Shown: piece by piece, positions 1 to 64,000 of the stretch
Numbering within the stretch: the stretch's first letter is position 1
Layout of the letters: every line of letters begins with the position of its first letter
Assembly: GCA_017531225.1 (NCBI GenBank)
Contig: JAFXLL010000012.1
Location: forward strand, 248,001 to 312,000
DNA: 64,000 bases
Source: Bacteroidales bacterium
GTDB lineage: Bacteria > Bacteroidota > Bacteroidia > Bacteroidales > F082
Direction of reading: 5' to 3'
The notes under the pieces: model-generated
The model's database searches: none
Seen by the model: the letters and a program-made list of their open reading frames with translations, nothing else
What the model was told of the DNA's origin: nothing
Position numbers and translations under genes: made by a program

Positions 1-231
1 GGAGGCTTTCTTGCGGCGCACCAGGACGATGATGTCGAGGTTGCCCATTTCGCAGGTGCGGATGGTTTGCATGTTGCACAATCCGGTGAGGATGACGGGG
101 TTGTAGTCTCCTAAGGTGAGCACGTCGCTCATCAGGTCGGAGGCGAAGGCCGTTTCATGTTCTTCGTTCAGGCGGTCTTGACCGCAGAGGACCTTGGCCT
201 CCAATAATTCTGCAATTTCTTTGAGTGTCAT
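1..231 (-). CDS. DRTGG-domain-like protein, partial (C-terminus outside window)
   Basis: The first 77 codons are visible; the gene runs off the left edge. The visible part begins MTLKEIAELLEAKVLCG and contains ASDLMSDVL, which lines up with KVLSG and ISDLLSDVM in the complete DRTGG-type protein at 1563-1898, so the two are paralogues in one operon. DRTGG domains are small modules of unknown biochemical role, often found near hydrogenase genes and in regulatory phosphotransacetylases. The start lies 4 bases downstream of the ATPase gene stop, which supports co-transcription. Its family membership is inferred mainly from the resemblance to the second copy. Confidence 0.6.
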   Translation of the reverse strand, partial: MTLKEIAELLEAKVLCGQDRLNEEHETAFASDLMSDVLTLGDYNPVILTGLCNMQTIRTCEMGNLDIIVLVRRKKAS

Positions 232-235
232 TTTA

Positions 236-784
236 TTAATCGTTATATTTGATTTCTTTCAGGTTTTCTTGGATCATCTCCTTGAGATATTTCATGATGT
301 GGACATCGTTCATTGGCATGCCGTCGAGGGCTTCCTTTACTTCGTCGGTGTCGAACACAAACTCACCTTCGTCGGTGATATGGGTGTAGATGAAATGGAT
401 GTCTTCGTGGGCTGAGAACAGCATCACCAACGAGCCTGCCAAGTCGCCCATGGGCGGACGGTCAATGTGGTCATGCTGGAACCAGAAGTTGAGCACAGTG
501 CCTTTACCGACTTCACTCTCAATCTTCATGCCGCCACCAGCGTTCTCGGTGTTCATCTTGATCAAAGGCAATCCCAGTCCCACTTTACGTGTGGTGCGTG
601 AGGTGGTCCAGGGATCGGTCACCTTGGCCAAAAACTCGGGTGTCATGCCTTTGCCGTTGTCCTTGATGGTGAAGGCGTAGATGTTCTCTTTCAGGCTGTC
701 CTTAATGGTAAGCTCCACCAAGGTCGAGTTGGCTGCGGTCGAGTTTTCCATCAGGTCGTATACGTGCATTGCTAATTCTTTCAT
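236..784 (-). CDS. HATPase_c (histidine-kinase-type ATP-binding) protein
   Basis: This 182-residue protein is a stand-alone GHKL ATPase domain. The N box is visible as LMENSTAAN near residue 11, the G1 box as DNGKGM near residue 42 and the G2 box as GLGLPL near residue 70. There is no dimerisation/phosphoacceptor helix with a histidine H box and no membrane segment, so it looks more like an anti-sigma or partner-switch type ATPase than a full sensor kinase. The C-terminal 80 residues are acidic and not recognised. It is third in a leftward operon between a PHP phosphoesterase and a DRTGG protein. Such sets occur beside trimeric [FeFe]-hydrogenase genes, so a role in controlling hydrogenase expression or activity is inferred. 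Confidence 0.8.
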   Translation of the reverse strand: MKELAMHVYDLMENSTAANSTLVELTIKDSLKENIYAFTIKDNGKGMTPEFLAKVTDPWTTSRTTRKVGLGLPLIKMNTENAGGGMKIESEVGKGTVLNFWFQHDHIDRPPMGDLAGSLVMLFSAHEDIHFIYTHITDEGEFVFDTDEVKEALDGMPMNDVHIMKYLKEMIQENLKEIKYND

Positions 785-790
785 AGTCGT

Positions 791-1570
791 TTATCCAAAA
801 AGGAGTTGCAGTTTTTCGTTGGGTTCGGTGTCGATGTAGCGTCCGTCTTCGCCGTGCAGTGTCTTGCGGAACTCGTCAAAGGTCTTGTCGTACATGTGGA
901 GCACGCAGTGTACCTCGCCGATGATGTGGAGGAAGTGGGCGTCGCTACTCTTGGTGAAGTTGAATTTCTTCAGATAGGCGTATTTCTTCAAGAAGTCCTC
1001 TTTCTTCACGTGTTTCGAGATCTCGAGAGCGTCGGCCTTGATGTCGGGTGGAACGAAGCCGAGTTGGCTCACCAAGCTGCTTGCGGGCTTGTTTACATGG
1101 GCAGGGACAAAAAGTCCGCCGATTTCATGTACCACGTCATAGAGCTGGTCCAAATCCGCATCGAGTGCCGACCACAACAGCCATTCCTCTTCACCAACCA
1201 CTTCTTCGTTTTCATCCACGATGAGCTGATAGCCAAACTTCTCTTCGTCAAGCGGAATGTGGGGGAGGTGCTCATCGAGATACTCTTGGAACTTGTCCAA
1301 TTGCTCATCGGTCTCGAAGTAGGCGAGGGCGTGGGCTTCTTCCTGAGTGGTGATCTCCACACCGCCGATGACGAGGATGCCGTTTTCGCGTCCGATTTTC
1401 TGGGTCACCTTCACCTGTCGTGTCGTGTTGTGGTCGCAGATGGCGATCACGTCGAGGTGCAGCTTTTTGGCTTGCTCTACGATGGCTGATGGACTCATAT
1501 AGAGGTCACCACACGGCGAAAGCACCGTGTGCATGTGTAGGTCGGCTCTATATGCGTTAAGCTCAGGCAT
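791..1570 (-). CDS. PHP-domain metal-dependent phosphoesterase
   Basis: The 259-residue product carries the metal-binding motifs of the PHP superfamily: HMHT near residue 12, CDHN near residue 45, an internal PAH near residue 157 and SDAH near residue 210. PHP proteins hydrolyse phosphoesters, but the substrate of this subfamily is not known. No signal peptide is present, so it should be cytoplasmic. The start codon overlaps the preceding DRTGG gene by 8 bases and the next gene begins 6 bases after its stop, so it is translationally coupled within the four-gene operon. Its place between a DRTGG protein and a GHKL ATPase, close to the hydrogenase operon, suggests a signalling or small-molecule role rather than DNA repair. 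Confidence 0.85.
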   Translation of the reverse strand: MPELNAYRADLHMHTVLSPCGDLYMSPSAIVEQAKKLHLDVIAICDHNTTRQVKVTQKIGRENGILVIGGVEITTQEEAHALAYFETDEQLDKFQEYLDEHLPHIPLDEEKFGYQLIVDENEEVVGEEEWLLWSALDADLDQLYDVVHEIGGLFVPAHVNKPASSLVSQLGFVPPDIKADALEISKHVKKEDFLKKYAYLKKFNFTKSSDAHFLHIIGEVHCVLHMYDKTFDEFRKTLHGEDGRYIDTEPNEKLQLLFG

Positions 1571-1898
1571 TCAAAAGGTTATAGACTTTTCCGGCGATCT
1601 CGTAAGTGGGCAGGCTGGTCTGCAGGATAGGCAGATCTTCGTCGTTACTCTGCTCGATAGTCTCGTCGTTAGGCACGAGATTCTTGACGAGGATGATGCA
1701 CGACATCTCTTTCAGTGAGGCCACAGCCATCACGTTTTTGTGGGTCTGGAGGGTGATCCAGATGTTGCCTTCCATGGCGTTACCCATCACGTCGCTGAGT
1801 AGGTCTGATATATAGCATCCGTCGATTTCACGGTCCAGGCCATTGGCACCGGAGAGGACTTTCAGTCCGAGTTTGTCAACTAATTCTTGAACTTTCAT
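1563..1898 (-). CDS. DRTGG-domain protein
   Basis: A complete 111-residue DRTGG-type protein and the first gene of the leftward operon. It begins MKVQELVDKLGLKVLSG and contains ISDLLSDVM; the rest is compact, without a signal peptide or membrane segment. Domains of this type are thought to bind ligands but no reaction is established. The partial gene at 1-231 is a second copy, so the operon encodes two related modules on either side of the PHP and ATPase genes. A good Bacteroidota promoter lies 28 bases upstream of the start. Confidence 0.75.
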   Translation of the reverse strand: MKVQELVDKLGLKVLSGANGLDREIDGCYISDLLSDVMGNAMEGNIWITLQTHKNVMAVASLKEMSCIILVKNLVPNDETIEQSNDEDLPILQTSLPTYEIAGKVYNLLNA

Positions 1899-1925
1899 TT
1901 TGTTATTCTGTTTTGAAAATGGTAG

Positions 1926-1956
1926 GCAAATATAGTAAAAAAATGTGAATTGTCAA
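1926..1956 (-). promoter_or_regulatory. Promoter of the DRTGG-PHP-ATPase operon
   Basis: On the minus strand TATATTTGC (1926-1934) matches the Bacteroidota -7 box TAnnTTTGC, with TTG (1954-1956) exactly 19 bases further upstream as the -33 element. It is placed correctly for the gene starting at 1898. Confidence 0.7.
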
Positions 1957-1967
1957 GGGTTTTGTAA

Positions 1968-4193
1968 TTAGGGCAACAATTCAAACTCAATACCGAAGCT
2001 CCAGGGCGAAGGCTGGTTGGCGGGGTTGCCAATCAAGAAGTCTTGCTTGGTGATGATGTTTGAAAGGCGATAGCTGCCGTAAATGCCGATGTTCAGCATA
2101 TTGTCAATGCAATAGCTAAGTCGGGTAGTGGCACCGTATTCGAAGAGGTTCATAGCTTTGCAGCCTCTATAATAAGTGTTTACATTTGGATTGTAATTGT
2201 ATGTTGGGTCTGGCTCGGCAAACAGTAAATGATCCGTTGTCTTCACACGACGTGTGATGTTGATGCCTCCATAAACGCCTAAATCCCAATTGACCCCGAT
2301 GCGACGGATCATGACACGTTGAAGCAATTCAAGACGGAATTGCATTTGACGCATGGTGGTTGTGCGGTCTTTGATCCCCAGACTGTTTTTGGCTACGAAT
2401 CGGTTCCAGTCCAAGCCCCATCCAAAGCCAACCTTGTAGGTCTTGCCGTAAAAGCTGCGGCGACCAATAGCAAAATGGCGGTTGAAGCCGTTCCATCTTT
2501 CGGTGCCCAAGTTATAGTCGTATTGGAAGAAAGTGGTCTTTTGCCAGCCTTCGCCCTTGACTTTCTTAAAGGTGCCGTCATTGCCGGATAATCCATTGTT
2601 GGCTTTTACAGTGATGTCGCCTCCCATGCCGCTGATAGGGCAGGTTTGGTAGTAGCCGTTGTAGCTGACGTTGAGCTTCACGCCTTGGCCGAGATCTTTG
2701 TTTTTCATTAGGATTCCCGTTGTGTCGGGATAGGCTTTGTAGTAGCCGAGCAGTACGCCGTCAGCACCTTCTACGCTGATGAAAACATTCTGGTTCTTGA
2801 TGGCTTTTGGAATGGCAATGCGCACGCCGTCTTTTTCTTGAACGAGATTGAACGAACGCTCGGCGGGCTTCAGGTCGCCAGTGAAATAGGCGGCTTGAGG
2901 CACTCCGTAGCCGTAGGCATAGTCGAAGTAGGGGTAGAGGTCGGCAGATTTCTCGATCTCAGCCTTCATCTGAAGGGCGGTCAGGTCGCGTTTGGTCTGC
3001 CATGCACAAGCTGCGAAACCAGCAGACAATGGGCTGGAGAATGAAGTACCTGAAGCATAGGTGAAACCGCCTTTAGGTTCAGCGACCTCTGCAGTGCCAA
3101 AAGCCACAATATTTGGCTTCAAACGTTTGTCGGCAGTAGGGCCGTAGGAACTGAAGTCAATATGTCGATAGTCTTTCAGATCGTCTTCAATACCGCCCAC
3201 GGTAAGTACATTCTCGGCATCGGCAGGGGTGATGATGGTCATCCAGCGTTTGTCGTCGCCTTCGTTACCGGCAGAGTTGCAGATCAAAATGCCTTTCTCA
3301 ACGGCTATGTTGGCGGCTTTAGCCACGTATGAGGTGCCATCCATGTCCTTGGTCCAGTGACGATCTTTGCCATAGCCCAAAGAACTATTAATAATGTCTA
3401 CCCCGTTTTTGTCGGCCCACTCGGCGCCTTGTGCCCACCACACCTCTTCCATAAAGGGCTCTGGGTCGATCTCGGTACGAGCCAAAAGGAATTCGGCACC
3501 AGTGGCAAGACCTATTTTCTGACCTTCTTCGTTAATGCCGGCGATGCAGCTCAGCACCATGGTGCCATGGGAACTCCAGCCATACACATCTTCTTTTTTG
3601 TTGGGGAAGTTATAGGTTTTCAGGATCTGATGATTCTCGCGCAAATGCTTGAAAGCGGGGTGGGTGTTTACCCCTGGGAATCCGCCGTCCATTACACAGA
3701 TACGGAGCCCTTTGCCGTCAATGCCATTGTCCACGAAATATTGCCCTCCGAAGCGTTTCAGTTGGTCGGTTAGGATATCGACGGTTTCGGGTTGTTTCGT
3801 CGCTGGCGTTTCTTGCCATGACGGGGCTGAAGCGAGTGCGCCGTTTGAAACAATCTCCTGAATTTTTGCCACAAATGGCAACTGTTCAATCAACAATGCG
3901 TTTTCTGGTGTTGTGCTGATTCCAATGGCATTAAGCCATCTTGATTCTCCATATAATTCCGTTGCGTATCCATCAATGGTATTGATGTATTCGTTGTTCA
4001 ATGGATAGTTGCTGATGTCGTAGAGGTCGGCGCCGCATTGCTGGTAGCGTTCGATGGCTTTGGCGTCAAAGTAAGTGTAAGGATCAAATTGGGTGTTGTT
4101 TTTGTCGGTGAAGAACACCCAGTAATAGTTTTCTTGAGCCATTCCCGCTATGGCAAGCAGGGCTATGATGGCAGTGAGGATTTGCTTTTTCAT
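1968..4193 (-). CDS. Secreted S8 (subtilisin-like) serine protease with beta-barrel-like C-terminus
   Basis: The 741-residue product starts with a Sec signal peptide (MKKQILTAIIALLAIAGMAQ). The catalytic triad of family S8 is visible: Asp in CVMDGGFPG near residue 165, His in SSHGTMVLS near residue 207, Ser in SGTSFSSPLSAG near residue 385, with the oxyanion Asn in NSAGNEGD. Residues up to about 440 form the protease; a beta-rich linker follows to about 550. The last 190 residues are unusual: about eight amphipathic segments with alternating aromatics (for example YKVGFGWGLDW, GVYGGINI, LNIGIYGSYRLSN), ending in PWSFGIEFELLP, much like a small outer-membrane barrel. No T9SS sorting tail is present. 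The barrel reading is inference. Confidence 0.85.
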   Translation of the reverse strand: MKKQILTAIIALLAIAGMAQENYYWVFFTDKNNTQFDPYTYFDAKAIERYQQCGADLYDISNYPLNNEYINTIDGYATELYGESRWLNAIGISTTPENALLIEQLPFVAKIQEIVSNGALASAPSWQETPATKQPETVDILTDQLKRFGGQYFVDNGIDGKGLRICVMDGGFPGVNTHPAFKHLRENHQILKTYNFPNKKEDVYGWSSHGTMVLSCIAGINEEGQKIGLATGAEFLLARTEIDPEPFMEEVWWAQGAEWADKNGVDIINSSLGYGKDRHWTKDMDGTSYVAKAANIAVEKGILICNSAGNEGDDKRWMTIITPADAENVLTVGGIEDDLKDYRHIDFSSYGPTADKRLKPNIVAFGTAEVAEPKGGFTYASGTSFSSPLSAGFAACAWQTKRDLTALQMKAEIEKSADLYPYFDYAYGYGVPQAAYFTGDLKPAERSFNLVQEKDGVRIAIPKAIKNQNVFISVEGADGVLLGYYKAYPDTTGILMKNKDLGQGVKLNVSYNGYYQTCPISGMGGDITVKANNGLSGNDGTFKKVKGEGWQKTTFFQYDYNLGTERWNGFNRHFAIGRRSFYGKTYKVGFGWGLDWNRFVAKNSLGIKDRTTTMRQMQFRLELLQRVMIRRIGVNWDLGVYGGINITRRVKTTDHLLFAEPDPTYNYNPNVNTYYRGCKAMNLFEYGATTRLSYCIDNMLNIGIYGSYRLSNIITKQDFLIGNPANQPSPWSFGIEFELLP

Positions 4194-4214
4194 TTTTGTT
4201 TGATTGATTACGTT

Positions 4215-4239
4215 GCAAAGATACTTTTTTTATTTTTGC
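4215..4239. promoter_or_regulatory. Back-to-back promoter boxes for the protease gene and queH
   Basis: Minus-strand TATCTTTGC (4215-4223) lies 21 bases before the protease start; plus-strand TATTTTTGC (4231-4239) lies 3 bases before the GTG of queH. The two boxes are only 7 bases apart, so the two transcripts should compete for polymerase. No convincing -33 element was found for either. Confidence 0.6.
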
Positions 4240-4242
4240 ATT

Positions 4243-4815
4243 GTGAAAAAGACTTTTGAAATAGTAGCCCCCGACGGAGCGACTAAAGTGTTGCTCCACA
4301 CATGCTGTGCGCCGTGTTCGTCGGCCATCATCGAGTGCCTGATGAAGCATGGTATTACGCCTACCATCTATTATTGCAACCCAAACATTTATCCTTTGGA
4401 GGAATATGAGATTCGAAAAAACGAATGTTCCCGTTATGCGAAGTCGTTGGGCTTGGAGATTATTGACGACGATTACGATCACGAGAGTTGGCTTCATGAG
4501 ATGAAAGGTTTGGAACAAGAACCCGAGCGAGGTCCAAGATGTTTGATGTGTTTTAAGTATCGACTTTTGAGGACTGCAAAATATGCCAAAGAGCATGGCT
4601 TCACGGTGATCACCACCACTTTGGCTTCGAGCCGTTGGAAGAGTTTGGAGCAGATCGAAGAAGCGGGGCATTTTGCCGAGTCGCAAGTGCCAGAGGTGAC
4701 CTTTTGGGCGCAAAACTGGCGCAAAGGGGGCTTGAGCGAGCGCAGAATTCAGATTATCAAGGAGTACGGATTCTACAATCAGCAGTACTGCGGATGTGAA
4801 TTTTCGATGCATTAA
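4243..4815 (+). CDS. queH: Epoxyqueuosine reductase QueH (DUF208)
   Basis: QueH reduces epoxyqueuosine to queuosine in tRNA anticodons, the last step of queuosine synthesis, replacing the cobalamin enzyme QueG. The 190-residue product has the family cysteines: HTCCAPCS near residue 20, PRCLMCFKYR near residue 102 and QYCGCEF close to the end. The family phrase YYCNPNIYPLEEYEIRK is also present. The start is taken as GTG 4243, giving MKKTFEIVAPDG before the first motif, which agrees with family length. An in-frame TTG at 4204 is too far upstream of the promoter box to be used. The GTG follows the -7 box by only 3 bases, so the mRNA may be leaderless. Confidence 0.9.
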   Translation: MKKTFEIVAPDGATKVLLHTCCAPCSSAIIECLMKHGITPTIYYCNPNIYPLEEYEIRKNECSRYAKSLGLEIIDDDYDHESWLHEMKGLEQEPERGPRCLMCFKYRLLRTAKYAKEHGFTVITTTLASSRWKSLEQIEEAGHFAESQVPEVTFWAQNWRKGGLSERRIQIIKEYGFYNQQYCGCEFSMH

Positions 4816-4834
4816 ATTAGAATCATTCTAATTT
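4814..4834. promoter_or_regulatory. Perfect palindrome, Fur/PerR-like operator candidate
   Basis: AAATTAGAAT (4814-4823), one central C, then ATTCTAATTT (4825-4834): a perfect 10-1-10 inverted repeat. Its core TTAGAAT-C-ATTCTAA has the 7-1-7 layout of Fur-family boxes, close to the B. subtilis PerR box TTATAAT-N-ATTATAA. The one-base centre makes an RNA hairpin terminator unlikely. It overlaps the queH stop and lies about 55 bases upstream of the hydrogenase promoter. Confidence 0.5.
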
Positions 4835-4866
4835 ACGATTGACCCCCTAAGAATCCTTTGTTTTCG

Positions 4867-4898
4867 TTGAAAACGAAGCATTTATTTTTTAATTTTGC
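4867..4898 (+). promoter_or_regulatory. Promoter of the hydrogenase operon
   Basis: TTG (4867-4869), 20 bases, then TAATTTTGC (4890-4898) match the Bacteroidota -33/-7 pattern. A short inverted repeat TTCGTT-GAA-AACGAA (4863-4877) overlaps the -33 element. The leader to the first gene is about 75 bases. Confidence 0.7.
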
Positions 4899-4978
4899 AC
4901 CGGTTTTCTGAACATTATTCTAAATAAAATAATAAAGAAACAAACTCAAGTAATAACCCCTAAAAAAGGAGATTTAAA

Positions 4979-5371
4979 ATGGCAAAAGTTAAGTCTTTAG
5001 CAGAACTGAAAGCTATGAGAGAAAAGCTTTCGAACAACCTCGACATCCGCGAGAAGAGCAACGATCCTGACTCACTCGTGCAGATTAAGGTTGCTATGGC
5101 TACCTGCGGTATCGCCGCTGGCGCCAAACAAGTGATGGAACACATGATGGAGAAGGCCGATGAGCTGAAGCTCAGCATCGTCTTCACTCAGACCGGTTGC
5201 ATGGGTTACTGCCACGCTGAACCCACCATCGAGGTGAAGTGCCCTGGCAAGGATCCGATCGTCTTCGGTCATGTTGACAACACCAGAGCTGACGAGATCC
5301 TCACCAAGTATGTCATGAACAACGAAATGGTTGAGGGCGTCATCCCCGTGAACTACGAAACAATTGGTTAA
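4979..5371 (+). CDS. Thioredoxin-like [2Fe-2S] protein (HndB/HydB N-terminal type)
   Basis: This 130-residue cytoplasmic protein contains the thioredoxin-like [2Fe-2S] ferredoxin pattern, with cysteines in ATCGIAAGA near residue 42 and TGCMGYCHAEPTIEV near residue 80. It corresponds to the small subunit called HndB in NADP-reducing hydrogenases, also found as an extra gene beside trimeric bifurcating hydrogenases. It is the first gene of the hyd operon, 21 bases ahead of hydB, with a clear ribosome binding site (AAAGGAG, 8 bases before the ATG). It probably relays electrons or helps assemble the complex; its exact role is not established. Confidence 0.8.
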   Translation: MAKVKSLAELKAMREKLSNNLDIREKSNDPDSLVQIKVAMATCGIAAGAKQVMEHMMEKADELKLSIVFTQTGCMGYCHAEPTIEVKCPGKDPIVFGHVDNTRADEILTKYVMNNEMVEGVIPVNYETIG

Positions 5372-5392
5372 TCTTTAATTGGAGGAAATTAT

Positions 5393-7207
5393 ATGACAAA
5401 AATCAAGATGCACGTGCTCGTCTGCGGCGGTACTGGCTGCCAGGCATCGGCAAGTGCTCAAATCATCGAGAACTTCCAGCGCATCCTCGCTGAGAAGGGC
5501 TTGCAGGATGAAGTTCAGGTGGTCAGAACAGGTTGCTTCGGCTTCTGCGAGAAGGGACCTATCGTGAAGATCATGCCTGACAACACTTTCTACACCCAGG
5601 TGAAGCCTGAAGATGTCGAAAAGATCATCAACGAACACATCATCAAGGGCCGTAAGGTCACCGATCTGCTCTACTTGGATCCAGAGAACAAGGAACACGT
5701 TTCCGACTCGAAGCACATGGGCTTCTATCGCAAACAGCTCCGTATCGCTCTCCGCAACTGCGGTTTCATCAACCCCGAGAACATCGACGAGTGCATTTCA
5801 CGCGGCGGTTACGAGGCTCTCGGTAAGTGCCTCACTGAGATGACTCCCCAACAGGTCATCGACGAAGTCACCAAGTCAGGCCTTCGCGGCCGTGGCGGCG
5901 CTGGCTTCCCCACCGGTGTGAAATGGGGCCTTTGCGCCAAGAACAAATGCGATGAGATGTACGTCATCTGCAACGCTGACGAAGGCGACCCAGGTGCGTT
6001 CATGGACCGTTCCATCATGGAAGGTGACCCGCACAGCATCGTCGAGGCTATGGCCATCTGCGGCTACGCCATCGGTGCATCCCACGGTCTGGTTTACATC
6101 CGTGCTGAGTATCCCCTCGCTATCCACCGTCTGCAAATCGCCATCGCCCAGGCTCGTGAATACGGCCTCCTCGGCGACGACATCCTCGGTTCGGGCTTCA
6201 ACTTCGACATCGAGCTCCGCTACGGTGCCGGCGCTTTCGTCTGCGGTGAAGAGACAGCTCTGATCCACTCCATGGAAGGCAAGCGCGGTGAACCCACCCT
6301 GAAACCTCCGTTCCCAGCTGTCAGCGGCTATATGGCCAAGCCATCCAACGTGAACAACGTGGAGACCTTCGCTAACGTGCCGATCATCATCACCAAGGGC
6401 GCTGACTGGTTCGCCAGCATCGGCTCCGAGAAGTCAAAGGGTACCAAGGTGTTCGCTCTGGCCGGCCAGATCAACAACGTCGGTCTGATCGAGGTCCCGA
6501 TGGGCACCACCCTCCGCGACATCATCTACGAAATCGGTGGTGGTATCAAGGGCGGCCGTCAATTCAAGGCTGTCCAGACTGGTGGTCCTTCAGGCGGCTG
6601 CTTGACTGAGAAGCACCTCGATACCGCTATCGACTATGAAAGCCTCGCCGCTGCCGGCTCCATGATGGGCTCTGGCGGTATGGTTGTCATGGACGAAACC
6701 TCCTGCATGCCTGCTATCGCTAAGTTCTACCTCGAGTTCACTTGCGAAGAGAGCTGCGGTAAATGCTCACCCTGCCGTATCGGTAACAAGCGTATGCTTG
6801 AGATCCTCACCAAGATCACAAGAGGTGAAGGCACGATGGACGACCTCCAAGAGCTCCGCAACCTCGCCGCTGTGATTAAGGATACCGCCCTCTGCGGTCT
6901 GGGTCAGACCTCACCGAACCCGGTGCTCTCCACCCTCGACAACTTCTGGGACGAATACGTTGAACACGTCGTCGATAAGAAGTGCCGCGCTGGTGTTTGC
7001 AAGAAGCTCATGAGCTATGAGATCGACAAGGAAAAGTGCATTGGCTGCGGCAAGTGCGCAAAGAACTGCCCTGGCGACGCCATCTCGAAGACCGATTACA
7101 TCGCTCCTGGCCACAAGCTGCCGTCGATGGTGATCGATTCCACCAAGTGCATCAAGTGCGGTGCCTGTATCGCTGGTTGTAAGTTTGGTGCTATTTCTGT
7201 CAAATAA
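5393..7207 (+). CDS. hydB: [FeFe]-hydrogenase flavoprotein subunit HydB (NuoF-like)
   Basis: HydB binds FMN and NAD(H) and in trimeric electron-bifurcating hydrogenases is the site of bifurcation. The 604 residues show, in order, an N-terminal [2Fe-2S] thioredoxin-like domain (GGTGCQASAS near 10, TGCFGFCEKG near 45), the NuoF core with the nucleotide/FMN signature GRGGAGFPTGVKW near 165, the [4Fe-4S] motif CGKCSPCRIG near 460, and a C-terminal two-cluster ferredoxin (CIGCGKCAKNC near 548, CIKCGACIAGC near 586). This domain order and length are typical. It has a strong ribosome binding site (TTGGAGGA) and is followed by hydA after 20 bases. Confidence 0.92.
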   Translation: MTKIKMHVLVCGGTGCQASASAQIIENFQRILAEKGLQDEVQVVRTGCFGFCEKGPIVKIMPDNTFYTQVKPEDVEKIINEHIIKGRKVTDLLYLDPENKEHVSDSKHMGFYRKQLRIALRNCGFINPENIDECISRGGYEALGKCLTEMTPQQVIDEVTKSGLRGRGGAGFPTGVKWGLCAKNKCDEMYVICNADEGDPGAFMDRSIMEGDPHSIVEAMAICGYAIGASHGLVYIRAEYPLAIHRLQIAIAQAREYGLLGDDILGSGFNFDIELRYGAGAFVCGEETALIHSMEGKRGEPTLKPPFPAVSGYMAKPSNVNNVETFANVPIIITKGADWFASIGSEKSKGTKVFALAGQINNVGLIEVPMGTTLRDIIYEIGGGIKGGRQFKAVQTGGPSGGCLTEKHLDTAIDYESLAAAGSMMGSGGMVVMDETSCMPAIAKFYLEFTCEESCGKCSPCRIGNKRMLEILTKITRGEGTMDDLQELRNLAAVIKDTALCGLGQTSPNPVLSTLDNFWDEYVEHVVDKKCRAGVCKKLMSYEIDKEKCIGCGKCAKNCPGDAISKTDYIAPGHKLPSMVIDSTKCIKCGACIAGCKFGAISVK

Positions 7208-7227
7208 AATAGAGGAGGAGAAAAAGT

Positions 7228-9015
7228 ATGATTAACGTAACAATTGATAACAAACAGATTCAGGTCCCGGAAGGCACTACTATCCTTAAAGCCGCCCGCA
7301 TGGCCGGTATCCATATTCCTACCCTTTGCTATTTTGAACTGGCAGGAATGAAATTTGAAAACAAACCCGGTGGCTGCCGCGTTTGCGTCGTCGAAGTCGT
7401 GAAGGACTTCAACGGTCGTCCTCGTCGTAACCTAGCCCCGGCTTGCGCCACCGACTGCGTGGAAGGCATGGAAGTGCTGACCCACAGCGCCCGCGTCATC
7501 AACGCCCGTCGCACCGTCGTCGAGCTGATCCTCAGCGACCACCCGACCGACTGTCTCACCTGCGCCAAGAGCGGCAACTGCGAACTGCAGAGCCTGGCCC
7601 AGTACCTCGGCATCCGCGACATCCCGTTCAAGGGTGAACAGAGCCACTATCGCCAAGACATGTCGCCCAGCATCGTGCGCGACATGGACAAGTGCGTCAT
7701 GTGCCGCCGCTGCGAGAACATGTGTAACAACGTCCAGACTGTCGGTGCCCTGAGCGCCATCAACCGTGGCTTCAGCGCCGTCGTGGCTCCTGCCTTCGAG
7801 CAAGACCTCGTCGATTCACCGTGCGTCATGTGCGGTCAGTGCGTCCAGGTTTGCCCCGTTGGTGCTTTGACCGAGGTGGACGACACCCGCAACGTCATGG
7901 CTGCCATCAACAATCCTAAGAAGACCGTCATCGTCAACACAGCTCCTGCAACACGTGTTGCCCTTGGTGAAGAGTTCGGAATGCCTGCCGGAACTATCGT
8001 TACCGGTCAGATGACAGCCGCTCTGCGTCGCCTCGGCTTCGACTATGTGTTCGACACCGACTTCGCTGCCGACCTTACCATCATGGAGGAAGGCACCGAA
8101 CTCCTCGGCCGTATCAAGAGATATATGGAAGGCGACAAGTCAGTCCGTCTGCCTATCCTGACCTCATGCTGCCCAGGTTGGGTCAACTTCTTCGAGCACA
8201 ACTTCCCCGATATGCTTGACGTTCCTTCAACCGCCAAGTCACCTATGCAGATGTTCGGCGCTGTCGCCAAGAACTACTGGGCTGAGAAGATGGGCATCAA
8301 GAGAGAAGACCTCGTCGTCGTCTCCATCATGCCTTGCTTGGCTAAGAAGTACGAAAGCAAGCGTAAGGAATTCTACAAGGACGGCAACCCGGATATCGAC
8401 TACGTGCTGACCACCCGCGAATTGGCTCGCTTGATCAAGCAGTTCAACCTCAACCTGAAGGATATGCCTTCAGAGGATTACGACGATCCGCTCGGCGAAT
8501 CCACAGGTGCTGCCGTCATCTTCGGTGCTACCGGCGGTGTGATCGAGGCTGCTACCCGTACCGCTTACGAAGTGTTCACCGGCAAACCGCTGCCTAAGAT
8601 CGACTTCACTGAACTCCGTGGTATCGAGGGCATCCGCGACGCTTGGGTTGACTTCGACGGTACTCCTATCCACATCGGTATCGCTCACGGTCTGAGCAAC
8701 GCCCGCAAGCTCCTCGAAAGAGTGCGCGAAGGTAAGGAACAGTTCCATGCTATCGAGGTGATGGCTTGCCCCGGCGGTTGCGTCGGCGGCGCTGGTCAGC
8801 CCTACCACCATGGCAACAGCGAGATCATCAAGAAGCGTACCGAAGCCATCTACCGCGAGGATGCTGGCAAACCGATCCGTAAGTCACACGAGAATCCTTC
8901 CATCAAGAAGATCTACGAAGAGTACTTTGGTGAACCTTGCGGCCACAAGTCACACGAACTGCTGCACACCCACTATTTCGACAAGTCGGAACATGTTGAG
9001 ATCAGCGAGGATTAA
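7228..9015 (+). CDS. hydA: [FeFe]-hydrogenase catalytic subunit HydA
   Basis: The 595-residue catalytic subunit reversibly converts protons to H2. The N-terminus has a [2Fe-2S] ferredoxin domain (cysteines in LCYF, GGCRVCVV, ACATDC), then the His-ligated [4Fe-4S] motif HPTDCLTCAKSGNC near residue 108, then a two-cluster ferredoxin (CVMCRRCENMC, CVMCGQCVQVC). The H-cluster signatures are complete: TSCCPGWVNFFE near 312, MPCLAKKYESKR near 370 and MACPGGCVGGAGQP near 513. It sits between hydB and hydC, as expected for a trimeric (group A3 type) bifurcating enzyme using NADH and ferredoxin. The HydEFG maturases are not in this window. A degraded relative of this gene lies at 10502-10621. Confidence 0.95.
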   Translation: MINVTIDNKQIQVPEGTTILKAARMAGIHIPTLCYFELAGMKFENKPGGCRVCVVEVVKDFNGRPRRNLAPACATDCVEGMEVLTHSARVINARRTVVELILSDHPTDCLTCAKSGNCELQSLAQYLGIRDIPFKGEQSHYRQDMSPSIVRDMDKCVMCRRCENMCNNVQTVGALSAINRGFSAVVAPAFEQDLVDSPCVMCGQCVQVCPVGALTEVDDTRNVMAAINNPKKTVIVNTAPATRVALGEEFGMPAGTIVTGQMTAALRRLGFDYVFDTDFAADLTIMEEGTELLGRIKRYMEGDKSVRLPILTSCCPGWVNFFEHNFPDMLDVPSTAKSPMQMFGAVAKNYWAEKMGIKREDLVVVSIMPCLAKKYESKRKEFYKDGNPDIDYVLTTRELARLIKQFNLNLKDMPSEDYDDPLGESTGAAVIFGATGGVIEAATRTAYEVFTGKPLPKIDFTELRGIEGIRDAWVDFDGTPIHIGIAHGLSNARKLLERVREGKEQFHAIEVMACPGGCVGGAGQPYHHGNSEIIKKRTEAIYREDAGKPIRKSHENPSIKKIYEEYFGEPCGHKSHELLHTHYFDKSEHVEISED

Positions 9016-9046
9016 TAACCAGTAAATAATAGAAAGGAAATATACT

Positions 9047-9523
9047 ATGGCAGTTATTAAATTATCAGAATCGAAGATCAACTTCATCAAGAATGTTTGC
9101 AAGGAACACGGCAACAAGGCTGGTGAAGTCATCAACGTGCTGCACAAGGTTCAGGGCGAGTACGGCTATCTGCCGGCTGAGATCCAAGAGCTTGTAGCCA
9201 AGGAACTGGGCATCCCGGTTTCAAGAGTGTACGGCATCGTGTCATTCTATTCGTTCTTCACCATGACGCCTAAAGGCGAGCACCCGATCAGCGTTTGCTT
9301 GGGTACCGCTTGCTACGTGCGTGGCGCCGAGAAGGTGTTGGACGAGCTGAAGCGTCAGCTGGGCATTGGCGTCGGCGAGGTAACTCCCGATGGCAAGTTC
9401 TCACTGAATTGCCTCCGTTGCGTCGGCGCTTGCGGTCTTGCTCCTGTCATCGAAGTCGGTGAAAAGGTGTACGGCCGTATGACTCCTGATAGAGTGAAGG
9501 ACGTGCTCGCAGAGTACAAATGA
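9047..9523 (+). CDS. hydC: [FeFe]-hydrogenase subunit HydC (NuoE-like)
   Basis: The 158-residue NuoE-type subunit carries one [2Fe-2S] cluster; its four ligands are visible in CLGTACYVRG near residue 85 and NCLRCVGACGLAPV near residue 123. The N-terminal helical part (VCKEHGNKAGEVINVLHKVQ) is typical of the family. In bifurcating hydrogenases this subunit contacts HydB and helps route electrons between NADH and the ferredoxin branch. It is the last gene of the operon, with its own ribosome binding site (GAAAGGAAA), and a strong terminator follows 28 bases after the stop. Confidence 0.93.
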   Translation: MAVIKLSESKINFIKNVCKEHGNKAGEVINVLHKVQGEYGYLPAEIQELVAKELGIPVSRVYGIVSFYSFFTMTPKGEHPISVCLGTACYVRGAEKVLDELKRQLGIGVGEVTPDGKFSLNCLRCVGACGLAPVIEVGEKVYGRMTPDRVKDVLAEYK

Positions 9524-9551
9524 TCCTATAATTAATTAGGAATTCTTTATG

Positions 9552-9583
9552 GGAAGCCTCCTTTTTGGGAGGCTTCCTTTTTT
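9552..9583 (+). terminator. Rho-independent terminator of the hyd operon
   Basis: A 10-bp perfect stem GGAAGCCTCC / GGAGGCTTCC (9552-9561 with 9568-9577) with a 6-base loop is followed by six T. Upstream on the other strand there is an A/T tract too, so it may also stop leftward transcripts of the retropepsin locus. Confidence 0.9.
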
Positions 9584-9705
9584 CTATATGACTCTCTTCA
9601 AATGGATTGCCAGTGCGTCAAGTCTGACATTCTCGTTAGAGGATTCGAGTAGTTTATCAGCTTCGTTGATTTAGCTTCTGAGGACAAAGTTGAATTGTTC
9701 TGTCA
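9584..9705 (-). pseudogene. Interrupted short reading frame after the retropepsin gene
   Basis: On the minus strand one frame reads LTEQFNFVLRS, a TAA stop, then INEADKLLESSNENVRLDA, LAIHLKRVI and TAG, ending exactly at the hyd terminator. The composition (charged amphipathic helix) looks coding, but there is no start codon and one in-frame stop. It may be the tail of a decayed gene. Weak evidence. Confidence 0.25.
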
Positions 9706-10140
9706 GAATACAATTTCTTCCTTCGATGGGATTCTATAGGTAAACGTCGTGTTGCCATCCTTGTTGGTTAGAGCCATGTCGCCCTGACAAATAACATCCA
9801 TGCCGATCACGACATCATAATCATCACTGTCAAATTCCATGGCAACGACATTAGTAACAACGTCACCCGTTGGCAAGCCAAGATGAATCAAATAGGTGTC
9901 TTTAATATCAACTCCGTTATTATAACCGGAAACGCCCGATTTACCGATACTCTTTAGGTTCAATACATTCACCACTCTTTTGGAAATAAGCGTAGCAGAG
10001 GCGCCCGTGTCCCATAGGGTTTTTGTCACCTTAACACGTTTAACCTTTTCTTTCCATAAAATGTTAGTCGGAGAATAAACATAGCTTTCGGTTACGACAC
10101 AATCAACATTATTGGCGTGTCGTTGAGTATAGGCTCCCAT
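9703..10140 (-). CDS. Retropepsin-like aspartic protease
   Basis: The 145-residue protein has the single-domain retropepsin layout: the catalytic DTGAS motif in LWDTGASATLIS near residue 44 and the second hallmark VVIGMDVI near residue 112, before a beta-rich end. Such single-domain proteins act as homodimers, with one Asp from each subunit. There is no signal peptide or membrane segment, so it appears cytoplasmic. The start lies 4 bases after the stop of a 50-residue gene that shares its promoter, so the two form a small operon. Substrate and role are unknown; proteolytic activity itself is only inferred from the motif. Confidence 0.75.
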   Translation of the reverse strand: MGAYTQRHANNVDCVVTESYVYSPTNILWKEKVKRVKVTKTLWDTGASATLISKRVVNVLNLKSIGKSGVSGYNNGVDIKDTYLIHLGLPTGDVVTNVVAMEFDSDDYDVVIGMDVICQGDMALTNKDGNTTFTYRIPSKEEIVF

Positions 10141-10144
10141 TGAA

Positions 10145-10297
10145 TCAATCTTTTATTGATTCAACGCCACCAATGATAATCTCGCTCTTTGGAACTGAAG
10201 TAACCAATCTGCGCCAAAGCACTTTAGCGATTCCCGAATGTTGGATGGCTTTCCCCGATGTAAGTTTAATTAAGCTTTTCATTTCAAGTTGATCCAT
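10145..10297 (-). CDS. Small hypothetical protein, partner of the retropepsin gene
   Basis: A 50-residue open frame (MDQLEMKSLIKLTSGKAIQH at the start, ending GGVESIKD) is placed directly between a good promoter and the retropepsin gene, 4 bases before the latter. It has an acidic start, a basic middle (KVLWRRLV) and no hydrophobic segment. The family is not recognised. Coding status is supported by the promoter, the tight spacing and the absence of other frames in this interval. It could be an inhibitor, a substrate or a regulator of the protease, but nothing in the sequence decides this. Confidence 0.6.
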   Translation of the reverse strand: MDQLEMKSLIKLTSGKAIQHSGIAKVLWRRLVTSVPKSEIIIGGVESIKD

Positions 10298-10365
10298 GTT
10301 TTAACGGTTTTAAAGTTTGATTTTGTTGTTTTGATGATAAAACATAGCTCACTTTGTATCTCGCT

Positions 10366-10397
10366 GCAAAAATATGATATTTTTTGATACACCGCAA
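10366..10397 (-). promoter_or_regulatory. Promoter of the small protein-retropepsin operon
   Basis: Minus-strand TATTTTTGC (10366-10374) is preceded by TTGC (10394-10397) with 19 bases between, a very good Bacteroidota promoter. The leader to the ATG at 10297 is about 60 bases. Confidence 0.7.
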
Positions 10398-10501
10398 GGA
10401 GAAAATGAAAAAAAGTACCGAAAACAAGAGCCACACCTGACGATGCGGCTCTGTAAGTCTTTCAGTGCATTTAGGTGAGGTTAGGCTGAATTTAGGTGGG
10501 A

Positions 10502-10621
10502 TTCAACCTTGACCTGAAGGACATGCCGAGCGAAAACTACGGCGATCCGCTGGGCGAATCCACAGGTGGTGCCGTCATCTTCGGTGCCACTGGCGGTGTG
10601 ATCGAGGTTGCTGTGCGAGCC
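10502..10621 (+). pseudogene. Remnant of a second [FeFe]-hydrogenase catalytic gene (hydA)
   Basis: Translated from 10502 this stretch gives 40 residues matching HydA residues 406-445 (for example FNLDLKDMPSENYGDPLGES against FNLNLKDMPSEDYDDPLGES), 33 of 40 identical by eye. Many codons differ by synonymous changes, so it is a copy of a different, older hydA rather than a recent duplicate. There is a stop (TAG 10493-10495) just before it, no start, and a stop soon after. Both flanks are unrelated, so it is a dead fragment, in the same orientation as the hyd operon. Confidence 0.85.
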
Positions 10622-10680
10622 GAAAAAGTACATCACTTTGGAGCATCGGTCTAGAACTGATGGCAGCCGTCAGAAGCAAG

Positions 10681-10757
10681 ATATGACTGAAAAATAAGTC
10701 ATATTAAGTGAAACCATGCGGAAATATTGAAAATTGGAAATTTTTTTCAATATTTCC
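10681..10757. terminator. Two hairpins at the end of the WYL gene
   Basis: A 14-bp perfect inverted repeat GGAAATATTGAAAA / TTTTCAATATTTCC (10720-10733 with 10744-10757) overlaps the last codons and stop of the WYL gene. A second one, ATATGACT / AGTCATAT (10681-10688 with 10697-10704), follows on the minus strand. The first is likely the 3' stabilising or terminating hairpin of the leftward AAA-LRR-WYL transcript, but lacks a strong T-tract. Confidence 0.5.
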
Positions 10758-11655
10758 CCAGCATCTCTTCCAGCAATCCTTTCATCCCTTCCCTTAGAGA
10801 AATCGGTTCCAGCACTTCAATATGCGCGTTCATGGTAAGTAGTTGCTGGATGAAGTCATAAGAAGGCTTTAGCCGCCATGAGAAGATGGTATAGTCGTCG
10901 GCCTCTTCTACGATGCGTTGGCTGTGGTGCAAAGGCAAGCCTTTCAGGAAGTTGCTTTGGTCTTTGTCTGCCTTGACGAGGATTTCTTCTGTTTTCAGGT
11001 CTAGCTCCACATAGATGCCGAAAGCGTCTTGAAAGTGTGTCTGCAAATCAAAATTCCCTGGAGCCTTGAAGGTGGCCTTTGTGAGGCAGAGCGTGTCAAT
11101 GCGGTCTAACGCATAGCAACGAATTTCTTCCTTCTCGTTTAAGGCTATCAAATACCATCGTTGCTTGAACAGCTTCAGGGCAAGCGGCTTGCAACTGTAT
11201 TGCTTGATGTCATCCTTGCCATAATACCGCCTGTATTGCATCTCGATTTCAAGGCTCTTCTCCAAGGCTTCCATAAGCGGCTCTAAATGCTCAATGCCGC
11301 CTGGTATGCGCTCAAATTGCACCCGCTTGCGCAGACTGAGGTCTGAAGAAAGTCTGTTGTTGAGGGCAAAGCTATGAAGCAGCCACATCTTCAAGTCGTT
11401 GCCAAGCATTTCCTCGCGCTCGCCTTGGGGAATGTAGTAGGCATTGCGGCTTTTGTCGCACTCAATGTCAATGCCGAATACATCGGCAATGTATTGGCGG
11501 TAGTTATGGAACGATCTTTCAGGGATTGGGTCGTTGTCATCATTCCTCGTCCACCTGTCATTGAGTTCCTTCAGGGTGATGCCTGCATCCCGCCTGTCGG
11601 CGATGGTGTTGGCAATCCAGATGCATTTGATGAGTTTGTCCATAAGGTGCTTCAT
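10747..11655 (-). CDS. WYL-domain transcriptional regulator
   Basis: The 302-residue protein has an N-terminal helix-turn-helix-like region (residues 1-70, with LKELNDRWTR and RSFHNYRQYIADVFGI) and a WYL-type sensor core (SCKPLALKLFKQRWYLIALN near residue 160, then RCYALDRIDTL). WYL proteins bind nucleotide-like ligands and regulate transcription, including of phage-defence loci. The start is ATG 11655: the upstream in-frame TTG at 11667 lies inside the promoter box. That box is only 8 bases before the ATG, so the message may be leaderless. The gene is third behind the AAA and LRR genes but also has its own promoter. It may bind the paired palindromes at 14106 and 17984. Confidence 0.85.
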   Translation of the reverse strand: MKHLMDKLIKCIWIANTIADRRDAGITLKELNDRWTRNDDNDPIPERSFHNYRQYIADVFGIDIECDKSRNAYYIPQGEREEMLGNDLKMWLLHSFALNNRLSSDLSLRKRVQFERIPGGIEHLEPLMEALEKSLEIEMQYRRYYGKDDIKQYSCKPLALKLFKQRWYLIALNEKEEIRCYALDRIDTLCLTKATFKAPGNFDLQTHFQDAFGIYVELDLKTEEILVKADKDQSNFLKGLPLHHSQRIVEEADDYTIFSWRLKPSYDFIQQLLTMNAHIEVLEPISLREGMKGLLEEMLGKY

Positions 11656-11663
11656 ATTTGCTC

Positions 11664-11695
11664 GCAAAGATAATGGTTTTATGCAATCACCCCAA
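11664..11695 (-). promoter_or_regulatory. Own promoter of the WYL regulator
   Basis: Minus-strand TATCTTTGC (11664-11672) with TTG (11693-11695) 20 bases upstream. It lies in the short gap after the LRR gene stop, so the regulator can be made independently of the AAA operon. Confidence 0.65.
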
Positions 11696-11697
11696 CA

Positions 11698-12411
11698 TTA
11701 TTCTTCCATCAGCAGCTCCCACGTCTGTTTGAGTGGAAACAGCGCTTCAAACTTTTTCCTCGTCCCCTTGGGTATGAGAATCCTTTTCAATTCTCGGCAA
11801 CCCTCAAATGCTGTAGGGTCAATCTTTGAGATGTTTTTGGAAAGCCTTACCGTGTCCAACTTACTGCACCAGGCAAAAGCGCATCTTCCAATCTTCATCT
11901 TCGTGCCAGGATAGGCAGTGAAGTAAACCGCTTCCAGATATTGGCTCTCCATGAAGGCGTTTTCGCCTATTTCCGTGACTTCCACGCCGCCATCAGACAC
12001 GCCATCATCCACCACTACAGGTATCGTGTATTCCTTGTTGGCTCTGCCACTTGGGTATTGGAATAAGGTGTAGCCGTGACTTTTGCTAAAGCGGTCGTAG
12101 TTCCTTTCAAACAGCACGCCATTTTGGGTCAGATAGTTGAGGCAATGCGGAGGCCCTTGCCTGAAAGCTATCGAGTCCAATTGCTTGCACCGCGCAAAGG
12201 CATTTATGCCAATCCGCTTAATGCCGCCAGAAAGGACGATATACTTGACATTGTTGGCGTTTTCAAAGGCACTTTCGCCAATGTATTCAACACTATTAGG
12301 CAGCACGATTGATTTGATGCCCTCAAAGCTTTCGTACCTGAAAGCAAAGTCCCCTATATCTGTGATGCCTGATGGTATTTGCAGGGTGAATTTTTGTTTT
12401 TCTTCTTTCAT
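11698..12411 (-). CDS. BspA-type leucine-rich repeat protein
   Basis: This 237-residue protein contains repeats of the LRR_5 (BspA/Treponema) type, for example GITDIGDFAFRYESFEGIKS, VEYIGESAFENANNVKYIVL, IKRIGINAFARCKQLDSIAF and ISKIDPTAFEGCRELKRILI, spanning nearly the full length. These repeats form a curved solenoid used in protein binding. There is no signal peptide, which is unusual since many relatives are secreted, so it probably binds a partner in the cytoplasm. It lies 20 bases after the AAA ATPase gene and 42 bases before the WYL gene in one leftward operon. An adaptor or recognition role beside the ATPase is plausible but inferred. Confidence 0.85.
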   Translation of the reverse strand: MKEEKQKFTLQIPSGITDIGDFAFRYESFEGIKSIVLPNSVEYIGESAFENANNVKYIVLSGGIKRIGINAFARCKQLDSIAFRQGPPHCLNYLTQNGVLFERNYDRFSKSHGYTLFQYPSGRANKEYTIPVVVDDGVSDGGVEVTEIGENAFMESQYLEAVYFTAYPGTKMKIGRCAFAWCSKLDTVRLSKNISKIDPTAFEGCRELKRILIPKGTRKKFEALFPLKQTWELLMEE

Positions 12412-12431
12412 GTTGCTACTGTTTTTGTGAA

Positions 12432-14063
12432 CTAATATCCGATTCTATGTCTGTTTTCAACGATGTTTTCCTCTTCGCAAAAGCCGATGAGCATTTCTAG
12501 GTTAGGCATTTGACCTGTTAGGATATGCTCAACGGTGGCTTTTCTCGTGATGTTTTCCATCTGTCCGCCGCTGAAGTAGTAACGTTCAGCAAGGATGGCC
12601 ACATCGCTTTCAGGAAGGTCGGGCATCATGCTTTGCCAGATTTGGAGGCGTGTGGCGCAGTCGGGTTTGTGGAAGTTGATTTTGTAGAGGAAACGTCGTT
12701 CAAAGGCAGAGTCCATGTTTTGTGTCAAGTTGGTCGTGGCCATCATAATGCCGTCCAAAGTTTCCATCTCTTGTAGGATGATGTTTTGCAGCGTGTTTTC
12801 CATTTGGTCAACGGCATGGATGGCGTTGGTGGAACGTTTCGCAATGATACCGTCTGCCTCATTGAAAAGCAGGATGGGCTCTTTGTCACAAAACTCCACG
12901 AAATTGCGATAACGGTCGAAGACGTCCTTCACCCTTTTCTCGCTTTCGCCCACCCACTTGCTGCGCATCTCCGAAAGGTTGACTTGCATGATGTTTCGAC
13001 CCGTGGCGCGGGCAATTTGCAGCACGGTCTCAGTCTTTCCCGTGCCGGGTGCGCCATACAGTAGGCAAGCAAAGCCGCAGCGCATCCCTTGTTGCTTCAT
13101 CCTGAGCCTGATGTCGCTGAATGATGTCGGTTGCAGCAGGCTTTTCAACCGTTCTATTTGAGCTTGGTCGTTCGCGTTATAGTACAGCCGTTTCTCGGCA
13201 ATGCTTGTTGACAAGGTGAGTTCGTCAAGGTCAATTGGTGTCTGTTTGAGATTTTTTTGGGGCAATAAAGTTTCTTTGGCGTGGTCAGTCAGTCGGAAAG
13301 TGTCTCCTGAAAATAGCTCTCGGCCAGCGGGTTCCACCAACTTGTCAACGATAAGCCGGTGTTGCCCGTTGCGCAGTCGGTTGAATTCCGTTTTGGCTTG
13401 TCTGTCATTGTCAAAAAGTTCATCAATATCTCGATACTCCAAACTGTCTTCTTGGTCAATGAGCGTACTTAGACAGAACTTCAGCAGCAATACCAGCTCT
13501 TTGTCGTCGAGGTTCATCCTGTCGAGTTTTTTGGCAAAATCTAACTGGGGGTTTGCCATGATGAGTTCGCGGATGTCATAGACGAAACCCTCATAGTTGC
13601 TGCCTTTCTCTTCCATTTCCTTGAAAAGCGTGTCCAAATGCAGAATGAATGCGTCGAAGTCAAGGTTGCCTATTTCTTGCCGCTCAATCTCCTTGTCATA
13701 CAGCAGGCAGTTGAGTATTTCATCTGGCACAAAGTAGCTTTCGTCGTTAAACAGTCCTTTTTTCCCGGTGACACGGATGAGCCGCGCCCGTTGCAGGGCT
13801 TTCAAGTCAGGAGAGAGCCGAAGCATGTCGAGGTTTTCGCAGCCAAGATGCCGTTTGATGTCGGAGAGCGAACAATCGTCGTTGTAGGATGAGCTGGCGA
13901 TGATGGCGAACAAGGTCGTCTGTGCCTTGCTGACACCCAGTTTTTTTGCCAGCCTTTCAAGCGGTTGGGCGTTTTCGGCCATGAATAGGCTGCTCATTTT
14001 GCAGTCTTCCGATGCATTGACAATCTTTTCGATGTCAAGCAATGAGGTTGATTTTGCTTTCAT
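12432..14063 (-). CDS. AAA family ATPase
   Basis: The 543-residue protein has a helical N-terminal half of about 300 residues with winged-helix-like stretches (SDIKRHLGCENLDMLRLSPD) and a C-terminal AAA+ module. Walker A is GAPGTGKTET near residue 342; Walker B reads ILLFNEADG near residue 400, with Asn where most AAA proteins have Asp. Sensor/arginine-finger features are ATTNLTQNMDSAFERRF. It is the first gene of an operon with an LRR protein and a WYL regulator. The promoter box TTGTTTTGC lies 27 bases upstream and is overlapped from above by a 9-bp palindrome also present at the unknown three-gene operon. Likely a remodelling ATPase; substrate unknown. Confidence 0.85.
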   Translation of the reverse strand: MKAKSTSLLDIEKIVNASEDCKMSSLFMAENAQPLERLAKKLGVSKAQTTLFAIIASSSYNDDCSLSDIKRHLGCENLDMLRLSPDLKALQRARLIRVTGKKGLFNDESYFVPDEILNCLLYDKEIERQEIGNLDFDAFILHLDTLFKEMEEKGSNYEGFVYDIRELIMANPQLDFAKKLDRMNLDDKELVLLLKFCLSTLIDQEDSLEYRDIDELFDNDRQAKTEFNRLRNGQHRLIVDKLVEPAGRELFSGDTFRLTDHAKETLLPQKNLKQTPIDLDELTLSTSIAEKRLYYNANDQAQIERLKSLLQPTSFSDIRLRMKQQGMRCGFACLLYGAPGTGKTETVLQIARATGRNIMQVNLSEMRSKWVGESEKRVKDVFDRYRNFVEFCDKEPILLFNEADGIIAKRSTNAIHAVDQMENTLQNIILQEMETLDGIMMATTNLTQNMDSAFERRFLYKINFHKPDCATRLQIWQSMMPDLPESDVAILAERYYFSGGQMENITRKATVEHILTGQMPNLEMLIGFCEEENIVENRHRIGY

Positions 14064-14090
14064 GATGCTTTTGTTTTGTTGATTTCATCG

Positions 14091-14130
14091 GCAAAACAAA
14101 AACAAAACTCTGCCAATTTCAGGCAGAGTT
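14091..14130 (-). promoter_or_regulatory. Promoter box and operator palindrome of the AAA-LRR-WYL operon
   Basis: Minus-strand TTGTTTTGC (14091-14099) is followed upstream, after 6 bases, by the perfect palindrome AACTCTGCC-N7-GGCAGAGTT (14106-14130). The same box and an almost identical palindrome occur at 17968-18006 at the same spacing. The palindrome covers the expected -33 region, as expected for a repressor or activator site. It could double as a terminator of the HsdR_N gene. Confidence 0.6.
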
Positions 14131-14150
14131 GATTGATTTGTTTGAAAATA

Positions 14151-14177
14151 GTTGGAGTAGTTGGAGTAGTTGGAGTA
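14151..14177. repeat. Three tandem copies of a 9-mer
   Basis: GTTGGAGTA is repeated three times without interruption in the gap after the HsdR_N gene stop. It is a short tandem repeat, probably variable in copy number; no function is evident. Confidence 0.8.
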
Positions 14178-14241
14178 TTAGATACGCTTCATTTTATAAC
14201 AAAGAGAGAGGTTAGAATTATGTTTTCGATAAATTGCCATA

Positions 14242-15369
14242 TTAAAATAATGGCGGCTCAATGGTAGCTTTTATATTATCTTCAACTATTATTTGTTGAA
14301 TAATCATCCTCTTCAAATAAGTATTGTGGTATCTCGTAATAAAAAGATTCTTTTTCGCCCCTTGGGGGTAGTCGATTTTTTTTGGTTCTATGGGTTCCGT
14401 AATGAAATCCTCTTTTTGGGATGATACAACTGTAATCATAAAACGATTGTTTTGTTGAAGCCTGATAACGCTATCAATGTGCGTTTCTATAAACTGTAGG
14501 AAAGTTTCTGTCGGGTTTTTCCCTTTAATAATACTATTGTTTTCTTTGATAGAAAAAGACTCCTCCCAATTTTTGGGTTTACAATGTACCGTTTCTTTTT
14601 CAATTGAGAACTGTTTACTAATCGTGTTTTTGCTAAAACTGTTGAAAAAGGATTCGATTTTTTCATCCTCTTCAGTATTCATAATGTCTATGGATTTGAT
14701 TATATCTCCATTTTCTTGACTACGAATTTGCCACAAATAACCATTTGTCAAAATCCCATATTTTGTGTTTAAATTCTCAGGTTGCATATAGTCGCGCAAT
14801 TGGTCTCCTTCACTTTTATTTAGATTGGTTTGAATAGCTTTGGCTTCAATAACTAAAACACATTCCCCATTTTTATATAAAGCGTAATCAGCCCTTCTCC
14901 TATGACATGTCTTTTCTCTGTTTAAATCAGGTAAATTCCAACCAAGAGCGTTGAAGATGGGTTCTATGATTTCAATTCTAACATTCATTTCATTTCGGCA
15001 AAACAAATACGTGTGCTTGCTAATTAATTCCCTAATATTTTCTATGATGGTTAGTAATGGCGTTTTTTCTATTGATTCTTGTCTGAGCTTTAATAAATCA
15101 TCACCAGCACTGAACCCTATGGAAATTACATTTTTTGAGAGAAAAGTGATTGTCGCGATATTGCCTACATCGATTTTGTGATTCTTGTATAGAGCAGTCA
15201 ATCCATCAATACGTCCGATTTGAGTCGAATGCATCTTAAAATTGCCCTCATAGTTTTGAATTGTTATTTTTTCACCTGGTTTCGGGCATCTGTTTGAATA
15301 CTCTTTTTCAATTCTCAGATAACCATATTTGACTTCACTATAAGTCAACCTTCGTTTGTAATCACTCAT
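14242..15369 (-). CDS. HsdR_N-like PD-(D/E)XK nuclease-domain protein
   Basis: The 375-residue product resembles the N-terminal nuclease domain of type I restriction HsdR subunits. Near residue 145 it has IIEPIFNALGW, then RRADYALYKNGECVLVIEAKA, which supplies the D-(E)-x-K pattern, then LRDYMQPENLNTKYGILTNG and LWQIRS. No helicase or methylase partner is nearby, so it is a stand-alone protein of the kind often annotated in Bacteroidota. The N-terminal 110 residues may be a separate beta domain. The gene is clearly richer in A+T than its neighbours, which hints at recent acquisition. A role in defence is possible but not shown. Confidence 0.75.
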   Translation of the reverse strand: MSDYKRRLTYSEVKYGYLRIEKEYSNRCPKPGEKITIQNYEGNFKMHSTQIGRIDGLTALYKNHKIDVGNIATITFLSKNVISIGFSAGDDLLKLRQESIEKTPLLTIIENIRELISKHTYLFCRNEMNVRIEIIEPIFNALGWNLPDLNREKTCHRRRADYALYKNGECVLVIEAKAIQTNLNKSEGDQLRDYMQPENLNTKYGILTNGYLWQIRSQENGDIIKSIDIMNTEEDEKIESFFNSFSKNTISKQFSIEKETVHCKPKNWEESFSIKENNSIIKGKNPTETFLQFIETHIDSVIRLQQNNRFMITVVSSQKEDFITEPIEPKKIDYPQGAKKNLFITRYHNTYLKRMIIQQIIVEDNIKATIEPPLF

Positions 15370-15558
15370 GTTTATTCGTTATTTTGGTTTGTTAATTTTT
15401 TATTTTTTTTCTTTTGTTCCATTATTCATGTATTCTTCTGGTGTTAATTCTTTGAAAAACTCATATTTGGTCGATTCATTGTCTTTTATAACTACGAATC
15501 TTAATCATTCTAATGTTTATGCGGCAAATATACTGTTTTTAGATGCACATGCTCTTTT
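15370..15558 (-). other. AT-rich gap with promoter box and a possible decayed small frame
   Basis: Minus-strand TATATTTGC (15524-15532) is a good -7 box for the HsdR_N gene. Downstream, an ATG at 15506-15508 opens a frame that ends after ten residues, while the next frame reads VVIKDNESTKYEFFKELTPE and EYMNNGTKEKK to a stop at 15400-15402. A single-base indel would join them, so this may be a broken or frameshifted small gene. Confidence 0.3.
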
Positions 15559-16227
15559 CTAAATGATTAGCCCTCCATCCATCCTGATACAAATCTCAAA
15601 CTCAAACTCGCTCACATAAACAAGATCATAGAGGCTGAAATGTCGGTTGTCATAGAGGTTGTGGAAAGGATAAACAAGGTGCATGTCTTTCGACCATTCG
15701 TAATCCAAGCCCTCGTTCCAGTTGTCGTTTTCGTCTGCCATGCCGAGCCACGCTTCAAGGCTGTCGTGCGCTGACATGTTTCCGGTCTGGTTCCATCTCA
15801 GGCTCCAAGAGCAGCCGTCTGTGGAATAAATGCGGTCGTAGCCGCCTTGGGTCATCACTTCCCACATCGTTTCCGCTCGCTCGGTCTGGACGGGATGCAC
15901 CGTAGGGTAGGTATAACCTAGCTTCAGCTTTCCTTCAACTTCAAGGTCACCGATGCCGTCATAAAGTTTCATCATGCCCTCGTGTATGGCTTTCGTCTTG
16001 TTGAAAAGGGCAGTGGCTGCTGCCTTTATCCTGTCGTTGAAATCCGACAGCAGCCTTTTGCTTTCCTCATCGTACTGCATCAGCTCACGCAGTATCATCC
16101 ACCGATGGTGCAGCGCATTCTTGATGATGCTTTCCTCTTCGACTTGTTTCCCGTGCTCGTACTCGTCCAAGATGATTCCTTCCAGCATCACGATGCGCGG
16201 ATCTTCAAATGCTTCTTTGGTGTTCAT
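15559..16227 (-). CDS. Hypothetical protein (last gene of the unknown operon)
   Basis: A 222-residue protein without a recognised family. The first 100 residues are helical and charged (EYEHGKQVEEESIIKNALHH, SDFNDRIKAAATALFNKTKA). The second half is rich in aromatics and acids (CSWSLRWNQTGNMSAHD, DENDNWNEGLDYEWSKDMHL) and looks like a compact beta-containing domain. There is no signal peptide or membrane segment. Its start lies one base after the stop of the membrane-protein gene at 16229-17299, so the two are translationally coupled. Function cannot be assigned. Confidence 0.7.
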   Translation of the reverse strand: MNTKEAFEDPRIVMLEGIILDEYEHGKQVEEESIIKNALHHRWMILRELMQYDEESKRLLSDFNDRIKAAATALFNKTKAIHEGMMKLYDGIGDLEVEGKLKLGYTYPTVHPVQTERAETMWEVMTQGGYDRIYSTDGCSWSLRWNQTGNMSAHDSLEAWLGMADENDNWNEGLDYEWSKDMHLVYPFHNLYDNRHFSLYDLVYVSEFEFEICIRMDGGLII

Positions 16228-16228
16228 G

Positions 16229-17299
16229 TCAGTTAAACCCGTTTGCTGCTGCTTCCAGCATTTTCTTGTTAATCCTCGTGTATCTGTTCACTTGCTTCGT
16301 CGTCATGCTGCCCGAAGCGTTTTCCAGCTGTTCACCCAATTCCTCTGCTTTCTCCAACAGCTTTGCATATTGCGACATTGCATCCATTTCGCCACCAGCA
16401 ATCCTCTTCAAACAAGCGATGTATCTGTCAACATAGTTTTCGTAAGCATCGAGCACTTTGTCCCAATCGTTTGTGGCAGTTACTTGCCCTCTGCCTTCTA
16501 TGATTTCGCAAGCAGAGGTGATTTTGAAAGTAAGCTTGTCTTTAGCTTTATCTTCGTATGGGTTAGTGTCCCAACGGATGATACCGATTTCGCCTGGTTG
16601 GAGTTTCATAAGGTCGAGTATGTCATTACTGCTGTATGGCCCCAGAAGCCCTGTGGCTGTCGCTGAGCGTTTGTCTACCAAGTTGCCATCCTTATCAAAG
16701 GTCTCCAACCCGAATCCAACTTTACAGTAGGCTCTTCCATCGGTGTATGTGTCGTTGAATTTTGCCACTGTCACACCTTCATCCCATGGGAAAGGCATGT
16801 CAGTACGCTTCAACTCCACATTCCAGAGCGACCACCTTCCTTCTGTGGCAATGATTTCTTTCTCGACCACCTCGAAATATCCGCTTAGGTCACCTGTGAT
16901 TTCTGTAGTCTGTGGCGACATGGTAGGACGTTTGTTTCCAGCGCAACTGAAAAAGACTAAAGTAAGAACAAAGAGAAGACAAACGAATGCTTTCTTTCTC
17001 CTCAACCACAATAGTGGTTTCCGTGGGCATGTGAGGTGCAACGCCGTGTTGTCAATATCAAGCGTGTACTTGATGGTGTCTCCCGGTCTCAGTTCATAAC
17101 GGTCATAGAGCTTGCTCAATCCTAAGACGCGGTTGAATTTGGTTGCACAAAGTTGATGCGTGTGGGTACGTTCGTCAACAATGACGACTTGCTGCGGAAC
17201 TTGTGTGTATTGTTTCCAAAACTCAGGAGGCATAGTAAAAGTTCCGTAGTGAATTTCCCATCTGTCCAATGTCTTTTGTTTTTTGTTTCTCTGTTCCAT
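16229..17299 (-). CDS. Hypothetical membrane-anchored protein with internal lipoprotein-like segment
   Basis: The 356-residue frame has a soluble N-terminus of about 95 residues (LYDRYELRPGDTIKYTLDID), then LRRKKAFVCLLFVLTLVFFS-CAG, and an outer domain of about 230 residues ending in a helical, Glu-rich tail. The hydrophobic segment with basic start and FFSC is a textbook lipoprotein signal. Read from the first ATG it would be an internal membrane anchor; read from the in-frame TTG before RRKK it would be a free lipoprotein. The family is not recognised. It follows the 205-residue gene by 27 bases and is coupled to the gene behind it. Confidence 0.65.
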   Translation of the reverse strand: MEQRNKKQKTLDRWEIHYGTFTMPPEFWKQYTQVPQQVVIVDERTHTHQLCATKFNRVLGLSKLYDRYELRPGDTIKYTLDIDNTALHLTCPRKPLLWLRRKKAFVCLLFVLTLVFFSCAGNKRPTMSPQTTEITGDLSGYFEVVEKEIIATEGRWSLWNVELKRTDMPFPWDEGVTVAKFNDTYTDGRAYCKVGFGLETFDKDGNLVDKRSATATGLLGPYSSNDILDLMKLQPGEIGIIRWDTNPYEDKAKDKLTFKITSACEIIEGRGQVTATNDWDKVLDAYENYVDRYIACLKRIAGGEMDAMSQYAKLLEKAEELGEQLENASGSMTTKQVNRYTRINKKMLEAAANGFN

Positions 17300-17326
17300 T
17301 TCTATAGTTTTTAATGATTGTTAGTA

Positions 17327-17944
17327 TTATTGAAAGCACTGATACATTGCTTGTGTCTCTTTGACTAAATTGTCCTCAACAAAGCCATCCCAATCGAAAG
17401 GCGTGGGCAAAACAAATTGGAAGCCAAGGTTGAGGTCGGTCATGTCGCAAAGCGTTTCATCTTCGATGGGTAGATGATGGCGTTCATAATAAGCGTGTTC
17501 CTTGATGAGGTTGCTGCCCATAGTGGCAAGCCATTCATTAAGCTGAAGCTGTTCGTCTTTAGCTCGGTACCAGATGCCGTGAATCAGTCTTTTCTCCGTG
17601 CCGTTCACCCAATAGACAGCAATTTCGTTGAAAAGGTTATCGTCAAAGATCATCTTCCCAATGCGCGATTTTGATTTGCTACAGCCTGCGTGAAAGTAAG
17701 TTTGAAGATCAATACGCGCCAGTTGGTCTGTGGTGTAACAGTCGCCCAAAGCTTCGTACAGCACATCAATCAGACTTTGACAATAGGCAAAGGCTGCTTG
17801 TCGTGCCTTGCTGAGGTCGGCATCCTCAAAGGTTTTGTTGATGCTGCAAAGGTTGTCTTTCTTTGCTTCGTGATAGTTCGCGTTGTGCATTTGTTCTTTC
17901 CAGAACAGCCCATGCACGAGGTAATGAGATTTCTTTTTGTCCAT
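17327..17944 (-). CDS. Hypothetical protein (first gene of the unknown operon)
   Basis: A 205-residue cytoplasmic protein beginning MDKKKSHYLVHGLFWKEQMH. No family is recognised. The sequence is mixed helix with many aromatic and charged residues and two short Cys contexts (GDCYTTDQLA, AGCSKSKSRIG), but no metal motif. A longer in-frame extension exists upstream but runs through the Nudix gene and its promoter, so ATG 17944 is chosen; it lies 23 bases from the promoter box. It leads a three-gene operon that shares its control signature with the AAA-LRR-WYL operon. Confidence 0.65.
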   Translation of the reverse strand: MDKKKSHYLVHGLFWKEQMHNANYHEAKKDNLCSINKTFEDADLSKARQAAFAYCQSLIDVLYEALGDCYTTDQLARIDLQTYFHAGCSKSKSRIGKMIFDDNLFNEIAVYWVNGTEKRLIHGIWYRAKDEQLQLNEWLATMGSNLIKEHAYYERHHLPIEDETLCDMTDLNLGFQFVLPTPFDWDGFVEDNLVKETQAMYQCFQ

Positions 17945-17967
17945 AGCGGTGTTGTTTTGATGTCGGT

Positions 17968-18006
17968 GCAAAACAACAACCTTACTTTGCCAAAAATAGG
18001 CAAAGT
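17968..18006 (-). promoter_or_regulatory. Promoter box and operator palindrome of the unknown operon
   Basis: Minus-strand TTGTTTTGC (17968-17976), 7 bases, then the palindrome ACTTTGCC-N7-GGCAAAGT (17984-18006). This copies the layout at 14091-14130. Here the palindrome lies between divergent genes, so it cannot be a terminator, which supports the operator reading of both. Confidence 0.6.
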
Positions 18007-18048
18007 GGAAAAATGTTTGGCGTATAGGTATCCTCGCGAAAAAGTACA

Positions 18049-18057
18049 TACTTTTGC
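18049..18057 (+). promoter_or_regulatory. -7 box of the Nudix gene
   Basis: TACTTTTGC matches TAnnTTTGC and ends 7 bases before the ATG at 18065. No clear -33 element is seen. Confidence 0.55.
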
Positions 18058-18064
18058 AGCCGCT

Positions 18065-18559
18065 ATGAATTTGATCCAGAAACATTGCCACGAGTGCGGA
18101 ACAGCACTGACCGAAAAGGAACTGGAAGGGGAGGGCATTGTGTCTTATTGCCCACAGTGCCAACAGTTTCGTTTTCCTATGTATAACGTGGCGGTAAGTA
18201 TGATTGTCATCAACGAGCAAACGGGAGAGATTCTGCTAATCAAGCAATATGGTAGACCGCACTTCATTCTTGTGGCGGGTTATGTCAACCGTGGTGAGCA
18301 GTTGGAACAGGCTGTAGTCCGTGAGATAAAGGAAGAGACGGGGATGACCGTCAGCCATATCAAGTTCAACCGCACTAGTTTCTTTGAGCCATCAAACACG
18401 CTGATGTGCAATTTCACAGCCTTCGTGAAGGATGTTAACGAGTTGTCGCCCAATGGTGAAATCGACTCCTATCAATGGTTCACCCCCGATGAGGCTCGAA
18501 AGAACATCCGCCCCGGCAGCCTTGCCGAGAAGTTTCTAAATGCTTATTTAGAAGAGTGA
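18065..18559 (+). CDS. Nudix hydrolase with zinc ribbon (NudC-like)
   Basis: The 164-residue protein starts with a zinc ribbon (HCHECG near residue 7, YCPQCQQFRFP near residue 28) followed by a Nudix fold. The Nudix box is complete: GYVNRGEQLEQAVVREIKEE followed by TGM, near residue 75. The combination resembles the second half of NADH pyrophosphatase NudC, so hydrolysis of a nucleotide diphosphate-linked compound such as NAD(H) is likely; the substrate is not proven. The longer open frame begins upstream of the promoter, so ATG 18065 is used. It is divergent from the unknown operon and may be controlled from the same gap. Confidence 0.88.
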   Translation: MNLIQKHCHECGTALTEKELEGEGIVSYCPQCQQFRFPMYNVAVSMIVINEQTGEILLIKQYGRPHFILVAGYVNRGEQLEQAVVREIKEETGMTVSHIKFNRTSFFEPSNTLMCNFTAFVKDVNELSPNGEIDSYQWFTPDEARKNIRPGSLAEKFLNAYLEE

Positions 18560-18567
18560 GATTATAG

Positions 18568-19812
18568 TTATTCTTTGATGCCTTTAAACTCAAACCCCGC
18601 CTGCTCAACAGCAGTGCGGATGTCGGCCTCGGTAGCTGTGCCGGTGACAACGAGGGTGTTGGCAGCAGGAGTGGCTTCGCAGGAGGCGACGCCTTTCACT
18701 TTGCCGACCGACTGCTCACAGGCAGCCTTGCAATGGTTGCAATGCATGCCCTCAACGGTATAGACAACCGTCCCAGCTTCCACTTCTTGTTTCTTGAATT
18801 TGCTTAAGAATTTCATGGTAAGTGCATTTATGATGAATATTATTAATAACGACGAGCAGATGATTTGAAAGACGGTAGGAGAGGCGGTCTCTGAAGGACA
18901 GCAGGCGCTATGCATCCCACAGCCTTCCGTCATTCCGATGGCCTTGATGCCAAGCGCGTTGATCAGCAGCCCGAAGAGGACGGAGAAAACCACGATGGTG
19001 AGCAGGTAAATCCACGTGAAGCGGCTGCCCATCGACTTGCGCACTACGAGGATGGAGGCAATGTTGACCGCAGGGCCTGCCATTAGCATTACCAAGGCGG
19101 CTCCAGGTGAGAGGCCTTTCATCATCAATGCCGCCGCCACGGGGATGCTGCCAGTGGAGCAGATGTACATCGGCACCGCCACCACGAGGATGACCAGCAT
19201 CTGGAGCAAGGGCTGCTTTCCGAAGGAGAGGAAGAACTCGTCAGGCACGGCCACATTGATGAGGGCGGCCACCAGTAAACCGATGGCCAACCGCAGGCCA
19301 ATGTCTTGAATCATGTCGAAGTAGGCATACTTGAAGACACGCCAAATACGGTTGCCGCTTTCCACATTGCACGATGCCTCGGCAATGTATGCTCCCTCGT
19401 TGTCTTTCACTAAGCGATTGACTAAAAAACCGCCACAAACACCCGTGACCAATGCGGCCACAGGACGCACTACGGCGAAACCGAGACCCATCAACGAAAA
19501 GGTGGCTAAGATGGAGTCGATGCCCGTCTGAGGCGTGGCGATGAGGAACGAGGCCACAGCCCCTTTCGAGGCGCCCTCGTTCTTCAGCCCCACGGCGGTG
19601 GGAATGACACCGCACGAGCAGAGCGGTAGCGGCACACCCAGCAGGGCTGCCCACAGCACCGACAGTTTGTTGTTTCGCGAGAGATACTTGGCGTAAAACC
19701 GTTTCGGCACAAACACATGCAGTATCCCTGCGAGGAGGAAGCCCAATAGCAGGTAGGGACTCATCGCATGGATCACTGCAAGCAGCGCATTGAAAAAATG
19801 TCCTATTGCCAT
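18568..19812 (-). CDS. SO_0444/YraQ-type permease with C-terminal heavy-metal-associated domain
   Basis: The 414-residue membrane protein has about ten hydrophobic segments and the family signature PLCSCGVIP near residue 62, typical of the DUF318/ArsP-like permease family. A second Cys group (GCGMHSACCP) lies near residue 298. After about residue 345 comes a soluble HMA domain with GMHCNHCKAAC, the metal-binding CxxC. The whole suggests export of a soft metal or metalloid (copper, arsenical), substrate not determined. It begins 2 bases after the TlpA-like gene stop and is last in the rubredoxin-FprA operon, so metal and oxygen stress may be linked here. Confidence 0.85.
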   Translation of the reverse strand: MAIGHFFNALLAVIHAMSPYLLLGFLLAGILHVFVPKRFYAKYLSRNNKLSVLWAALLGVPLPLCSCGVIPTAVGLKNEGASKGAVASFLIATPQTGIDSILATFSLMGLGFAVVRPVAALVTGVCGGFLVNRLVKDNEGAYIAEASCNVESGNRIWRVFKYAYFDMIQDIGLRLAIGLLVAALINVAVPDEFFLSFGKQPLLQMLVILVVAVPMYICSTGSIPVAAALMMKGLSPGAALVMLMAGPAVNIASILVVRKSMGSRFTWIYLLTIVVFSVLFGLLINALGIKAIGMTEGCGMHSACCPSETASPTVFQIICSSLLIIFIINALTMKFLSKFKKQEVEAGTVVYTVEGMHCNHCKAACEQSVGKVKGVASCEATPAANTLVVTGTATEADIRTAVEQAGFEFKGIKE

Positions 19813-19814
19813 GC

Positions 19815-20909
19815 TTATTGCAGCACCTCGGCAAGCTTTGCTTCGAGGGCTTCGCCGCGGAGACCTTTGGCAATCATTACGCCGTTAGCGTCGAAGAGGA
19901 AGTTGGAGGGGATGTACATCACCATATAATCCATGGCGACGCTGTTGTCGGCATCGCGGACTTGTGTCCAAGCGAGACCGTCGGCTTCAACAGCCTTGAG
20001 CCATGCAGCCTCGTCGCGGTCGACACTGATACCGATGATCTCCAAGCCTGCAGCGTGGTATTTCTCGTAGGCAGCCTTCACATGGGGATTCTCCATACGG
20101 CAGGGACCGCACCATGATGCCCAGAAATCAACCAAAGTCACCTTATTATTATTAATGACCTGAGCGAGGTTGACCTCGGTGCCGTCGGCAGTCTTTAGCG
20201 TGAAGTCGATGAAGGGTTGTCCAACCTCAACTCGGCTGTTCTTGTCGATATACTCTTTGACTCGTTTGCTGTACATCGACTCATTGGTGATGCCTTCATA
20301 CAACTCTTTCACTGTTGCAAGATCATAGTCCGTCTTCGCCTCATTGAGCATGTAATGGCCAATGTAGTTGTCGGAATTGTCGCGGATGAAATTCTTTTGA
20401 TCCTCATAGTAGGCTTCAACGAGTGGATCGATCTGAGCGTCGATTTCGGCAGCTCTCACAGTGTCGTCGACTTTGTAAGCCTCTTCCATTTCAGCATAAA
20501 GAGCCAAAATCGGTTCGCCGAATTCGTTGAGGCTACGCTCTTGGTATTTGGTGAGGATGGTCATAGAGGGGCAGCCTTCCACCTTCCAACGCTCCAATTC
20601 TCCAAGATTACCGGTGATGGTTGTGTTTTGGTTTTCGGTGAAGAATGTGAAAATGCCACAATTGGCAGCAGGATCGAATTTAAGGATGTAGCAGGTCTGT
20701 GGATCGTCGAAATCAGCTTTCAGCACGACTTGGTTGTTCTTGAAAGCGACGCTGTCGATGAATTGGTGAACGCCTTCAACGTCCTTGAAGAAATAGATGG
20801 TGTGATTGTCGGAATTGTCAAGGTTGACAGTCACCTTGAATTGCTCCGATTTGTTGCAGCCGCTGAAGATGAGCGTAGCTGCGATGAGAGTGAAAAGAAG
20901 TTTTTTCAT
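19815..20909 (-). CDS. TlpA-like thiol:disulfide lipoprotein (DUF4369 + thioredoxin)
   Basis: The 364-residue lipoprotein has the signal MKKLLFTLIAATLIFSGC with lipobox Cys 18. An N-terminal beta domain of the DUF4369 kind and a helical linker precede a C-terminal thioredoxin fold with FWASWCGPCRMENP near residue 255. It probably reduces or isomerises disulfides in the cell envelope. The start was set at the Met of the lipoprotein signal; an upstream in-frame start would add 12 residues ahead of it. It lies between fprA (10 bases) and the permease (2 bases), so it is part of the same operon. Confidence 0.88.
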   Translation of the reverse strand: MKKLLFTLIAATLIFSGCNKSEQFKVTVNLDNSDNHTIYFFKDVEGVHQFIDSVAFKNNQVVLKADFDDPQTCYILKFDPAANCGIFTFFTENQNTTITGNLGELERWKVEGCPSMTILTKYQERSLNEFGEPILALYAEMEEAYKVDDTVRAAEIDAQIDPLVEAYYEDQKNFIRDNSDNYIGHYMLNEAKTDYDLATVKELYEGITNESMYSKRVKEYIDKNSRVEVGQPFIDFTLKTADGTEVNLAQVINNNKVTLVDFWASWCGPCRMENPHVKAAYEKYHAAGLEIIGISVDRDEAAWLKAVEADGLAWTQVRDADNSVAMDYMVMYIPSNFLFDANGVMIAKGLRGEALEAKLAEVLQ

Positions 20910-20919
20910 TTTGATTAGA

Positions 20920-22113
20920 TTATGAAAGTTTGATATTTTCTGCAATGGTTTTACCGAGGTTGTAGAGCTTGTCCCAGTCTTCTTTGCGAATAGGAGCTCC
21001 TTTCACTTCGACGCTATCGGCAACGAGATTCCACTGGCCTTCCTCGGCATATTTGGCGAGGGTTTTCACACCGCCACCGCTCCAGCTCATACCGCCGAAG
21101 AGGCCATAGCACTTGTTTTTAGGCTTGAACTCGTTGATTTCATGAGTCAGGAGGTTCATGTTGGGGAACATGTTGGCATAATGGGCGCAGGCACCGATGA
21201 TCACGCCTTTGTACTTCCAGATGTCGCTCAAGATGAAGCTGATCTCAGTCTTAGCTACGTCATAGACCTTAATTTCTTTAATGCCAGCTTCTGCTGCGCC
21301 ACGGGCCACGATATCGGCCATCACGCCAGTGTTGCCGTGCATGGATCCGTAGGCGATGACGATGCCCTCTTCGCCTTCGTTCTTGCTCCATTGAGTGTAT
21401 TTGCCAATCACCCAGGCGGGATTCGAACGCCATACCAGGCCATGCGATGGGGCAATCATCTTGATGTCGAGCGGACCGAGTTTCTCGATGGCTTTCAAGG
21501 CCTGCATGGCCATCTTACCAACGATGTTGGCATAATAGCGGCGCATGTCATCCTCGTAAAATGCTAAATTGACCTGGTCGTCGAAGATGCCGCCGTTCAA
21601 GGCGCCGAAGCCACCGAAAGTGTCGTTGCTGAACAAGATGCCTTTGCTTTGTTCATACGTTACCATCGACTCTGGCCAGTGAACCATAGGCACCATAAAG
21701 AACTGAAGGGTATGGGCTCCAAGGCTCAAGGTCTCGCCTTCGGCAACGGTCTTTTTGTTTGAGATAGGGCCGTAAAAGGCTTCCAGCGGGGCGAAGGTCT
21801 TGGCGTTGCCAACCACTTGCACATTGGGATATTCACGAAGCACTGCGGCAATGGTACTGCTGTGGTCGGGCTCGTCGTGATTAATAATAAGGTAGTCAAC
21901 TTTTCTGTCTTGAAGCACCGACTTAACCTTGAAGAGATATTCTTCTAGGAAGTTGGCTTCGACGGGGTCGATCAGGGCCACCTTCTCGTCGACAATGAGA
22001 TAGGAATTATAGGAAACGCCATTGGGCAGTTCCATGTGGTTTTCAAACAGGTCGGTGCGACGGTCGTTGACGCCGACGTAATAGATGTTATCGGTAAGAT
22101 TGATCTGATTCAT
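20920..22113 (-). CDS. FprA-type flavodiiron protein
   Basis: The 397-residue A-type flavoprotein has an N-terminal metallo-beta-lactamase fold with the di-iron ligand set NHDEPDHSST near residue 82, plus a later His (VHWPES) and Asp (NDTFGGFG). A C-terminal flavodoxin domain with the FMN loop YGSMHGNTG starts near residue 255. Such enzymes reduce O2 or NO to water or N2O using rubredoxin. ATG 22113 (MNQINLTDNIYYVGVNDRRT) fits the family start better than the ATG at 22143. It follows a flavin reductase-rubredoxin fusion, its likely electron donor. Confidence 0.92.
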   Translation of the reverse strand: MNQINLTDNIYYVGVNDRRTDLFENHMELPNGVSYNSYLIVDEKVALIDPVEANFLEEYLFKVKSVLQDRKVDYLIINHDEPDHSSTIAAVLREYPNVQVVGNAKTFAPLEAFYGPISNKKTVAEGETLSLGAHTLQFFMVPMVHWPESMVTYEQSKGILFSNDTFGGFGALNGGIFDDQVNLAFYEDDMRRYYANIVGKMAMQALKAIEKLGPLDIKMIAPSHGLVWRSNPAWVIGKYTQWSKNEGEEGIVIAYGSMHGNTGVMADIVARGAAEAGIKEIKVYDVAKTEISFILSDIWKYKGVIIGACAHYANMFPNMNLLTHEINEFKPKNKCYGLFGGMSWSGGGVKTLAKYAEEGQWNLVADSVEVKGAPIRKEDWDKLYNLGKTIAENIKLS

Positions 22114-22146
22114 TTTTGATGCTATATTTTTGGGTTGGGCCATCCT

Positions 22147-22770
22147 TCACATAATTTCTTCGAAGTCTTCAACGCCATGTTTACACAGCGGACACACGAA
22201 ATCTTCGGGAAGTGAGTCGCCTTCGTAGACGTAGCCGCAAACCTTACATTCCCAGCGGCGTTTGCCGTCCTTTGGCTTCTCGGCTTGGGGTTGTGGTTTG
22301 GGTTTGATGATTTTCTGGTAATAGTCATAGGTGACCGAAGGCTTGTCGGAAAGCACCTGGGCGTCGAGCACGTCGGCGATGAACATGGTGTGGGTGCCGA
22401 AATCGATGCTCTTGTTGACACGACAGGCTAAGTAGGCATTAGTGAATTTCGGGATGTAGAGCACGTGGTTCATCGCACGGTGTTCAGCCTCGCAGTCGGC
22501 GAATTTGTTCACCTTACGGCCCGATTGGAAACCGAAGTGCTCAAAGACTTTCATCGGTGTTTCAGTGGTCAGCATCGACACATTAAACACGCACGAGTCC
22601 TTGATGAGCTCGTGCGTGTAGTTGCCCTTGTTGACCGTTACGGCAATCTGCAATGGGTTGCTGGTGACTTGAGTCACCGTGTTCACGATGCAGCCGTTGT
22701 CGATGTTGTCGTAATTGGTGGTCAGGACGTAAAGCCCGTAACCAATGTTGAACAAGGCTTTTGTATCCAT
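22147..22770 (-). CDS. Flavin reductase domain fused to rubredoxin
   Basis: The 207-residue protein begins with an FMN-binding flavin reductase-like domain (FNIGYGLYVLTTNYDNIDNG, then NPLQIAVTVNKGNYTHELI) and ends with a rubredoxin domain whose CxxC pairs are CKVCGYVYEG and CPLCKHGVEDF. A lysine/proline-rich linker (KPKPQPQAEKPKDGKRR) joins them. It is likely the NAD(P)H:rubredoxin electron carrier for the FprA encoded next. Its ATG overlaps the stop of the upstream rubredoxin gene (TAATG), so the two are coupled. Confidence 0.9.
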   Translation of the reverse strand: MDTKALFNIGYGLYVLTTNYDNIDNGCIVNTVTQVTSNPLQIAVTVNKGNYTHELIKDSCVFNVSMLTTETPMKVFEHFGFQSGRKVNKFADCEAEHRAMNHVLYIPKFTNAYLACRVNKSIDFGTHTMFIADVLDAQVLSDKPSVTYDYYQKIIKPKPQPQAEKPKDGKRRWECKVCGYVYEGDSLPEDFVCPLCKHGVEDFEEIM

Positions 22771-22931
22771 TATTCCATTACTGAGAAACTGTCCTTGCCG
22801 ATGCCACAGAGTGGGCATTTCCAGCTGTCGGGGATCATTTCAAATGGGGTTCCTGGAGCGATGCCGCTGTCGGGATCGCCTTTCTCTGGGTCGTAGATGT
22901 AACCGCAGACGTCGCAAACGTACTTTTTCAT
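22770..22931 (-). CDS. Rubredoxin
   Basis: A 53-residue rubredoxin with both iron-binding loops: [20 protein letters not shown] at the start and [15 protein letters not shown] near residue 36. Length and spacing are standard. It is a one-electron carrier, here almost surely for the flavodiiron protein two genes downstream. It is the first gene of the five-gene leftward operon, and its stop overlaps the start of the flavin reductase-rubredoxin gene by one base. Confidence 0.93.
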
Positions 22932-22965
22932 AAGAATATAGAATTTAGAAGTTAGAATTCAGAAT
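22931..22965. repeat. Five tandem 7-bp repeats in the rubredoxin leader
   Basis: From 22931 the plus strand reads TAAGAAT, ATAGAAT, TTAGAAG, TTAGAAT, TCAGAAT: five copies of NNAGAAT at a strict 7-bp period. They fill the short leader between the promoter box and the ATG. Confidence 0.75.
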
Positions 22966-23012
22966 GTAAAGATACGATATTTTTTGGAAACGCAAGAAAA
23001 AATTATCTTTGC
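22966..23012. promoter_or_regulatory. Divergent promoters of the rubredoxin operon and the exonuclease gene
   Basis: Minus-strand TATCTTTAC (22966-22974) serves the rubredoxin operon. Plus-strand TATCTTTGC (23004-23012) with TTTG (22983-22986) serves the exonuclease, whose ATG follows after 7 bases. Confidence 0.55.
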
Positions 23013-23019
23013 AGTCGAA

Positions 23020-23622
23020 ATGGATACAAATATGACCGATATAGGGAAACAAGAGAAGCCGCGGAAGAAGCGGTGGCGCAAGAAGGAGAGCAAACCCAAG
23101 GAGAAGCCGGTGTACCTCCCGAACGGCCATCTTGATGATTTTGTGGCCATCGACTTTGAAGCGGCCAATGCTGCTTTCACCAGCGCCTGCAGTATGGGCT
23201 TGGTGATCGTTCGCGACAATGAGATCGTTGAACGTTACTATGGCTTGATGAAGCCAGTTCCGAACCATTACGACTGGTACAACTCAAAGGTTCACGGCAT
23301 TAAGAAATCCGACACCGAGAATGCCCCGACCTTTCCATTTCTCTGGAATCAGGTGGTCGATAAGGTGGCTGGACTGCCTTTCGTAGCGCATGGGATGTTG
23401 TTTGATCAGCATGTTTTAAGGGCTTTACACGAGCTTTATAAGATCCCGTATCCGAATTATAAATTCTATTGCACTCATGAAGGCTCCAAGAAATATCTCC
23501 CTGACTTGGAGAACCACAAGCTCCATACGGTGGCCAAATATTTCGGCTACGAGATGAAAAATCATCATAACGCCCTCGATGATGCCGAGGCTTGTGCGGT
23601 AATAGCTATGAATATTTTTTAG
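23020..23622 (+). CDS. DEDDh 3'-5' exonuclease (DNA polymerase III epsilon-like)
   Basis: The 200-residue protein has the three exonuclease motifs: Exo I AIDFEAAN near residue 43, Exo II in FVAHGMLFDQHVL near residue 123 and Exo III HHNALDDAEACAV near residue 184. The first 35 residues are a basic low-complexity extension (KQEKPRKKRWRKKESK). It is a stand-alone proofreading-type nuclease acting on DNA or RNA ends. ATG 23020 is used because the longer frame would start inside the promoter. The gene has its own promoter and stands alone. Confidence 0.88.
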   Translation: MDTNMTDIGKQEKPRKKRWRKKESKPKEKPVYLPNGHLDDFVAIDFEAANAAFTSACSMGLVIVRDNEIVERYYGLMKPVPNHYDWYNSKVHGIKKSDTENAPTFPFLWNQVVDKVAGLPFVAHGMLFDQHVLRALHELYKIPYPNYKFYCTHEGSKKYLPDLENHKLHTVAKYFGYEMKNHHNALDDAEACAVIAMNIF

Positions 23623-23685
23623 CGCTTCCTTGTTTTTTTCATCAAAACCCCTGCGAGATGAAAAAAACACAAAAAAGATTGTCCT

Positions 23686-23716
23686 TTTTGCCGAAAGGTT
23701 TTTTTTGTAATTTTGC
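23686..23716 (+). promoter_or_regulatory. Promoter of the UshA-like gene
   Basis: TTTTG (23686-23690), 17 bases, then TAATTTTGC (23708-23716). The leader to ATG 23774 is about 50 bases. Confidence 0.6.
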
Positions 23717-23773
23717 ACCCGCAAAATTAAGAAGATAATGTGCTCAATATCAAATAGATTTCTGATTGAAAAT

Positions 23774-25315
23774 ATGAAAAAAGCCTACTTAATAATCCTA
23801 TTTTTCCTCTGCGTTTGCTTCACTTCATGCAGGAAAGAGCCGGTCGAAGCCGAACGCTCGACCATCGTGGTGCTTTTTGAAAACGATGTTCATTGTGCCA
23901 TAGACGGTTACACCAAACTCGCTGGTTTGCGTGATGCTATCGACGACACAGCCTACGTTGCCGTTGTAAGTAGCGGCGACTTTGTGCAAGGCGCCACTGT
24001 CGGTGCCATCTCCCAAGGGCAATTCATCATCGACATTATGAACACCGTGGGATATGATGCCGTTACCCTCGGAAACCACGAATTTGACTATCAAGTACCT
24101 AGGTTACTTGAACTTACTGAAAGTCTCAATGCTCCTGTAGTGTGCTGCAACTTCTACGACAGAGACGACTTTCGGATTTTTTCACCCTACGTCATCAAGA
24201 CCTACGGCACTAAACGGATTGCATTTGTCGGTGTACTGACCCCCGACACCGAGTTGACGCAGCAATATGCCTTTTACAACCCCCTTGGCACCCAGATTTA
24301 CGACCTGAGAAAAGACACTTATACGGAGTTGGTACAGCAGGCAGTGACAGAAGCACGTGCAGAAGGTGCCGACTATGTGATCTTGCTTTCGCATCTTGGA
24401 GAGAGAATCCCTGAGAGTATCTATAACTCAAATGACCTTATCGCTAATACTACAGGGATCGATGTCGTGCTCGATGCTCATACCCATAGTGTGATTGACA
24501 CAGTGCTCGACAACGCCATTGGAAAGCCTGTACGGCTTTGCCAGACCCGCAAAAAGTTCGCCAACATCGGTGAGTTGGTAATCACGAAAGACGGAACCAT
24601 CACCACCAAAATCATCCCCACCACTGAGATTCACTACACCAATCCTGAAGTGACCGCTGCCACCGAACGCGTTAAAGCGATGGTGGACGCCCTGGCAGGA
24701 GAGGTGATCTTCCATAGCGATGTGCCGCTTCTCGTCGCCGACGTCAACGGCATACCCTTGTCGTGGATGGCCGAGACAAACGCTGGCGACCTCGTGGCCG
24801 ATGCCATGCGCCACGAGTTGGACGCTGACATAGCATTAATCAACGGCGGATCCATGCGCACCAACCTCGAACCTGGCGATGTGAAACTCTTTCACGTCAT
24901 CGACATGCTGCCCTATGACGACCGTGTATGGAAAATAGAAGCCACTGGAGCACAAATCCTCCAAGTGTTGCAAAATGGCATTTCCTTATTGCCCAACGAA
25001 AACGGCGACTTTGTGCAGGTTTCAGGACTGAAATACACCGCCACGGTAAGCAACCACAGCCTTAGCGGCGTACAAATCCAACGCAGCGACGGCACCTACG
25101 AACCTATTGATCCAGAAAGAACCTATTTGGTAGCCGTGCTTGACTATTGCGTCGTAGGCGACGGATTCCAAGACGTCTTCAATGAATGCAACGTAGTTCT
25201 GTCGTCCAGTGTGCTGTATTGCGACCTCTTTACCAACTATGTACTCCATACCCTTCATGGGAATGTAGGCGTAGAATACGCCCTTCCCCAAGGGAGGATT
25301 ATGATAATGGATTGA
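23774..25315 (+). CDS. UshA-like 5'-nucleotidase lipoprotein
   Basis: The 513-residue product is a lipoprotein (MKKAYLIILFFLCVCFTSC) with the two domains of the 5'-nucleotidase/UDP-sugar hydrolase family. The metallophosphatase motifs are ENDVHC near residue 36, SSGDFVQGA near 67, LGNHEFD near 99 and LDAHTHS near 225. The C-terminal substrate domain has INGGSMR and MLPYDDRV. It probably removes phosphate from extracytoplasmic nucleotides. ATG 23774 is chosen because it gives a clean lipoprotein signal; an upstream in-frame start adds twelve residues. Confidence 0.9.
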   Translation: MKKAYLIILFFLCVCFTSCRKEPVEAERSTIVVLFENDVHCAIDGYTKLAGLRDAIDDTAYVAVVSSGDFVQGATVGAISQGQFIIDIMNTVGYDAVTLGNHEFDYQVPRLLELTESLNAPVVCCNFYDRDDFRIFSPYVIKTYGTKRIAFVGVLTPDTELTQQYAFYNPLGTQIYDLRKDTYTELVQQAVTEARAEGADYVILLSHLGERIPESIYNSNDLIANTTGIDVVLDAHTHSVIDTVLDNAIGKPVRLCQTRKKFANIGELVITKDGTITTKIIPTTEIHYTNPEVTAATERVKAMVDALAGEVIFHSDVPLLVADVNGIPLSWMAETNAGDLVADAMRHELDADIALINGGSMRTNLEPGDVKLFHVIDMLPYDDRVWKIEATGAQILQVLQNGISLLPNENGDFVQVSGLKYTATVSNHSLSGVQIQRSDGTYEPIDPERTYLVAVLDYCVVGDGFQDVFNECNVVLSSSVLYCDLFTNYVLHTLHGNVGVEYALPQGRIMIMD

Positions 25316-25340
25316 TAATCAAAAAAATAATAATATACAA

Positions 25341-25447
25341 ATGAAAAAAAACAAACTTTTAACATCGATGGTCTCACCGCCGGCATTTACGTATTGCGCC
25401 TGATCGATGGCGATAATGTCAGAACCCAGAAGATCGTAGTGAAATAA
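25341..25447 (+). pseudogene. Gene scar: start codon region joined to a T9SS C-terminal sorting tail
   Basis: An ATG with a signal-peptide-like start (ATG AAA AAA AAC AAA) is followed in another frame by FNIDGLTAGIYVLRLIDGDN and VRTQKIVVK, stop at 25445-25447. This is the end of a Por-secretion-system (type IX) sorting domain. The body of the gene is missing and the frames differ by one base across a run of eight A. It looks like a deletion scar of a secreted protein gene. Confidence 0.75.
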
Positions 25448-25466
25448 TTATAAAACCAATCATAAT

Positions 25467-25745
25467 ATGAAAAAAACAATCTTAACCTTAGCAATCGTAT
25501 TAGGTTTGGCTCTCGGTGCCTCCGCCCAATGGGGTGGCGGCCTTTTCCAGCGCGGCGCTGTCAGCGATGAAGACTATTACGGTGCGACCTACGGCTATCA
25601 AGACCGCACTACGGGCGGCCTCCTGAACCTGCCTGGAAGTCATGGAGAGACCGATGACCAGAATGGCGCTCCCTTGGGCAGTGGCGCTTTGTTCCTCATC
25701 GGCTTTGGAGTGGCCTACGCTTGGAAGAAACGGAAGAATGCATAA
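25467..25745 (+). CDS. Small secreted protein with PLGSG-hydrophobic-basic tail
   Basis: A 92-residue protein with signal peptide (MKKTILTLAIVLGLALGASA) followed by a Gly/Tyr-rich middle (WGGGLFQRGAVSDEDYYGAT) and a C-terminal tripartite tail: PLGSG, a hydrophobic stretch (ALFLIGFGVAYAW) and KKRKNA. The tail has the layout of a C-terminal membrane anchor or sorting signal. No enzymatic motif is present. It follows the T9SS gene scar by 19 bases and has no visible promoter of its own. Confidence 0.7.
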   Translation: MKKTILTLAIVLGLALGASAQWGGGLFQRGAVSDEDYYGATYGYQDRTTGGLLNLPGSHGETDDQNGAPLGSGALFLIGFGVAYAWKKRKNA

Positions 25746-25786
25746 GAGGAAAAAAAATTTTTTTTCACAGAAAAGAAAATAATCAT

Positions 25787-25795
25787 TACCTTTGG
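25787..25795 (+). promoter_or_regulatory. -7 box of the Nfn-like gene
   Basis: TACCTTTGG fits TAnnTTTG; the ATG is 22 bases further on. Confidence 0.5.
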
Positions 25796-25817
25796 GCATC
25801 TTTTAAATCTTATCACC

Positions 25818-28085
25818 ATGTTTGAAATTGTACAAAAGAAAGAATTTGCGGCGGAAACCTACCTGATGGACGTTTACGCCCCAAGAATTGCCCATTCAGC
25901 TTTGCCAGGCCAGTTCCTGATCATTAAAATGGAAGAAAACTCAGAGCGTATCCCTCTGACTATTAGTGATTATCAGCGTGTTAAGGGCACGGTAACCATC
26001 GTTTTTAAAGCTATTGGTGAATCCACCAAGAAGATGGCTCAATACAAAGTGGGCGACAGCTTCCACGACGTGGTGGGTCCCCTTGGCAAGCCTTCAGAGT
26101 TCGCTACCATGACGGCCGAGGAACTCCGCAAACGTTCTTTTGTGTTCATCGGCGGCGGCGTTGGCATCGCCCCTATCTTCCCGCAGGTGAAATGGTTGTA
26201 TGAACATGGTGCTGTGGCCGACTGTATCATCGGCGCCCGTACAAAAGACCTCCTCATTTACGAAAAGGAACTCTCCGAATACTGCCATCTATATGTGACC
26301 TCCGATGACGGTTCCACCGGCCGTAAGGGTTTGGTGACCGACGTGCTGCGCCAACTGGTGGCCAGCGGCAGAATCTATGACGAGGCAGTGGCAATCGGCC
26401 CGATGATCATGATGAAGTTCGTCACCAAGACCTGTGAGGAGTTGGGCATCCGTTGTACCATCTCGCTCAACTCAATCATGGTTGACGGCACGGGTATGTG
26501 CGGTGCTTGCCGTGTGAGCATCGCCGGCAAGACCAAGTTCACCTGTATCGATGGTCCCGAGTTCCTGGGTAAGGATGTGGACTTCGACGAGGCCATGAAA
26601 CGCCAGGCCATGTACAACAACGTGGTGACCCGCAAACAACTGGTGGCCGAAGAGAAAGCCGAAGGCCATGAGTGCCATATCGGCGGTATCTCCGAAGAGA
26701 CTTTCGATAAGAAACATAGAGTTCCCGTGCCGGAACAGAAACCGGAGATCCGTGCGCATAACTTCGATGAAGTTTGCTTGGGCTATTCAGCCGACATGGC
26801 AATCATGGAGGCTCAGCGTTGCTTGAATTGTAAAGACCCACAGTGCGTGAAGCATTGCCCCGTCAACGTCAACATTCCGGGCTTCATCGCTCGCGTGGCC
26901 AAGGGTGATTTTGAAGGTGCTGCTGGTGTTATCAGCTGTGACTCTGCATTGCCGGCTGTTTGTGGTCGTGTGTGCCCGCAGGAGACCCAGTGCGAGGGTA
27001 GCTGCATCATGGGCAAGAAGTTTGAACCCATCGCCATTGGTAAGCTGGAACGCTTTGTGGGCGACTATGCCATCGAGCATGACCTGCATTTCAACAGCCA
27101 AAGCATCCCGAATGGCCATAAGGTGGCCATCATCGGTTCCGGTCCTTCGGGCCTGACTTGTGCCAAGGACCTGCTTTCCATGGGCTATGACGTCACCATC
27201 TTCGAGGCATTGCATGAACTCGGCGGCGTGTTGATGTACGGTATCCCGTCATTCCGTCTGCCGAAGGAAAGCGTTGTGAAGAAAGAGGTGGAGAGCGTCC
27301 GTCGCTTGGGTGCCAAGTTCGAGAAGGACGTGGTCATCGGTCGTACCATCACCATCGACGAGCTGATGCACCGCGAGGGCTTCGAGGCTGTGTTTGTAGG
27401 CTCTGGCGCTGGCTTCCCGATGATGCTCAACGTACCTGGTGAAAACCTCTGCGGCGTAGTTTCAGCCAACGAGTTCCTGACCCGTAACAACTTGCTGTTC
27501 TCCTATAAGGAAGGCTTCGAGACCCCGAACTTCGTGGGTAAGAAAGTCGCTGTCGTGGGCGGTGGCAACGTGGCTATGGATGCTGCTCGTACCGCATTGC
27601 GTCTGGGTTCAGAAGTACATATCGTATATCGTCGTTCCGAGTCTGAGCTTCCTGCCCGTGTGGAGGAAGTGCATCATGCCAAGGAGGAAGGTGTGCAGTT
27701 CGATCTGCTCACAGCTCCTGTGGAGGTTTTGGGCGACGAGAATGGCTGGGTGAAGGGCTTCAAGTGCGTCCGTTGTGAACTGGGCGAGCCCGATGCCTCT
27801 GGCCGTCGCAGCCCCGTCCCGGTGAAAGGCTCAGAGTTTGTCCTCGATGTCGACATGATCATCATGGCATTGGGTACCTCGCCGAACCCGCTGATCGGCA
27901 GCACCACACGTAACCTCGACTTGAACAAGAAGGGTTGCATCGTAGCCGACGAAGTGGGTGCCACTTCACGTCCAGGCATCTTTGCTGGCGGTGACGCCGT
28001 CAGTGGTGCAGCTACCGTTATCCTCGCCATGGGCGCCGGCAAGAAAGCCGCTAAGGCCATCGACGAGTATATCAGAAGCTTATAA
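25818..28085 (+). CDS. Fused NfnAB-type NAD(P)H:ferredoxin oxidoreductase
   Basis: The 755-residue protein joins two known subunits. Residues 1-280 form a ferredoxin-NADP reductase/PyrK-like unit with FAD/NAD signatures (GGGVGIAPIFPQVK near 112) and a [2Fe-2S] Cys group (GTGMCGACRVSIAGKTKFTC near 220). Residues 300-755 form a glutamate synthase small-subunit-like unit with [4Fe-4S] cysteines (CLNCKDPQCVKHCPVN, CGRVCPQETQCEGSC), FAD loop IIGSGPSGLTCA and NADP loop VVGGGNVAMDAAR. In anaerobes this pair (NfnA/NfnB, SudBA) is an electron-bifurcating transhydrogenase. The fused single-chain form is seen in Bacteroidota. It would balance NADPH, NADH and ferredoxin with the hydrogenase. Confidence 0.9.
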   Translation: MFEIVQKKEFAAETYLMDVYAPRIAHSALPGQFLIIKMEENSERIPLTISDYQRVKGTVTIVFKAIGESTKKMAQYKVGDSFHDVVGPLGKPSEFATMTAEELRKRSFVFIGGGVGIAPIFPQVKWLYEHGAVADCIIGARTKDLLIYEKELSEYCHLYVTSDDGSTGRKGLVTDVLRQLVASGRIYDEAVAIGPMIMMKFVTKTCEELGIRCTISLNSIMVDGTGMCGACRVSIAGKTKFTCIDGPEFLGKDVDFDEAMKRQAMYNNVVTRKQLVAEEKAEGHECHIGGISEETFDKKHRVPVPEQKPEIRAHNFDEVCLGYSADMAIMEAQRCLNCKDPQCVKHCPVNVNIPGFIARVAKGDFEGAAGVISCDSALPAVCGRVCPQETQCEGSCIMGKKFEPIAIGKLERFVGDYAIEHDLHFNSQSIPNGHKVAIIGSGPSGLTCAKDLLSMGYDVTIFEALHELGGVLMYGIPSFRLPKESVVKKEVESVRRLGAKFEKDVVIGRTITIDELMHREGFEAVFVGSGAGFPMMLNVPGENLCGVVSANEFLTRNNLLFSYKEGFETPNFVGKKVAVVGGGNVAMDAARTALRLGSEVHIVYRRSESELPARVEEVHHAKEEGVQFDLLTAPVEVLGDENGWVKGFKCVRCELGEPDASGRRSPVPVKGSEFVLDVDMIIMALGTSPNPLIGSTTRNLDLNKKGCIVADEVGATSRPGIFAGGDAVSGAATVILAMGAGKKAAKAIDEYIRSL

Positions 28086-28088
28086 AGC

Positions 28089-28176
28089 CATCCGCCTTGG
28101 CGGATGTTAGCTCTGTAGCCGAAAAACAACAATACAATTATCTTTCGGCTACAGAGCTGGCATCCCTGCGGGATGC
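28089..28176. repeat. Two inverted REP-like units (family 1)
   Basis: Unit A: CATCCGCC-TT-GGCGGATG then TTAGCTCTGTAG (28089-28118). Unit B on the other strand: GCATCCC-GCA-GGGATGC then CAGCTCTGTAG (28150-28176). Between them AGCTCTGTAGCCGAAA (28109-28124) pairs perfectly with its complement at 28143-28158. The whole can fold as one long hairpin and probably ends the Nfn transcript. Related units lie at 51406 and 51458. Confidence 0.8.
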
Positions 28177-28179
28177 GTC

Positions 28180-28473
28180 TTACAGTTCTACATAGAAAAC
28201 AGTCGGATCATCATCCTCGCAGAAGGATTCATCCGTGTAATATTGTCCCGGCTTATCATCGTCGGTGAAGAGTTTCAGCACCACTTTCTTGAAAGGAATC
28301 GGCTTCCCTTCAGCGCTATAGCGCTCAATATCCTGTTTGGTGAGCCCTTCCATCTCCATCATCTTGAGCATCATCGCCAAGTCGAGGTTCACGTTGAGCA
28401 GCTCCTGCTTCCACTCAATGCTGATCACAGCAGTGGTGTATAACTTGAAATTCTTTACTTCAACAGCTTTCAT
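28180..28473 (-). CDS. Hypothetical protein
   Basis: A 97-residue acidic protein starting MKAVEVKNFKLYTTAVISIE, with a helical centre (LNVNLDLAMMLKMMEMEGLT) and an acidic end (DESFCEDDDPTVFYVEL). No signal peptide, no membrane segment, and no family is recognised. It is transcribed alone, divergent from the MORN-repeat gene across a 42-base gap, and converges on the REP-like element. Coding status is supported by natural composition and an ATG in a suitable position after the divergent promoter gap. Confidence 0.65.
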   Translation of the reverse strand: MKAVEVKNFKLYTTAVISIEWKQELLNVNLDLAMMLKMMEMEGLTKQDIERYSAEGKPIPFKKVVLKLFTDDDKPGQYYTDESFCEDDDPTVFYVEL

Positions 28474-28515
28474 GTCTGGTAATTTTTGTAATTTTGATGC
28501 AAATTTAGAAAAATT

Positions 28516-29139
28516 ATGACTATGCGAAAAACTTTGTTTATTCTGGCCGCCATGCTCATTTCGATGGTAGCTTCAGCACAGATCAGGGAAGAGGGTGAAA
28601 CCCGCAATGGTCTTAAGGAAGGTACATGGTACGAGATCGATGTCAATAAGAACTTGATCCGTAAGGTCGTGCAATATAAAGAAGGCAAAAAAGACGGTCT
28701 TTATCTCGAAATTGACGAGACAGGTGCTTTGGTGAAGAAGTGTGAATATACCAATGACCAGTTAAGCGGTTCATCGTACACTTGGTATCGAGGCGGTCGT
28801 CTTTCTGGAAAAAACACTTATAAGGACGGCAAACTTGACGGCGAACAAATCACATGCTACGAACAGGGCGGAAACCGTGAAATCGCCAGCTATAAAGATG
28901 GTCTTCGCGATGGCTTGACCACATGGTTTGGACAAAATGGCAATGTGGTGATGACCATCGAATACAAGGCTGGTCAGTTCGATGGCAAACAGCAAACCTA
29001 TTACAAGTCAGGTGCTGTGAAGTCGGAGAGCGTCTACAAAAACGGAAAGATTGTAGGCAAGGTCAAGGAATTTGAGGATGTTAAGCCTGAGGCGGAGACC
29101 AAAGAAGTATTGGAAATGAAAGCTTTCAAAAAGCAATAG
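28516..29139 (+). CDS. Secreted MORN-repeat protein (YwqK-like)
   Basis: The 207-residue protein has a signal peptide (MRKTLFILAAMLISMVASAQ) and then about seven MORN-type variant repeats, for example NGLKEGTWYEID, EGKKDGLYLEID, DGKLDGEQITCYEQGG, DGLRDGLTTWFGQNG and AGQFDGKQQTYYKSG. Relatives are often labelled YwqK-family antitoxin, but here the protein is exported and there is no toxin gene beside it, so that label is not adopted. Two start codons lie 6 bases apart (28516 and 28522); either gives the same mature protein. The TonB receptor gene follows after 17 bases and may be in the same transcript. Confidence 0.85.
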   Translation: MTMRKTLFILAAMLISMVASAQIREEGETRNGLKEGTWYEIDVNKNLIRKVVQYKEGKKDGLYLEIDETGALVKKCEYTNDQLSGSSYTWYRGGRLSGKNTYKDGKLDGEQITCYEQGGNREIASYKDGLRDGLTTWFGQNGNVVMTIEYKAGQFDGKQQTYYKSGAVKSESVYKNGKIVGKVKEFEDVKPEAETKEVLEMKAFKKQ

Positions 29140-29156
29140 GCTACGTTTGCTTGTCG

Positions 29157-31079
29157 ATGAAAACCCGTTTGATTCTGTTGTTTTGGCTGCTTGGGCTGTC
29201 GTGTGGCGTATTTGCCCAGGACACCATCACGCTTAATGCTGTCGATGTCTCCGCTGAGCGTATCAAGGCCGAGACCTTGAATCCATTGATGATGAAGAAG
29301 ATGGATACGCTGGTGCTCCAAGCCAAGAGCACGGCGACCATGTCGGAGTTATTGATTCAGCATAGCCCGGTGTTCATCAAGACCTACGGCCCTGGAGGGA
29401 TCTCCACTGCTTCGTTCCGTGGTACCACGGCAAGCCACACCCTTGTGCTTTGGAATGGATTTCAACTCAACGCGCCGACGTTGGGACAAGTCGATTTCAG
29501 CACTATCCCCGTGTTCTTGGTGGACGACATCGACCTGAAGTGGGGTAGTGGCACCTCCAACAACAGCGGCGGTTTGGGTGGCGCCGTCAACATTGACAAC
29601 AAGACCACTTTTGGCAAGGGCTTGATCTTGGATTTAAAGCAGACATACGGCAGCTTTAACACTTGGGGAAGCTTTGTCACGGCTGGCTATAGCGGCAAAA
29701 AGGTCTCGTTTAGGTTGAAGGCTTACCGCAACTCGTCCGACAACGACTTCATGTATTACAACCATGCGATTCTCAATCCGGATGAGCGATGGATGCGACA
29801 AACCAATGCCGAATACGTGGATTACGGCTTCATGCCTGAGATCAGTGTGATGCTCGGGAAAGGTATTCTGTCGTTCTCTTCATGGAACCAGTGGAACAAT
29901 CGCAACCTGCCACCTATCATGACCAATGTCAGCAACATTAATACAGAAGAGTGGACTGAGGATCGTTTCTCAAGGAATTTCTTGAGCTACAGACTCTTCT
30001 GGGATGGTGGTAAATTGCAGTTGAAGTCTGGCGCCTTCTTCGAGTACCAACATTATTATCTGAAGACCCATCCGCTGAACATGCCCCATATTGACGTTAC
30101 CTCGATCAACTCCATCAACAATGCCATGGTGCTGCATCAGATTGCTGACGTGGAACAACACCTTTTCGCCACTTGGAAGCTGAAAGCCAAGGTGCAGTGG
30201 GATAGGGAACAGGTCAACTCCAACAATTATGAGGATACGAAACACCGTAATACGGTTTCCATCTATTCCGCTGTGGAGGGAAATCCTTTTGAGAAGGCCG
30301 ACTTGAGCCTTACAGCCCGTTACGATATTGTCGACGGCAAGTCGATGGGCGTGTTTCCCACGGCGACGTTTTCCTATCATTTTTTGGATTATTATGTGAC
30401 GTCATTGGGATACAGCCATAACTATCGAAATCCTACTTTGAATGACCTGTATTGGTATCCCGGAGGCAATCCAGATTTGTTGCCTGAGAACGGACACACC
30501 ATTGATTGGGCACTCAGCTTTAACCTAAAAAAGGATGACTATAGACTTGATATCCGTACAGGTGCATACGCCTCGTTGGTGAGAAACTGGATTCAATGGG
30601 TGCCGACGTCTTACCGCTATTGGGTGCCTGAAAACGTGGCAAGGGTCTTCGCCCGTGGCATAGAAAGCCATATTGATTTTGGCTATACGTACAACAACTG
30701 GAAACTGAACGTCTCAGGTAATTATGTCTTCACTTACACGACAGATATCAGTGAAAAAGCCAAGCAGTACGGCATTCTTGGCAAGCAATTGATCTATATT
30801 CCTCGGCATCATGGCAACCTGTTTGTGAACCTCCGTTGGAAGAGTTGGGACGTGCGCTACATTGTGGAGGTTACGGGCTATCGCAATACCTCGTATGCCA
30901 ATTCCACCAAATTCGATTTGCCGCCATACGTGTTGCATCATGTGGCAGTAGGTAAGGATTGGCACCGGTTCCGCGTCGAGTTGCGCTGTAATAACTTCAC
31001 CAATGTGGATTACCAAAACGTGCTCTGGCGTGCTATGCCGGGCAGGAGTTTTGAGGTGATGCTGAATTACAAATATTAG
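29157..31079 (+). CDS. TonB-dependent outer-membrane receptor (BtuB-like size)
   Basis: The 640-residue protein has a signal peptide ([20 protein letters not shown]), a plug domain ([20 protein letters not shown] near residue 85, GLGGAVNID near 140) and a long beta-barrel ending in the aromatic EVMLNYKY. It lacks the N-terminal carboxypeptidase-like domain and SusD partner of glycan receptors, so a small ligand such as a cofactor or metal chelate is likelier. No cobalamin riboswitch was seen upstream. The ligand cannot be named. Confidence 0.9.
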
Positions 31080-31090
31080 TTTATTTTTTA

Positions 31091-31099
31091 TATCTTTGC
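31091..31099 (+). promoter_or_regulatory. -7 box of the ahcY operon
   Basis: TATCTTTGC is a perfect TAnnTTTGC match, 21 bases before the ATG at 31121. Confidence 0.65.
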
Positions 31100-31120
31100 A
31101 GGCGATTAAAAACAAGCAAA

Positions 31121-32551
31121 ATGAACGAAAAACTGTTGAATAAAGACCTCCAGTATTTAGTGGCTGACATCAACTTGGCCGACTGGGGAAGAAAAGAGAT
31201 TGAAGTTTCAGAACACGAGATGCCAGGCCTTATGGCACTGCGTAAGAAATATGGCGATTCCAAGCCGCTGAAAGGCGCTAAGATCATGGGTTCGCTCCAC
31301 ATGACCATCCAAACAGCTTGCCTTATTGAGACCCTTGTGAAGTTGGGCGCTTCAGTGCGGTGGTGCAGCTGCAACATCTATTCCACTCAGGATCATGCTG
31401 CCGCAGCTATCGCTGAAACAGGTACCTCAGTCTTTGCTTGGAAAGGAGAGACCCTTGAGGATTACTGGTGGTGCACCAAACGCGCCATCACTTTCCCTGA
31501 CGGTACAGGTCCGGATTTGATCGTGGATGATGGTGGTGATGCCACCTTGCTCATCCATAAAGGCTATGCCTGCGAGAATGATCCTAAGCTGTTGGACACC
31601 CCTTGCGGTAGCGAGGAAGAGAAAGCCCTGATGAGCGTTATCAAAGCCACCTACAAGGAGAATCCAAAATTCTGGCATACCGTTGTGGCTGGTTGGAAAG
31701 GCGTCTCTGAAGAGACCACCACTGGTGTTCACCGTCTCTATCAAATGCAGGAACGTGGCGAGTTGCTGGTTCCCGCCATCAACGTGAACGACTCAGTCAC
31801 CAAGTCGAAGTTTGACAACCTCTACGGCTGCCGCGAATCGTTGGCCGATGGCATCAAGCGTGCCACCGACGTGATGATCGCTGGTAAGGTCGTTGTGGTG
31901 TGCGGCTATGGTGAAGTGGGTAAAGGCTGCTCACACTCCATGAAGAGCTACGGTGCCCGTGTTCTCGTCACTGAAATCGACCCAATTTGCGCCCTGCAAG
32001 CTGCCATGGAAGGCTTCGAAGTCACCACGATGGACGAAGCTGTGAAGGAAGGCAATATCTTCGTGACCACCACTGGTAACTGCGATGTGATCACGCTTGA
32101 GCATATCCTGAAGATGAAAGATCAGGCCATCGTGTGCAACATCGGTCACTTCGACAATGAAATCCAGGTGGATCGTTTGGAACGCGCTGAGGAATTGAAA
32201 GAAAAGATCAACATCAAGCCACAGGTCGACAAATACGTGTTTGAAGATGGTCACTGCATCTTCTTGCTGGCATCAGGCCGTTTGGTCAACTTGGGTTGCG
32301 CCACGGGTCACGCCAGCTTCGTGATGAGCAACTCGTTCACCAACCAGACCTTGGCTCAGATGGACCTCTGGGAGAAACGCGACCAATATAAAGTGGGCGT
32401 GTACTGCTTGCCCAAGTACCTCGACGAGGAAGTGGCCCGCCTGCATCTCGAGAAGATCGGCGTGAAGCTCACCAAGCTCACACAGAAACAGGCCGATTAC
32501 ATCGGTGTTCCTGTAGAAGGTCCTTATAAATCAGATATTTACCGCTACTAA
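31121..32551 (+). CDS. ahcY: Adenosylhomocysteinase
   Basis: The 476-residue enzyme cleaves S-adenosylhomocysteine to adenosine and homocysteine, recycling the product of methylation reactions. The substrate signature [10 protein letters not shown] lies near residue 87, and the NAD-binding loop [20 protein letters not shown] near residue 260. The C-terminal [12 protein letters not shown] is the typical ending, with Lys and Tyr contacting NAD of a neighbour subunit. It opens an operon with a glycosyltransferase (1-base gap), purD, a membrane protein and rnhB. Confidence 0.96.
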
Positions 32552-32552
32552 G

Positions 32553-33671
32553 ATGCGGATCGCCGTCAATACTCGGTTACTGCTGAAAGGCAAGCTTGAA
32601 GGCATCGGTTGGGTGGCTTTCGAGACCCTGAAAAGGATCGTGCTCGCTCATCCCGAGGTGGAGTTTTACTTCATCTTCGACCGTAAGCCGGACACGACGT
32701 TTCTCATTGCCGATAACGTGAAGCCGGTGGTGCTGTTCCCTCAGGCACGGCATCCCTTCCTGTTCATCTGGTTTTTCGAGCTGTCAATCCCGCTTTTTTT
32801 AAGGCGTATTAAGGCCGACTTGTTCTATTCGCCTGACGGCTATCTGAGTCTATGCTCAAAGGTGCCACAAGTGGTGGAGTTCCACGACCTGAACTTTGAG
32901 CATTTCCCTGGCGATATGCCTAAGATCCATCTTTGGCACTATAAGAAGTTCTTCCCGAAGTTTGCCCGCAAGGCTAAACGCATCGTGACGGTTTCGGAGT
33001 TCTCCAAACAGGATATTGTGGATTGCTATCAGGTGAATCCCGATAAAATCGATGTGGCATACAACGGTGTGAATGAGATCTTCAAGCCACTTTCAGAGGC
33101 TGAACAAAAGATCGTGCGAGCCCATTATAGTTTTGGCCATCCATACTTTATGTTTGTGGGTTCGCTGCATCCACGTAAGAACCTTGCCAGATTGTTTACA
33201 GCATTCGACAAGTTCAAAAAACGTAGCCAGAACGATGTGAAGTTGGTAATCGTAGGGGAGAAGCGCTGGTGGACGGAACCCATCCAGCGGGCTTACGATG
33301 CCATGAGTTGCAAGGAAGACGTGGTGTTTGCAGGTCGCCTGAGTGCAGAAGATTTGCATCGAGTGACGGCTGCCGCATTGGCGTCAGTATACGTCTCCTA
33401 TTTCGAGGGCTTTGGCATTCCGATCCTGGAGGCTTTCAAATGCGATACTCCAGTGATCACTTCAAACGTGACCTCTATGCCTGAGGTGGCTCAGGATGCC
33501 GCATTGCTTGTGGATCCCTTCAACGAGGATGACATTGCCGACGCGATGGTCAAAGTATTGGATGAAGATGTACGAAAAACGCTGGTTGAGAAAGGCCGCA
33601 AACGTGCTGAGGACTTCTCGTGGAATCAAGCGGCAGAGGTAATTTGGAATAGTTTAATGAAATCGATATAA
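32553..33671 (+). CDS. GT4-family glycosyltransferase
   Basis: The 372-residue protein has the GT-B fold features of family GT4: an N-terminal domain with VPQVVEFHDLNFEHFPGDMP, the RIVTVSEFSKQDI element, and the nucleotide-sugar domain FVGSLHPRKNLARL near residue 205 and SYFEGFGIPILEAFKCDTP near residue 280, containing the E-x7-E motif. Donor and acceptor are unknown; it may act on a surface glycan. It follows ahcY by one base and its stop overlaps the purD start (TAATG). Confidence 0.9.
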   Translation: MRIAVNTRLLLKGKLEGIGWVAFETLKRIVLAHPEVEFYFIFDRKPDTTFLIADNVKPVVLFPQARHPFLFIWFFELSIPLFLRRIKADLFYSPDGYLSLCSKVPQVVEFHDLNFEHFPGDMPKIHLWHYKKFFPKFARKAKRIVTVSEFSKQDIVDCYQVNPDKIDVAYNGVNEIFKPLSEAEQKIVRAHYSFGHPYFMFVGSLHPRKNLARLFTAFDKFKKRSQNDVKLVIVGEKRWWTEPIQRAYDAMSCKEDVVFAGRLSAEDLHRVTAAALASVYVSYFEGFGIPILEAFKCDTPVITSNVTSMPEVAQDAALLVDPFNEDDIADAMVKVLDEDVRKTLVEKGRKRAEDFSWNQAAEVIWNSLMKSI

Positions 33672-35032
33672 TGGAAAACATCATCATGTATCCGGCAGAC
33701 AACACCAAGGAGGCTGTCGATTATAAAGCAGTTCAAGGCCAACATGTAACGGCTGTGGTCAGAAATATCTTAGTGCTTGGCTCAGGTGGCCGCGAACATG
33801 CGTTGGCATGGAAGCTGGCGCAAGGCGAAGGCGCTAAGGTGTTCATTGCCCCAGGCAATGCCGGAACTGCTGAGGTGGGTACCAATGTGAATATTAAAGT
33901 CGGGGACTTCGAAGGCATCAAGCAGTTCTGCCTGACCAACGGCATCACCTTGGTGGTGGTGGGTCCTGAACAACCGCTGGTGGACGGCATTGTCGACTAT
34001 TTCAAGGCTGATGAACAGTTGAGAGCCATTCGCATCATCGGTCCCGACGAAAGAGGCGCCCAGCTCGAAGGCAGCAAGGCTTTCGCCAAGGAGTTCATGG
34101 CCAACAACGGCATCCCGACGGCACGTTGCCTGACGGTCAACAAGGCCAACTTGAACGACGGCGTGGCTTTCCTGAAATCATTGAAAGCCCCATACGTGCT
34201 GAAGGCTGATGGCTTGGCTGCTGGCAAAGGCGTTTTGATTTTGGATTCGCTGGATGAAGCCATCGACGAGCTTGGCAACATGCTCGGCGGCAAGTTTGGT
34301 GACGCTTCGGCTACCGTGGTCATCGAGGAGTTCCTGAGCGGCATTGAGTGCTCTGTGTTTGTTCTTACTGACGGTGAGCATTACGTGCTGTTACCCGAAG
34401 CCAAGGACTACAAACGCATTGGCGACGGCGATAAGGGCCTCAATACCGGAGGCATGGGTGCTGTTTCACCTGTTCCGTTCTGCTCGCCCGAGTTCCTGCA
34501 GAAGGTGGAGGACCGCATCGTGAAGCCAACACTGAATGGGCTGAAAAAAGAGAAGATTGATTATAAAGGCTTTATCTTCCTTGGCTTGATGAATTGCGGC
34601 GGCGATCCATACGTGATTGAATATAACGTCCGCATGGGCGATCCTGAGACCGAGGCCGTGATGACCCGTATTGAAGGCGATTTCGCTGATTTGCTTTATG
34701 CCTGTGCTGATGGATGCATTGACAAGGTGCATTACGCCAAGAGCGCCAAGACTGCCGTCACGGTGATGCTGGTCTCAGGCGGTTATCCCGAGGCTTATCA
34801 GAAGGGCAAGGTGATGACGGGTATGGATCAACTGAAGGATTGTGTGGCGTTCCACGCAGGTACAGGCTTCAATGCGGATGGTCAGGTGATTACCGCTGGC
34901 GGTCGCGTGATTGCTGTCACTGCACATGGCAATAGCATCATGGAAGCCCGCGAAAAGGCTTACCAAAATGTGGAAAAGATCAAATTCGAAGGTGAGAACC
35001 ACCGTCACGATATCGGCTTAGACTTGGTTTAA
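33671..35032 (+). CDS. purD: Phosphoribosylamine-glycine ligase
   Basis: PurD joins glycine to phosphoribosylamine with ATP in purine synthesis. The 453 residues show the start of the fold (VLGSGGREHALAWKLA), the ATP-grasp loop PYVLKADGLAAGKGVLILDS near residue 180 and the GxGDPET-type motif VRMGDPETEAVM near residue 320. Relatives usually begin close to the VLGSGGREHA motif, so this protein carries about 30 extra N-terminal residues (MENIIMYPADNTKEAVDYKA). The ATG at 33671 overlaps the previous stop, which favours it, but the in-frame GTG just before VRNILVLGSGG cannot be excluded. Confidence 0.95.
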   Translation: MENIIMYPADNTKEAVDYKAVQGQHVTAVVRNILVLGSGGREHALAWKLAQGEGAKVFIAPGNAGTAEVGTNVNIKVGDFEGIKQFCLTNGITLVVVGPEQPLVDGIVDYFKADEQLRAIRIIGPDERGAQLEGSKAFAKEFMANNGIPTARCLTVNKANLNDGVAFLKSLKAPYVLKADGLAAGKGVLILDSLDEAIDELGNMLGGKFGDASATVVIEEFLSGIECSVFVLTDGEHYVLLPEAKDYKRIGDGDKGLNTGGMGAVSPVPFCSPEFLQKVEDRIVKPTLNGLKKEKIDYKGFIFLGLMNCGGDPYVIEYNVRMGDPETEAVMTRIEGDFADLLYACADGCIDKVHYAKSAKTAVTVMLVSGGYPEAYQKGKVMTGMDQLKDCVAFHAGTGFNADGQVITAGGRVIAVTAHGNSIMEAREKAYQNVEKIKFEGENHRHDIGLDLV

Positions 35033-36015
35033 TGATTAAGTTTTTCAGAAATAGTTACCTCGTCCAGTATGTGACCATCGCGTTGCTACTCATCGCCTTG
35101 TGGATTCCATCGTTCATCACGGGCAATGTGGATACGGCATGGCGCAGTCCAGTGACGCCGCTTTATAACATAGTGGCCAATCTCTTTGACTTCTGGCCGC
35201 CCGCCATGTTGATCTTTGCAATGGTCCTGATGGGCTTCGAAACCTTGTTTTTCAACTCCATCTTGGTTTCGAACCAAGTCATCGGTAGGGTGAATACCTT
35301 GGGCGCCGTGACATTTCTGTTGATGATGAACTTGGTGCCGGCGCAGACCACTTTTTACCCATTTTTGCTATCGTCGGTGTTTCTGCTGATGCTTGTTCAC
35401 ACGATGTTTGCCATCTATCAAACGCCTCGTCCGGAGCTGTATCTGTTCAATGGAGGACTTTTCCTCTCGTTGGCCACCATGTGTTGGTTCCCTACCTTGC
35501 TGCTAGCTCTTTGGTGCGTCGTTGCGTTGAGCATCGTACATAAGAGTGTGATCAGGCTTCACCTGATACCTTTCATCGGCCTATTTTTCCCATATTTTGT
35601 CTATTTCTTCATCCATTTCCTGAAAGGGGATCTGCTTACGGTATGGCAGGCATACGCCGACTTTTTCAATGGTTTCCACCTTACGATTCAAGGCTTCAGC
35701 TGGCTGAAGGTTGGGTTGATGGCCTTTATGCTGCTGACGTTGTTCATCCCGATGGTGATGCCGCAAATCTATAGCTTGGAAAAGACAATCGCCGTACGTA
35801 CCAAGATCGCCATGTCCTATAATCTGATGCTGGGTGGCATTTTGATGCTGTTTTTCGAGGGCGATCCGATGCAGTCAGGCGTGCTCTTCTTGGCTTTAAG
35901 CATCCTTTTCTCCTATTACATGGCATGGCTTGAGCGTTTGAAATGGGCTAACATCACCTTTGTCGTCTTGATGTTATTGGCGTTGGCAACGCATTACGTT
36001 CCTTTGTTTGTTTGA
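35032..36015 (+). CDS. Multi-pass membrane protein (DUF6427-like)
   Basis: A 327-residue integral membrane protein with about nine to ten hydrophobic segments (for example [53 protein letters not shown]). The conserved-looking loop [17 protein letters not shown] follows the first segment. It resembles Bacteroidota proteins labelled DUF6427, with no known function; that family name is from memory and needs a profile search. Start and stop are coupled to neighbours: TAATG overlap with purD and a 2-base gap to rnhB. Confidence 0.75.
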
Positions 36016-36017
36016 CG

Positions 36018-36614
36018 ATGAATCTCCTGACGCATTATTCCGATTTGATTGAGGCGGGCTGCGACGAGGCTGGGCGAGGCTGTTTGGCTGGTCCTGTGGT
36101 GGCTGGCGCAGTCATCCTGAGGCCGGGAGCCGACTATCCTGATTTGGATGACTCCAAGAAGCTGACCGAGAAGAAGCGCATGGCGTTGCGAGAGGTGATC
36201 ATGAAAGAGGCTTTGGCATACGGCATTGGCATTGTGACGGCTGAGGAGATTGATGAGATTAATATCCTGAACGCTTCGTTTTTGGCGATGCACAGGGCGC
36301 TCGACCAGCTTCAGACGAGACCAGAGTTCCTTTTGATTGACGGCAATAGGTTCAATAAATACCACGATCTGAAACACGTTTGCGTGGTGGGTGGTGATGC
36401 TAAATACCAGCCCATTGCGGCAGCTTCCATTTTGGCCAAGACCACCCGTGACCTCCTGATGGAGGAATACGACGCCAAATACCCGATGTATCATTGGAAA
36501 AAGAACAAGGGCTATCCCACTCCAGAACACAAGCAGGCCATTGCTGAATATGGCATCACCGAATTGCATCGGAAGAGCTTTAATATGGCAATCCAGATGC
36601 GGTTGGAGTTTTAG
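36018..36614 (+). CDS. rnhB: Ribonuclease HII
   Basis: The 198-residue enzyme removes RNA from RNA-DNA hybrids, including single ribonucleotides. The family start [20 protein letters not shown] is present near residue 14 with the catalytic Asp-Glu, followed by [12 protein letters not shown] near 45, LLIDGNRF near 105 and [12 protein letters not shown] near 140. Length is normal. ATG 36018 lies 2 bases after the previous stop; an in-frame TTG at 36012 is less likely. It closes the ahcY operon. Confidence 0.95.
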
Positions 36615-36684
36615 TTTTTTTCGACATCTCCCGATGAGCCAAAATTGTTGATAAAAAACTTCGGGATAATCCCTTTTTTTGTTA

Positions 36685-36693
36685 TATTTTTGC
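36685..36693 (+). promoter_or_regulatory. -7 box immediately before the propeller lipoprotein gene
   Basis: TATTTTTGC ends only 3 bases before the ATG at 36697. The transcript probably begins at or inside the start codon. Confidence 0.6.
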
Positions 36694-36696
36694 GCT

Positions 36697-38907
36697 ATGC
36701 GCAAACGAATCCTTTGGATAGTATTATGGTCTTTTGTGGCACTCCTTTCTTGCTCAAGGGAAGAGGCCTCACTGCTTGATGCGGTGCCGCTCGAGGCGGA
36801 GATCATCGTGGAGTCGGCCGATTCTGCCGTCATCATGATGTTCGATTCCCTGCTGGGCTCGCATGTCGATCAGCAAATGATTGAGAATGGCAAACCCATG
36901 GCTATCGTGATGGCTCCTGTTGAGGACCGCAAGGAGTTCATGCTGGTGAAGAGACCGAATAAAAAGGACGATCAAGCACCGAAGATCTATGATGACGCCG
37001 ACTTCCAACGCCTTCAGAAAACGCTGGGACAAAACGTGAAAGCGCATGTGTACTACAAACATCCCAACGGCTGGGCCATGCTTGATGTGCTACCCGAAGG
37101 CAACGACTTGGTGATGAATGGCTACGCCTTAGCCGGTGACTCTATCTCGGCTTGGCGACCGCTGAAATACCAGCTGCCCGTGAAGAACTCCGTGGTCAAC
37201 ATCTTGCCCTCCGATACGCGTTACATGCACCATCTTGGCATGTCGGACTACGCCTCTTACTGGGAGTCATTCCGCGATGCGGAGAAAGTAGCCGCTTTCA
37301 ACAAGAAATACGGCACCGATGTGGAGAAGAAGCTGTTGGACTACCTCTCCGAAGTCTCCTTCAACAAGTTCGGCAAAGGCCAATCCGACGTTTTTGTGGG
37401 AAGGATGAACGACCCCTCGGCGGTGATCAAGTTCATGGAACGGTTGGCTTCGAAAACGGGCATCGCAGCCACGCAAACCTGCCAGGGTTATTCGCTGTTC
37501 GACTTAGGCAAATGCGGCCTTGTTTCAGATATCTTCGGTGAGGACTTCCGTTCAATGAAGCAGTGCTGCTATGCCATCGTCGACCAATATCTGGTGATGG
37601 CTTCCAACATAGAGACCATCCAAAACGTGATTGCCTGCTACCGTTCGGGACGTACGCTCGATTTGAACGATGACTTCAGAACCTTCCAACAGAAGATGTT
37701 GGAATCGGCCAATATCACTTTTTTTGAGCTTAAGGAAGACCGAAAAGAGGCTTTGCAACTGGCCTCCTCGAAGGATCTGGTTTACGTAAACGTGTGCATG
37801 AGCAAGGCCACTGAGGCGAAGAGTGAAAACAGCGTCCGCTGGAAAGCCAATCTCGACGCACCTCTGAAAGGCAAACCCTATATCGTTGAGGACTACACAT
37901 CGCAAAACAGAAATGTAGTGGTCTTCGACCGTCAAAACACGATGTATCTCATCGATAGCGAAGGTGCCATCTGCTGGAAAAGACAGCTCGACGAGGCGCC
38001 GCTGAGCGAAGTGTTTATGGTCGACAGTCGCAATAACGGCCAGCTACAGTTCCTCTTCAACACAGCGCATACCATTCAACTCATCGACCGTGCTGGCAAC
38101 AACATGCCGGGTTATCCCGTGAGTTTGCCTTTTGAGGCGACGAACGGACTTGCGGCGTTTGATTATAATGGCAACCACGACTATCGCATCCTGCTTTGTG
38201 GTACTGATAGACTGGTGTATAACTATAACATCCAAGGCGTTGAGGTGGAGGGCTGGAACCATCACCGTTCGGAGGATTGGGTGCGTCAGCCGTTGCAACA
38301 CATCAGGGTGGAAGACAAGGATTATCTGATCGTGTCGGATGTCAGCGGTGGCGTCCGCATCCTCGACCGTCAGGGCCGTATCCGCATTCCCCTCTCGTCA
38401 GACATGCAAAAGTCGCCTAAGTCAGACATCTATGAGAATGTCACCAACCGCAGTAAAGGCCTTTTCCTGACATCCGACAAGGAAGGTAAATTGCTGTATG
38501 TGGGAGCCGACGGGGCCTTGAATAGAACCGATTTCGGCAGCTATTCCGACAAACACTTCTTCCTGTACGAAGATTTCGATGGCGATAAGAGTGTTGATTT
38601 TATCTACCTGGATCAAAACGACTTACGAGTTTACAATAAATTCAAGACCGAGCTGTTCTCACATCATTTCGATACGGAAATCGTTACACGTCCGGTGTTT
38701 TTCAAGATTACCCGAAATAAACGACTGCTCGGTATTGTATCGGAGAAAGCCCGTGAGATCTATCTCATCGACCGAAAGGGCAACATGATTGTCAGTTCGG
38801 GTTTGGTGGGCGAAACCCCATTTGCCGTGGGTAGCTTGCATAACGATCAGGAAATCAATCTGGTGACAGGTGTAGGCAACGCTTTGTTCAATTATGTAAT
38901 CTATTGA
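36697..38907 (+). CDS. Large lipoprotein with beta-propeller-like C-terminus
   Basis: The 736-residue protein starts with a lipoprotein signal (MRKRILWIVLWSFVALLSC). Residues 20-370 form a globular domain resembling DUF3352-type regions, with no catalytic motif seen. From about residue 390 to the end there are repeated short beta segments such as NVVVFDRQNTMYLIDSEGAI, HTIQLIDRAGNNMPGYPVS and SGGVRILDRQGRIRIP, which suggest a PQQ/WD-type propeller. It shares an operon with a thioredoxin-like protein (TGATG overlap) and a GH3-beta-lactamase protein, so a role in envelope maintenance is plausible. Confidence 0.75.
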   Translation: MRKRILWIVLWSFVALLSCSREEASLLDAVPLEAEIIVESADSAVIMMFDSLLGSHVDQQMIENGKPMAIVMAPVEDRKEFMLVKRPNKKDDQAPKIYDDADFQRLQKTLGQNVKAHVYYKHPNGWAMLDVLPEGNDLVMNGYALAGDSISAWRPLKYQLPVKNSVVNILPSDTRYMHHLGMSDYASYWESFRDAEKVAAFNKKYGTDVEKKLLDYLSEVSFNKFGKGQSDVFVGRMNDPSAVIKFMERLASKTGIAATQTCQGYSLFDLGKCGLVSDIFGEDFRSMKQCCYAIVDQYLVMASNIETIQNVIACYRSGRTLDLNDDFRTFQQKMLESANITFFELKEDRKEALQLASSKDLVYVNVCMSKATEAKSENSVRWKANLDAPLKGKPYIVEDYTSQNRNVVVFDRQNTMYLIDSEGAICWKRQLDEAPLSEVFMVDSRNNGQLQFLFNTAHTIQLIDRAGNNMPGYPVSLPFEATNGLAAFDYNGNHDYRILLCGTDRLVYNYNIQGVEVEGWNHHRSEDWVRQPLQHIRVEDKDYLIVSDVSGGVRILDRQGRIRIPLSSDMQKSPKSDIYENVTNRSKGLFLTSDKEGKLLYVGADGALNRTDFGSYSDKHFFLYEDFDGDKSVDFIYLDQNDLRVYNKFKTELFSHHFDTEIVTRPVFFKITRNKRLLGIVSEKAREIYLIDRKGNMIVSSGLVGETPFAVGSLHNDQEINLVTGVGNALFNYVIY

Positions 38908-39389
38908 TGATGAAACATAAAGGGATGCTGCTGCTATTGATGATGCTTTTCGTCGCAACGACGATGCCGGCGCAGTATCTCCATCAGCCAGGGGAGAAGG
39001 CCGTTGATTTTGAAGGCATTACCGTTGACGGAAAGCCGTATCACCTGTATGAGTCCCAGGCCGAACGCATCATCGTGTGCTTTTGGTCATACGATTGCGA
39101 CCATTGCCATGACTTCCTGAAGTCGCTCCGTAAGCACGTCGACCTAAAAAACGACTATGAGCTGGTGACGTTTGTCTTGGCCGACGATGCCAAACAGGTG
39201 CGGAAAAAAACACGTTGCATGCGCCTTCCTGGATGGCATTTCTTCGACTCAGAAGGCTGGAATAGTCAGCCTTTTATGGATTATGACGTGAACATCACCC
39301 CGACGGTGGTACTCATCGATAAAGATAAAAACGTTATAGGCGAAGCCTATGATTTTGATGAATTTGAAGCATTGATACATCATGAATAA
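38907..39389 (+). CDS. Secreted thioredoxin-like protein with CDHC motif
   Basis: The 160-residue protein has a signal peptide (MKHKGMLLLLMMLFVATTMP) and a thioredoxin-like fold. The redox motif is unusual: SYDCDHCHDF near residue 66 gives CxxC with Asp-His between, as in DsbA-like or TlpA-like oxidoreductases. ITPTVVLIDKDKNVIGEA near residue 132 carries the cis-Pro. It overlaps the genes on both sides (1 and 8 bases), so translation of the three is coupled. Confidence 0.85.
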   Translation: MMKHKGMLLLLMMLFVATTMPAQYLHQPGEKAVDFEGITVDGKPYHLYESQAERIIVCFWSYDCDHCHDFLKSLRKHVDLKNDYELVTFVLADDAKQVRKKTRCMRLPGWHFFDSEGWNSQPFMDYDVNITPTVVLIDKDKNVIGEAYDFDEFEALIHHE

Positions 39390-42327
39390 AAAGACTTTCT
39401 CTCTCGCCATTGGATTATTATTCCTGTCATGCGGCCTTTTTGCCCAGGACGCTGAAACCCGTTGGGTTGACTCAGTTTATAACAGCTTGACGCTTGAGCA
39501 GCGTGTGGCTCAGCTGATTTGCATGCGTGCCAACCAGCCAGACAAGCCATATTACGAAGAAGTGGCCCAATACATCCAGCAATACAACATCGGCGGCGTG
39601 TGTTTCTTCAGGAACGACGAGGTGCTGCAGGTGGAACAGACCAATGCATGGCAAGCCATAGCCCAGACTCCCTTGATGGTCTCCGTCGACGCAGAATGGG
39701 GGTTGGCAATGCGTTTGAGAAAGACGGTGGCTTATCCATTCCAGATGACTTTAGGCGCCATCAACGATAACGAACTAATCTATCTGATGGGTCAACAAGT
39801 GGCTGAGCAGTGCCATCGCATGGGCGTTCATGTTAACTTTGCACCAGTGGCCGACGTCAACTCCAACGCAAAGAACCCTGTCATTGGCGTGCGTAGCTTC
39901 GGCGAGGATCCGAGAAACGTAGGGGAGAAGGCCGCCGCATACGCTTTGGGCATGCAGAGCAGAGGCTTGATCACTTCGATGAAGCATTTCCCTGGTCACG
40001 GCAACACTGATACCGATTCACACATGACCTTGCCCACGGTGACACGGTCGTACGAGGAAGTCAAGGATATTGAGTTGGCTCCATTCCGTTATCTCATTGA
40101 GCGTGGCGTCAATGGTGCCATGGTGGGTCACCTTTATTTCCCGGCCATCGAGAAAGTTGAGAATACCTCTTCGTCGCTCTCAAAAGGCGTGGTGACGGAT
40201 TTACTGAAGAATGAGATGGGCTTTGAAGGCTTGATCTTCACCGACGGACTCGATATGAAAGGCGTGTCGCAGACGGTGTCGGCTGACAGCGTGCCGTATG
40301 TGGCGTTTTTGGCAGGCAACGACGTGCTGATCCTGCCTCACGACGTTCCAAAGGCTATCCAACAGATCAAGGAAGGCGCGGAGCGCGACGAGGAGATTGC
40401 CGATAGGGTAGAAGAGAGCTGCAAAAAGATATTGAAGTATAAGTACCGCTCGGGCTTGAATCATTATATGCCAGCCTCGACAAGAAATCTGATTGCCGAC
40501 CTGAATCATCAGGATTACCTGGAATTGCGTCAAATGTTGTATAACGAAGCTATCACCTTGCTGAAAAACGAAGACGAAGTCCTGCCACTGAAGGAAGGCC
40601 AGGAAATCGCTTTGGTGACTATCGGCAAGGCTGAAGATGCCAAGCACATGGCGGATTCACTGAAAGCCATTGGCGTGAAGGTGAAGTCCTATCAGATCAG
40701 CAAGGACAATGCAGCCGAAGCCAAAGTCTGGTTGCCTGAATTAGAGAAATACAATTTGGTGGTGGTGAACCTCATGCAGTCGAGCATCAGCGCCTCCAAA
40801 AACTTCGGCATTAACGAAGCTACGGTGGATTTCTTCAATAGATTGGTGGCACAGAATGACGTGGTGCTGAACCTGTTTGCCTGCCCATACGCCTTGGATC
40901 TGCTGCGTATCAACAATAGCGTGAGAGGCTTGTTGGTAGGCTATCAGGACAATGATGCTGTACTCAACTCAGTGACTGATATCCTGACGGGTAAGCGTTT
41001 TGCCCACGGTACGCTGTCGGTTTCTGCCTCCAAGTTCAAATGTGGAGATGGCATTGTGCCTTCCGAATTTCCTGTGGCTATGCCAGCCTCAGCTCCTGTG
41101 CTGAGGGAAGGCTCGCTCTCCATCGATCAGACACCATTGCCAAAGGGAACCGTGGAAGCAAAATATGAGCGCATGCTCGATTCAGTAGCCAGGATGGGCA
41201 TTGAGAACGCCGCATATCCTGGATGCCAGATCTTGGTGATGAAAGATGGTAAAGCGGTGTATGACAAGTGCTTCGGTACGTTTACCTATAGCAGTAGTTC
41301 GAAGGTGGTTCCCGAGGATGTGTACGACATCGCCTCGCTGACCAAGATCTTCGCTTCCACTTTAGCCATCATGAAACTCTATGAGGATGGCCTGCTCGAC
41401 GTCAACAAGACCATGGGTGACTATTTCCCGTATCTCAATGCTTCCGACAAGGGAGCCATCAAGATCATTGACGTCCTGACCCACCAGTCGGGTATGAAGT
41501 CATGGATTCCTTTCCATCTGGAGACGTATGACGAGAACGGACCAAAGCCTGAGTATTTCAGTGATCATATCGACGAGGCTCATACGGTGCGTGTTGCAGA
41601 GAATATGTATGTGGTGAATGACTATAAGGAGCGGATTATCGACTCTGTCATGAAGAGCCCGATGAAAGAGAAAAAGTATGTGTATTGTGACATGGGCTTC
41701 TTCTTCGTTCCGGAGTTGGTGAAGCAGCTTACCAACAAGTCGTTGGAAGAGTATTTGCATGAGTGTTTCTACGATCCCATGCACCTGACCAGCATTGGCT
41801 ATTGCCCCTTGCATTGGCGTACTCGTGAGACCATCATTCCTACTGAGAATGACACAGCGTTCCGCAAGCAGCTGCTGTGGGGCGATGTGCACGACCAGCA
41901 GGCCGCTTTGATGGGTGGCATTTCAGGTCACGCTGGCTTGTTTGCCAACTCACATGATCTGGCGGTGATTGCACAGATGTTGCTTGATGGAGGCAAGTTT
42001 GAAGACCAACAACTGCTGAAGCCTGAAACCATCAAGTATTTCACTACAGCCCCATTCTCAGATAACAACAACCGTCGCGGCTTGGGCTTCGACAAGTTGC
42101 CTTTGGACAAGAAAGGCCCATCTACGGCTTCAAAGTCGGCTTCGATGGCCAGCTACGGCCATACAGGCTTCACGGGAACTTTCTTCTGGAACGATCCTGA
42201 AAACCATCTCTTGATCGTCTTCCTCTCGAATAGAGTGCATCCCTACGCCGAGCCTAATAACTTGTCACGCCAGAACATCCGCACTTTGCTGCATGATATT
42301 CTGTACCAAGCCTATCCTATTAGGTGA
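39382..42327 (+). CDS. GH3 beta-N-acetylhexosaminidase fused to a serine beta-lactamase-like domain
   Basis: The 981-residue exported protein (signal MNKKTFSLAIGLLFLSCGLF) begins with a glycoside hydrolase family 3 domain of the NagZ kind: KHFPGHGNTDTDSHMTLP near residue 205 and the nucleophile Asp in IFTDGLDMKGVS near residue 285. A GH3 C-terminal domain follows to about residue 570. The last 370 residues are a class C beta-lactamase/penicillin-binding-like domain with SLTKIFAS (SxxK) near residue 650 and GHTGFTGT near the end. It likely trims peptidoglycan fragments in the periplasm. The fused form is known in Bacteroidota. Confidence 0.9.
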   Translation: MNKKTFSLAIGLLFLSCGLFAQDAETRWVDSVYNSLTLEQRVAQLICMRANQPDKPYYEEVAQYIQQYNIGGVCFFRNDEVLQVEQTNAWQAIAQTPLMVSVDAEWGLAMRLRKTVAYPFQMTLGAINDNELIYLMGQQVAEQCHRMGVHVNFAPVADVNSNAKNPVIGVRSFGEDPRNVGEKAAAYALGMQSRGLITSMKHFPGHGNTDTDSHMTLPTVTRSYEEVKDIELAPFRYLIERGVNGAMVGHLYFPAIEKVENTSSSLSKGVVTDLLKNEMGFEGLIFTDGLDMKGVSQTVSADSVPYVAFLAGNDVLILPHDVPKAIQQIKEGAERDEEIADRVEESCKKILKYKYRSGLNHYMPASTRNLIADLNHQDYLELRQMLYNEAITLLKNEDEVLPLKEGQEIALVTIGKAEDAKHMADSLKAIGVKVKSYQISKDNAAEAKVWLPELEKYNLVVVNLMQSSISASKNFGINEATVDFFNRLVAQNDVVLNLFACPYALDLLRINNSVRGLLVGYQDNDAVLNSVTDILTGKRFAHGTLSVSASKFKCGDGIVPSEFPVAMPASAPVLREGSLSIDQTPLPKGTVEAKYERMLDSVARMGIENAAYPGCQILVMKDGKAVYDKCFGTFTYSSSSKVVPEDVYDIASLTKIFASTLAIMKLYEDGLLDVNKTMGDYFPYLNASDKGAIKIIDVLTHQSGMKSWIPFHLETYDENGPKPEYFSDHIDEAHTVRVAENMYVVNDYKERIIDSVMKSPMKEKKYVYCDMGFFFVPELVKQLTNKSLEEYLHECFYDPMHLTSIGYCPLHWRTRETIIPTENDTAFRKQLLWGDVHDQQAALMGGISGHAGLFANSHDLAVIAQMLLDGGKFEDQQLLKPETIKYFTTAPFSDNNNRRGLGFDKLPLDKKGPSTASKSASMASYGHTGFTGTFFWNDPENHLLIVFLSNRVHPYAEPNNLSRQNIRTLLHDILYQAYPIR

Positions 42328-42337
42328 GAGGTGCACC

Positions 42338-42928
42338 TCAATTGTCTTCCGGGTTTTTCGGGAAACGGCTCCACATCGTGTATTCCTTGCCAGTGCGAGT
42401 GACGAAGTCTTTCCACATGGATTTGGTGGGCGTGTTGAGCAGCAGATGGCTATTGGCCTTGCCGACGAGCCATGAGTTGCGCACCAACTCGTCGATGAGT
42501 TGGCCTGATTCCCACCCGGAATAACCTAAGAAGAACCGAGTGTTTTCTTTGTTGGCGATGCCAGTGGCGATCAGGGTGTTGAGCGTGTCGGTATCACCGC
42601 CCCAATAAAGGCCGTCCATGATTTGGTAAGAGTCGGGGATGAGGTCGCCGAGGGTATGCATGAAGAAGATCTGGTTTTCAGCCACGGGACCGCCAAGAAA
42701 AACAGGAGCATCGAAGTCCTCAAACACGTCGGCAATCTCGTTCAGCTTGGTGCCAAGTGGTTTGTTCATGATGATGCCAAACGAGCCGTCGGTCTCCGTG
42801 TGGTCGATGAGCAACACCACTGAGCGACCGAAATAAAAGTCATTCATCGTGGGCTCCGACATGAGGATTTCACCACGCTGGGGATCCAACGAATTACTAC
42901 GTATCTGGAATAATTGCTTGATGTCCAT
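42338..42928 (-). CDS. YqgE/AlgH family protein
   Basis: The 196-residue protein matches the DUF179 family: RGEILMSEPTMNDFYFGRSV near residue 18, GIIMNKPLGTKLNEI near residue 50, FLGGPVAENQIFFMHTLGDL near residue 75 and FFLGYSGWESGQL near residue 130. Its function is not established; in some bacteria a relative affects alginate gene expression. The start was set at MDIKQLF; a longer frame begins upstream without promoter support. It converges with the GH3 gene across 10 bases. Confidence 0.9.
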   Translation of the reverse strand: MDIKQLFQIRSNSLDPQRGEILMSEPTMNDFYFGRSVVLLIDHTETDGSFGIIMNKPLGTKLNEIADVFEDFDAPVFLGGPVAENQIFFMHTLGDLIPDSYQIMDGLYWGGDTDTLNTLIATGIANKENTRFFLGYSGWESGQLIDELVRNSWLVGKANSHLLLNTPTKSMWKDFVTRTGKEYTMWSRFPKNPEDN

Positions 42929-42945
42929 TTGTTTTTTCTTCGAGC

Positions 42946-42973
42946 GCAAATTTACAAAAAATTCTTATTTTTG
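42946..42973. promoter_or_regulatory. Divergent promoter boxes for the YqgE gene and murL
   Basis: Minus-strand TAAATTTGC (42946-42954) serves YqgE; plus-strand TATTTTTG (42966-42973) serves the murL-murD pair. Confidence 0.5.
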
Positions 42974-42991
42974 TGGAAAAATTGCACGACG

Positions 42992-44335
42992 TTGAAACGC
43001 ATTGAAAACCAACAGCGGTTCGACTCCCTTCGAAAGGAGTTTGAGACATTTACCTTTTACCAGCAAGAGGTGAGTTTGGAAAATGGCGTCCTATCCATGA
43101 CTTTTCATTTTAGCTTGGACGAACGCTATTTTTTTCATCCAACCATGACCATTCCCGCACGTCCGTTTTACCATTGGGAATCCATCCCAAAGGATCAACT
43201 TGAGGCGTTGGCTTTCCACATTGGGATGGTCGAGCTGGTGAGCTATTGGAAACTGGCCTGCCCCAAGCTCATCGTGGTGAAGCCTTTTGACTTGAAGCTG
43301 TGCCAAAAGAAATGGTGGAGACATCTTTATTACAATGGCTTGGGTGAGTTCCGCTACCTGAATGGTATCGACTGCTCGGAGCATGACTTCTTACGGATTG
43401 AATCAGGCACCGACCGTGATTTCAAGCGCGTAGATGTGCCATTGCGTGAAACAGCGTTGATCCCCGTCGGCGGAGGCAAGGACTCGGTGGTCACCTTGGA
43501 GTGTCTACGTCAGGCCATGCCCGTCATCCCGGTGATCTTGAATCCCCGTGGCGCTACGGTAAGTTGTGTTTCTGCGGCTGGTTATACCATGGACGACGTA
43601 GCTGTCATCAACCGCACTCTCGATCCAACCATGCTGAAGCTCAATAATGAGGGTTTCCTTAATGGACATACTCCATTCTCAGCACTGTTGGCCTTCCTGA
43701 CCTTGATGATCAGTGCAGGAACTGGCTCGAAATACATTGCGCTCTCCAATGAGTCGAGCGCCAATGAAAGCACAGTGCCGGGTACCGAAATCAATCACCA
43801 ATACAGCAAATCCATTGATTTTGAAAGGGATTTCCGTGATTATGTACAGCAACACCTGAGCGAGGAGATGCAGTATTTCAGTTTCTTGAGACCGCTAAAC
43901 GAGTTGCAGATTGCTTCGCTATTCAGTCAATACAAGGCTTATCACGAAGTGTTCCGTAGTTGCAATGCGGGTAGCAAAACCGACTCGTGGTGCGGAAAAT
44001 GTCCCAAATGTCTGTTCACCTGGATTATCCTTTCACCGTTCCTTTCCAGAAAGCGATTGACGGAAATCTTCGGTAAGGATCTGTTGACGGATACCGACCT
44101 TAAGCCTACTTTTGAGGAACTGAATGGCACTTCGGCGGTAAAGCCTTTCGAATGTGTGGGTACCGTGGAAGAGGTGAGGGCTTGCGTCGACTTTATGAAA
44201 GACCGCAAGGATACTATTGTGGAAGACTCACCTAAGGGAGATGCTTCCGTGGAGGAGATTTTGAAACGTTTTAATGAAGAGAATTTCCTTCCCGAACAAT
44301 TTGTGAACATCCTGAAATCCAAGCTTTATGTTTGA
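42992..44335 (+). CDS. murL: MurL-type UDP-MurNAc-L-Ala-L-Glu epimerase
   Basis: The 447-residue protein has the features of MurL, which converts the L-Glu of UDP-MurNAc-L-Ala-L-Glu to D-Glu using ATP. A PP-loop-like nucleotide motif LIPVGGGKDSVVTLE lies near residue 160, ALSNESSANESTVPGTEINH near residue 250 and the Cys motif WCGKCPKCLFTW near residue 332. The next gene is a MurD-type ligase, overlapping by 8 bases, which is exactly the MurD2-MurL partnership known from Xanthomonas. The start is uncertain: no ATG is available and TTG 42992, 17 bases after the promoter box, is preferred. Confidence 0.85.
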   Translation: MKRIENQQRFDSLRKEFETFTFYQQEVSLENGVLSMTFHFSLDERYFFHPTMTIPARPFYHWESIPKDQLEALAFHIGMVELVSYWKLACPKLIVVKPFDLKLCQKKWWRHLYYNGLGEFRYLNGIDCSEHDFLRIESGTDRDFKRVDVPLRETALIPVGGGKDSVVTLECLRQAMPVIPVILNPRGATVSCVSAAGYTMDDVAVINRTLDPTMLKLNNEGFLNGHTPFSALLAFLTLMISAGTGSKYIALSNESSANESTVPGTEINHQYSKSIDFERDFRDYVQQHLSEEMQYFSFLRPLNELQIASLFSQYKAYHEVFRSCNAGSKTDSWCGKCPKCLFTWIILSPFLSRKRLTEIFGKDLLTDTDLKPTFEELNGTSAVKPFECVGTVEEVRACVDFMKDRKDTIVEDSPKGDASVEEILKRFNEENFLPEQFVNILKSKLYV

Positions 44336-45584
44336 CTTGATCTTGAATCGGCTTCGGGGCAAACGCATCCTGATCCTTGGCTTTGGCCGTGAGGGGAAGT
44401 CGTCGTTGGCTTTTCTGAAGAAATACCTGCCAGAGGCTCAAGTTGCGGTGGCTGACAAGAACCCCATGGAGGGTGTGAAACACTCGGGAGAGGATTACTT
44501 GCAGGCGGTTTACGAGTATGACATCGTCATCAAAACCCCTGGGATTTCCTTGAAGGACTTTGATGCTAAAGGGGTTGAGATAACCTCGCAGACTGATCTG
44601 TTTTTGAGCCAGTTCCATAACCAGACCATCGGCATTTCAGGAACCAAAGGCAAGAGCACGACTACCAGCTTAATCTATCATTTGTTGAAGTCGTCGGGCC
44701 ATGATGCCATCCTGACGGGCAATATCGGCATCCCTTGTTTCGACATCATGGAGCAGATCCATGAGGATAGCATTGTGGTTTATGAGCTATCGGCACATCA
44801 GTTGGAATATGTGCATAACAGTCCGAGGGTAGGGGTGTTGCTGAATGTGTTTGAAGAGCATCTGGATCATTTCGGAACGTTTGAGCGGTATAAGCACGCT
44901 AAGTTCAACCTGCTACGTTATATGGGTGCCGATGATTATGCCGTGGTGCATGAATCGCTGCTGATGGAGACTCTGGAGTTGAGCGTTAACAACGTGACGT
45001 TCTCACGGATGGATTTCGACATTGATGAAGAAGCTTTACCGATTCTCGGTCCGCATAACCTCTTGAATGCCAAAGCAGCTTTGTGCGCTTGTGCTGCCTA
45101 TGGTATAGACGTCAGGGACGTTATTCCATATCTCTATACCTTTAAGCCTTTGGAGCATCGCCTAGAGCCCGTAGGTACTTTCGGTGGTGTTACTTTTGTG
45201 AATGACAGCATTTCCACCATTCCACAGGCCGCCATTGCCGCTTGTCAGACTTTAGGCAAGGTCGATTTCCTGCTTTTGGGCGGCTTTGACCGTGATATCG
45301 ACTACCAGCCGTTGGTTGATTTCATGATGGATCATCCCGTGCCGCATCTGCTCTTTACTGGGAAAGCCGGAGAGCGGATGATGGTTATGATGGAAAAGAT
45401 TCAGACGAATAAGGCTCGTTATGCCAACATGGAAGAGGCTTTCGAGTATCTCAAAAGCCATTCAAAACCAGGTGATGTATGCTTGCTTTCGCCTGCCGCC
45501 TCCAGTTATGACCAGTATAAAAACTTCGAGGAACGGGGCCGTAAATTCAAGCAGCTGGCGGAGTTGTTCCGTATTAATTCTTAG
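44328..45584 (+). CDS. murD: MurD-type ligase, probable L-glutamate-adding MurD2
   Basis: The 418-residue Mur ligase has ISGTKGKSTTTSLIYHLL (ATP loop) near residue 105, ELSAHQLEYV near residue 150, NVFEEHLDHFGTFERYKHAK near residue 170 and NDSISTIPQAA near residue 290. It adds glutamate to UDP-MurNAc-L-Ala. Because it is translationally coupled with murL, it is inferred to use L-Glu (MurD2) rather than D-Glu. It may coexist with a separate classical MurD elsewhere in the genome. Its end overlaps the convergent M48 peptidase gene by 11 bases. Confidence 0.85.
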   Translation: MFDLILNRLRGKRILILGFGREGKSSLAFLKKYLPEAQVAVADKNPMEGVKHSGEDYLQAVYEYDIVIKTPGISLKDFDAKGVEITSQTDLFLSQFHNQTIGISGTKGKSTTTSLIYHLLKSSGHDAILTGNIGIPCFDIMEQIHEDSIVVYELSAHQLEYVHNSPRVGVLLNVFEEHLDHFGTFERYKHAKFNLLRYMGADDYAVVHESLLMETLELSVNNVTFSRMDFDIDEEALPILGPHNLLNAKAALCACAAYGIDVRDVIPYLYTFKPLEHRLEPVGTFGGVTFVNDSISTIPQAAIAACQTLGKVDFLLLGGFDRDIDYQPLVDFMMDHPVPHLLFTGKAGERMMVMMEKIQTNKARYANMEEAFEYLKSHSKPGDVCLLSPAASSYDQYKNFEERGRKFKQLAELFRINS

Positions 45585-46449
45585 GTTTGACCTGAATGGT
45601 CTTTTTGTTTCCAGAGCCGGTGTTGCCTGAATTGTCGGATCCAGAGACCTTCACGCCCGTGGTTTTGGTGCCGTTAAGTTTGTAACCTGCGGCTTCAGCC
45701 ACTTGCTTGATGTGTGTGGCACGCTTCTGAGTGTCAGGGTGGGAGGAGAACATCTCGGTGAGGGTGCCCTGTTGGCCCGTGTCGCCGCCAACCCTAATGA
45801 GCACATTCAGCGCATGGTACATGGCAAAAGGATCCACGCCGCTGGCCACGCAGAACTGGAAAGAAGCCTCGTCAGCCTCGGTCTCTTGCTTGCGTGAGTA
45901 AGCGGAAGTGGCTAACTGTTGTCCAAGGTCGCCAAGAAATCCTGTTGACAGGGCTCCTGCGGTCTGGCTGTAAGCGGCAATGCCGTAACGGGCGGCTACC
46001 ACAAGATAGGCAGCACGATATGCGTCGCGAACGTCTTTATTAACAAGGTGACCTAACTCATGCCCGATCACGGCAAACAGCTCGTCGTCATTCATAATGT
46101 CCATCAGTCCAGTGTAGACGCGAACACTGCCGTCGCCACTGGCGAAAGCATTCACTACGTTCGACTGGTATACCTTATAATTAAGGTTCAGATTACTGAT
46201 GTTCTTAAACTTGGCCATGATGCGTTTCAGCCTTTGGTGATAATCGCTGCTGGTGGGAGCGATCGTGTTTTGGCCATCCATCTCAACCATGTATTCCGTG
46301 CACAATTGTGCGATCTGGCTGTCGCTAATGGTCAAAGCCTGCAAGGCGGCGGTGCCCGCGTTCAAAGCTGCATTTTGGTCAACGACTTTCATTGATGAGC
46401 AGCTTGCCATCATAAAAAGGCATAAGGTTCCAAGTAATACTTTTTTCAT
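45574..46449 (-). CDS. M48-family metalloprotease lipoprotein
   Basis: The 291-residue lipoprotein (MKKVLLGTLCLFMMASC) carries the zinc motif VIGHELGHLVN near residue 128 and the downstream glutamate ligand KQETEADEASF near residue 190, as in Loi/BepA-type M48 peptidases. A Gly/Ser/Asn-rich basic tail follows (GSDNSGNTGSGNKK). It is likely a periplasm-facing protease for envelope quality control. The gene stands alone with promoter sequence in the gap toward the SPFH gene. Confidence 0.92.
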   Translation of the reverse strand: MKKVLLGTLCLFMMASCSSMKVVDQNAALNAGTAALQALTISDSQIAQLCTEYMVEMDGQNTIAPTSSDYHQRLKRIMAKFKNISNLNLNYKVYQSNVVNAFASGDGSVRVYTGLMDIMNDDELFAVIGHELGHLVNKDVRDAYRAAYLVVAARYGIAAYSQTAGALSTGFLGDLGQQLATSAYSRKQETEADEASFQFCVASGVDPFAMYHALNVLIRVGGDTGQQGTLTEMFSSHPDTQKRATHIKQVAEAAGYKLNGTKTTGVKVSGSDNSGNTGSGNKKTIQVKPKN

Positions 46450-46502
46450 AAGGTCTCCTTTCTTTTTATCATTGCAAAATTAAAAAAAATCGAAAAAAAA
46501 GC

Positions 46503-46532
46503 TTGCATGTTTCAAAATTAATGTATTTTTGC
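46503..46532 (+). promoter_or_regulatory. Promoter of the SPFH operon
   Basis: TTGC (46503-46506), 17 bases, then TATTTTTGC (46524-46532); ATG at 46565. Confidence 0.65.
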
Positions 46533-46564
46533 AACATCATAATGATATCAAAATAATATTACCT

Positions 46565-47506
46565 ATGGAAACAAAAGAATTTGAATTTAAAGGTTTTGCG
46601 ATGAATGGATTCATCGCTTTATTCATTGAATTGGCCATTGTTGTCATGTGTTTTGTGAGCTTAGCGTTTGTGGATGAAAACGCGATGTTTGCGGCTTTAG
46701 CGGCTGTGGGTTTCTTTATGGCTTGCATCTTTCCTATTGGTTTCCGTAAGCTGGAACCGAACGAGGCTATGGTGATGCTGTTTTTCGGTAAGTACAAAGG
46801 CACTTTCACCAAGACTGGTTTTCACTGGGTTTTCTTCCTGATGACTTCCAAAAAGGTTTCGTTGCGCGCCCGTAACCTCAATCCCGATAATATCAAGGTG
46901 AACGACAAGACGGGTAACCCCATCATGATTGGCCAGATTTTGGTGTGGAAGCTGAAGGATACTTACAAGGCTATGTTTGAGATTGACTCGCAGACCATGG
47001 CGGTTAGGAATACGGGCAACACAGCTGGTGTTTCGGTGTCGAGCCGCATGAAGGCTTTTGAGAGCTTCATTCAGGTACAGAGTGACGCCGCTTTACGTGA
47101 GGTGGCCGGCATGTATGCCTACGACGAAAATGAGGCTGTGGACGGCGAACTGACATTGCGCTCTGGCGGTGCTGAGATCAACGAGGTGCTGAAGGCCAAG
47201 TTGAATGAACGTCTGGCCATGTCGGGACTTGAGGTGCTTGAAGCCCGCATCAACTACTTGGCTTATTCACCGGAGATTGCCGCTGTGATGCTGCGCCGTC
47301 AGCAGGCTGCCGCTATCATCTCAGCCCGTGAAAAGATTGTGGAAGGTGCCGTGTCAATGGTCAGAATGGCTTTGGATAAGCTGAAGGCTGAAGGTGTTGT
47401 TGAGCTCGACGAGGAACGCAAAGCCGCTATGGTGAGCAACCTGATGGTGGTGCTCTGCGCCGATGAATCCGCTCAGCCGGTGGTGAACACAGGAAGCCTT
47501 TATTGA
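46565..47506 (+). CDS. SPFH/band 7 domain membrane protein
   Basis: The 313-residue protein has two N-terminal membrane segments ([20 protein letters not shown], then [20 protein letters not shown]) and a band 7 domain from about residue 60 ([20 protein letters not shown]). The middle forms a coiled region ending in an Ala/Arg-rich helix ([20 protein letters not shown]). Such proteins form membrane microdomain scaffolds. The start [10 protein letters not shown] is 33 bases after the promoter box; a longer frame would begin inside it. It leads an operon with a PH-like protein, a CPBP protease and an RHH protein. Confidence 0.9.
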
Positions 47507-47523
47507 GGTGAGAGGTGAAAGTT

Positions 47524-48273
47524 ATGGAATTAATAGATTATGTAAATATTGGATCAGGTGTGCTCTTGATTGTGGTGGGATGGCTTTGCTATCGCTACCC
47601 GAACCTCATCAATCCTTACGGCAACATGCCGCCTGAGCGCAAGGCTTTGGTCGATATCGTAGGCCTGAAGAAATCGCTGTTCATTACTTGGGCTATCACG
47701 GGAGCGCTTCTTATTGTGACGGCAGTGCTTTCCTATAAGAAGTTCTTCGATGAAAATACCAGCGGCCTTGTGATGGCGGGATTGCTTCTCGTTACGCTCA
47801 TTCCCACGTTTATCGCCATGAAGAAGTACAACGGTTTCGGACGTGATAATTCAGGACAAGCTGCATCAATCATTACGAGACCTACCAAATGGGTATGGGT
47901 CAGTATGGGCTTGACGGTATCTTTTGTTATTATTCTCTTTGTGCTCTGCGATAGGGCTCCTAAAATTGAGGTGAACGAAGAAACGATCAGCATTTCAGGT
48001 ATGTACGGTAGGGATATCCCTGTGGTTGATATTGTGTCGGTTGAGTTGTTGGAAAACTTACCGTCCATCAGGCAGCGCACCAATGGCTCAAGCACATTCA
48101 AGTACAACAAAGGCCATTTTCTCCTGAAAAATGGTGAGAGGTGCATCATGATTGTTCTTTTGAACGCTCCATATATCGAGATTCGCACTGTGGACAACTT
48201 GTATTATCTTAACGGTGCTAACAGAGACGAAACGGAATTATTATTCCAACAAATCAAGCAATTGAAACCATGA
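47524..48273 (+). CDS. DUF3784-like membrane protein with PH-like domain
   Basis: The 249-residue protein has four hydrophobic segments (VNIGSGVLLIVVGWLCYRYP, SLFITWAITGALLIVTAVLS, SGLVMAGLLLVTLIPTFIAM, VWVSMGLTVSFVIILFVLC) and a C-terminal soluble part (VNEETISISGMYGRDIPVVD) resembling bacterial PH domains. The N-terminal half resembles DUF3784. ATG 47524 is preferred to GTG 47515 because a GAGAGGTGAAA stretch sits at ribosome-binding distance. The stop overlaps the next start (ATGA). Function unknown; its place suggests it works with the SPFH protein. Confidence 0.8.
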   Translation: MELIDYVNIGSGVLLIVVGWLCYRYPNLINPYGNMPPERKALVDIVGLKKSLFITWAITGALLIVTAVLSYKKFFDENTSGLVMAGLLLVTLIPTFIAMKKYNGFGRDNSGQAASIITRPTKWVWVSMGLTVSFVIILFVLCDRAPKIEVNEETISISGMYGRDIPVVDIVSVELLENLPSIRQRTNGSSTFKYNKGHFLLKNGERCIMIVLLNAPYIEIRTVDNLYYLNGANRDETELLFQQIKQLKP

Positions 48274-49178
48274 AAAAAGCATTAAGATATGCAATGGCTG
48301 TCTGTCTGTTCAGTTGGGCGATGGCAGCTGTGGCCCATTGGGGTTTTGGCATGGGAGCGGATACTCCTATGAAGCTCGGTACCTTCTCGGTCGTTTATAT
48401 GTTCTTCCCAATGCTTATCGCCATTGTGCTGCAGGCCATCGATAAGGAGAAATTCAACCACACGGGTCTGGTCAACTTCAAGTTTAATTGGTTATGGCTG
48501 GTGGTGTGGCTGTTGCCTGTGGTGATGGTTGGCTTGTGCATCTTCGTCAACGGCTTGATGCCGGGCGTGGAGCTGACCTATAACGCTGAGCAATTGATCA
48601 ACCAATACCATGTTCCTGAAGAGCAGCAGGATATGTTACGTGAGCAGATGGGGATGATGCCGGCATGGCTCATGGTGGTATCCGTCGTTTTCAGCGGTTT
48701 GTTGGCGGGTATCACTGTCAACGCTGTGGCTACGTTTGGCGAGGAATATGGCTGGCGCAACTATCTGGTAGGAGCTTTGCGTGAAGTGAAGTTCTGGAAA
48801 GCCGCTTTGTTCATTGGCGTGGTGTGGGGCCTTTGGCATTTCCCGCTAATCCTGATGGGGCACAATTACCCGAACGAACCACTATGGGGTGTGCTGCTGA
48901 TGGTGGTTATGTGCATCTTGCTTGGAGTCATCGAATTGTATTTTGTTTTGAAAGCCAAATCGATGTTTGTGGCGGTGATCTTTCATGGCACCATCAACGC
49001 AGTCAGTGGCATGGTCATCTATTTCACCTTGGGAGGCAACGACTTCCTGAATGGAATGCCGGGTCTGTCAGGTTTCATTGTCATGGCTTTGACCATCCTG
49101 TGCATTTGGATTTATGACAAAAACATCTCGAAAGAAGGCATTTGTTCTCAGACCATAGGTGAATCATTGGCGAGGTAA
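48270..49178 (+). CDS. CPBP-family intramembrane protease
   Basis: The 302-residue protein has eight or so membrane segments and the family motifs of Rce1/CAAX-like glutamic proteases: FGEEYGWRNYLVGAL near residue 153 (EExxxR), GLWHFPLILMGHNY near residue 188 (FxxxH-like) and HGTINAVSG near residue 240 (HxxxN). Bacterial members are linked to bacteriocin self-immunity or protein processing. It is third in the SPFH operon. Confidence 0.9.
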   Translation: MKKALRYAMAVCLFSWAMAAVAHWGFGMGADTPMKLGTFSVVYMFFPMLIAIVLQAIDKEKFNHTGLVNFKFNWLWLVVWLLPVVMVGLCIFVNGLMPGVELTYNAEQLINQYHVPEEQQDMLREQMGMMPAWLMVVSVVFSGLLAGITVNAVATFGEEYGWRNYLVGALREVKFWKAALFIGVVWGLWHFPLILMGHNYPNEPLWGVLLMVVMCILLGVIELYFVLKAKSMFVAVIFHGTINAVSGMVIYFTLGGNDFLNGMPGLSGFIVMALTILCIWIYDKNISKEGICSQTIGESLAR

Positions 49179-49180
49179 TT

Positions 49181-49354
49181 ATGGCGAAAGAAAAAGAAAA
49201 TAGTGCCAATAACAAGACGTTTCTGCTCCGTGTGGATGCTGAGACGATGGAAGCCGTTGAGAAGTGGGCTGCTGACGAATTTCGTTCCGTCAACGGCCAG
49301 CTGCAGTGGATCATCGCAGAGGCATTGAAAAAATCGGGGAGGAAAAAGAAGTAA
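49181..49354 (+). CDS. Small ribbon-helix-helix (Arc-like) protein
   Basis: A 57-residue protein (MAKEKENSANNKTFLLRVDA at the start). TFLLRVDAETMEAVEKWAAD followed by NGQLQWIIAEALKK fits the Arc/MetJ beta-helix-helix fold: a strand then two helices. It probably binds DNA as a dimer, perhaps controlling its own operon. The basic tail KKSGRKKK supports this. It starts 2 bases after the CPBP gene stop. Confidence 0.75.
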   Translation: MAKEKENSANNKTFLLRVDAETMEAVEKWAADEFRSVNGQLQWIIAEALKKSGRKKK

Positions 49355-49369
49355 TTCAAATATTTATTG

Positions 49370-49505
49370 TATCTTTGCAGCCCATTTCGGACCGCCCTCC
49401 AGGATGATGGCGACATCAGCGGTTCGGATTGGCTATCAAAAGTTTAACTCTCCTCGGTTGCGGAGTCCTGGAACGTAAGCGGGTACAAGTAAAAAACAAA
49501 AACAA
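49370..49505 (+). promoter_or_regulatory. Promoter and structured leader of rpsA
   Basis: TATCTTTGC (49370-49378) is the -7 box. The leader of about 120 bases can form a stem CGGACCGC / GCGGTTCG (49388-49395 with 49419-49426), extendable to ten pairs with G-U, and a smaller stem around CTCC/GGAG (49450-49465). A leader of this length before S1 suggests autogenous control by S1; this is inference. Confidence 0.5.
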
Positions 49506-51356
49506 ATGGCAGAAAACGAAAACATCGTCAATCAAGCCCCGAAGCAGAAGCCTGTTCCGGATGAAAACTTCGATTGGAACACCTCTCACAAGAAATTTGA
49601 CAACTACTCAGACGCCGAGCGCGCTAAGCTCGAGGAGCAGTATGCTGGTACCATGAACCAAGTCGCTGACCACGAGGTCATCGAAGGTGTTGTGGTTGCC
49701 AAGACCGACCGTGAGGTTGTTGTCAATATCGGCTTCAAATCCGACGGTGTTATTCCGATTGCGGAATTCCGCACCAATCCTAACCTCGCTGTGGGCGACA
49801 AAGTTGAAGTGTACGTCGAGAGCCAAGAAGGTTCCAACGGCCAACTCGTTCTCTCCCACAAGAAAGCTCGCATCCTCAAGTCATGGGATCGCGTTAACGA
49901 AGCTTTCGAAAGCGGCGAGATCGTCAACGGTTACGTCAAGAGCCGCACCAAGGGTGGTCTCATCGTCGACGTGTTCGGCATCGATGCATTCCTTCCCGGC
50001 TCACAGATCGACGTCAAGCCGATCCGCGACTACGACGTGTTTGTTGACAGCGTGATGGAATTCAAAGTTGTGAAGATCAACCAGGAATACAAGAACGTGG
50101 TTGTGTCTCACAAAGCTCTTATCGAAGACGAACTCGAAGCTCAGAAGGCTGAAATCATCAGCAAGCTCGAGAAGGGTCAGGTTCTTGAAGGCGTCGTGAA
50201 GAACATCACTTCATACGGCGTGTTCATCGACCTCGGCGGCGTTGACGGTCTCATCCACATCACTGACCTCTCCTGGGGACGTATCAACCATCCCGAAGAG
50301 ATCGTCAAGTTGGATGAAAAGATCAAGGTCGTTATCCTTGACTTCGACGACAACAAGAAGCGTATTGCTCTCGGCCTGAAGCAGCTCACTCCTCATCCTT
50401 GGGATGCTCTCGATCCTAACCTTAAGGTTGGTGACGTCGTTAAGGGTAAAGTGGTGGTCATCGCTGACTACGGCGCATTCATCGAGATCGCTCCTGGCGT
50501 TGAAGGTCTCATCCACGTCTCCGAAATGTCATGGTCACAGCACCTCCGCACCGCTCAGGACTTCCTGAAGGTTGGTGACGAAGTGGAAGCTAAGGTTCTC
50601 ACCCTCGACCGTGAAGAGCGCAAGATGTCACTGGGCATGAAGCAGCTGATCCCAGATCCATGGGCTAACATCAGAGATCGTTATCCCGTCGGCTCCAAGC
50701 ACACTGCTACTGTCCGTAACTTCACCAACTTCGGCATCTTCGTCGAACTCGAAGAAGGTGTCGATGGTCTCATCCACATCAGCGACCTCAGCTGGAGCAA
50801 GAAGATCAAGCATCCGGCTGAATTCACCAAGGTTGGCGAAAGCATCGAAGTCGTCGTCCTCGACGTTGACGAAGAGAACCGCCGTCTCAGCCTCGGCCAC
50901 AAGCAGCTCGAGGAGAATCCTTGGGAAGTGTTCGAAACCGTGTTCACCGTTGGTTCAGTCCACCAAGGCACCATCATCAGCTCAGCTGATAAGGGCGTTG
51001 TGGTCTCCCTGCCCTACGGCGTGGAAGGCTTCTGCCCGAACCGTTACCTGAAGAAGGAAGACGGCACCACCGCTAAGGTCGACGAAACCCTCGACTTCAA
51101 GGTTATTGAGTTCTCAAAGGAAAGCAAGAAGATCATCCTTGCTCACTCAAAGATCTATGAAGAGAAGGAAGCCGCTGTGAAGGACGCTACTGAAAAAGCT
51201 GCCGACAAGGCTGCTAAGCAGGCTAAGCGCGCCGTCAAGCAGATCAACGACACTATCGAGCACAGCACCCTCGGTGACCTCGAAGTCCTCGCTGGCCTGA
51301 AGGAAAACCTTGAGAAGCAAGAAAAGGCTGCCAAGGATGAACCTAAAGCAGAATAA
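49506..51356 (+). CDS. rpsA: 30S ribosomal protein S1
   Basis: The 616-residue protein contains six S1 (OB-fold) domains; the repeated cores read for example GVVKNITSYGVFIDLGGVDG, GLIHITDLSWGRINHP, KGKVVVIADYGAFIEIAPGV and TVRNFTNFGIFVELEEGVDG. It ends in an Ala/Lys-rich helical tail (AADKAAKQAKRAVKQ). S1 helps bind and unfold mRNA on the ribosome. Codon use is strongly biased (CTC, ATC, AAG), as expected for a highly expressed gene. It has its own promoter and a good terminator. Confidence 0.97.
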   Translation: MAENENIVNQAPKQKPVPDENFDWNTSHKKFDNYSDAERAKLEEQYAGTMNQVADHEVIEGVVVAKTDREVVVNIGFKSDGVIPIAEFRTNPNLAVGDKVEVYVESQEGSNGQLVLSHKKARILKSWDRVNEAFESGEIVNGYVKSRTKGGLIVDVFGIDAFLPGSQIDVKPIRDYDVFVDSVMEFKVVKINQEYKNVVVSHKALIEDELEAQKAEIISKLEKGQVLEGVVKNITSYGVFIDLGGVDGLIHITDLSWGRINHPEEIVKLDEKIKVVILDFDDNKKRIALGLKQLTPHPWDALDPNLKVGDVVKGKVVVIADYGAFIEIAPGVEGLIHVSEMSWSQHLRTAQDFLKVGDEVEAKVLTLDREERKMSLGMKQLIPDPWANIRDRYPVGSKHTATVRNFTNFGIFVELEEGVDGLIHISDLSWSKKIKHPAEFTKVGESIEVVVLDVDEENRRLSLGHKQLEENPWEVFETVFTVGSVHQGTIISSADKGVVVSLPYGVEGFCPNRYLKKEDGTTAKVDETLDFKVIEFSKESKKIILAHSKIYEEKEAAVKDATEKAADKAAKQAKRAVKQINDTIEHSTLGDLEVLAGLKENLEKQEKAAKDEPKAE

Positions 51357-51374
51357 CGCTTAAGGCGTTTAATG

Positions 51375-51404
51375 AAAAGCCGCTCCTCATAGGGGCGGCT
51401 TTTT
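51375..51404 (+). terminator. Rho-independent terminator of rpsA
   Basis: A 12-bp stem AAAAGCCGCTCC / GGGGCGGCTTTT with one G-U pair and a 5-base loop, ending in T residues. Confidence 0.85.
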
Positions 51405-51405
51405 A

Positions 51406-51482
51406 CATCCCCGAAGGGGATGCTAGCTCAATAGAAAACAAGAATCCCCAACCTTTCGCATCCGAAGGATGCTAGCTCTATA
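51406..51482 (+). repeat. Two direct REP-like units (family 1)
   Basis: CATCCCC-GAA-GGGGATG then CTAGCTCAATAG (51406-51434), and GCATCC-GAA-GGATGC then TAGCTCTATA (51458-51482). They share the small palindrome plus TAGCTC tail with the units at 28089-28176. The second abuts the ATG of the next gene. Confidence 0.8.
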
Positions 51483-51719
51483 ATGGCACAGAAACTAAAT
51501 AGAATTGTATTTACGCTTCGCGAAGGAGATGATTTTATTCCTTTGATCGCCCTGCTGAAAGCCACTGGCGTAGTAGAGTCGGGCAGCGAGGCCCAAGACG
51601 TGGTCACGGCAGGCATGGTGCTTCGTAACGGCAAAGTGGAGCTCCGTAAAAGAGCGAAGATCACCGCTGGCGAAGTGATCGTTTTTCAGAATTTTGAAAT
51701 CGAAGTAGAGGCCTGCTAA
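51483..51719 (+). CDS. Small S4-domain RNA-binding protein
   Basis: The 78-residue protein is a single S4-like domain: FIPLIALLKATGVVESGSEA near residue 18, DVVTAGMVLRNGKVELRKRA, then ITAGEVIVFQNFEIEVE. It resembles YbcJ-type RNA-binding proteins, which are linked to ribosomes or tRNA. The start codon comes immediately after a REP-like unit (TAGCTCTATA-ATG), so the element is likely part of its leader. Confidence 0.85.
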   Translation: MAQKLNRIVFTLREGDDFIPLIALLKATGVVESGSEAQDVVTAGMVLRNGKVELRKRAKITAGEVIVFQNFEIEVEAC

Positions 51720-51731
51720 AGCCGTTCCGTC

Positions 51732-53180
51732 TTATTTGCAAATCACCGTCAGACGGCTCTCGATGGAGTAGTCGTAATCCTCATCGTAGATGGTGGCGGT
51801 GCTGTTCTTGTAAAACTGATAATCTTTGGTCTCGCCTTTGTGGATGGTGTCGTTGAAAGGATTAGTGCCTTTGGTGAATTTAGCTTTCACCTCGTAAGTC
51901 ACACTATCTGAGGTAACCTCGATGATGTTAAGACAGGCACCTTTCATGGGGAAATCTTGATCCTTGTGGATAACGGCAGCTTGTTCATAGTCCATCTGTC
52001 CCACCTTGGCTGCAAACAGGAATGTTCCAGTGTAATTGTAGTCGAAGCCATGATGATGCTCGGTGATCAAGAGGGTAGGGGTTTCCTGTGACGGATCGGC
52101 TTGATAGCTCTCGGTCAGGAAATGACCTTTTTCCCATTCTCCTTCGAACTTCAGTCCATTGGCAAAGGTGTAAACACCGTGGCCGTTTTTGTTGCCGTAG
52201 TCGGAGAACTCACCCTCGAAACTGTCGCCGTTAGCATATTCCCATCTGCCGTGACCAATGGTTTTCCCATCTTCAAACTCACCTTCAAAACGGTTTTGTC
52301 CATCTTTAAAGTTGCCGTCGAAGTTGTCTTCGACGATGACGCCGTAGCCGTGTCGTTCGCCTTCACGGAAGCCGCCTGTATAGGTCTCGGTAACGGTGGC
52401 GCAATGCGCACCTTTCTCGCTGCTGTTCATGGCTGTGCCTGTGCCATGTTCCTTATCGTCGAGCCATTCCCCTTTGTAGTCGTAAACATATCTTCTCCCC
52501 GATTTGCTGACCTCATGGTAATGTCCTTGGCCGCAGCGTTTGCCGTTTTTCCATTGGCCGTCGTAGGTGCTGTAATAGCCGTTTTTGTTGTAGTCCATGT
52601 GACCGCCGCCGTGTGGTTGACCTTTGGCGTTCACGTCGCCATGATAATGGTCGCCATTCTCGAAATCGATCTCCTGCGGGTCGTTCATGATTTCATTTTG
52701 ATGCTCTTTGTAGAGCTCGGCGCATCTCTCGTCGCCTTCCTCCATGCCTTTTTGCCAATAGTCAAGGGCACCGTTTACGTCGGGGTTGCCATCATGGGTG
52801 AAGTCGCCTTCATACAAGAGTAATCCAAGGAATTCGTAGGCATTGGCATGGCCTTGTTCTGCGCCTCTAGCAAATTCAATGAAAGCCATGGAGGGCTCGA
52901 ATTCGTCATAATACAGAATCTGGCCCATGAGCGTGTGTGCGAGGGCGATATATGAGCTGAACTCCTTAGTCTTTTCGCTCTTTTTATTCCATTTGAAAGC
53001 CTTTTCAAGCCATTCTTTGGCGGTTTCATAATCGTCTTCCTCGTCGTAGTAATAGCCTGCCAAGGCGACGGCTGAGGGGACGTCTTTATCTTCGGCGGCT
53101 TTCTTCAGACATTCTACGGCTTTTTCGATGTCCTCGTCGTAGAGGCGGAAGCCTTCTTCGCGGTATTGTTCGGTGGTCAT
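51732..53180 (-). CDS. Sel1 and MORN repeat protein
   Basis: The 482-residue cytoplasmic protein begins with Sel1/TPR-like helical repeats (EKAVECLKKAAEDKDVPSAV, GLLLYEGDFTHDGNPDVNGA) to about residue 165. It continues with MORN repeats (YDGQWKNGKRCGQGHYHEV, YTGGFREGERHGYGVIVEDN, FEGEFEDGKTIGHGRWEYA, FEGEWEKGHFL) to about 345. A C-terminal beta domain of about 130 residues is unrecognised. Both repeat types bind proteins or lipids. It has its own promoter box (GCAAATATA on plus, 53225-53233) and converges on the S4 gene. Confidence 0.88.
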   Translation of the reverse strand: MTTEQYREEGFRLYDEDIEKAVECLKKAAEDKDVPSAVALAGYYYDEEDDYETAKEWLEKAFKWNKKSEKTKEFSSYIALAHTLMGQILYYDEFEPSMAFIEFARGAEQGHANAYEFLGLLLYEGDFTHDGNPDVNGALDYWQKGMEEGDERCAELYKEHQNEIMNDPQEIDFENGDHYHGDVNAKGQPHGGGHMDYNKNGYYSTYDGQWKNGKRCGQGHYHEVSKSGRRYVYDYKGEWLDDKEHGTGTAMNSSEKGAHCATVTETYTGGFREGERHGYGVIVEDNFDGNFKDGQNRFEGEFEDGKTIGHGRWEYANGDSFEGEFSDYGNKNGHGVYTFANGLKFEGEWEKGHFLTESYQADPSQETPTLLITEHHHGFDYNYTGTFLFAAKVGQMDYEQAAVIHKDQDFPMKGACLNIIEVTSDSVTYEVKAKFTKGTNPFNDTIHKGETKDYQFYKNSTATIYDEDYDYSIESRLTVICK

Positions 53181-53224
53181 TGGTTTTGAGTTTTATGTTT
53201 TTGTTTTTTAGAGATTTGGCAATG

Positions 53225-53296
53225 GCAAATATAATAAAATTTTAGATTTACTAATATTGACAATTTGGACTTATTAATCAAAAATTGTATCTTTGC
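53225..53296. promoter_or_regulatory. Divergent promoters of the MORN/Sel1 and SUMF1 genes
   Basis: Minus-strand TATATTTGC (53225-53233) points to the MORN/Sel1 gene. Plus-strand TTTG (53264-53267), 20 bases, TATCTTTGC (53288-53296) points to the SUMF1 gene at 53320. Confidence 0.65.
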
Positions 53297-53319
53297 ACAA
53301 TTAGCGTAAACCTATCACA

Positions 53320-54921
53320 ATGAAAACTCTCTTATCATGGGCGCTTGCCGCCACCATTGTATTCAGTGCCGCGACCCTCGCCGGCTGCAAGAAGGACAAT
53401 CCAAACAACAACCAGTGGGGCGCAGAGACGCTTACCTTCAAGGTGAACAATTCCTCTGACGAGATTATAATGAATAAGGTGGAAGGTGGCGATTACTCGA
53501 TGGAGTATATGTACGAAAGCCAAGTGGAGACCGTCAAAGGAACGCTCTCCGACTTCTACATCTGCCCCTTTGAGGTGACCAACAAGCTTTGGAACGAGGT
53601 TATGGGCTGGAAACCCGAAGGACAGTTGAACAATGGCGACGCGTACCCCGTCAGCAATCTGAACTACTACGACATTGTCAAGGAAGGCGGCTTTATCGAC
53701 AAGTTGAACACGATATGTGCCGACCAGCTGCCCTCTGGCAAGCGCTTTGCGCTGCCTACCGAAGCCCAGTGGGAGTATGCCGCCCGCGGCGGACAAAAGT
53801 CGAAGGGCTACAAATATGCCGGATCCAACACCTTAGACGAAGTGGCCTGGTACGCCAACAACTCGGAAGGCACGACCCACCCCGTTGGCCAGAAGCAACC
53901 CAATGAGCTCGGCCTTTACGACATGACTGGCAACATCTGGGAATGGACCCGCGACAATTTCGTTTATTTTGACAAGCTCACGCTCGACCAAGGGCTCAAC
54001 TATGTCTGCACCGCTGAGAACAACTACCGCGTCACCCGCGGTGGCAGCTACGGCACCAGACAGATGGGTCTCGAAACCGCTTACCACACCTGGCTGGGAA
54101 TGCACCAATCCTATGTAAACCGTGGCCTGCGCCTTGCTCTCGTGGATAACTTCGCCGAAGAAAAACTCGTGGAACCTATTGAGCCCGACAATGTCCTCTC
54201 CATCGCCGTGAACAACGGTACAGTAGGCTACTACCTCCCGATGGTTGAAGTGAAGGGGGGCGACTACGAACTGGTCTATGAGCGCGTCGGTGAACAGAAA
54301 ACCTTCAGAGGAACGCTGTCAGATTTCTATATCTGCCAAACCGAAACGATGAACTACATCTGGGAAACTGTCATGGGCTCGATACCCCAAGGCCAAACTG
54401 AGAGCGAGGGTCTCTATCCCGTTACGATGGTCAACTACGAGGATATCACTGGCCCCGACGGCTTCCTCGACAAGTTGAACGCGATGTGCGCCGACAAGTT
54501 GCCAGCTGGGATGCACTTTGCCCTCGCCACAGAAGCCGAATGGCACTACGCTGCCCATGGCGGACGCAAGTCGCAGGGCTACACCTACGCCGGTTCAAAC
54601 ACCTTAGGCGATGTGGCTTGGTATGCTGCCAACGGCGGACAAGCCTCTCACTTCGTGGCCTCCAAGCAGCCCAACGAACTCGGCCTCTACGATATGAGCG
54701 GTAACGTCTGGGAATATTGCAACGACTGGTATGCCGATCTGGCCAACCTCCCTGCTGACCAGGGCCTCGACTATGCCGGTCCAGAGTCAGGCGAAATTAT
54801 TGCAGGCTGCGGTGGTTGCTACGACAGCGAATCCTACACCTGCACCTATTCCTATCATGGTCGCGAGATTGAACACAACGGCCGCAACGCCACTTTAGGC
54901 TTCCGCATCGTTTTGAGATAA
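53320..54921 (+). CDS. Lipoprotein with two SUMF1 (FGE-like) domains
   Basis: The 533-residue lipoprotein (LAAT...AGC-KKDN, lipobox Cys near residue 23) contains two tandem SUMF1/FGE-sulfatase domains, about 40-280 and 305-533. Each has the pattern VKGTLSDFYICPFEV / FRGTLSDFYICQTET, ALPTEAQWEYAARGG / ALATEAEWHYAAHGG and NELGLYDMTGNIWEW / NELGLYDMSGNVWEY. Domain 1 lacks the catalytic Cys pair of formylglycine-generating enzymes; domain 2 has cysteines in GCGGCY and SYTCTYSY but not in the standard order. A binding or structural role is therefore likelier than sulfatase activation. Confidence 0.88.
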   Translation: MKTLLSWALAATIVFSAATLAGCKKDNPNNNQWGAETLTFKVNNSSDEIIMNKVEGGDYSMEYMYESQVETVKGTLSDFYICPFEVTNKLWNEVMGWKPEGQLNNGDAYPVSNLNYYDIVKEGGFIDKLNTICADQLPSGKRFALPTEAQWEYAARGGQKSKGYKYAGSNTLDEVAWYANNSEGTTHPVGQKQPNELGLYDMTGNIWEWTRDNFVYFDKLTLDQGLNYVCTAENNYRVTRGGSYGTRQMGLETAYHTWLGMHQSYVNRGLRLALVDNFAEEKLVEPIEPDNVLSIAVNNGTVGYYLPMVEVKGGDYELVYERVGEQKTFRGTLSDFYICQTETMNYIWETVMGSIPQGQTESEGLYPVTMVNYEDITGPDGFLDKLNAMCADKLPAGMHFALATEAEWHYAAHGGRKSQGYTYAGSNTLGDVAWYAANGGQASHFVASKQPNELGLYDMSGNVWEYCNDWYADLANLPADQGLDYAGPESGEIIAGCGGCYDSESYTCTYSYHGREIEHNGRNATLGFRIVLR

Positions 54922-54924
54922 TAC

Positions 54925-54990
54925 AGTACTTGTCCTGAACGTCGCTCTTCATCGGGAAGCCAGCCTCTTCACGGGTGAAGGGGAAGTTCC
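54925..54990 (-). pseudogene. Duplicated fragment of the gcvP 3' region
   Basis: These 66 bases repeat 56592-56657 inside gcvP in the same orientation, with one mismatch seen by eye. They encode FPFTREEAGFPMKSDVQDKY on the minus strand. Upstream (right) of the match the sequence departs, and left of it the SUMF1 gene ends. The near identity means a recent event. The copy lies on the far side of the DUF4143-type ATPase gene from gcvP. Confidence 0.88.
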
Positions 54991-55156
54991 TGTTTCCATT
55001 CTGAAGGCGTGACACCACATGAGTTTGTCGGCAAGTTCAGACTTCTCGTTTGACGGAACCGTCTCTACCGGCGTGCAATGTGCAATACCCGATAACCCAA
55101 TCGGGATCTAATTCAGGGGGTGGCCAAGAGGGAATTGGCTGCCTTTTTTGTGCACT
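54991..55156. other. Unassigned sequence between the gcvP fragment and the repeats
   Basis: No gene is supported here. The minus strand has a short coding-like frame (VIGYCTLHAGRDGSVKREV) without a start, perhaps debris of a transferred gene. Confidence 0.4.
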
Positions 55157-55235
55157 TTTGAGAATTTTGGAAAGGAGATTTGAGAATTTTGTAACAAACT
55201 TTTGAGAATTTTGTAGTGTAGATTTGAGAATTTTG
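55157..55235 (+). repeat. Four 13-bp direct repeats at exact 22-bp period
   Basis: TTTGAGAATTTTG occurs at 55157, 55179, 55201 and 55223, each followed by a different 9-base spacer (GAAAGGAGA, TAACAAACT, TAGTGTAGA). The 22-bp period is about two helical turns, so a bound protein would sit on one face of the DNA. The array runs into the -7 box of the next gene. Confidence 0.9.
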
Positions 55236-55237
55236 TA

Positions 55238-55246
55238 TATTTTTGC
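55238..55246 (+). promoter_or_regulatory. -7 box of the ATPase gene
   Basis: TATTTTTGC directly follows the last direct repeat; the ATG is 20 bases further on. The repeats occupy the -33 region. Confidence 0.65.
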
Positions 55247-55266
55247 AGCCAAAATATCAGATAGTT

Positions 55267-56460
55267 ATGTTCAAAAGGCCACAATTTTCAGTATTACAAT
55301 CGCGTATTGAAGAGCCACGCCGTTTTATTCAGGTGTTGGCAGGACCCCGTCAAGTGGGTAAGTCCACGTTGGTTAAGCAAGTGCTACAGGAAATCTCCAT
55401 TCCTTATTTGGCTTTCACGGCCGATAATGTATTGCCCGAAAACACTGCATGGATTGATGAGGTATGGGCTGCCGCTCGAACCCGTATGCAATTGATGCAG
55501 GCGAAAGAATTCTTGTTGGTCATCGACGAGGTTCATAAAATCGAAAACTGGAGCGAAGCCGTTAAAAAGGAATGGGACGATGACTCGTTCCATGATATTC
55601 CGTTGAAGGTGGTGTTGTTAGGTTCGTCGCGCTTGTTGCTAAAAGACGGCATGACGGAAACCCTCGCTGGGCGTTTTGAACTCATACGCATGGCACATTG
55701 GACTCTTGCGGAAATGCGCGAAGCCTTTGGCTTTGATGTCAACCAATATGTTTACTATGGCGGCTATCCAGGTGGAGCTTCTTTGATTAAGGACAATCGT
55801 AGATGGCGGCACTACATTTTGGACAGTATCGTTGCACCGGCCATTGAGCGCGATGTCCTTTCGACCAAGAAGGTGTATAAGCCAGCCCTTATGCGACAGC
55901 TTTTCGATCTTGGTTGTGCCTATTCTGGCAAGGAACTTTCACTCAACAAGATGTTGGGTCAATTGCAGGATGCTGGCAACGTGACTACTCTTGCCAATTA
56001 TCTGAATACCTTGGACGAGGCGATGCTGTTGTGTGGGTTACGTAAGTATGCCAAAGACACGGCAAGAAAGTATAACTCTGTTCCCAAATTGATGGTTTAT
56101 AACACAGCATTGCTTTCGGTTCAGTCGGGAATGAAATTCGAAATGGCTTTCGGCAATCCACGAGAATGGGGCCGTTGGGTGGAATCTGCCGTTGGGGCAT
56201 TCCTTCTCAACCAAGCCGATGAATTGGGTTTTAAGATGTATTATTGGCGGGAACGTGATGATGAGGTGGATTTCATCATCGAATACAATAGGCAGTGTGT
56301 GGCCATCGAAGTCAAGAGTGGACGCAGGACTGGCAACAAAGGTTTGTCATTGTTCCAGAAAAACTTCCAGCCCAAGCTTTCGTTTGTTGTGGGTAGTGGT
56401 GGCATTCCAGTCGAAGATTTCCTGACAGGAGATTTGGAACGACTGTTAGAATCTATATAA
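55267..56460 (+). CDS. DUF4143-type P-loop ATPase
   Basis: The 397-residue protein has an N-terminal ATPase domain with Walker A AGPRQVGKSTLVKQ near residue 23 and Walker B FLLVIDEVHKIENW near residue 82, then ASP-like LLGSSRLLLKDGMTETLAGR. The C-terminal part has the DUF4143 layout, with an endonuclease-like element DDEVDFIIEYNRQCVAIEVK near residue 340 (D...E-x-K). These ATPases are widespread in Bacteroidota, often solitary, possibly toxin or defence related; the function is unknown. The longer frame starts inside the promoter, so ATG 55267 is used. The four direct repeats ahead suggest tight control. Confidence 0.9.
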   Translation: MFKRPQFSVLQSRIEEPRRFIQVLAGPRQVGKSTLVKQVLQEISIPYLAFTADNVLPENTAWIDEVWAAARTRMQLMQAKEFLLVIDEVHKIENWSEAVKKEWDDDSFHDIPLKVVLLGSSRLLLKDGMTETLAGRFELIRMAHWTLAEMREAFGFDVNQYVYYGGYPGGASLIKDNRRWRHYILDSIVAPAIERDVLSTKKVYKPALMRQLFDLGCAYSGKELSLNKMLGQLQDAGNVTTLANYLNTLDEAMLLCGLRKYAKDTARKYNSVPKLMVYNTALLSVQSGMKFEMAFGNPREWGRWVESAVGAFLLNQADELGFKMYYWRERDDEVDFIIEYNRQCVAIEVKSGRRTGNKGLSLFQKNFQPKLSFVVGSGGIPVEDFLTGDLERLLESI

Positions 56461-56465
56461 AACAA

Positions 56466-56497
56466 GTAGGGCCGCCACATCATTGTGGCAGCCCTAC
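56466..56497. repeat. REP-like hairpin (family 2) between convergent genes
   Basis: GTAGGGC-C-GCCACA-TCAT-TGTGGC-A-GCCCTAC: a 13-pair hairpin with one C-A mismatch. A related element lies at 63850-63877. It may serve as a two-way terminator for the ATPase and gcvP genes. Confidence 0.75.
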
Positions 56498-56520
56498 AAT
56501 TTTGTGCAAATCCCTACAGC

Positions 56521-59385
56521 TTATTCTGCGCTGAACTTGCAAACCAAGTTTCTGTCGCCGTAGGCGTCGTCGATGCGGGTGACGTGCGGGAAGTACTTGT
56601 CCTGAACGTCGCTCTTCATCGGGAAGCCGGCCTCTTCACGGGTGAAGGGGAAGTTCCACTCGTTGGCCATCAGCATCTCGGCGGTGTAAGGAGCGTGGCT
56701 GATGATGTTGTTGCCCTTCTCGGCCTTGCCGTCTTCGATGTCCTTGATTTCCTTGCGGATTTGGATCATCGCGTCGACGAAGCGGTCAAGTTCGGCGATA
56801 GGCTCGCTCTCGGTGGGTTCCACCATCAGGGTCTCGTGTACGGGGAAGGCCACAGTAGGAGCGTGGAAACCGAAGTCCATCAAACGCTTGGCGATGTCGA
56901 TGGCAGCCACGCCAACGGTCTTATTAATGCCGTTGATATCGAGGATCATCTCGTGGGCCACATGCCCGTGGTTTCCGGTGTACAGGATCGGGTAGTAGTC
57001 CTTCAGTCTTTCCTTCAGGTAGTTGGCGTTCATGATGGCACCCAAGGTGGCTTTCTTCAGGCCTTCACCGCCCAGCATCTTGATGTAGCAATAGGTGATG
57101 GTGAGGATTTGGGCACTGCCAAACGGGGCGGCTGAAACGGCACCTTCCTGCTTGTCGCCACCGCAGTGGAACAGAATGTGCGAAGGCAGGTAGGGTTTCA
57201 AATGTTCGGCCACGCCGATGGGGCCTACGCCAGGACCGCCACCGCCGTGCGGGATGGCGAAGGTCTTGTGCAGGTTGAGGTGGCACACGTCAGCACCGAT
57301 GAAGCCTGGGCTGGTCAAACCGACCTGGGCGTTCATGTTGGCACCGTCCATGTAGACCTGACCGCCGTTGTCGTGGACGATCTTCACGAGGGTGCGGATG
57401 CCGTCCTCATAGATGCCGTGGGTGGAAGGGTAGGTGACCATGAATGCGGCCAGGTTATCCTTGTATTGTTCAGCCTTAGCTTTAGCGTCCTCAAGGTTGA
57501 TGTTGCCGTGCTCGTCGCAAGCGACCACCACCACCTGCATGCCAGCCATAGCGGCGGAAGCGGGGTTGGTACCGTGGGCTGAAGCGGGGATCAAGCAGAT
57601 GTTGCGGTGACCCTGACCGTTGGCCTCTTGGTAACGACGGATGGTGAGCAGACCGGCATATTCGCCGCTGGCGCCGGAGTTAGGCATAAAGCTCATGCCC
57701 TTGAAGCCCGTGATTTCGCAGAGGTCTTTCTCCATCTCGTTGATAAGTTCGAGATAACCTTCCACTTGGTCGGCGGGGACGAAGGGGTGGATGTTGCCAA
57801 ACTCAGGCCAGCTGAGGGCATACATCGAAGTGGCGGGGTTCAGCTTCATCGTGCAGCTTCCGAGCGGAATCATGCAGCGGTTGAGGCTGAGGTCGCGGTT
57901 CTCGAGCTTCTTCATGTAACGCATCATGTCGGTCTCGCTGCGGTACTTGAAGAACATCGGGGCCTGCATAAACTTAGAGGTACGTTGCATCTCAGCAGGG
58001 ATGCCGCTGAACTTCTGGCAGTTCGGGTCGCAGACCAACTCCTCGTGTTGTTTGCCGAGGGCTTCGGCGACGACTTGGCCAATCTCGTTGATGTCTTCGC
58101 GAGCTGTGGTCTCGTCAAGGCTGATGCCAAAGTGCTGCTTGTCGATGATACGAAAGTTCATGCAATGTTTCTCTGCAGCTTCCTTCACCTTGCAGGTGCA
58201 AGCGCCTTCGGGCAGTTCGAACAACAGGGTGTCGAAGAAGTATTTGTTGAGCTGCTTCACGCCAAGCTTAGCCAGTTCAGAGCTCAGCTTGCCGGCGAGG
58301 CAGTTGATATGATGTGCAATCTCGGTCAAGCCTTCCGGACCATGATAGAGGGCGTAGAAGCCTGACATGATGGCGAGCAATGCCTGAGCCGTGCAAATGT
58401 TTGACGTGGCTTTTTCGCGCTTGATGTGCTGTTCACGGGTTTGCAGAGCCAGACGGAAGGCAGGATTGCCTAAAGCATCTACGCTGATACCGATGATACG
58501 GCCAGGCATCTCACGCTTGTAAGCCTCGGTAGTAGCGAAGTAACCGGCATGAGGACCGCCGAATCCCATCGGCAGACCGAAACGCTGGTTGGAACCGAGC
58601 ACTACGTCAGCACCCCATTCGCCTGGAGGGGTGATGAGGGTGAGGCTGAGCAGGTCAGCAGCAACGGCTACTTGCATGCCTTTTTCTTTCCATGCGGCGA
58701 CCTTGGCGCGGTTGTCAACGATCTCACCAAATTGGTTGGGGCACTGGATCAACACGCCGAAGAAGTCTTCACCGGCTTCGAACTTGTTGATGTCGTCAAC
58801 CACAACCTCGATGCCCTGGAAGTGGGCGCGGGTCTTGATGACCTCGATGCTCTGTGGGAACACGTCGTTGGCGACGAAGAACTTCTTCACGCCAGCCTTC
58901 ACCTGAGCGCGGCTACGAGCATGCCAGAACATCAGCATGGCCTCGGCAGCAGCGGTGCCTTCATCCAGCAATGAAGCATTGGCCAGAGGCATAGCTGTGA
59001 GGTCGCTGATCACAGTCTGGAAGTTCAGCAGGGCCTCGAGACGGCCTTGTGAAATCTCAGCCTGATAAGGAGTGTAAGAAGTGTACCAACCTGGGTTCTC
59101 AAGGATGTTGCGCATGATGACACCGGGGGTGATGGTGTTGTAATAACCCAATCCGATGTAGGTACGGAACTGTTTGTTCTTGGCACCGAGAGCCTTGAGG
59201 TGGCTGATGACTTCGTATTCGCTCATGCCTTCGCCGATGTTGAGCGGCTTGGGAAGACGGATTTCAGGAGCGATGATTTCATCGACAAGTTGTTCTTGCG
59301 ATTTCACGCCGATGACCTTGAGCATCTTTTCAGCATCCGATGCGGTAGGGCCGTTGTGACGTTTGATGAAGTTGTTTTTAATCAT
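56521..59385 (-). CDS. gcvP: Glycine dehydrogenase (decarboxylating), P-protein
   Basis: The 954-residue P-protein decarboxylates glycine and passes the aminomethyl group to the H-protein of the glycine cleavage system. It is the fused, full-length form. The start IKNNFIKRHNGPTASDAEKM is typical; the PLP lysine lies in CHLNLHKTFAIPHGGGGPGV near residue 700. The C-terminal NEWNFPFTREEAGFPM is the segment partly duplicated at 54925. Its start overlaps the stop of the LEA-like lipoprotein gene by 4 bases. The other gcv genes are not in this window. Confidence 0.96.
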   Translation of the reverse strand: MIKNNFIKRHNGPTASDAEKMLKVIGVKSQEQLVDEIIAPEIRLPKPLNIGEGMSEYEVISHLKALGAKNKQFRTYIGLGYYNTITPGVIMRNILENPGWYTSYTPYQAEISQGRLEALLNFQTVISDLTAMPLANASLLDEGTAAAEAMLMFWHARSRAQVKAGVKKFFVANDVFPQSIEVIKTRAHFQGIEVVVDDINKFEAGEDFFGVLIQCPNQFGEIVDNRAKVAAWKEKGMQVAVAADLLSLTLITPPGEWGADVVLGSNQRFGLPMGFGGPHAGYFATTEAYKREMPGRIIGISVDALGNPAFRLALQTREQHIKREKATSNICTAQALLAIMSGFYALYHGPEGLTEIAHHINCLAGKLSSELAKLGVKQLNKYFFDTLLFELPEGACTCKVKEAAEKHCMNFRIIDKQHFGISLDETTAREDINEIGQVVAEALGKQHEELVCDPNCQKFSGIPAEMQRTSKFMQAPMFFKYRSETDMMRYMKKLENRDLSLNRCMIPLGSCTMKLNPATSMYALSWPEFGNIHPFVPADQVEGYLELINEMEKDLCEITGFKGMSFMPNSGASGEYAGLLTIRRYQEANGQGHRNICLIPASAHGTNPASAAMAGMQVVVVACDEHGNINLEDAKAKAEQYKDNLAAFMVTYPSTHGIYEDGIRTLVKIVHDNGGQVYMDGANMNAQVGLTSPGFIGADVCHLNLHKTFAIPHGGGGPGVGPIGVAEHLKPYLPSHILFHCGGDKQEGAVSAAPFGSAQILTITYCYIKMLGGEGLKKATLGAIMNANYLKERLKDYYPILYTGNHGHVAHEMILDINGINKTVGVAAIDIAKRLMDFGFHAPTVAFPVHETLMVEPTESEPIAELDRFVDAMIQIRKEIKDIEDGKAEKGNNIISHAPYTAEMLMANEWNFPFTREEAGFPMKSDVQDKYFPHVTRIDDAYGDRNLVCKFSAE

Positions 59386-59984
59386 TGTAATACTTTATTA
59401 ATTGTGATATAATCTGGATATGCTAATGATGTGTTGTTCACTTTGATGTAAGGCTTCACCTTGACGCCGAGGTTGACGGGGCTGCTTTGTGCTCCGGCAA
59501 GCTTAAAGGCGAGGTTCAGGATGGCATCGGCGGTTTCGCCACTGAACAGTTGGAACAGGTCAGTGGTGATCGGGATGGCAACTTGGCCCTTGGAATTGGC
59601 AGGGATGCTGAAGCCATCGGTGAAGGTGCTGCTGATAACCTCCTTGTTGTTCAATGAGATGATGTAGTCCATCTTGCCCAATGAAGCAGCGATGCCGTTG
59701 GGGTTGTTTACATCAAGGTTAACGTTGAAGGAAACAGGCAGTTTCTTGTTCAATAGAGAGTTGGTGACGCTGAGCAACTGTACGGCGCTCAGGTTGTTTT
59801 TATTCATACCTTTGCTGAGGTCGATGCCCATCATCTTGATTTGGTTGATGCCATTGACGCTGAAGGTGCAGTTCTTTAGGTTGACCATCTGTTGCGCCTG
59901 GTTGGCAATCTGCTGGAACTCATTGCAGGCCGTGACCGTCATCAATAAAAATAGAACAGCCACAATTCTTCTAATTCTTTTCAT
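59382..59984 (-). CDS. LEA-type-2-like lipoprotein
   Basis: The 200-residue lipoprotein (MKRIRRIVAVLFLLMTVTAC, lipobox Cys 20) has an amphipathic helical start (EFQQIANQAQQMVNLKNC) and a beta domain like water-stress/LEA type 2 proteins: VSFNVNLDVNNPNGIAASLG near residue 85, NKEVISSTFTDGFSIPANSK near 110 and VNLGVKVKPYIKVNNTSLAY near 170. It probably faces the periplasm; the role is unknown. It lies 12 bases behind typA and overlaps gcvP by 4 bases. Confidence 0.8.
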   Translation of the reverse strand: MKRIRRIVAVLFLLMTVTACNEFQQIANQAQQMVNLKNCTFSVNGINQIKMMGIDLSKGMNKNNLSAVQLLSVTNSLLNKKLPVSFNVNLDVNNPNGIAASLGKMDYIISLNNKEVISSTFTDGFSIPANSKGQVAIPITTDLFQLFSGETADAILNLAFKLAGAQSSPVNLGVKVKPYIKVNNTSLAYPDYITINKVLQ

Positions 59985-59996
59985 ATCTTTTATCTT

Positions 59997-61811
<1,815 letters not shown>

Positions 61812-61847
61812 TTTGTATTGATTACTCCTATTTATATTTTAAAGGGA

Positions 61848-61914
61848 CAAAAATACTAAAAAAACTGATTTTTCAAAAAAATCTTGTCATGTTGATTTTT
61901 CTTCTTATCTTTGG
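61848..61914. promoter_or_regulatory. Divergent promoter boxes of typA and recQ
   Basis: Minus-strand TATTTTTG (61848-61855) for typA and plus-strand TATCTTTGG (61906-61914) for recQ. The recQ box covers an in-frame TTG at 61911, which excludes that codon as a start. Confidence 0.55.
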
Positions 61915-61934
61915 AGAAAATTATTCACGAAGTT

Positions 61935-63845
61935 ATGAGTAGGCTCACACGGTCGGTGTTGATGAAATACTGGGGCTATCCATCGTTCCGTCCATTGCAG
62001 GAGGATATCGTGGATGCTGTGGTAGCTGGCCGTGATACGTTGGCGTTGTTGCCTACAGGTGGAGGCAAGTCCATCTGCTTCCAGGTGCCAGCCATGGCCA
62101 TGGAGGGCGTTTGTGTGGTGGTGACACCACTCATTGCCTTGATGAAAGACCAGGTGGCGCATCTGCTGGCTAAAAGGATTCCTGCTTCGGCGATCTACAC
62201 TGGCATGCATCCCGATCAGGTGGCCTTGACTTATAACCAGGCGGTGTACGGACGGCTTAAATTCCTTTACGTCTCGCCTGAGCGTTTGCAGACGGAGCAG
62301 TTTTTGGAAGCCATCAAGCGGATGAAGGTCAACCTGTTGGCAGTGGATGAGTCTCACTGCATCTCGCAATGGGGCTATGACTTCCGCCCGCCGTACTTGA
62401 AGATTGCAGAGATCCGACCGTATATTCCCAAGACGCCTGTGTTGGCATTGACGGCCACAGCTACAGCCAAGGTGGTGGACGACATCCAGTTCCGTTTGGG
62501 CTTCAAGCAACGTAACGTCTTCCAAAGCAGTTTCGAGCGTAAGAACGTCACCTATAATGTGTATCACGAACCCGATAAGTTTGGGGTGCTTTTCCGCAAG
62601 CTTCAAGCTTTGAAGGAGGGCAGTGCCATCGTGTATGTCCGTAATCGTAAGAAGACGCAGGTTATTGCCGAATGGCTGCAATCCGTGGGCATCTCAGCCA
62701 CATTCTATCATGCCGGATTGGACTCCAAGACGCGTGATGAGCGCCAGGATTTATGGATGAAAGGCAAGGTCAAGGTGATGGCGGCGACCAACGCTTTCGG
62801 CATGGGCATTGACAAGCCTGACGTTCGTTTGGTGATCCACATGGATTTGCCTGATAGCATCGAGGCCTATTTCCAAGAGGCTGGACGTGCTGGTCGTGAC
62901 CTAAAACCCGCCGAGGCATTTCTGCTGGTCTCCAGCGCCGATGTCAAGCAACTTGAAGATAACTTACAGCAGTCGTTCCCAGCGATGGATCGAATAAAGT
63001 TGATCTACCGGACCTTGGGCAATTACTTGCAGATTCCGATTGGGGCAGGGAAGGGGGAGATGTATCCTTTCGTCATGGCCGATTTTGCCAAGTCATACGG
63101 ATTCAGCGTCATGGAAGTGTTCAGCACTTTGAAAATCCTTGAAAAAGAAGGCCTGTTGGCACTTTCAGAGAGTTTTGAAGAGCCGTCGAAAGTGTGGATC
63201 AAGGCGCCAAGGGAGGATTTATATCGGTTCCAGGTGGCTTTTCCTGCGTTTGACACTCTCATAAAATACATGTTACGCAATATGCCTGGCGTGCTGAGTG
63301 ATTTTGTGAAGTTCAGCGAGGAAACGGCGGCACAGAAGATGGGGCTGACGGTAGATCAGGTGATTGCCCAACTGCAAAAGATGGAGCATTATAACTTCTT
63401 GACCTATATTCCTCGTAAAGACAAGCCTCAGATCCAGCTGATGACGGAGCTGCTTGACACGAAATACTTCACGCTGTCGAACGAGAACTACGCAGACCGC
63501 AAACGCGATGCCGCTGAGCGGGTGAAGGCTGTGGTTGATTTCGTGAACAACAACCAAGAGTGCCGCAGCATTCAGCTACTCCGATATTTTAACGAGGACA
63601 GCGATAAAGCTTGTGGGCGTTGCGATGTGTGCGTCAGCCACACTGATCATGCAATGGGTAACCGTGAATATGATGCCATCAGCCGTAGCATTATGGAATT
63701 GCTGTGGGTCAAGCCGATGCCCATTGTAGAGGTGCTGGCCTCGTGTCAGGATTTCGACGAGGAGGAAGTTGTTGAAGCCATACGTTGGATGATTGACGGA
63801 GGTGTCATCGTGAAGGAAGCCGATGACGTTTTACGATTGGCATAA
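61935..63845 (+). CDS. recQ: RecQ-family ATP-dependent DNA helicase
   Basis: The 636-residue 3'-5' helicase has the superfamily 2 motifs: YWGYPSFRPLQ (motif 0), LLPTGGGKSICFQVPA (I), AVDESHCISQWGYDFRP (II and RecQ loop), ALTATATAKV (III), AFGMGIDKPDVRLVIHMDLP (V) and YFQEAGRAGRD (VI). A zinc-binding RecQ element and winged-helix-like region follow, ending KACGRCDVCVSH near residue 570. The C-terminus lacks an evident HRDC domain. ATG 61935 is the first start after the promoter box. Confidence 0.95.
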   Translation: MSRLTRSVLMKYWGYPSFRPLQEDIVDAVVAGRDTLALLPTGGGKSICFQVPAMAMEGVCVVVTPLIALMKDQVAHLLAKRIPASAIYTGMHPDQVALTYNQAVYGRLKFLYVSPERLQTEQFLEAIKRMKVNLLAVDESHCISQWGYDFRPPYLKIAEIRPYIPKTPVLALTATATAKVVDDIQFRLGFKQRNVFQSSFERKNVTYNVYHEPDKFGVLFRKLQALKEGSAIVYVRNRKKTQVIAEWLQSVGISATFYHAGLDSKTRDERQDLWMKGKVKVMAATNAFGMGIDKPDVRLVIHMDLPDSIEAYFQEAGRAGRDLKPAEAFLLVSSADVKQLEDNLQQSFPAMDRIKLIYRTLGNYLQIPIGAGKGEMYPFVMADFAKSYGFSVMEVFSTLKILEKEGLLALSESFEEPSKVWIKAPREDLYRFQVAFPAFDTLIKYMLRNMPGVLSDFVKFSEETAAQKMGLTVDQVIAQLQKMEHYNFLTYIPRKDKPQIQLMTELLDTKYFTLSNENYADRKRDAAERVKAVVDFVNNNQECRSIQLLRYFNEDSDKACGRCDVCVSHTDHAMGNREYDAISRSIMELLWVKPMPIVEVLASCQDFDEEEVVEAIRWMIDGGVIVKEADDVLRLA

Positions 63846-63849
63846 AAAA

Positions 63850-63877
63850 AGTAGGGGCGCATCACTGCGACCCTACT
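63850..63877. repeat. REP-like hairpin (family 2) after recQ
   Basis: AGTAGGG-G-CGCA-TCAC-TGCG-A-CCCTACT: the same plan as 56466-56497, with the mismatch against A at the same relative place and a TCAY loop. It lies between convergent genes recQ and HU and may end both transcripts. Confidence 0.75.
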
Positions 63878-63900
63878 TATTGTTGGTAAAATCCTGAAAA

Positions 63901-64000
63901 TTACTTCAGAATGTTAGCAGCTGCTTTAAATTTGACAACCTTCTTGGCAGCGATCTTGATAGCCTTGCCAGTTCTTGGGTTGTGGCCCTTTCTTGCAGGA
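63901..64000 (-). CDS. HU-family DNA-binding protein, partial
   Basis: Only the last 32 codons are present; the gene continues beyond the right edge. The visible RKGHNPRTGKAIKIAAKKVV followed by KFKAAANILK is the C-terminal arm and helix of HU/IHF proteins, including the minor-groove Asn-Pro motif (NPRTGK). HU is an abundant nucleoid protein. Confidence 0.93.
   Translation of the reverse strand, partial: PARKGHNPRTGKAIKIAAKKVVKFKAAANILK

Follow-up and report, generated by a model that had tools for sequence, protein, structure and literature searches.

Two neighbouring operons of a Bacteroidales genome probably answer to one WYL-domain transcription regulator, which would bind a palindrome in front of each operon and activate both, the genes behind these operators forming exchangeable, operator-tagged cassettes. 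Both palindromes, noticed in a first-pass annotation of the window (the whole 64,000-nucleotide stretch of DNA analysed here), are exact and are read on the minus strand: operator 1, ACTTTGCC-N7-GGCAAAGT, at 17984..18006, and operator 2, ACTCTGCC-N7-GGCAGAGT, at 14107..14129. Written in a 25-bp frame, they become CACTTTGC-N9-GCAAAGTA and AACTCTGC-N9-GCAGAGTT, the extra pair extending operator 2 to 14106-14130. An identical box, TTGTTTTGC, lies 7 nt after each 23-mer on the same strand (17968..17976 for operon 1, 14091..14099 for operon 2), with the ATG 23 and 27 nt later, respectively. It represents the -7 promoter element TAnnTTTG described for Bacteroidota (PMC7366714). The 25-bp frame ends 6 nt upstream of this box, and TTTGC begins at offset 10 in both operators. 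These two copies are the only exact matches in the whole 2.58 Mb genome. Allowing up to two mismatches adds two further places, the reversed control giving three per strand; with up to three mismatches the window contains two matches, a number reached by 18 of 100 shuffles, and this shuffle test is weak when taken alone.

All seven genes concerned lie on the minus strand. Operon 1 starts with A205 (17327..17944), a protein of no known family with a low-confidence structural model (pLDDT 51.5). It is followed by B356 (16229..17299), in which a hydrophobic stretch resembling a lipobox by eye separates an N-terminal domain, common to the HSDR_N protein of this locus, from a DUF6591-like C terminus; in some relatives the C-terminal part is a separate protein with a lipoprotein-like start. 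The third gene, C222 (15559..16227), recurs in such islands, and its mostly helical model (pLDDT 82) found no convincing match among PDB folds. Among these products of 205, 356 and 222 residues, only the second has a Pfam match above the cut-off (DUF6591). Operon 2 encodes an AAA+ ATPase (12432..14063; Cdc48/VCP-like AAA domain at about 322-514), a BspA-type leucine-rich repeat protein (LRR_5 in Pfam; 11698..12411) and, at its end, the WYL-WCX regulator (10747..11655), the proposed binder of both operators. In the latter, Pfam detects WYL (2.2e-13) followed by WCX (1.2e-08), both above the cut-off; a search of residues 1-121 for an N-terminal winged helix-turn-helix gave no Pfam match. Searched against the PDB, its sequence comes closest to WYL entries (E about 5e-7 to 2e-6), which we take to be DriD. 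A PD-(D/E)XK-like HSDR_N protein (14242..15369) is encoded in the stretch from C222 to operator 2, a slot whose content varies. Pfam thus bears out the initial AAA, LRR_5, WYL plus WCX and HSDR_N calls.

Two assignments to known systems were rejected. The HSDR_N protein is not a type I HsdR: in its 375 aa only HSDR_N models, and none for a helicase/translocase motor, match above the cut-off. The ATPase does not belong to an Iet (IetA/IetS) system, as it reaches 85 bits with the NCBIfam IteA model against a cut-off of 510, and none of the seven window proteins matches IetS. When the same seven proteins were searched with PADLOC at E up to 1, the regulator matched WYL and Cas3c models, the AAA domain IetA, TRIP13, DolB and mad8 models, and the HSDR_N protein PD_DExK; TRIP13 is a CBASS accessory and was matched over the AAA domain only. 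Nothing was returned at this threshold for A205, B356, C222 or the LRR protein.

The link between the two operons is apparent from relatives. Within the genus, the exact palindrome is found in 16 of 100 genomes (reversed control, 0) and a WYL orthologue of 78% identity or more in 17 of 100; the two occur together in 14 genomes (hypergeometric 1.7e-12), and the three WYL genomes devoid of the exact palindrome contain near variants. The gene for A205 is present in 15 of 150 relatives; a near-full WYL orthologue accompanies it in 14 of them and a WYL fragment in the fifteenth. Since the carriers of this operon 1 gene hold the regulator of operon 2, the two operons are linked, and the palindrome tracks the WYL gene. 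The first-pass annotation had named a failure of the operons to co-occur and a lack of palindrome conservation as evidence against its proposal; we looked for both and found neither. An order-wide scan of 295 genomes, blind to WYL, points in the same direction: its four matches in the window genome correspond to the present locus and to a sister WYL island, and a WYL relative lies within about 10 kb in 6 of the 10 other matching genomes, against 0 of 13 control neighbourhoods. No WYL gene was found nearby in the remaining four, in two of which a contig end cuts the locus short. In a cultured relative, Prevotella sp. E2-28, an operator-like site precedes the AAA gene.

The window locus is one lineage of a wider WYL-operator family, and not the single system originally envisaged. 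A WYL relative of about 37% identity accompanies bigger islands, one of them in the window's own genome, and its palindrome, GCCTGTGC-N9-GCACAGGC, occurs at 124 sites, 112 of which are followed by an ORF (29 families); 33 of 100 genomes contain an exact copy of this sister operator and none contains the reversed control sequence, and one sister locus, L123, has up to 8 operator sites. Where TTTGC lies in range (n=109), it begins at offset 10 nt in 94 sites and at 11 nt in 12. Further afield, at 64 more distant WYL loci, an operator core plus box was found 17 times at exactly offset 10 and never at 25 other offsets, 48 of these loci having no such operator. Across these sequences the operator arms vary from one WYL lineage to another, and the geometry is constant. 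WYLs of the same lineage have operators in common; a finer matching of WYL and operator specificity is unproven, because the correlation between operator and WYL distances disappears after dereplication to 15 WYLs at 70% identity (r 0.12, p 0.18).

Palindromes of this kind could also be intrinsic terminators of the preceding gene, that is, GC-rich hairpins with a T tract. At 114 of the 124 GCCTGTGC sites at least five T occur within the next 8 nt, 99 sites have a co-directional upstream gene at a median distance of 32 nt, and operator 2 is itself terminator-like on both strands, although the same scan yields 8 terminators against a shuffle mean of 9.3, hence no excess. However, the upstream neighbour is divergent at 22 of the 124 sites (three more have no neighbour) and at 8 copies of operator 1 among 13 orthologous loci, both counts being based on mechanical ORF calls. 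Furthermore, a terminator requires neither TTTGC exactly 10 nt downstream nor a link to WYL. We therefore give very little credence to termination as the explanation, but GCCTGTGC-class palindromes might conceivably combine the roles of terminator and operator.

How the regulator would act is suggested by the position of its predicted sites. The first-pass annotation had proposed repression; the operator position, the fixed spacing and the defective promoter elements fit activation better, and on these grounds we favour activation. In the genotoxic stress responses of mycobacteria, SiwR and PafBC are WYL activators (PMC10693628, PMC11804915), and DriD of Caulobacter is a WYL activator turned on by ssDNA, whose site, ATACGAC-N7-GTCGTAT, overlaps the -35 and keeps the same spacing to a weak -10 at several promoters (preprint, PMC12340889). 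As in this group, the operators described here lie over the -35/-33 region with a constant spacing to the -10/-7 box, and the core promoter elements are poor. A -33-like TTG, sought 17-23 nt upstream of the -7 box, was found in 0 of 94 promoters; this is weak evidence, since the -33 motif was likewise not found in Flavobacterium (PMC7366714). In the GCCTGTGC lineage the box starts with TT in 90 of 93 cargo promoters and with TA in 17 of 17 regulator operons, so that sister cargo promoters have a weakened -7 box, as DriD promoters do. This split is limited to that lineage, other lineages being mixed by eye, and both window boxes, that of the WYL operon included, are TTGTTTTG with a TT start. 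In 54 aligned WYLs, Arg166 and Arg185 are invariant and Arg179 is kept in 49, a pattern compatible with ssDNA in the WYL groove.

The regulator might instead be a repressor like BrxR of BREX and CapW of CBASS, WYL-domain proteins that bind inverted repeats and repress defence loci (PMC9122601, PMC9122588); seated on a palindrome that spans the -33 region, it could keep sigma and RNA polymerase off the promoter until a phage-derived ligand brings release. The resemblance extends to defence-like genes beside the regulator and, in the described pEFER island of BrxR, to two operator boxes. Yet CapW palindromes are reported to overlap the -10 and those of BrxR to lie downstream of it, whereas here the operator stops 6 nt short of the -7 box and sister locus L123 has several sites; moreover, PADLOC (E up to 1, seven window proteins) returned neither a BREX core model nor one for a CBASS cyclase. 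A repressed promoter would be expected to have a good core, but the -33 is missing here and the sister cargo -7 is degenerate, and steric repression needs no exact spacing, yet the spacing is constant across lineages. Repression thus seems less likely than activation.

The genes behind the operators turn over. The slot between the operons is variable. Several genes can replace one another in it, among them the HSDR_N gene, which has its own consensus-like -7 box, TATATTTG (by eye), and no palindrome; this speaks against its proposed membership in the co-regulated system. AAA and LRR are missing or broken in some relatives that retain WYL and palindrome; they are dispensable, and the unit therefore consists of WYL and the cassettes that bear its operator, AAA-LRR-WYL not being a fixed set. 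Of the initial interpretation, then, the linkage of the operons is supported, while repression, HsdR_N membership, the fixed gene set and the single system are not supported as proposed. Islands vary in gene content, and their cargo is rich in restriction-like nucleases: GmrSD_N accounts for 13 of 68 cargo representatives, others being PD-(D/E)XK, Mrr_N, NucS and HSDR_N. MoxR-vWA, FtsZ-like and FtsK-like types occur in sister islands, as in previously described conflict systems (eLife 2020, PMC7159879), where the text drawn on here does not describe a shared operator-promoter and WYL control. Such changing gene sets under a shared switch look like anti-virus or DNA-damage genes.

This turnover raises the question of whether the palindrome serves chiefly to mark sites of recombination or insertion, similar to an attachment site, and so lets cassettes move, regulation being secondary. 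In orthologous loci the stretch from palindrome to ATG is conserved with a variable spacer, whereas upstream sequence differs between locus groups (some loci have common upstream DNA), so that conservation between groups begins at about the palindrome; in addition, L062 and L060 have the same operator and leader with different genes behind them, and island content changes. On the other hand, promoter spacing is kept across lineages with different arms, which points to transcription, and homologous recombination between shared promoters could explain the exchange without a dedicated enzyme. A tag of this sort is consequently improbable.

Under the favoured activator model, WYL would occupy the position of the sigma/-33 contact at a fixed distance from the weak -7 box. 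Its ligand would most likely be single-stranded or other aberrant nucleic acid arising from phage infection or DNA damage and, once bound to it, WYL would recruit RNA polymerase to both operons, as DriD and PafBC do; the location of its gene within operon 2 may allow self-amplification. The genes controlled would include those for the AAA ATPase, the LRR protein, C222 and membrane-anchored B356 in the window, and for GmrSD, PD-(D/E)XK, Mrr and HSDR_N nucleases and FtsZ-like and FtsK-like proteins in related islands. With DriD this arrangement shares a WYL-domain regulator and a palindrome at constant distance from a poor core box at several promoters. However, the palindrome arms are unlike, ligand and activation are only predicted here, and DriD is described as driving didA, bapE and others rather than adjacent interchangeable island cassettes. 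SiwR, as described, also has a palindrome between -35 and -10 and controls the neighbouring operon; the SiwR and PafBC accounts concern another phylum and promoter type and, instead of an exchanging island, a single neighbouring operon or some 150 genes.

To our knowledge, little is known about the regulation of defence islands. The WYL defence regulators covered by PMC9122601 and PMC9122588, BrxR and CapW, are repressors. Each exchangeable cassette, tagged by operator and promoter, would place a new effector under the resident regulator on arrival. We tentatively suggest a plug-and-play immune regulon of Bacteroidales, in which any cassette gained by the island would carry a lineage-specific WYL operator and a broken sigma-ABfr promoter and would be off by default; on detecting nucleic acid that is damaged or foreign, the resident WYL activator would turn on all cassettes together, operator and regulator diverging into insulated circuits, two of which would coexist in the window genome. 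The code of arms NNNTNTGC-N9-GCANANNN followed 10 nt on by the box TTTGC would predict genes of Bacteroidales WYL regulons from sequence and makes the choice between activator and repressor directly testable, and the promoter tag would lead to new effector families.

Both palindromes noted in the first-pass annotation lie where they had been placed (17984-18006 and 14107-14129, the latter 14106-14130 with one more pair), and no other exact match occurs in the 2,583,400-base genome. On the minus strand, TTGTTTTGC comes after each palindrome and precedes the first gene of an operon; the two operons are A205-B356-C222 (named by their lengths in residues; 17944 down to 15559, minus strand) and AAA ATPase-LRR protein-WYL regulator (14063 down to 10747, minus strand). 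The promoter box is the Bacteroidota -7 element, whose consensus is TAnnTTTG (PMC7366714), in the form TTGTTTTG. When upstream regions were anchored at the ATG (16 A205 and 14 AAA-locus sequences, those of the window included), the palindrome, box and leader were conserved in both alignments and the spacer was variable; DNA farther upstream fell into several unrelated groups, some with at least two loci. Conservation that starts at the palindrome, with divergence beyond it, is, judged from sequence, the footprint of an operator.

The proposed linkage of the two operons was borne out among relatives. A205 is present in 15 of 150 relatives, 14 of which carry a WYL protein of at least 78% identity, the remaining one (G068) possessing a WYL fragment. 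Across 100 genus genomes, the exact palindrome was found in 16, a WYL orthologue in 17 and both in 14 (hypergeometric P 1.7e-12). Two genomes, G068 and G086, have the palindrome without a full WYL gene; that of G086 looks like a chance match, since it lacks a correctly placed box, is located within a called gene and has no WYL gene in 19.5 kb. The three WYL-bearing genomes without the exact palindrome (G014, G058 and G080) all possess near variants. Two WYL orthologues (G024, G058) contain an internal stop. The relatives that bear names comprise Candidatus Limimorpha equi and uncultured Bacteroidales, many of which come from the guts of ruminants. Solitary window-type operators were also observed on contigs other than that of the main locus (L117:2029 in G057 and L118:7089 in G068); in L118, AAA is reduced to a truncated start.

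In relatives, the locus follows the order operator 1 - A205 - (B356) - (C222) - variable slot - operator 2 - (AAA) - (LRR) - WYL. The variable slot is occupied by an HSDR_N protein in the window (14242-15369) and in two fetched loci (L050, L052), by a Mrr_N-like plus a B3-like gene in L051 and L054, and by LRR genes in L053, L055 and L064. In L062, which lacks AAA, LRR comes after an identical operator and leader, and in L060 the AAA similarity ends after ~60 residues. B356 (16229-17299) and the HSDR_N protein have an N-terminal domain of ~80 residues in common (hhalign probability 89.5, E 2e-6), raising the question of whether it is a common targeting domain preceding different effectors. By a hand count, with genes named by eye, 11 of 18 genomes have a purN-like or YitT-like gene close to the locus; the window locus is flanked by hydrogenase-like genes on one side and a Nudix-like gene on the other (also named by eye), unlike that setting, so the position of the locus differs between genomes. 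Just beyond the 3' end of the WYL gene, a 111-bp partial copy (10502-10612; 85.6% identical) of a hydrogenase-like gene (8443-8553) is perhaps a scar of island insertion. The interval that separates the island from the hydrogenase genes holds a small aspartyl-protease-like ORF (9703-10140; gag-asp_proteas, 2.8e-07).

A sister circuit was found in larger islands that are bounded by AAA relatives (~40% identity) and end in a WYL gene at ~36-38% identity, one of them in the window's own genome (G000:C8). The sister palindrome, GCCTGTGC-N9-GCACAGGC, when centred against the window's AACTCTGC-N9-GCAGAGTT, matches it at 5 of 8 arm positions, and occurs exactly in 33 of 100 genus genomes (reversed control, 0). 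Sister sites were found in 29 of 32 fetched loci; 124 distinct ones were counted when as many as 3 mismatches were allowed. TTTGC is in range at 109 of them (94 at 10 nt downstream, 12 at 11 and 3 elsewhere), the strand having been picked by box presence, which favours finding a box but not its offset; at the remaining 15 the box is a variant or is missing. An ORF of at least 50 aa starts within 200 nt after 112 of the 124 sites, and these ORFs form 29 families, 11 of them single-member and some perhaps spurious.

Sixty-four more distant WYL loci of other Bacteroidales (964,291 nt; WYL at most 59% identical) were searched for TNTGC-N9-GCANA, with at least 7 of 8 arm positions paired, together with TTTGC or TTCGC. 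The pattern occurred 17 times (16 loci) with the box at offset 10, three of these matches (L153, L163, L164) having previously been seen with the offset preset, and never at offsets 0-9 or 11-25; spacers of other lengths between 3 and 15 yielded 0-1 matches in the same loci. The arms include ACCTCTGC, AGCTATGC, CACTCTGC, CCCTGTGC and AGATATGC, and the first genes downstream include WYL itself, FtsZ-like and HAD-like genes (by eye) and a C222 relative. The operator was absent from 48 of the 64 loci, and operator distance did not correlate significantly with WYL distance after WYL dereplication. In a WYL-blind scan of 295 genomes of the order, 11 genomes carried a total of 16 sites, as against 2 genomes with the reversed control; four of the sites belong to the window's genome, namely both window operators and two sites in the sister island. 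A WYL relative lies within ~10 kb in 6 of the other 10 genomes and in none of the remaining 4 (two neighbourhoods being cut by a contig end), versus 0 of 13 neighbourhoods for a control pattern whose box was shifted 4 nt out of place (Fisher P 0.002). On a Segatella copri DSM 18205 plasmid (L303:1738-4782), an IS607 transposase/TnpB pair lies between two WYL-annotated pieces, as if the gene had been split, with an operator-like palindrome and TTTGC at +10 upstream. The shared palindrome-promoter signature is real and conserved, but its initial attribution to two operons was too narrow, the circuit being broader. This class of WYL regulator is already known; our literature search found no account of a multi-cassette, operator-tagged circuit of fixed geometry whose arms are lineage-specific.

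Offset 10 puts the palindrome centre 19 nt upstream of the -7 box start, approximately at the expected -33 position, and TTG was detected 17-23 nt before the box in 0 of 94 sister promoters and in neither window promoter (at one of these, that of palindrome PAL1, a TTG stands at 24 nt). Operators in front of WYL or RhuM-like genes deviate more from the sister palindrome than do cargo operators, those of operator-tagged island genes (mean 2.0 vs 0.8 mismatches). Leaving aside six sister sites without a called ORF (3 TT, 2 TA, 1 TG), the box starts with TT in 90 of 93 sister cargo promoters (TA in 2, CA in 1) and with TA in all 17 having a WYL or RhuM-like first gene. In the accounts consulted, sites of the activator DriD overlap the -35 and keep a constant spacing to a weak -10 element, and the SiwR palindrome lies between -35 and -10, whereas among repressors the CapW palindrome overlaps the -10 and that of BrxR is downstream of it. 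The nearest solved structures by sequence are WYL proteins, which we take to be DriD. The -33 placement, the missing TTG, the TT cargo boxes, the site positions in these known systems and the nearest structures moderately favour activation over repression, a reading by sequence and analogy.

Pfam-type matches of 68 cargo representatives comprise 13 GmrSD_N, 6 GmrSD_C, 3 PDDEXK_4, 3 Mrr_N, 2 NucS_C and 2 HSDR_N, as well as Nmad2, Nmad3, FtsK, tubulin/FtsZ, HAD_SAK and MoxR. A tubulin/FtsZ-like GTPase recurs in islands (L123:13445-14107, by Pfam; L185:3664 and L285:12126, operator-tagged, by eye). In a PADLOC comparison with sets of unmatched length, leading models among the first 25 families listed hit as many as 10 of the 68 cargo members, compared with no more than 2 of the 66 from the flanks. 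The leading cargo models, likewise among those listed, are HEC-06, Orf5, SspE and NsnA, and several of these matches probably reflect the same GmrSD proteins; flank members too have strong single matches (PDC-S01, PDC-S23). The nuclease-rich cargo and these cargo and flank counts make a defence role of the islands likely, and the window's A205, B356, C222 and LRR proteins may, by the company they keep, have such a role as well.
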